Part shown: piece after piece, positions 1 to 11,122 of the stretch
Position numbering within the stretch: the first letter of the stretch is position 1
How the letters are laid out: the number at the start of each line of letters is the position of its first letter
NCBI GenBank assembly: GCA_023269245.1
Contig: JAHFMB010000025.1
Location: 1-11,122 of the forward strand
DNA length: 11,122 nt
Origin: Candidatus Tayloriibacteriota bacterium
GTDB taxonomy: Bacteria > Patescibacteriota > Minisyncoccia > Phycocordibacterales > PALSA-1337
Direction of reading: 5' to 3'
Made by a program: the position numbers and the translations under genes
The notes under the pieces: generated by a model
What the model was told of the DNA's origin: nothing
The model's database searches: none
The model's input: the letters and a program-made list of their open reading frames with translations, nothing else

Positions 1-324
1 GAACCGCTCCGCGCGCGACGCTTCAAGCTGGGACTTCTTTCGGTCCACGGCAGAGCATGGGTCCGCTACATCGCATCGCGATTCAATCATCACGGGCCCT
101 TCCACTATATTTCGTACTCGTACAACGGCGGTCCGACAAAACCGAATCCTGAAGCGTTTTTGGAAGCGGCCAAAGAGTTGGGATTCCCACCCCGTCAGTG
201 CCTCGTGGTTGACGATTACCACGTCAACACGGAAGCGGCCGCTCGGGTTGGATTTCAAACCCACCTCTTCACCAATGCCCAACGGCTTCACGATGATCTG
301 ATTGCGCACGATCTCCTGGTTTGA
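1..324 (+). CDS. HAD-superfamily hydrolase, C-terminal part (5' end outside window)
   Basis: An open frame runs from the first base to a TGA at 322-324 and encodes the last 107 residues of a protein whose start lies outside the window. It shows the C-terminal half of a haloacid-dehalogenase fold. There is a motif II-like LLSVHG (residues 11-16), a motif III lysine in TKPNPEAF (K47), and motif IV as VVDDYHVNTEAA (D71, D72) followed by a glycine-containing strand. HAD enzymes of this layout are usually phosphatases or phosphoglycolate-phosphatase/beta-phosphoglucomutase-like proteins acting in the cytoplasm. The nucleophile Asp of motif I is not visible, so activity and substrate cannot be judged. 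The gene ends 17 bp before a strong terminator hairpin and converges with secF. Confidence 0.8.
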   Translation, partial: EPLRARRFKLGLLSVHGRAWVRYIASRFNHHGPFHYISYSYNGGPTKPNPEAFLEAAKELGFPPRQCLVVDDYHVNTEAAARVGFQTHLFTNAQRLHDDLIAHDLLV

Positions 325-341
325 GTTGCCATCGTTCTTTC

Positions 342-368
342 GGCGAGCCGCCCCGGCTCGCCTTTTTT
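342..368 (+). terminator. Rho-independent terminator of the HAD gene
   Basis: A perfect 9-bp GC-rich stem (342-350 paired with 354-362) with a 3-nt CCC loop is followed directly by six T residues (363-368). It lies just after the HAD stop codon. On the opposite strand the hairpin has no T-run after it, so it primarily ends the + strand transcript, although the stem may also impede the convergent secF transcript. Confidence 0.9.
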
Positions 369-397
369 GTATCCTTTTTATATTTATATATAGCGTC

Positions 398-1291
398 CTA
401 TTTCTTCCTTCGCGCAAACTGTTCCATAGTCACCAAGAGCGGCGAGCCAATGAAAATTGAAGAGTACGTACCGGCAGCAATACCAATGATGAGCACCAGT
501 GAAAAATGCTCGGTGGTCGAACCGCCAAGAATATAGAGAACAACCAGCGCAATCAATGTAGTGAGCGACGTATTGATGGAACGAATGAACGTCTGCCCGA
601 CGCTGATGCCAACAACTTCTTCAAATGGTTTTTGCGAGTGGGTGTGCAGATTCTCGCGAACACGGTCGAACACCACGATCGTATCGTGGACCGAAAAGCC
701 CAAGACCACCAAGAGTGCCGTCACGAACAAGGTATCGACTTCGTAGCCAAGGAAATGACCGAGGATGGCAAAGACGCCTGTCGGAATAATGACATCGTGC
801 GCCAAGGCAACGATGGCGGCAAAGCCATATTTCCATGAAGACACCGGCTCTGACACTTTACGGAAGGCAAAGGTAATGAAAAGCACGATTGCAATAATGA
901 CAAGGATAATCGACCACAAAGACTTGCGGAGGGCTTCCGAACCGAGGATCGGACCAATGGATGAGAAATTTTTTTCAATCATCTTATATGTACCGTCAAT
1001 GGAGAGCGCGGCGTTGACAGCGGCCTTTTCTCCCTGCTCTATCGGCTTCATGCGGATGATATACCCGTCCGTCCCTGTTGGACGAATCGAAGCAGCCGGA
1101 TCAATAACCGCCAATTTGGCGGCAACCTCGGCCTGTGTCGGAAGCGTGTCGGGATAAGCGACTTCAACCAGCGTACCACCGGTAAAATCGATGCCCGGCT
1201 TGACGCCCCAGATGCCGAGCGCGACGATAGCCGCGATGACGAGTATGAGCGAGAATGCGTAGAATATTTTTCTGTATTTGATGACCCACAT
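398..1291 (-). CDS. secF: Protein translocase subunit SecF
   Basis: This 297-residue protein is the SecF half of the SecDF complex, which uses the proton gradient to help pull proteins through SecYEG at the cytoplasmic membrane. A first membrane helix (about 11-30) is followed by the SecF signature GIDFTGGT (33-40), a short extracytoplasmic domain, SIGPILG (111-117), and a C-terminal five-helix block. That block contains the family motif VHDTIVVFDRVREN (201-214). Six membrane segments and the length match the family. The ATG at 1289-1291 places the first helix normally. No Shine-Dalgarno sequence is visible before it. secF follows secD after only 33 bp on the same strand, so both are probably one transcript. 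The 33-bp gap contains a small heptamer repeat. Confidence 0.95.
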   Translation of the reverse strand: MWVIKYRKIFYAFSLILVIAAIVALGIWGVKPGIDFTGGTLVEVAYPDTLPTQAEVAAKLAVIDPAASIRPTGTDGYIIRMKPIEQGEKAAVNAALSIDGTYKMIEKNFSSIGPILGSEALRKSLWSIILVIIAIVLFITFAFRKVSEPVSSWKYGFAAIVALAHDVIIPTGVFAILGHFLGYEVDTLFVTALLVVLGFSVHDTIVVFDRVRENLHTHSQKPFEEVVGISVGQTFIRSINTSLTTLIALVVLYILGGSTTEHFSLVLIIGIAAGTYSSIFIGSPLLVTMEQFARRKK

Positions 1292-1300
1292 AGTAGTTAA

Positions 1301-1325
1301 ATTCGAAATTCGAAATACGAAATTC
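1301..1325. repeat. Tandem heptamer repeat ATTCGAA between secD and secF
   Basis: About 3.6 tandem copies of a 7-bp unit fill the short secD-secF gap: ATTCGAA (1301-1307), ATTCGAA (1308-1314), ATACGAA (1315-1321), then ATTC (1322-1325). The last bases run into the secD stop codon (1325-1327). The TTCGAA core is self-complementary. I recall similar AT-rich units in intergenic regions of Parcubacteria, but this cannot be confirmed here. Confidence 0.7.
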
Positions 1326-2809
1326 TAAGATTTGATTCGGCGGAAGCCATTACTAATAAGAAACGTTGTTAGTTTGCTGGTCTTGGTCGGTGCTACAGCG
1401 TACAACAACAAACGTGATGCGGTAATAGCGGTGAACATCGAGACCACCACGCCGACCACAAAGACAAGGGCAAATCCGGTAATGACTGCACTACTACCAA
1501 AGACAAAGAGAATAATACCGGTGATGATGCTTGACGTATTGGAATCGCGGATAGACAGCCAGGCGCGATCAAATCCTTCATGCATAGCTTCCCAAATGCC
1601 ATGGCCACGGGCAAGCTCCTCCTTCATGCGCTCAAAAATGAGAATGTTCGCATCGACGGCCATGCCGATGGAAAGAATGAAACCAGCGATACCAGTAGCG
1701 GTCAATGTCACCGGGCTCAATGCACCCGGAATAAGCGCCAGCAAGATATACGCAGCCGGAATGCCGAACAAAAATCCTCGGTGCCACCACATCGACAGAA
1801 ATCCGAAGAAGAGCACAATCACCAGGAGCGCCGGCGACACACCAATTTTGAAGATGGCGAGGTTGAGAGCGATATAACAGGCCAATGCAACTACGGCGAT
1901 GACCCCCGGCACGCGATACCAGAGTATCAAAAATGCGGCAATAATAATGAAGGCAACAATGCCTGCCTTGATGCCGCCGTTGACGGCAGCCTGGCCGAGC
2001 GACGGCCCAATAGTCTGTGTGGAAATAAGTTTGATAGGGACCGGGAGGGCGCCATAATTGAGATCGCGGACCAGGCGTTTTGCTTCATCGATGGTAAATG
2101 AGCCACTGATCTGGGCCTTGCCATCGAGGATAGCATCGCGGACCACTGGGACGGAGATATCTTTGCCATCAAGGAAAATACCGAGGTAATTGCCGACATT
2201 CTCTTTGGTAATCTTGGCGAACAAGTCGCGACCATCACTCGTAAATGTCAGACCGACCGTCGGCTGATTTGTCGTGGTATTAAATTCGAGGACTGCTTTG
2301 GCCACCATAGTTCCATTCAAACCTGTCGGTTTGAAGAGGGCCATGTAAGCGGCCTGCTGCAAGGTTGTGCTCGCAATCTCGGTGCTTGAAGCCTGGAACG
2401 TACGCATCGCGTCCGCGGTCACCAGTTTGAATTCAAGAGACGGTGTCGCGCCGATAGATCGTGCAGCTTCTTCGGCATCCGTGACACCCGGCAGCTCGAC
2501 GATAAGCTTGTAGGCGCTCTCTTTTGAACTCAATGTCTTTGCTTCTTCGGTCTGCACAAGCGGCTCGCTGACGCCAAACTGGTTGACGCGGCGCTCAACC
2601 ACATCGCGGAGGGATGACATGGAGTCGCCAATATCTGTCGCAGCGAGCTTTGAGACATCCGCCTGGTATACGAGGTGGGTTCCACCTGAGAGATCGAGGC
2701 CGAGACGGAATGGATACGCACTACCCGGCTGGTCGGATACGTAGACAAAATAGCCGATGGCTGCGGCAACAATAAGGAGCATGACTGCCCGAGCGCGGTG
2801 TTTTAGCAT
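1325..2809 (-). CDS. secD: Protein translocase subunit SecD, with extra hydrophobic insertion
   Basis: This 494-residue protein is the SecD partner of SecF in the membrane-bound, proton-driven secretion motor. An N-terminal helix (about 9-24) precedes the hallmark LGLDLSGGTHLVYQ (36-49). A periplasmic-type P1 domain follows, including RRVNQFGVSEP (73-83), then GALPVP (253-258), TIGPSLG (266-272) and the C-terminal helix block with GMAVDANILIFERMKEEL (382-399). Between the helix ending at AIFKI (318-322) and PVTLT (366-370) lie about 43 extra residues with two further hydrophobic stretches. Most SecD proteins join these parts almost directly. The start ATG is at 2807-2809, with a TATAAT box 9 bp upstream and a pyrimidine-rich stretch instead of a ribosome binding site. 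secF follows 33 bp downstream. Confidence 0.95.
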   Translation of the reverse strand: MLKHRARAVMLLIVAAAIGYFVYVSDQPGSAYPFRLGLDLSGGTHLVYQADVSKLAATDIGDSMSSLRDVVERRVNQFGVSEPLVQTEEAKTLSSKESAYKLIVELPGVTDAEEAARSIGATPSLEFKLVTADAMRTFQASSTEIASTTLQQAAYMALFKPTGLNGTMVAKAVLEFNTTTNQPTVGLTFTSDGRDLFAKITKENVGNYLGIFLDGKDISVPVVRDAILDGKAQISGSFTIDEAKRLVRDLNYGALPVPIKLISTQTIGPSLGQAAVNGGIKAGIVAFIIIAAFLILWYRVPGVIAVVALACYIALNLAIFKIGVSPALLVIVLFFGFLSMWWHRGFLFGIPAAYILLALIPGALSPVTLTATGIAGFILSIGMAVDANILIFERMKEELARGHGIWEAMHEGFDRAWLSIRDSNTSSIITGIILFVFGSSAVITGFALVFVVGVVVSMFTAITASRLLLYAVAPTKTSKLTTFLISNGFRRIKS

Positions 2810-2818
2810 ATGGGGGGT

Positions 2819-2824
2819 ATTATA
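2819..2824 (-). promoter_or_regulatory. -10 box (TATAAT) immediately upstream of secD
   Basis: On the - strand the hexamer TATAAT ends 9 bp before the secD ATG. Transcription starting the usual ~7 nt downstream would leave a leader of only a few bases, so the message would be nearly leaderless. No convincing -35 box is visible: at 17-bp spacing the hexamer is ATTTAC. The box overlaps the end of the repeat cluster at 2821-2927. Confidence 0.5.
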
Positions 2825-2927
2825 ACGACAAGTGAGGATTTGTAAATAGCTCTCAGGCTTTTTACAAAATCCGAGCGCAGTCGTTATATGAGCAAAGCGA
2901 ATATAACAGAAGTGAGGATTTGTAAAT
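2821..2927. repeat. Direct and inverted repeat cluster upstream of secD
   Basis: The core AGTGAGGATTTGTAAAT occurs twice in direct orientation (2831-2847 and 2911-2927), each copy preceded by TATAAC. A diverged inverted copy lies between them (2861-2888). The inverted copy can pair with the first copy: TATAACGAC 2821-2829 with 2880-2888, and GGATTTGTAAA 2836-2846 with 2861-2872, with one bulge. It can also pair with the second copy: GTTATAT 2883-2889 with 2901-2907, plus the same TTTACAAA arm with 2919-2926. The two hairpins are mutually exclusive. This fills almost the whole gap between the sugar transferase stop and secD. Confidence 0.8.
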
Positions 2928-2941
2928 GGTGTGAGGCCCTA

Positions 2942-4300
2942 TTACCTCCCACTCCTTCGAATAAGGATCTGCAGCGTCCTCAGCACAATCTTGAGATCAA
3001 GCATGAATGAACGATTCTTTATATAGTACATATCGTACGACAACTTGTTTCGTGTCTCTTCGGTAGCAATCTCATGATGCGGATGGCTTTCATGGTAGAT
3101 CTGAGCCCAACCGAAAAGACCCGGTTTGACGAGGTGGCGGGATTCATAATACGAGATTTCTTGTTTATAGATGGCAACAAGTGAAGGTAATTCTGGACGC
3201 GGACCGACCATTGAGAGGTCACCTTTGATAACATTCCAAAACTGCGGGAGCTCATCGATGCGCGACCTACGCAGGAAGGACCCGACCCGCGTGACGACGT
3301 TTTTTGTCACACCTGAAGCCCCATACGTCCCATTGTCGTTGCCGGACATGGTTCTAAATTTGATGATGCGCACCGTCTTGCCTTTGCGGCCGACACGATC
3401 CTGCGCGATGAACATCGGCCCTTTATCGTCAAGCTTGATTGCTACATACACAAAAGGATACAAGATGAGCGAAATGATTCCGCCTACAGCGGCAATGATC
3501 AGGCCAATTGTGCGCTTGAGCCCATCATACACACGGCGGTTGCCGAGGGCAGTTCCTGAATTTTCTATGAGCCAGCGCTCACCCACCATTGAGAGCGGGA
3601 TACGGTCAAAGATTGATTCATACATTTTGCTGGCATTGATGATCTGGGCGCCAGAAAAGATCAAGGAGTACAAAAATGGTATAGCCGCTTCGACGCGCCG
3701 GTCATGGAGATCGGCAACAATGATAGATGCCCCCGTGCGCGTGACGGCAGCTGAAATCTGCTTGACGGTGTCCTCGACGGCAACACCCGGCACGACATGA
3801 TCCGCGAATACCAGTCCATAACGGCCGGACATATTTACTTCGTCAAAGATATCACCAATGTCTTCCCCTGCCCCCACGAGAATAGCAGGCTGTTTTCGGG
3901 AGACGGTGACTACGGGGAACATGATGCGGCGCCATACAATCAGGACGGCCGTCGAAATAATGATGTACATGAAGAGGTTGGCCTTTGGCGCGATGACCAC
4001 CGGAGCAAAATAGAAGAACGCGATGCCGATCAGGAAGTTGATGATTTGCACGCGGATAAGCGCCCCTTCAATGCGTCCGCGCAGAACTACGGATTGCTTG
4101 TCATACAACCCGGCACTGAAGCTGATGAGTAAGAATAGGGCGAATAATATCGCGAAAGATGGGATATGGTCATAGAACAACGCACGGCTCGGCAGTGCGC
4201 CATAGCGGATAGTGAGCGTCAGGATGAGAGAAAAGACGTACCCGATAAGGTCTCCCAGGATAAGAAATAACATTCGGCGGCTGCTGGCTATAGAAGTCAT
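2942..4300 (-). CDS. Polyprenyl-phosphate sugar-phosphate transferase (bacterial sugar transferase family, WbaP/WcaJ-like)
   Basis: This 452-residue membrane enzyme belongs to the family that moves a sugar-1-phosphate from a nucleotide sugar to undecaprenyl phosphate, the first step of exopolysaccharide, O-antigen or capsule assembly. Four N-terminal membrane helices (about 10-30, 47-65, 84-102, 108-125) precede a nucleotide-binding-like middle region (ILVGAGEDIGD, 130-140). The catalytic domain starts near KRTIGLIIAAVGG (252-264). It contains IKFRTMSG (313-320), the Asp-Glu dyad in RIDELPQFWNVIKGD (337-351), and SMVGPRPE (353-360). The frame also allows a TTG start at 4306, but ATG at 4298-4300 has an AAGG about 8 bp upstream and is preferred. 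It is divergent from a glycosyltransferase that likely extends the same lipid-linked glycan. The sugar is unknown. Confidence 0.92.
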   Translation of the reverse strand: MTSIASSRRMLFLILGDLIGYVFSLILTLTIRYGALPSRALFYDHIPSFAILFALFLLISFSAGLYDKQSVVLRGRIEGALIRVQIINFLIGIAFFYFAPVVIAPKANLFMYIIISTAVLIVWRRIMFPVVTVSRKQPAILVGAGEDIGDIFDEVNMSGRYGLVFADHVVPGVAVEDTVKQISAAVTRTGASIIVADLHDRRVEAAIPFLYSLIFSGAQIINASKMYESIFDRIPLSMVGERWLIENSGTALGNRRVYDGLKRTIGLIIAAVGGIISLILYPFVYVAIKLDDKGPMFIAQDRVGRKGKTVRIIKFRTMSGNDNGTYGASGVTKNVVTRVGSFLRRSRIDELPQFWNVIKGDLSMVGPRPELPSLVAIYKQEISYYESRHLVKPGLFGWAQIYHESHPHHEIATEETRNKLSYDMYYIKNRSFMLDLKIVLRTLQILIRRSGR

Positions 4301-4326
4301 AGGCAATACCTTACCATGTTTTTGTG

Positions 4327-4335
4327 TTTATATCA
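4327..4335 (-). promoter_or_regulatory. Extended -10 promoter element of the sugar transferase gene
   Basis: On the - strand the sequence TGATATAAA fits an extended -10 element (TGnTATAAT with one mismatch). It would place the transcript start near 4320, about 20 nt before the ATG at 4300. The leader includes GGTAAGG, the only plausible Shine-Dalgarno sequence ahead of a protein gene in this window. Confidence 0.5.
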
Positions 4336-4342
4336 AGAGTGT

Positions 4343-4371
4343 TTGCCGAAAAGCCTTATTTTTGCTAGCGT
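4343..4371 (+). promoter_or_regulatory. Promoter of the glycosyltransferase gene, TTGCCG - 17 bp - extended -10
   Basis: TTGCCG (4343-4348) is spaced 17 bp from TAGCGT (4366-4371), which is preceded by TGC, giving a TGnTAnnnT extended -10. The predicted start of transcription (about 4378) coincides with the tandem ATG codons at 4376 and 4379, suggesting a leaderless message. It lies back to back with the promoter of the divergent sugar transferase. Confidence 0.45.
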
Positions 4372-4375
4372 ATAC

Positions 4376-5518
4376 ATGATGAAGATACTCTATCTCATAA
4401 CCAAGTCCAATTGGGGCGGTGCCCAAAGAAACGTCTTTGACCTTGCGGTCGCCATGAAGGACCGTGGGCATGAAGTAGCTGTCGCCCTTGGTGGAAACGG
4501 CACATTACGGACCCGCCTGGAGGCCGCTGGCATATACACTCATTCCATTGCCGCTATGGGCCGCGATATCGCCGTCGGCAAGGATGCTGGCTCACTCAAA
4601 GAGATTATGTCCGTCATTCGTCATCGCAGACCTGATATTCTCCATGTCCACAGCCCGAAAGCAGCTGGTCTTGGAGCTGTTGCTGGCCGTATTCTCGGCG
4701 TCAAAACTATCATATATACAGTCCACGGTTGGACATTCAACGAAAACCGTCCCCTCCACCAACGCCTTGCAATCATATTTTTCTCATGGATTACCATGAT
4801 ACTCTGCCATACCACCATCGTATTGTCTGAACGCGAATATGCGCAAGCATTCAACTTTCCTTGGATAAAGAAGAAACTCCGTCTTATCCCAATCGGCATC
4901 AAATCTCCTACATTCATATCTGTAGACGGCGCAAAGCAATCTATTGCAAAACATATCAGCATGCCAATTCCTGAATTCAATAAAAAAATTATTATTGGGA
5001 CCATCGCTGAACTTCATCCAAACAAGGGTCTGCCGTATCTTATCAATGCCATGGCGACTGTTGTTGAGCAGTACCCGCAGACCGTATTAGTGATTATTGG
5101 GGATGGCGACAATAAAGCCAATCTGCAGATGCTCATTACCGAGAAGAAACTGGAACAATACGTTTTCTTGGCCGGCTACATGGATCATGCCGCTGAATAT
5201 TTGAAAGCATTTAGTATATTTGTTCTACCATCGCTCAAAGAAGGACTTCCCTACACTATCCTTGAAGCCGGCCACGCATCACTTCCCGTCATTGCCACCA
5301 CGGTAGGAGGTGTGCCAGAAATTATTGAAGATATGAAATCGGGTGTATTAGTTCAGCCGAAAAATATTCGCGAACTTGCTCATGCGCTCTCATTTATGAT
5401 CGAACATCCTGAAGAGCGCAAAAAGAGCGGCACCGCCCTCAAGGAGCGCGTTTCAAAACAATTTTCACTTGAAAAAATGTTAGATGGTGTTGCAGAAGTG
5501 TACGCGATACATTCGTAA
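4376..5518 (+). CDS. Glycosyltransferase family 4 protein
   Basis: This GT-B fold glycosyltransferase of about 380 residues transfers a sugar from a nucleotide donor to a growing, probably lipid-linked, glycan at the cytoplasmic face of the membrane. The N-terminal domain begins MKILYLITKSNWGGAQRNV with the glycine-rich acceptor-side loop (14-19), then HVHSPKAAGLGA (90-101) and YTVHGW (114-119). The C-terminal donor domain has GTIAELHPNKGLPYL (208-222), VIIGDGD (239-245), and the retaining-enzyme EX7E motif, with E289 and E297 in PSLKEGLPYTILEAG. The frame is open upstream to 4316, but family members start at MK, so the ATG pair at 4376/4379 is preferred. No ribosome binding site is seen. Its divergent neighbour is the initiating sugar transferase, so both likely serve one surface polysaccharide. 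Confidence 0.93.
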   Translation: MMKILYLITKSNWGGAQRNVFDLAVAMKDRGHEVAVALGGNGTLRTRLEAAGIYTHSIAAMGRDIAVGKDAGSLKEIMSVIRHRRPDILHVHSPKAAGLGAVAGRILGVKTIIYTVHGWTFNENRPLHQRLAIIFFSWITMILCHTTIVLSEREYAQAFNFPWIKKKLRLIPIGIKSPTFISVDGAKQSIAKHISMPIPEFNKKIIIGTIAELHPNKGLPYLINAMATVVEQYPQTVLVIIGDGDNKANLQMLITEKKLEQYVFLAGYMDHAAEYLKAFSIFVLPSLKEGLPYTILEAGHASLPVIATTVGGVPEIIEDMKSGVLVQPKNIRELAHALSFMIEHPEERKKSGTALKERVSKQFSLEKMLDGVAEVYAIHS

Positions 5519-5523
5519 CACGG

Positions 5524-5685
5524 AAAGTATCCGGGACGTGCTGTTACGAATCCTCTTCACAGGCGTTGCGGATAGGTCTCAAGTTGGTGACTACAGGCAA
5601 CGCCGAGAAAAGGCGGCCTTGTTGGTTCTTTCATTCATACCAACAAGGCCAGCCGTGGTGAGGAACAGCACGTCCCGGATACTTT
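5524..5685. repeat. 162-bp inverted-repeat element folding as a three-way junction (candidate structured RNA or foldback element)
   Basis: The ends are perfect 22-bp inverted repeats (5524-5545 and 5664-5685). Inside a 5-nt bulge the stem continues (5551-5555 with 5660-5664, sharing base 5664 with the outer arm, and 5558-5560 with 5655-5657). It then opens into two hairpins. The first is 5562-5569 with 5597-5604 (8 bp). The second is 5615-5626 with 5639-5650 (12 bp), extended by 5612-5614 with 5652-5654. Almost no unpaired bases remain at the junction. The element fills the convergent gap between the glycosyltransferase and rodA and so could stop transcripts from both sides, but there is no long T-run on either strand. 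No transposase or protein is encoded. It may be a non-coding RNA, a miniature foldback transposon or a bidirectional terminator. Confidence 0.8.
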
Positions 5686-5712
5686 TGAATTACAGACTCT
5701 ACCCGTAACAGC

Positions 5713-6876
5713 CTACTGCGGCCCAATAAATTCATTCTTGACCGCATCCTTGTGCGCCGGACGCGAATAGCGCCGCATCGCCACAACAACCCCAAGTGCT
5801 AGAAATTCTGTCAGCACGTGCGTGCCACCGTAGCTCATGAGTGGCAACGGCGTACCAGTCACCGGCAATAAATGCATGTTCATGCCCACATTGATGACAA
5901 TATGCACGATGAAAAAAACCGCCACGCCAGCACCAAACAGTATTTCGAAATTCGTGGCTCCGTTGAGCGAGTTTCTGATGATTCGCCAAATGATAATGCC
6001 ATACAGAGTGAACAGGATGACTACACCGGCAAAACCCCATTCTTCGGAAAAAGCCGCGAAAATAAAATCAGTCTGGTATTCGGGAAGAAATTTGAGGCGC
6101 GACTGTGTGCCATAGCCAAGTCCTTTGCCCCAAAATTGTCCTGAACCCACCGCAACAGTTGACTGATACGCGTTGTATCCCGCACCGTGAATGTCAGCCA
6201 ACGGATCGATGAAATTTCTGATGCGGTCTTTTTGATATTCCTTGAAACCGAAACTCCATAAAAGTCCGAAAACGAGAAGTCCGATACCGAGCATCGCAAA
6301 TAAATGTTTTTTTGAGATGCCCGAAACCATGACCATGCCCAGCCAAATAAAAAATATAATCATGGCTGAACCGAGATCGGGGCTGCCAAGGACAAGCGCG
6401 AACAGTATAAAGGCGTACGTGCCCGATACGAGGATATGCTTCACATTCGCTATTTCGATATGCCTACGTGAAAAATATTTTGCCAAAATAAGCATGATGG
6501 CCAATTTCGCCAAGTCAGACGGTTGAAATGAGAAGCTGCCGAGGTCAAACCACGAGCGAGAACCGTTGGACACCGTGCCGAATACAAACAAGCCCGCAAG
6601 TAAAAGTGCGGAAAGGATGAATGCGGCTACCGAAACCCATGTCGACCGTACAAAACGGATATCGACAGAGCTCACCACAAAAAAAAGTGCGATCGCCACC
6701 ACAATCCAAATAAATTGGTGACTCGCAAATGTGTTGTTCCCGGTAAACGAATACATCGTCATGAGGCCGGCCGCTAGAATGGGGATCGTCGCACCAAACA
6801 GCCACCAATCCATGCCGCGACGGCGACCGGTGACAAGGTTGTATGATGAGTGTGATTGCGGAGGGAGCGAATTCAT
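5713..6876 (-). CDS. rodA: Rod shape-determining protein RodA (SEDS peptidoglycan glycosyltransferase)
   Basis: This 387-residue polytopic membrane protein is of the FtsW/RodA/SpoVE (SEDS) family, which polymerises lipid II into glycan strands with a partner transpeptidase. A cytoplasmic N-terminus (1-22) precedes about ten membrane helices. Family motifs are GSRSWFDLGSFSFQPSDLAK (105-124), GSPDLGSAM (164-172), the extracytoplasmic GKGLGYGTQSRLKFLPEYQTDFIFA (250-274) and LLPVTGTPLPLMSYGGTH near the C-terminus. The Asp of QTDFIFA (D270) sits where the catalytic Asp of SEDS enzymes is expected. The FLPE-QTDF wording and the compact length favour RodA over FtsW. The ATG at 6874-6876 has no Shine-Dalgarno (CCACCTGC precedes it). 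A TATACT -10 lies at 6900-6905, so the gene may have its own promoter, 64 bp below the preceding operon. Confidence 0.92.
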   Translation of the reverse strand: MNSLPPQSHSSYNLVTGRRRGMDWWLFGATIPILAAGLMTMYSFTGNNTFASHQFIWIVVAIALFFVVSSVDIRFVRSTWVSVAAFILSALLLAGLFVFGTVSNGSRSWFDLGSFSFQPSDLAKLAIMLILAKYFSRRHIEIANVKHILVSGTYAFILFALVLGSPDLGSAMIIFFIWLGMVMVSGISKKHLFAMLGIGLLVFGLLWSFGFKEYQKDRIRNFIDPLADIHGAGYNAYQSTVAVGSGQFWGKGLGYGTQSRLKFLPEYQTDFIFAAFSEEWGFAGVVILFTLYGIIIWRIIRNSLNGATNFEILFGAGVAVFFIVHIVINVGMNMHLLPVTGTPLPLMSYGGTHVLTEFLALGVVVAMRRYSRPAHKDAVKNEFIGPQ

Positions 6877-6899
6877 GCAGGTGGAGTATCAATGCGGGT

Positions 6900-6905
6900 A
6901 GTATA
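6900..6905 (-). promoter_or_regulatory. -10 box (TATACT) upstream of rodA
   Basis: On the - strand TATACT ends 23 bp before the rodA ATG, in the 64-bp gap after the preceding gene. A transcript would have a leader of about 17 nt. No good -35 match is present at normal spacing, so rodA may also be read through from the upstream operon. Confidence 0.35.
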
Positions 6906-6940
6906 CGCTTTTTGAACAAGTGATGCGAGCGAACTTTTAC

Positions 6941-7696
6941 TCACTCGGAAACTGGGAGAACTTCAATGGAAATGACCTCCCCTTTCCTGTTGACGGGCCA
7001 GGTGAATGGGGCTAGAGAACTTCCCTTCGCAGGAATTTCATCTACAAACGTTTTGGAAAATCCAAGCGCGTTATTATCCTTATCATACAGGACTGCGTAC
7101 ACACCCACGTTAATGATCGGGTACACACTCGTATTCTTGAGAATGACGGTAAGGGACGACCCCAGACTGTCTTCGGCGTACTTCTTGTCACCAACTGCAA
7201 TCGCCGAAAGTGCATCTGTCTTCTTGTGCCAATCCGGTGGAGCGGTAAATTCAAATAAAGCCTTGCTCGGAATACGTTTGCCGACATTGACCGCGCCCAT
7301 AAATGCGATGGTGTTACGGTGCGGAGGCAGAGTCACGTGGCCGGCAGTGTCGATGATCAATACCCCGCGATTATCATAGAGTGCAATGTGATACGGCACT
7401 GAGAGGGCTTCGGCATCAATATTCGGATTCACAATATAGGCCGCCAAGTTATACAGACCGGGCGCCACTTGTTCGAAGCGCGTCCACGCGAGCGACGGCT
7501 GTAAAAACGATGTCTGGCACAGCCGTTCGCATGAGCCGCCGCAATCGACCCCCTGCTCATTGCCATTCATGACGCCATCCGTACATGTCGGCGACTGGTA
7601 AAATAGATAGAATCCGGGAATGCCAATCGCCCCCACTACAATAATGAAGACAATGAGGGCATAGACCGATTTTCGGCGTTGTGACCAGGATGACAT
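6941..7696 (-). CDS. Membrane-anchored surface protein with CxDGxxNGxExxxDCGGxC motif and two Ig-like domains
   Basis: This 251-residue protein of unknown function has a basic N-terminus and one membrane helix (about 12-33). The rest is predicted outside the cell. Directly after the helix comes a cysteine motif, TCTDGVMNGNEQGVDCGGSC (37-56) with a further Cys at 60. Such motifs recur in Patescibacteria surface proteins and could form disulfides or bind a metal. Two beta-rich segments follow (about 66-150 and 168-240). The second, with LKNTSVYPIINVGVYAVLYD (176-195), resembles FxLYD/Ig-like domains. No catalytic residues are evident, so a structural or binding role is inferred. It starts 2 bp after the stop of the DUF1189-like gene, showing translational coupling in one operon. 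Confidence 0.8.
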   Translation of the reverse strand: MSSWSQRRKSVYALIVFIIVVGAIGIPGFYLFYQSPTCTDGVMNGNEQGVDCGGSCERLCQTSFLQPSLAWTRFEQVAPGLYNLAAYIVNPNIDAEALSVPYHIALYDNRGVLIIDTAGHVTLPPHRNTIAFMGAVNVGKRIPSKALFEFTAPPDWHKKTDALSAIAVGDKKYAEDSLGSSLTVILKNTSVYPIINVGVYAVLYDKDNNALGFSKTFVDEIPAKGSSLAPFTWPVNRKGEVISIEVLPVSE

Positions 7697-7698
7697 GA

Positions 7699-8550
7699 TT
7701 AGGTGTGAGTAGGTTCCACATCGCGGACATTCGCGAGAAGTACAATCAGGATAAGGATGATGTTCGCATACCAGGGTACCGTACCAATCTGCGTCACGGA
7801 TGCGATGAGATCGATGATGAGCGACAGGGTCACCGCGTACAGCCCGAGCTTATAACATGTCCCATAGGTAATGTCTTTCTTCTGTATGTTGTAGACAATC
7901 CAGACAATCAGTGACGCAATGAGAAGCAGGAACAGATATCCGACAACATACCCGACAAACGCGGTGACAAATCCGAGTGGAACAAGAAGCGGTACTAGCT
8001 TGAGGATGATCGGCGCTACCTTGTTCAAGAACTCGCGAATAAACGTCTGATCAAGTACGCCATCGGGAAAACCTTTGAGTGGCGTGACCGACACTTTGCC
8101 ATTTTTTTCCTGGGAAACCGCGTAATCCTCGGTTAACAGAACCAGTGTCTTGTACGCAGCAAAATTCTGGATGACCAATGGATGAGTTGTATCGATAACA
8201 ACGACATTTTCCGCCTGCATGCCGGGACCACCCTTCATCATTTCGGCACGGACTTCCGCGGAAAACGGAATCGCGTATGGTTCATTGACGTTCGTGGATA
8301 ACCGCCCTGCTTTCATACGAATCTGTAATTCCGAAGGATAGTACTGTGCGATGTGGGAAATGAATTCGGGAGACGTATATCTATCGATTTTTGGGGCAAC
8401 CGCAAGCGCCATGACGACCGCGCTTATAATGCTGATGCATAACACCAGTATAAAGAAGTACCCGAAAGCTTGCCCTGTCGACGCAGTGCGTCGAGCATGG
8501 TAGAAGGAGGGGTTGTATACCGAATCTTTAAACTGGGAAAAAAACGTCAT
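7699..8550 (-). CDS. DUF1189-like integral membrane protein
   Basis: A 283-residue membrane protein of uncharacterised role. The N-terminus MTFFSQFKDSVYNPSFYHAR resembles the start of DUF1189 proteins. A first helix spans about 28-50. An extracytoplasmic domain of about 120 residues follows, with no cysteines. Four C-terminal helices lie at about 169-190, 191-212, 223-242 and 250-265. The frame is also open to a TTG at 8557-8559 directly after the preceding stop codon, but ATG at 8548-8550 matches the family start and is preferred. No ribosome binding site is present, and the 9-bp gap from the upstream gene suggests coupled translation. The three-gene operon 8560-7699-6941 encodes only membrane or surface proteins, which argues for a shared envelope function that I cannot name. 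Confidence 0.75.
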   Translation of the reverse strand: MTFFSQFKDSVYNPSFYHARRTASTGQAFGYFFILVLCISIISAVVMALAVAPKIDRYTSPEFISHIAQYYPSELQIRMKAGRLSTNVNEPYAIPFSAEVRAEMMKGGPGMQAENVVVIDTTHPLVIQNFAAYKTLVLLTEDYAVSQEKNGKVSVTPLKGFPDGVLDQTFIREFLNKVAPIILKLVPLLVPLGFVTAFVGYVVGYLFLLLIASLIVWIVYNIQKKDITYGTCYKLGLYAVTLSLIIDLIASVTQIGTVPWYANIILILIVLLANVRDVEPTHT

Positions 8551-8559
8551 ACGCGACAA

Positions 8560-9576
8560 TTATTTTTGGACAGGCGTGCCCGTTCCCTGTTGCATTGACT
8601 TCAGGTTTTCCGCGTCAATCACGCGCTGTATTTCCGCCATGCGAGCCTGGGCATTTTGCTGCGCTTCGATACCCTTCATGCGGGCCACATTGAGTGAAGA
8701 AAGAACGATCGCTGACATGATAGGTATCAATATAAGCGGTGAAATAATGCCTATGCAAAGGAACGCAATGAGCCAGCCTTTGAATGTTCCCGTCGGGACA
8801 TTGGCTGAGCGAGATTCTTTGAGCGAGTTGTAGAGGCGGTAAAAATACGCATGTCCAAACGACCACGCAAATAGCAAAAAGGCGAGACCGATAATGATAC
8901 CGATAACTACTGCAAGCACTGGAGGTAACATACTTACCAAAAGACCAATGAGAATAACGATAATGTATACGATTACGACCACAAGGATCAAGAAGAGCAT
9001 CCTTCCAAATACTTTCCACCAGCGGCCACGCACGAGGGCAAAGCTTTCAGTCAGCGCAGAAAATCCTCTCTTACCATCTATGACAAACGCATATTTGTAG
9101 ACGAGAGTTGAAACCGCGACAAATATGCCCGGTATAACTAACAGTGCAGATGATCCTGCCATCACTAATCCGGCAATAATAGTCACCAATAGAAACGGCC
9201 AAAACACGCTGAACCCGAAACGATAGTGTGTAGCGACCGAAACCGGAGCCGCGCCAGTGACAAAGTGATGGATAGCACGAATTGTCGCCGGTAATGCCGC
9301 AAGCAAAAATACATAGAAAGCAACGACAACAATAAACCCTAGTATGGAACCGATCGAAGAATGGGTCGCTATGAGTAATACGCCAATCGCGTATATGACA
9401 ACTGGCACAAGCAGAATCAGCCCCAATGTCTTCCAATGCTTGATAAAGATACCCCACGCGAATTTCGTCAACGCCACCGGCCCGTCAAACGAGCCTGCTG
9501 GAGTAATCTGAGGTGCAGGAACCGAGACCGGTGCCTGGGGAACCGGGGTTTGCGCAATTGGTGCTATAGGGTCCAT
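8560..9576 (-). CDS. Multi-spanning membrane protein, YciC / GPDPase-membrane-domain type, with helical C-terminal tail
   Basis: This 338-residue protein starts with a Pro/Ala/Val-rich, probably disordered segment (1-30). About seven membrane helices follow (about 50-70, 76-98, 123-142, 143-160, 191-217, 219-238, 265-292). The segment ALTESFALVRGRWWKVFGRM (164-183) is typical of the membrane domain shared by YciC-like and glycerophosphodiester-phosphodiesterase-associated proteins, which have no defined activity. The last helix runs into SAIVLSSLNVARMKG (288-302), followed by a charged, Gln/Ala-rich tail likely to be helical. This end looks like the N-terminal helix region of type IV pilin-like proteins, but it sits at the C-terminus and lacks the prepilin cleavage motif. 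It is the first gene of the three-gene membrane operon. The ATG at 9574-9576 is preceded by ACCTCT rather than a Shine-Dalgarno. Confidence 0.75.
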   Translation of the reverse strand: MDPIAPIAQTPVPQAPVSVPAPQITPAGSFDGPVALTKFAWGIFIKHWKTLGLILLVPVVIYAIGVLLIATHSSIGSILGFIVVVAFYVFLLAALPATIRAIHHFVTGAAPVSVATHYRFGFSVFWPFLLVTIIAGLVMAGSSALLVIPGIFVAVSTLVYKYAFVIDGKRGFSALTESFALVRGRWWKVFGRMLFLILVVVIVYIIVILIGLLVSMLPPVLAVVIGIIIGLAFLLFAWSFGHAYFYRLYNSLKESRSANVPTGTFKGWLIAFLCIGIISPLILIPIMSAIVLSSLNVARMKGIEAQQNAQARMAEIQRVIDAENLKSMQQGTGTPVQK

Positions 9577-9656
9577 AGAGGTAAAACGAGATAAATAATA
9601 GTGGGTACGACCAACATATTATGTCATATCTGAGAATGTGGTTCAATCCGTAGCGT
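9577..9656 (-). promoter_or_regulatory. 80-bp gap with possible promoter of the three-gene membrane operon
   Basis: On the - strand a TATTAT hexamer (9595-9600) lies 18 bp before the ATG of the 8560-9576 gene and could be a -10 box. The nearest -35-like hexamer, ATGACA (9622-9627), is 21 bp away, which is too far for a standard promoter. The call is therefore weak, and read-through from the small gene at 9657-9977 is equally possible. I see nothing else in this gap. Confidence 0.25.
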
Positions 9657-9977
9657 TCACCAAAAAACAACTGTGATTTTTCTTACTCCATTCATAATGC
9701 GATCGGCAATGTATTGCAAGATGTCGGATACACGACTGAAAAATGGCACACGCTCACTTGCGGCATACGGGCTAGCGACTTCTGATGTATAACGGGCTAT
9801 CATACTGGAGTTAAAATCCCCCACGGCCTCAGTCTGTCTGTGCACAGGCGAATAGACAGTAGGAGGGGCATCGACCTCTGGTGCTCGTGTCATACTGGCA
9901 ATATGGACAAGTGCTCCCAACAGTATTGTGACGACAAGTGCGAACCCATATTGAGTCTTGATATGAATCGATGACAT
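9657..9977 (-). CDS. Small single-TM protein of unknown function
   Basis: This 106-residue open frame starts with ATG at 9975-9977. Its N-terminus has one hydrophobic helix (about 10-29, YGFALVVTILLGALVHIASM). The remainder is moderately polar, with no cysteines and no recognisable motif, and would lie outside the cell if the helix is a signal anchor. A TATAAT box 19 bp upstream and the position after the rRNA terminator support a real gene. It lies 80 bp before the three-gene membrane operon on the same strand and may be its leading gene. I do not recognise the family. Being short, it could be a chance frame, but the membrane helix directly after a basic start and the -10 box argue otherwise. 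Confidence 0.6.
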   Translation of the reverse strand: MSSIHIKTQYGFALVVTILLGALVHIASMTRAPEVDAPPTVYSPVHRQTEAVGDFNSSMIARYTSEVASPYAASERVPFFSRVSDILQYIADRIMNGVRKITVVFW

Positions 9978-9996
9978 GTTTAAAATTATTTCCTAT

Positions 9997-10002
9997 ATTA
10001 TA
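9997..10002 (-). promoter_or_regulatory. -10 box (TATAAT) of the small membrane protein gene
   Basis: A consensus TATAAT on the - strand lies 19 bp before the ATG at 9977, implying a leader of about 13 nt. The best -35 candidate at 17-bp spacing is CTGTAA (10020-10025), a poor match. The box sits between the rRNA operon terminator and the gene, where a new promoter would be expected. Confidence 0.5.
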
Positions 10003-10044
10003 CAACTATTGTATCTCAGTTACAGAGAAAATGCGGATGCCATA

Positions 10045-10062
10045 GATGCCCACGTGGGCATC
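10045..10062. repeat. Perfect 18-bp palindrome
   Basis: GATGCCCACGTGGGCATC is a perfect palindrome between the rRNA terminator and the promoter of the small membrane protein. No T-run follows on either strand, so it is not a standard terminator by itself. A dyad operator for a dimeric regulator is possible. Confidence 0.6.
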
Positions 10063-10070
10063 GAGGCACG

Positions 10071-10097
10071 AAAAAACCGGGTAAAACCCGGCTTTTT
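10071..10097 (-). terminator. Intrinsic terminator of the rRNA operon
   Basis: On the - strand, a 6-bp CCGGGT/ACCCGG stem (10077-10082 with 10086-10091) with a 3-nt loop is followed by six T residues (complement of 10071-10076). It lies about 40 bp past the 5S rRNA. The T-run on the + strand (10093-10097) makes it potentially bidirectional. Confidence 0.8.
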
Positions 10098-10130
10098 ACT
10101 CGATATGAATATCTCGCATATTGAATCCTC

Positions 10131-10243
10131 TGTTCCGGCGGCAAGCTACTTTCGCCCCTTAGGACTATCATCGCCGCAACTACGTTTCACTGCCGTGTTC
10201 GGAATGGGAACGGGTGTTGCCATAGCGCCAAACCACCAGAACA
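10131..10243 (-). rRNA. rrf: 5S ribosomal RNA
   Basis: The - strand contains the conserved 5S core CCCGTTCCCATTCCGAACACGG. Its ends form the expected helix I: the 5' TGTTCTGGTGG pairs with the 3' CCGCCGGAACA, with G-U wobbles. The mature length is about 113 nt, and the exact ends are uncertain by a few bases. Outside the helix, flanks 10117-10126 and 10248-10257 are perfect 10-bp complements, forming a processing stalk around the precursor. It lies about 70 bp after the 23S 3' end, in the usual 23S-5S order, and is followed by an intrinsic terminator. Confidence 0.93.
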
Positions 10244-10606
10244 CAGAATTCAATATGAACCTCAGTATCTCAAGTAATGCAAAGCACGCATATTTGTAAC
10301 TGCGACTTTCAAAATTCCTAATAGGATCGACGGATTAGTACATCACGGCTCAACACCTTACGGTGCGTACACCTAATGCCTATCAACGTGATCATCTCTC
10401 ACGGGTCTCAACGATACCTCATCTTGGGGCTGGCTTCCCGCTTATATGCTTTCAGCGGTTATCCAATCCGAACATAGCTACCCTGCGTTGCTCTTGGCAG
10501 AACAGCAGGTAGACCAGAGGTTCGTTCAACTCGGTCCTCTCGTACTAGAGTCAAATCCCCTCAAGTATCAACGCCTACAGTAGATAGGAGACCAACCTGT
10601 CTCACG

Positions 10607-10849
10607 CATGGTATCAACAATTACTTGTTGCATTGGACTATAGCTTATTCCCTTCTGACATTCAGAATGAAACGTCGATGTTTAGTCTCTACGGGCGGCT
10701 CTCGCCTTCCCTCGGTATTATCCTCAGATTTCTCTAAGGGTTTCCACCGATATAAATCGACTTCATCATTTCAATACAGAAATGACCGCCATGATATGAT
10801 TGATTCTTTCCTCTCTTTTTCATAGATTACTAAGTTTCTCGAAGTGATT

Positions 10850-10879
<30 letters not shown>
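10607..10879 (-). ncRNA. Group I intron (self-splicing ribozyme) in 23S rRNA at E. coli position 2593
   Basis: This 273-nt insertion follows U2593 and ends in G, as group I introns do. All core helices can be drawn. P1 is exon GACCGU 10880-10885 with guide GCGGUC 10784-10789, giving the splice-site U-G wobble. P2 is 10779-10785/10766-10772. P3 is GUCGAU 10756-10761 with 10674-10679. P4 is 10746-10750/10712-10716. P5 is 10733-10739/10722-10728 with a GAAA loop. P6 lies in 10693-10711. P7 is GACUA 10683-10687 with UAGUC 10636-10640. P8 is 10662-10667/10653-10658. P9 is 10625-10630/10615-10620 with a GUAA loop. The R-like GUAGAGACUA and S-like AAGCUAUAGUCC elements are clear. There is no homing-endonuclease ORF. 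The same site holds the I-CreI intron of Chlamydomonas chloroplasts. It is expected to excise itself using guanosine, leaving mature 23S rRNA. Confidence 0.93.
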
Positions 10880-10911
<32 letters not shown>

Positions 10912-11122
10912 TTGGCGAACAGCCAAACCTTTGGGAGCTTCTCCACCCCCAGGATGTGGTGAGCCGACATCGAGGTGCCGAACTCCGCCGTCGATATGAA
11001 CTCTTAGGCGGAACTAGCCTGTTATCCCTAGAGTAGCTTTTGTCCGATAATCTTCCGCCGCATCTAATGCGAACGGTCGGTTCACTTGGCTCTGCTTTCG
11101 CATCTGCTCGACACGTACGTCT

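Follow-up and report, generated by a model that had tools for sequence, protein, structure and literature searches.

The Chlamydomonas chloroplast intron that carries the I-CreI endonuclease interrupts what we take to be the same 23S rRNA site as the intron described here. In the Tetrahymena rRNA intron, the 5′ exon can form a hairpin of its own, P(-1), an alternative helix made by exon-exon pairing that competes with P1. Cyanobacterial L2593 introns with a LAGLIDADG ORF have been described by Haugen et al. (2007, PMC1995217). For CPR bacteria, the available portion of a later survey (Tsurumaki et al., 2024, PMC11270868) places group I introns with LAGLIDADG_1 proteins at position 2593 of the 23S gene and counts 222 group I introns without an ORF among CPR 23S genes, with the ORF-bearing and ORF-less forms at sites 23IS6-14 scattered over the host tree; by the order of the site list in that portion, 2593 corresponds to 23IS12. 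The intron analysed here has the same site and the same host group as these CPR introns, in agreement with an earlier statement, made without database searches, that rRNA introns occur in CPR bacteria, and it shares the insertion site and the group I fold with the cyanobacterial ones. However, the latter, in the part of their description available, measure 744-748 nt, contain the ORF of an endonuclease and are extended by P7.1/P7.2, whereas the present intron lacks an ORF and its L1 is large. Given that both papers report introns at 2593, the intron alone is of a known kind.

The window, meaning the whole 11,122-nt stretch of DNA that was analysed, contains the 3′ part of a 23S rRNA gene (11122-10314, minus strand) with a 5S gene downstream, as identified by covariance-model matches (RF02541 and RF00001). 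Alignment of this part with the LSU model showed one large insertion, at the place of the intron (Table 1). The same alignment skips about 13 consensus positions (model about 2815-2827) near 10410, where a small 23S helix appears to be missing. No tRNA was found in the window by ARAGORN. On the minus strand the intron and its flanks read ...GGGTTCAGACCGT / TCAGTG...ACCATG / CGTGAGACAG. The borders 10607-10879 proposed by the first-pass annotation proved exact, because a congener (G386, locus L044) has both flanks joined as ...GACCGT/CGTGAG..., with 0 bases between them, and so represents the empty site. The last nucleotide of the 5′ exon is U2593 in E. coli numbering, counted from landmarks that we take to be correctly placed. 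This numbering agrees with the site name used in the available parts of PMC1995217 and PMC11270868, which, together with the insertion in the LSU model and the flanks, upholds the earlier placement of the intron after U2593. A plasmid search with the intron and its flanks returned 482 records, none covering 80% of the query, and the best 20 of the 482 cover the 5′ exon end only.

Table 1. Coordinates of the intron, its helices, the proposed P0 helix and the neighbouring rRNA features in the window.
Feature	Position	Strand	Basis
ORF-less group I intron, 273 nt, after U2593	10607..10879	-	RF00028 E=5.2e-8; exact empty site in G386
Internal guide GCGGUC; P1 with exon GACCGU (10880-10885), U-G at splice site	10784..10789	-	sequence
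P10 strand UCAUG, pairs with 3′ exon CGUGA (10602-10606)	10790..10794	-	helix 89.7% paired in 29-sequence alignment
Terminal (omega) G	10607..10607	-	G in 22/22 genus and 12/12 order introns
P2 5′ strand AUUUC (3′ strand 10768-10772)	10779..10783	-	read from sequence, in predicted fold; uncounted in alignment
P3 5′ strand (3′ strand 10674-10679)	10756..10761	-	97.7% paired, both-side changes in 6/6 pairs
P4 5′ strand (3′ strand 10712-10716)	10746..10750	-	95.2% paired
P5 5′ strand (3′ strand 10722-10727)	10734..10739	-	sequence; 53.1% paired, poorly aligned, lengths vary
P6 inner 5′ strand GGC (3′ strand 10697-10699)	10704..10706	-	sequence; broken in alignment into two helices, 87.9% and 40.7%
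P7 5′ strand GACTA (3′ strand 10636-10640)	10683..10687	-	100% paired, one pair with both-side changes
P8 5′ strand (3′ strand 10648-10656)	10664..10672	-	sequence and RF00028 alignment; uncounted in core alignment
P9 5′ strand (GUAA loop; 3′ strand 10615-10620)	10625..10630	-	100% paired, both-side changes in 5/6 pairs
5′ exon strand of proposed P0 lower stem (2582-2590)	10883..10891	-	pairs with 10854-10846
Anti-exon element E (GTCTGAATCA), proposed P0 lower stem; 10845 A faces G2581, unpaired	10845..10854	-	complement search, inverted-repeat scan
Proposed P0 upper stem 5′ strand: exon G2592, U2593 and intron +1..+4, spans splice site	10876..10881	-	pairing counts
Proposed P0 upper stem 3′ strand (CTGGAC); 10855 A faces C2591, mismatch	10855..10861	-	pairing counts
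23S rRNA 5′ exon, partial, runs off contig end	10880..11122	-	RF02541 468.7 bits
23S rRNA 3′ exon	10314..10606	-	RF02541 match
5S rRNA, downstream of 23S	10133..10240	-	RF00001 69.3 bits

A search with the group I covariance model RF00028 matched 10808-10614 on the minus strand (36.8 bits), and the same match was the single one in the whole genome. The gathering score is 50, so the window intron escapes annotation at that threshold; the same-site introns of two congeners pass it (G383, 55.4 bits; G390, 55.1 bits). The core helices were evaluated in an alignment of 29 introns, including that of the window, out of the 34 from the genus and order, L029, L036, L039, L040 and L052 having been left out by hand for length. 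Over the helices drawn for the window, 87.9% of the cells are paired and the covariation score is 0.397, compared with 0.135 +/- 0.010 after shuffling (0 of 500 shuffles reach the observed value), while pairing falls to 33-40% when partners are slid by one to three columns. Changes on both sides of a pair were found mainly in P3 and P9. The P3, P4, P7 and P9 core that marks a group I intron is present and pairs beyond chance, and with the sub-threshold RF00028 match this bears out the original identification.

The splice signals were examined in 149 distinct introns. The 5′ exon ends in T in all 149, which were cut with exon anchors that tolerated 2-3 substitutions and themselves ended in CGT. 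Facing the exon-terminal U is the G with which the guide begins, confirming the U-G splice-site pair named beforehand, and the guide GCGG occurs in the window and its relatives in a conserved context. In 108 of the 149, the four bases preceding the assigned guide form four of four P10 pairs with the 3′ exon. The terminal G, also predicted, is invariant in the genus and order (Table 1), where it was demanded by the search patterns for the loci those brought in but not by the genus DNA search. On the intron strand, the longest ORF that has a start codon measures 29 aa, as expected from the claimed absence of an endonuclease gene, and a hidden endonuclease ORF was rejected on this basis; the window intron thus differs from the I-CreI type, in which the endonuclease ORF lies inside the L2593 intron. 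A 66-codon frame lies on the opposite strand. Taken together, we infer that the insert is a self-splicing group I intron.

We then surveyed the distribution of the intron in records that are mostly metagenome bins. A G-ended insert before CGTGAGACAG was found by pattern search in 33 of 379 phylum genomes and the empty-site pattern in 113, three genomes showing both, and the rest match neither pattern because of gaps, exon variants or missing rRNA. Two loci with G for U at 2593 and no intron (L115, L071) were false pattern matches. By DNA search, the intron with its flanks matched 24 of the 34 genus genomes. Both exons were readable in 22, and 21 of these carry an ORF-less intron (22 introns, one genome having two copies) while one is empty; the other two of the 24 were G391, with the 5′ exon only at a contig end, and G411, a weak match that was left out. 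One assembly (G385, 1.4 Mb, 5% contamination) has two 23S copies (L042, L043) with different L2593 introns of 301 and 397 nt, and may represent two organisms.

The 22 genus introns are 273-681 nt long and the 12 order introns 274-494 nt, and no open stretch of more than 70 codons occurs among these 34 introns at 2593. Outside the order, 14 of 19 phylum introns carry an ORF of 148 or more codons. All four intron ORFs tested are LAGLIDADG_1, and that of the CPR locus L104 was identified by comparison with solved structures as a relative of I-CreI and I-MsoI (I-CreI chains, E ~1e-20), the former belonging to the Chlamydomonas intron that presumably shares this 23S site. LAGLIDADG_1 had no match in the window's genome, which is 83% complete, leaving mobilisation in trans, one of the two origins suggested by the first-pass annotation, without support in this genome; in the genus, 10 of 34 genomes have a match, 7 of them over the cut-off. 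Intron-core distances correlate with 23S exon distances weakly in the genus (Mantel r=0.23, p=0.019, n=21 of 22 introns) and also in genus and order together (r=0.38, p=0.0025, n=33 of 34), a pattern that would suit mainly vertical descent. An old, vertically kept intron is the better of the two suggested origins, favoured by carriage in 21 of 22 genomes and by the weak distance correlation, but the scatter over the host tree described in the available portion of PMC11270868 speaks against it.

Other features were noticed inside introns of relatives. L040 (G397) has a tRNA-like gene at 1201-1280 on the minus strand, by eye in the P6 loop of its L2593 intron (RF00005, 56.7 bits), which ARAGORN with introns allowed reads as tRNA-Arg(GCG) with 8 extra anticodon-loop bases. 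With the same setting, intron positions 374-508 of L029 (G393) read as a tRNA-like tRNA-Ser(CGA) with a 45-nt anticodon-loop insert, where ordinary ARAGORN gave no tRNA and no tRNA match reached the Rfam gathering score. The peripheral loops of L036, L043, L033 and L024 hold, by eye, long imperfect hairpins of repeated units (such as AAAGTCCATAAAGTC), like small mobile repeats.

We found a second complement to the exon within the intron, which the first-pass annotation had missed, as it had the 2024 report of the site. The window's L1, from the 5′ splice site to the guide, is 90 nt long, and 10854-10845 within it reads GTCTGAATCA, the first nine bases of which complement the exon sequence GGTTCAGAC with one G.U pair. 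This anti-exon element, E, lies 5′ of the guide in the enlarged P1 loop, and the helix that it forms with the exon, P0, continues through the 5′ splice site into the intron. The inverted repeat was also found by a separate scan allowing three mismatches, and 0 of 200 shuffles gave two matches. P1 of the window (2588-2593) overlaps P0, and overlaps its lower stem at 2588-2590; therefore, a full P0 blocks P1 and might slow splicing. Directly 3′ of E, at 10838-10844 of the window and in relatives, a CUUCGAG / CCGAGG / CUCAGAGG motif recurs by eye, and no partner could be assigned to this conserved GAGG / CUUCGAG stretch.

To avoid circularity, E was located in each relative as the best exon complement with positions 2586 and 2588 masked, these being the only exon positions free of selection by the search. 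L1 is at most 22 nt in 28 of the 149 introns, 23-39 nt in 13, 40-300 nt in 106 and more than 300 nt in two that were mis-assigned. A score of at least 6.5 of 8 was obtained for 98 of the 106 introns with L1 of 40-300 nt against 18.8% of shuffled L1s, and a score of 7 or more for 71 of the 106 against 5.0%; the window's own E, with G2581 unpaired, scores 6.5, the value that 18.8% of shuffles reach. At the masked positions of these 98 introns, 2588 forms G:C in 59, A:U in 32 and G.U in 6 with 1 mismatch, and 2586 forms C:G in 93 and U:A in 4 with 1 mismatch. The remaining eight of the 106 have no E at the 6.5 threshold, and the guide was mis-assigned for at least L102 among them. By eye, automatic guide assignment was wrong for L102 and, outside the set of 106, for L052 and L091, and probably for L154 (L1 of 554), and the located E is doubtful for L084 and L175; the counts given are those from the automatic assignment.

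The upper part of P0 lies next to a conserved mismatch. C2591 is unpaired in 84 of the 98 introns, whereas G2592 is paired in 96 and U2593 in 91, and intron positions +1, +2, +3 and +4 are paired in 91, 87, 92 and 84. When partner strands were swapped between introns, pairing at +1 to +4 fell to 59, 45, 72 and 78%, and 0 of 500 permutations reached the observed pairing sum over +1..+6, although permutations ignore relatedness. U2593 faces A in 79 of 98 introns and G in 12, so that most P0 helices are without the U-G that marks the splice site. For this reason, and because the guide GCGG is also present in introns without E, P0 was rejected as the true P1. Overall, the evolutionary pairing of P0 is well supported; its function is inferred.

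P0 resembles P(-1) of Tetrahymena in being an alternative 5′ exon helix that competes with P1, but here the intron supplies a dedicated, covarying strand, whereas P(-1) pairs exon with exon. We found no exon-complementary element in L1 in literature titles and abstract starts, a search of limited coverage that is no proof of absence. The word 'hairpin' is absent from the main text of PMC11270868, and no exon-complementary element or splice-site hairpin was found in the portion of that paper available. The exon-complementary L1 element is the part that we did not find in the literature, the intron and its site being largely known.

For exon and L1 alone, with no core contacts or pseudoknots, the predicted advantage of P0 over the nested P1 is 11.8 kcal/mol in the window; over the set it ranges from 0 to 34.8, with a median of 13.7. 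The exon:E helix is present in the predicted fold of exon plus L1 for 81 of 98 introns. We consider it probable, though by no means certain, that a group I intron that has long been inherited with no homing endonuclease splits the peptidyl-transferase strand after U2593 and holds that strand for splicing with a P0 clamp. E would act as a second exon-binding strand besides the guide (P1, P10), pairing with exon 2582-2590, which includes U2584 and U2585. In the order of transcription, P0 would form first and hold the 5′ splice site in a hairpin before the core is made. Once the guide and the core appear, P1 would take the exon end, the upper half of P0 opening at the conserved C2591 mismatch as P1, P10 and core contacts displace it. 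The lower part may stay as a pseudoknot with P1, at 2582-2589 beside a 4-bp P1 or at 2582-2587 beside the possible 6-bp P1 of the window. It would thereby keep the exon strand off the native rRNA helices until the exons are joined. The native helix competing for this strand is presumably H93. This chaperone role seems to us the likeliest use of P0, though somewhat less likely than not.

The other readings that accept both the intron and P0 differ in what P0 does. It could be a negative switch, the hairpin concealing the 5′ splice site and keeping splicing off until it is opened by a protein or by a step of ribosome assembly. The inclusion of U2593 and intron +1..+4 in P0, its greater predicted stability and the predominance of A opposite U2593 all suit such a switch, but C2591 is mostly unpaired, and the introns with a short L1 do not fit. 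Of the 13 introns whose L1 measures 23-39 nt, 10 show by eye a CAAAA-like stretch immediately followed by a short sequence complementary to exon 2581-2588 (AACC, AATCC or more), the exceptions being L009, L052 and L055, of which L052 is mis-assigned; therefore, only the lower stem forms and CCGU is left in the loop. In L104, exon A2586 faces a matching U (positions by eye). Complement runs of 6 or more were found in 17 of 19 introns with L1 of 24-60 nt, modestly above the 39% of shuffles, and runs of 7 or more in 8 of 19 against 9%. In most short-L1 introns the splice site thus lies in the loop, so blocking is not what the introns have in common, and we regard the negative switch as unlikely. 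The short-L1 introns also count in favour of the clamp reading: the lower stem that they keep, which they point to as the core of the feature, could coexist with P1 as a pseudoknot, and the upper stem that spans the splice site looks like an addition.

E might instead extend the target recognition of the excised intron for endonuclease-free reverse splicing into intronless 23S RNA. In the window, the guide (P1, P10) and E account between them for about 17 nt of the ligated site, and introns carrying E are mostly ORF-less; of the 38 with an open stretch of at least 140 codons, 5 have E. Seven ORF-bearing introns labelled non-CPR (L069, L086, L091, L097, L098, L102 and L117) lack E and have their guide some 8-11 nt away from the splice site, L091 and L102 having been judged by eye where automatic guide assignment failed; one record, L121, labelled Burkholderiales, carries E, is ORF-less and CPR-like, and is presumably a mislabelled bin. 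However, some ORF-bearing introns also have E, the distribution in the genus is near-fixed and roughly vertical, and the reverse-transcription route is hypothetical, which makes this explanation quite improbable in our view.

It has also to be considered that E arose by accident as an inverted exon copy, the match to exon variants reflecting linkage through homing co-conversion, not selection, as homing could carry exon flank and intron together. The 2588 variants are indeed shared within lineages, and the independent-pair tests on 2588 and 2586 had few supported pairs; for co-change at 2588, four pairs were supported, 3.4 on average changing the same way and none the opposite way (p 0.125 or more), which is not significant. 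On an exon tree of 115 introns (34 were dropped for short flanks or further inserts), the 2588 pair changed eight times. The +1..+4 partners, by contrast, vary and yet pair, with at least 20 switches between Watson-Crick types for the +1 pair (57 rows) and at least 23 for the +2 pair (62 rows), on a quick and weakly resolved tree of about 450 positions of short rRNA flanks, in which tree error inflates the change counts and movement of introns between hosts may affect them. These changes leave an accidental copy very unlikely. Finally, the insert could be an intervening sequence cut out by RNase III without ligation. P0 is a long hairpin, and PMC11270868 (available portion) considers short inserts of this type to be present in CPR 23S genes, but the core covaries, the guide pairs with both exons, the terminal G is present and the site lies in a conserved catalytic strand. 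With a group I core present, this reading is hardly credible and was rejected.

This intron interrupts a part of the ribosome that is among the most conserved, and the cell depends on the intron's clean exit. The covarying exon-intron helix beside P1 suggests that the intron guides or times the folding of its exon, and because each P0 pair can be broken and restored, a direct bench test is possible. More broadly, and only tentatively, CPR-type group I introns may have evolved a second exon-binding site, in which a splice-site hairpin and a pseudoknot with P1 would serve as a chaperone for rRNA folding, built into the intron and letting it persist in the catalytic centre of the ribosome without an endonuclease. 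Guidance of exon folding could in this way explain the persistence of ORF-less introns at the site.
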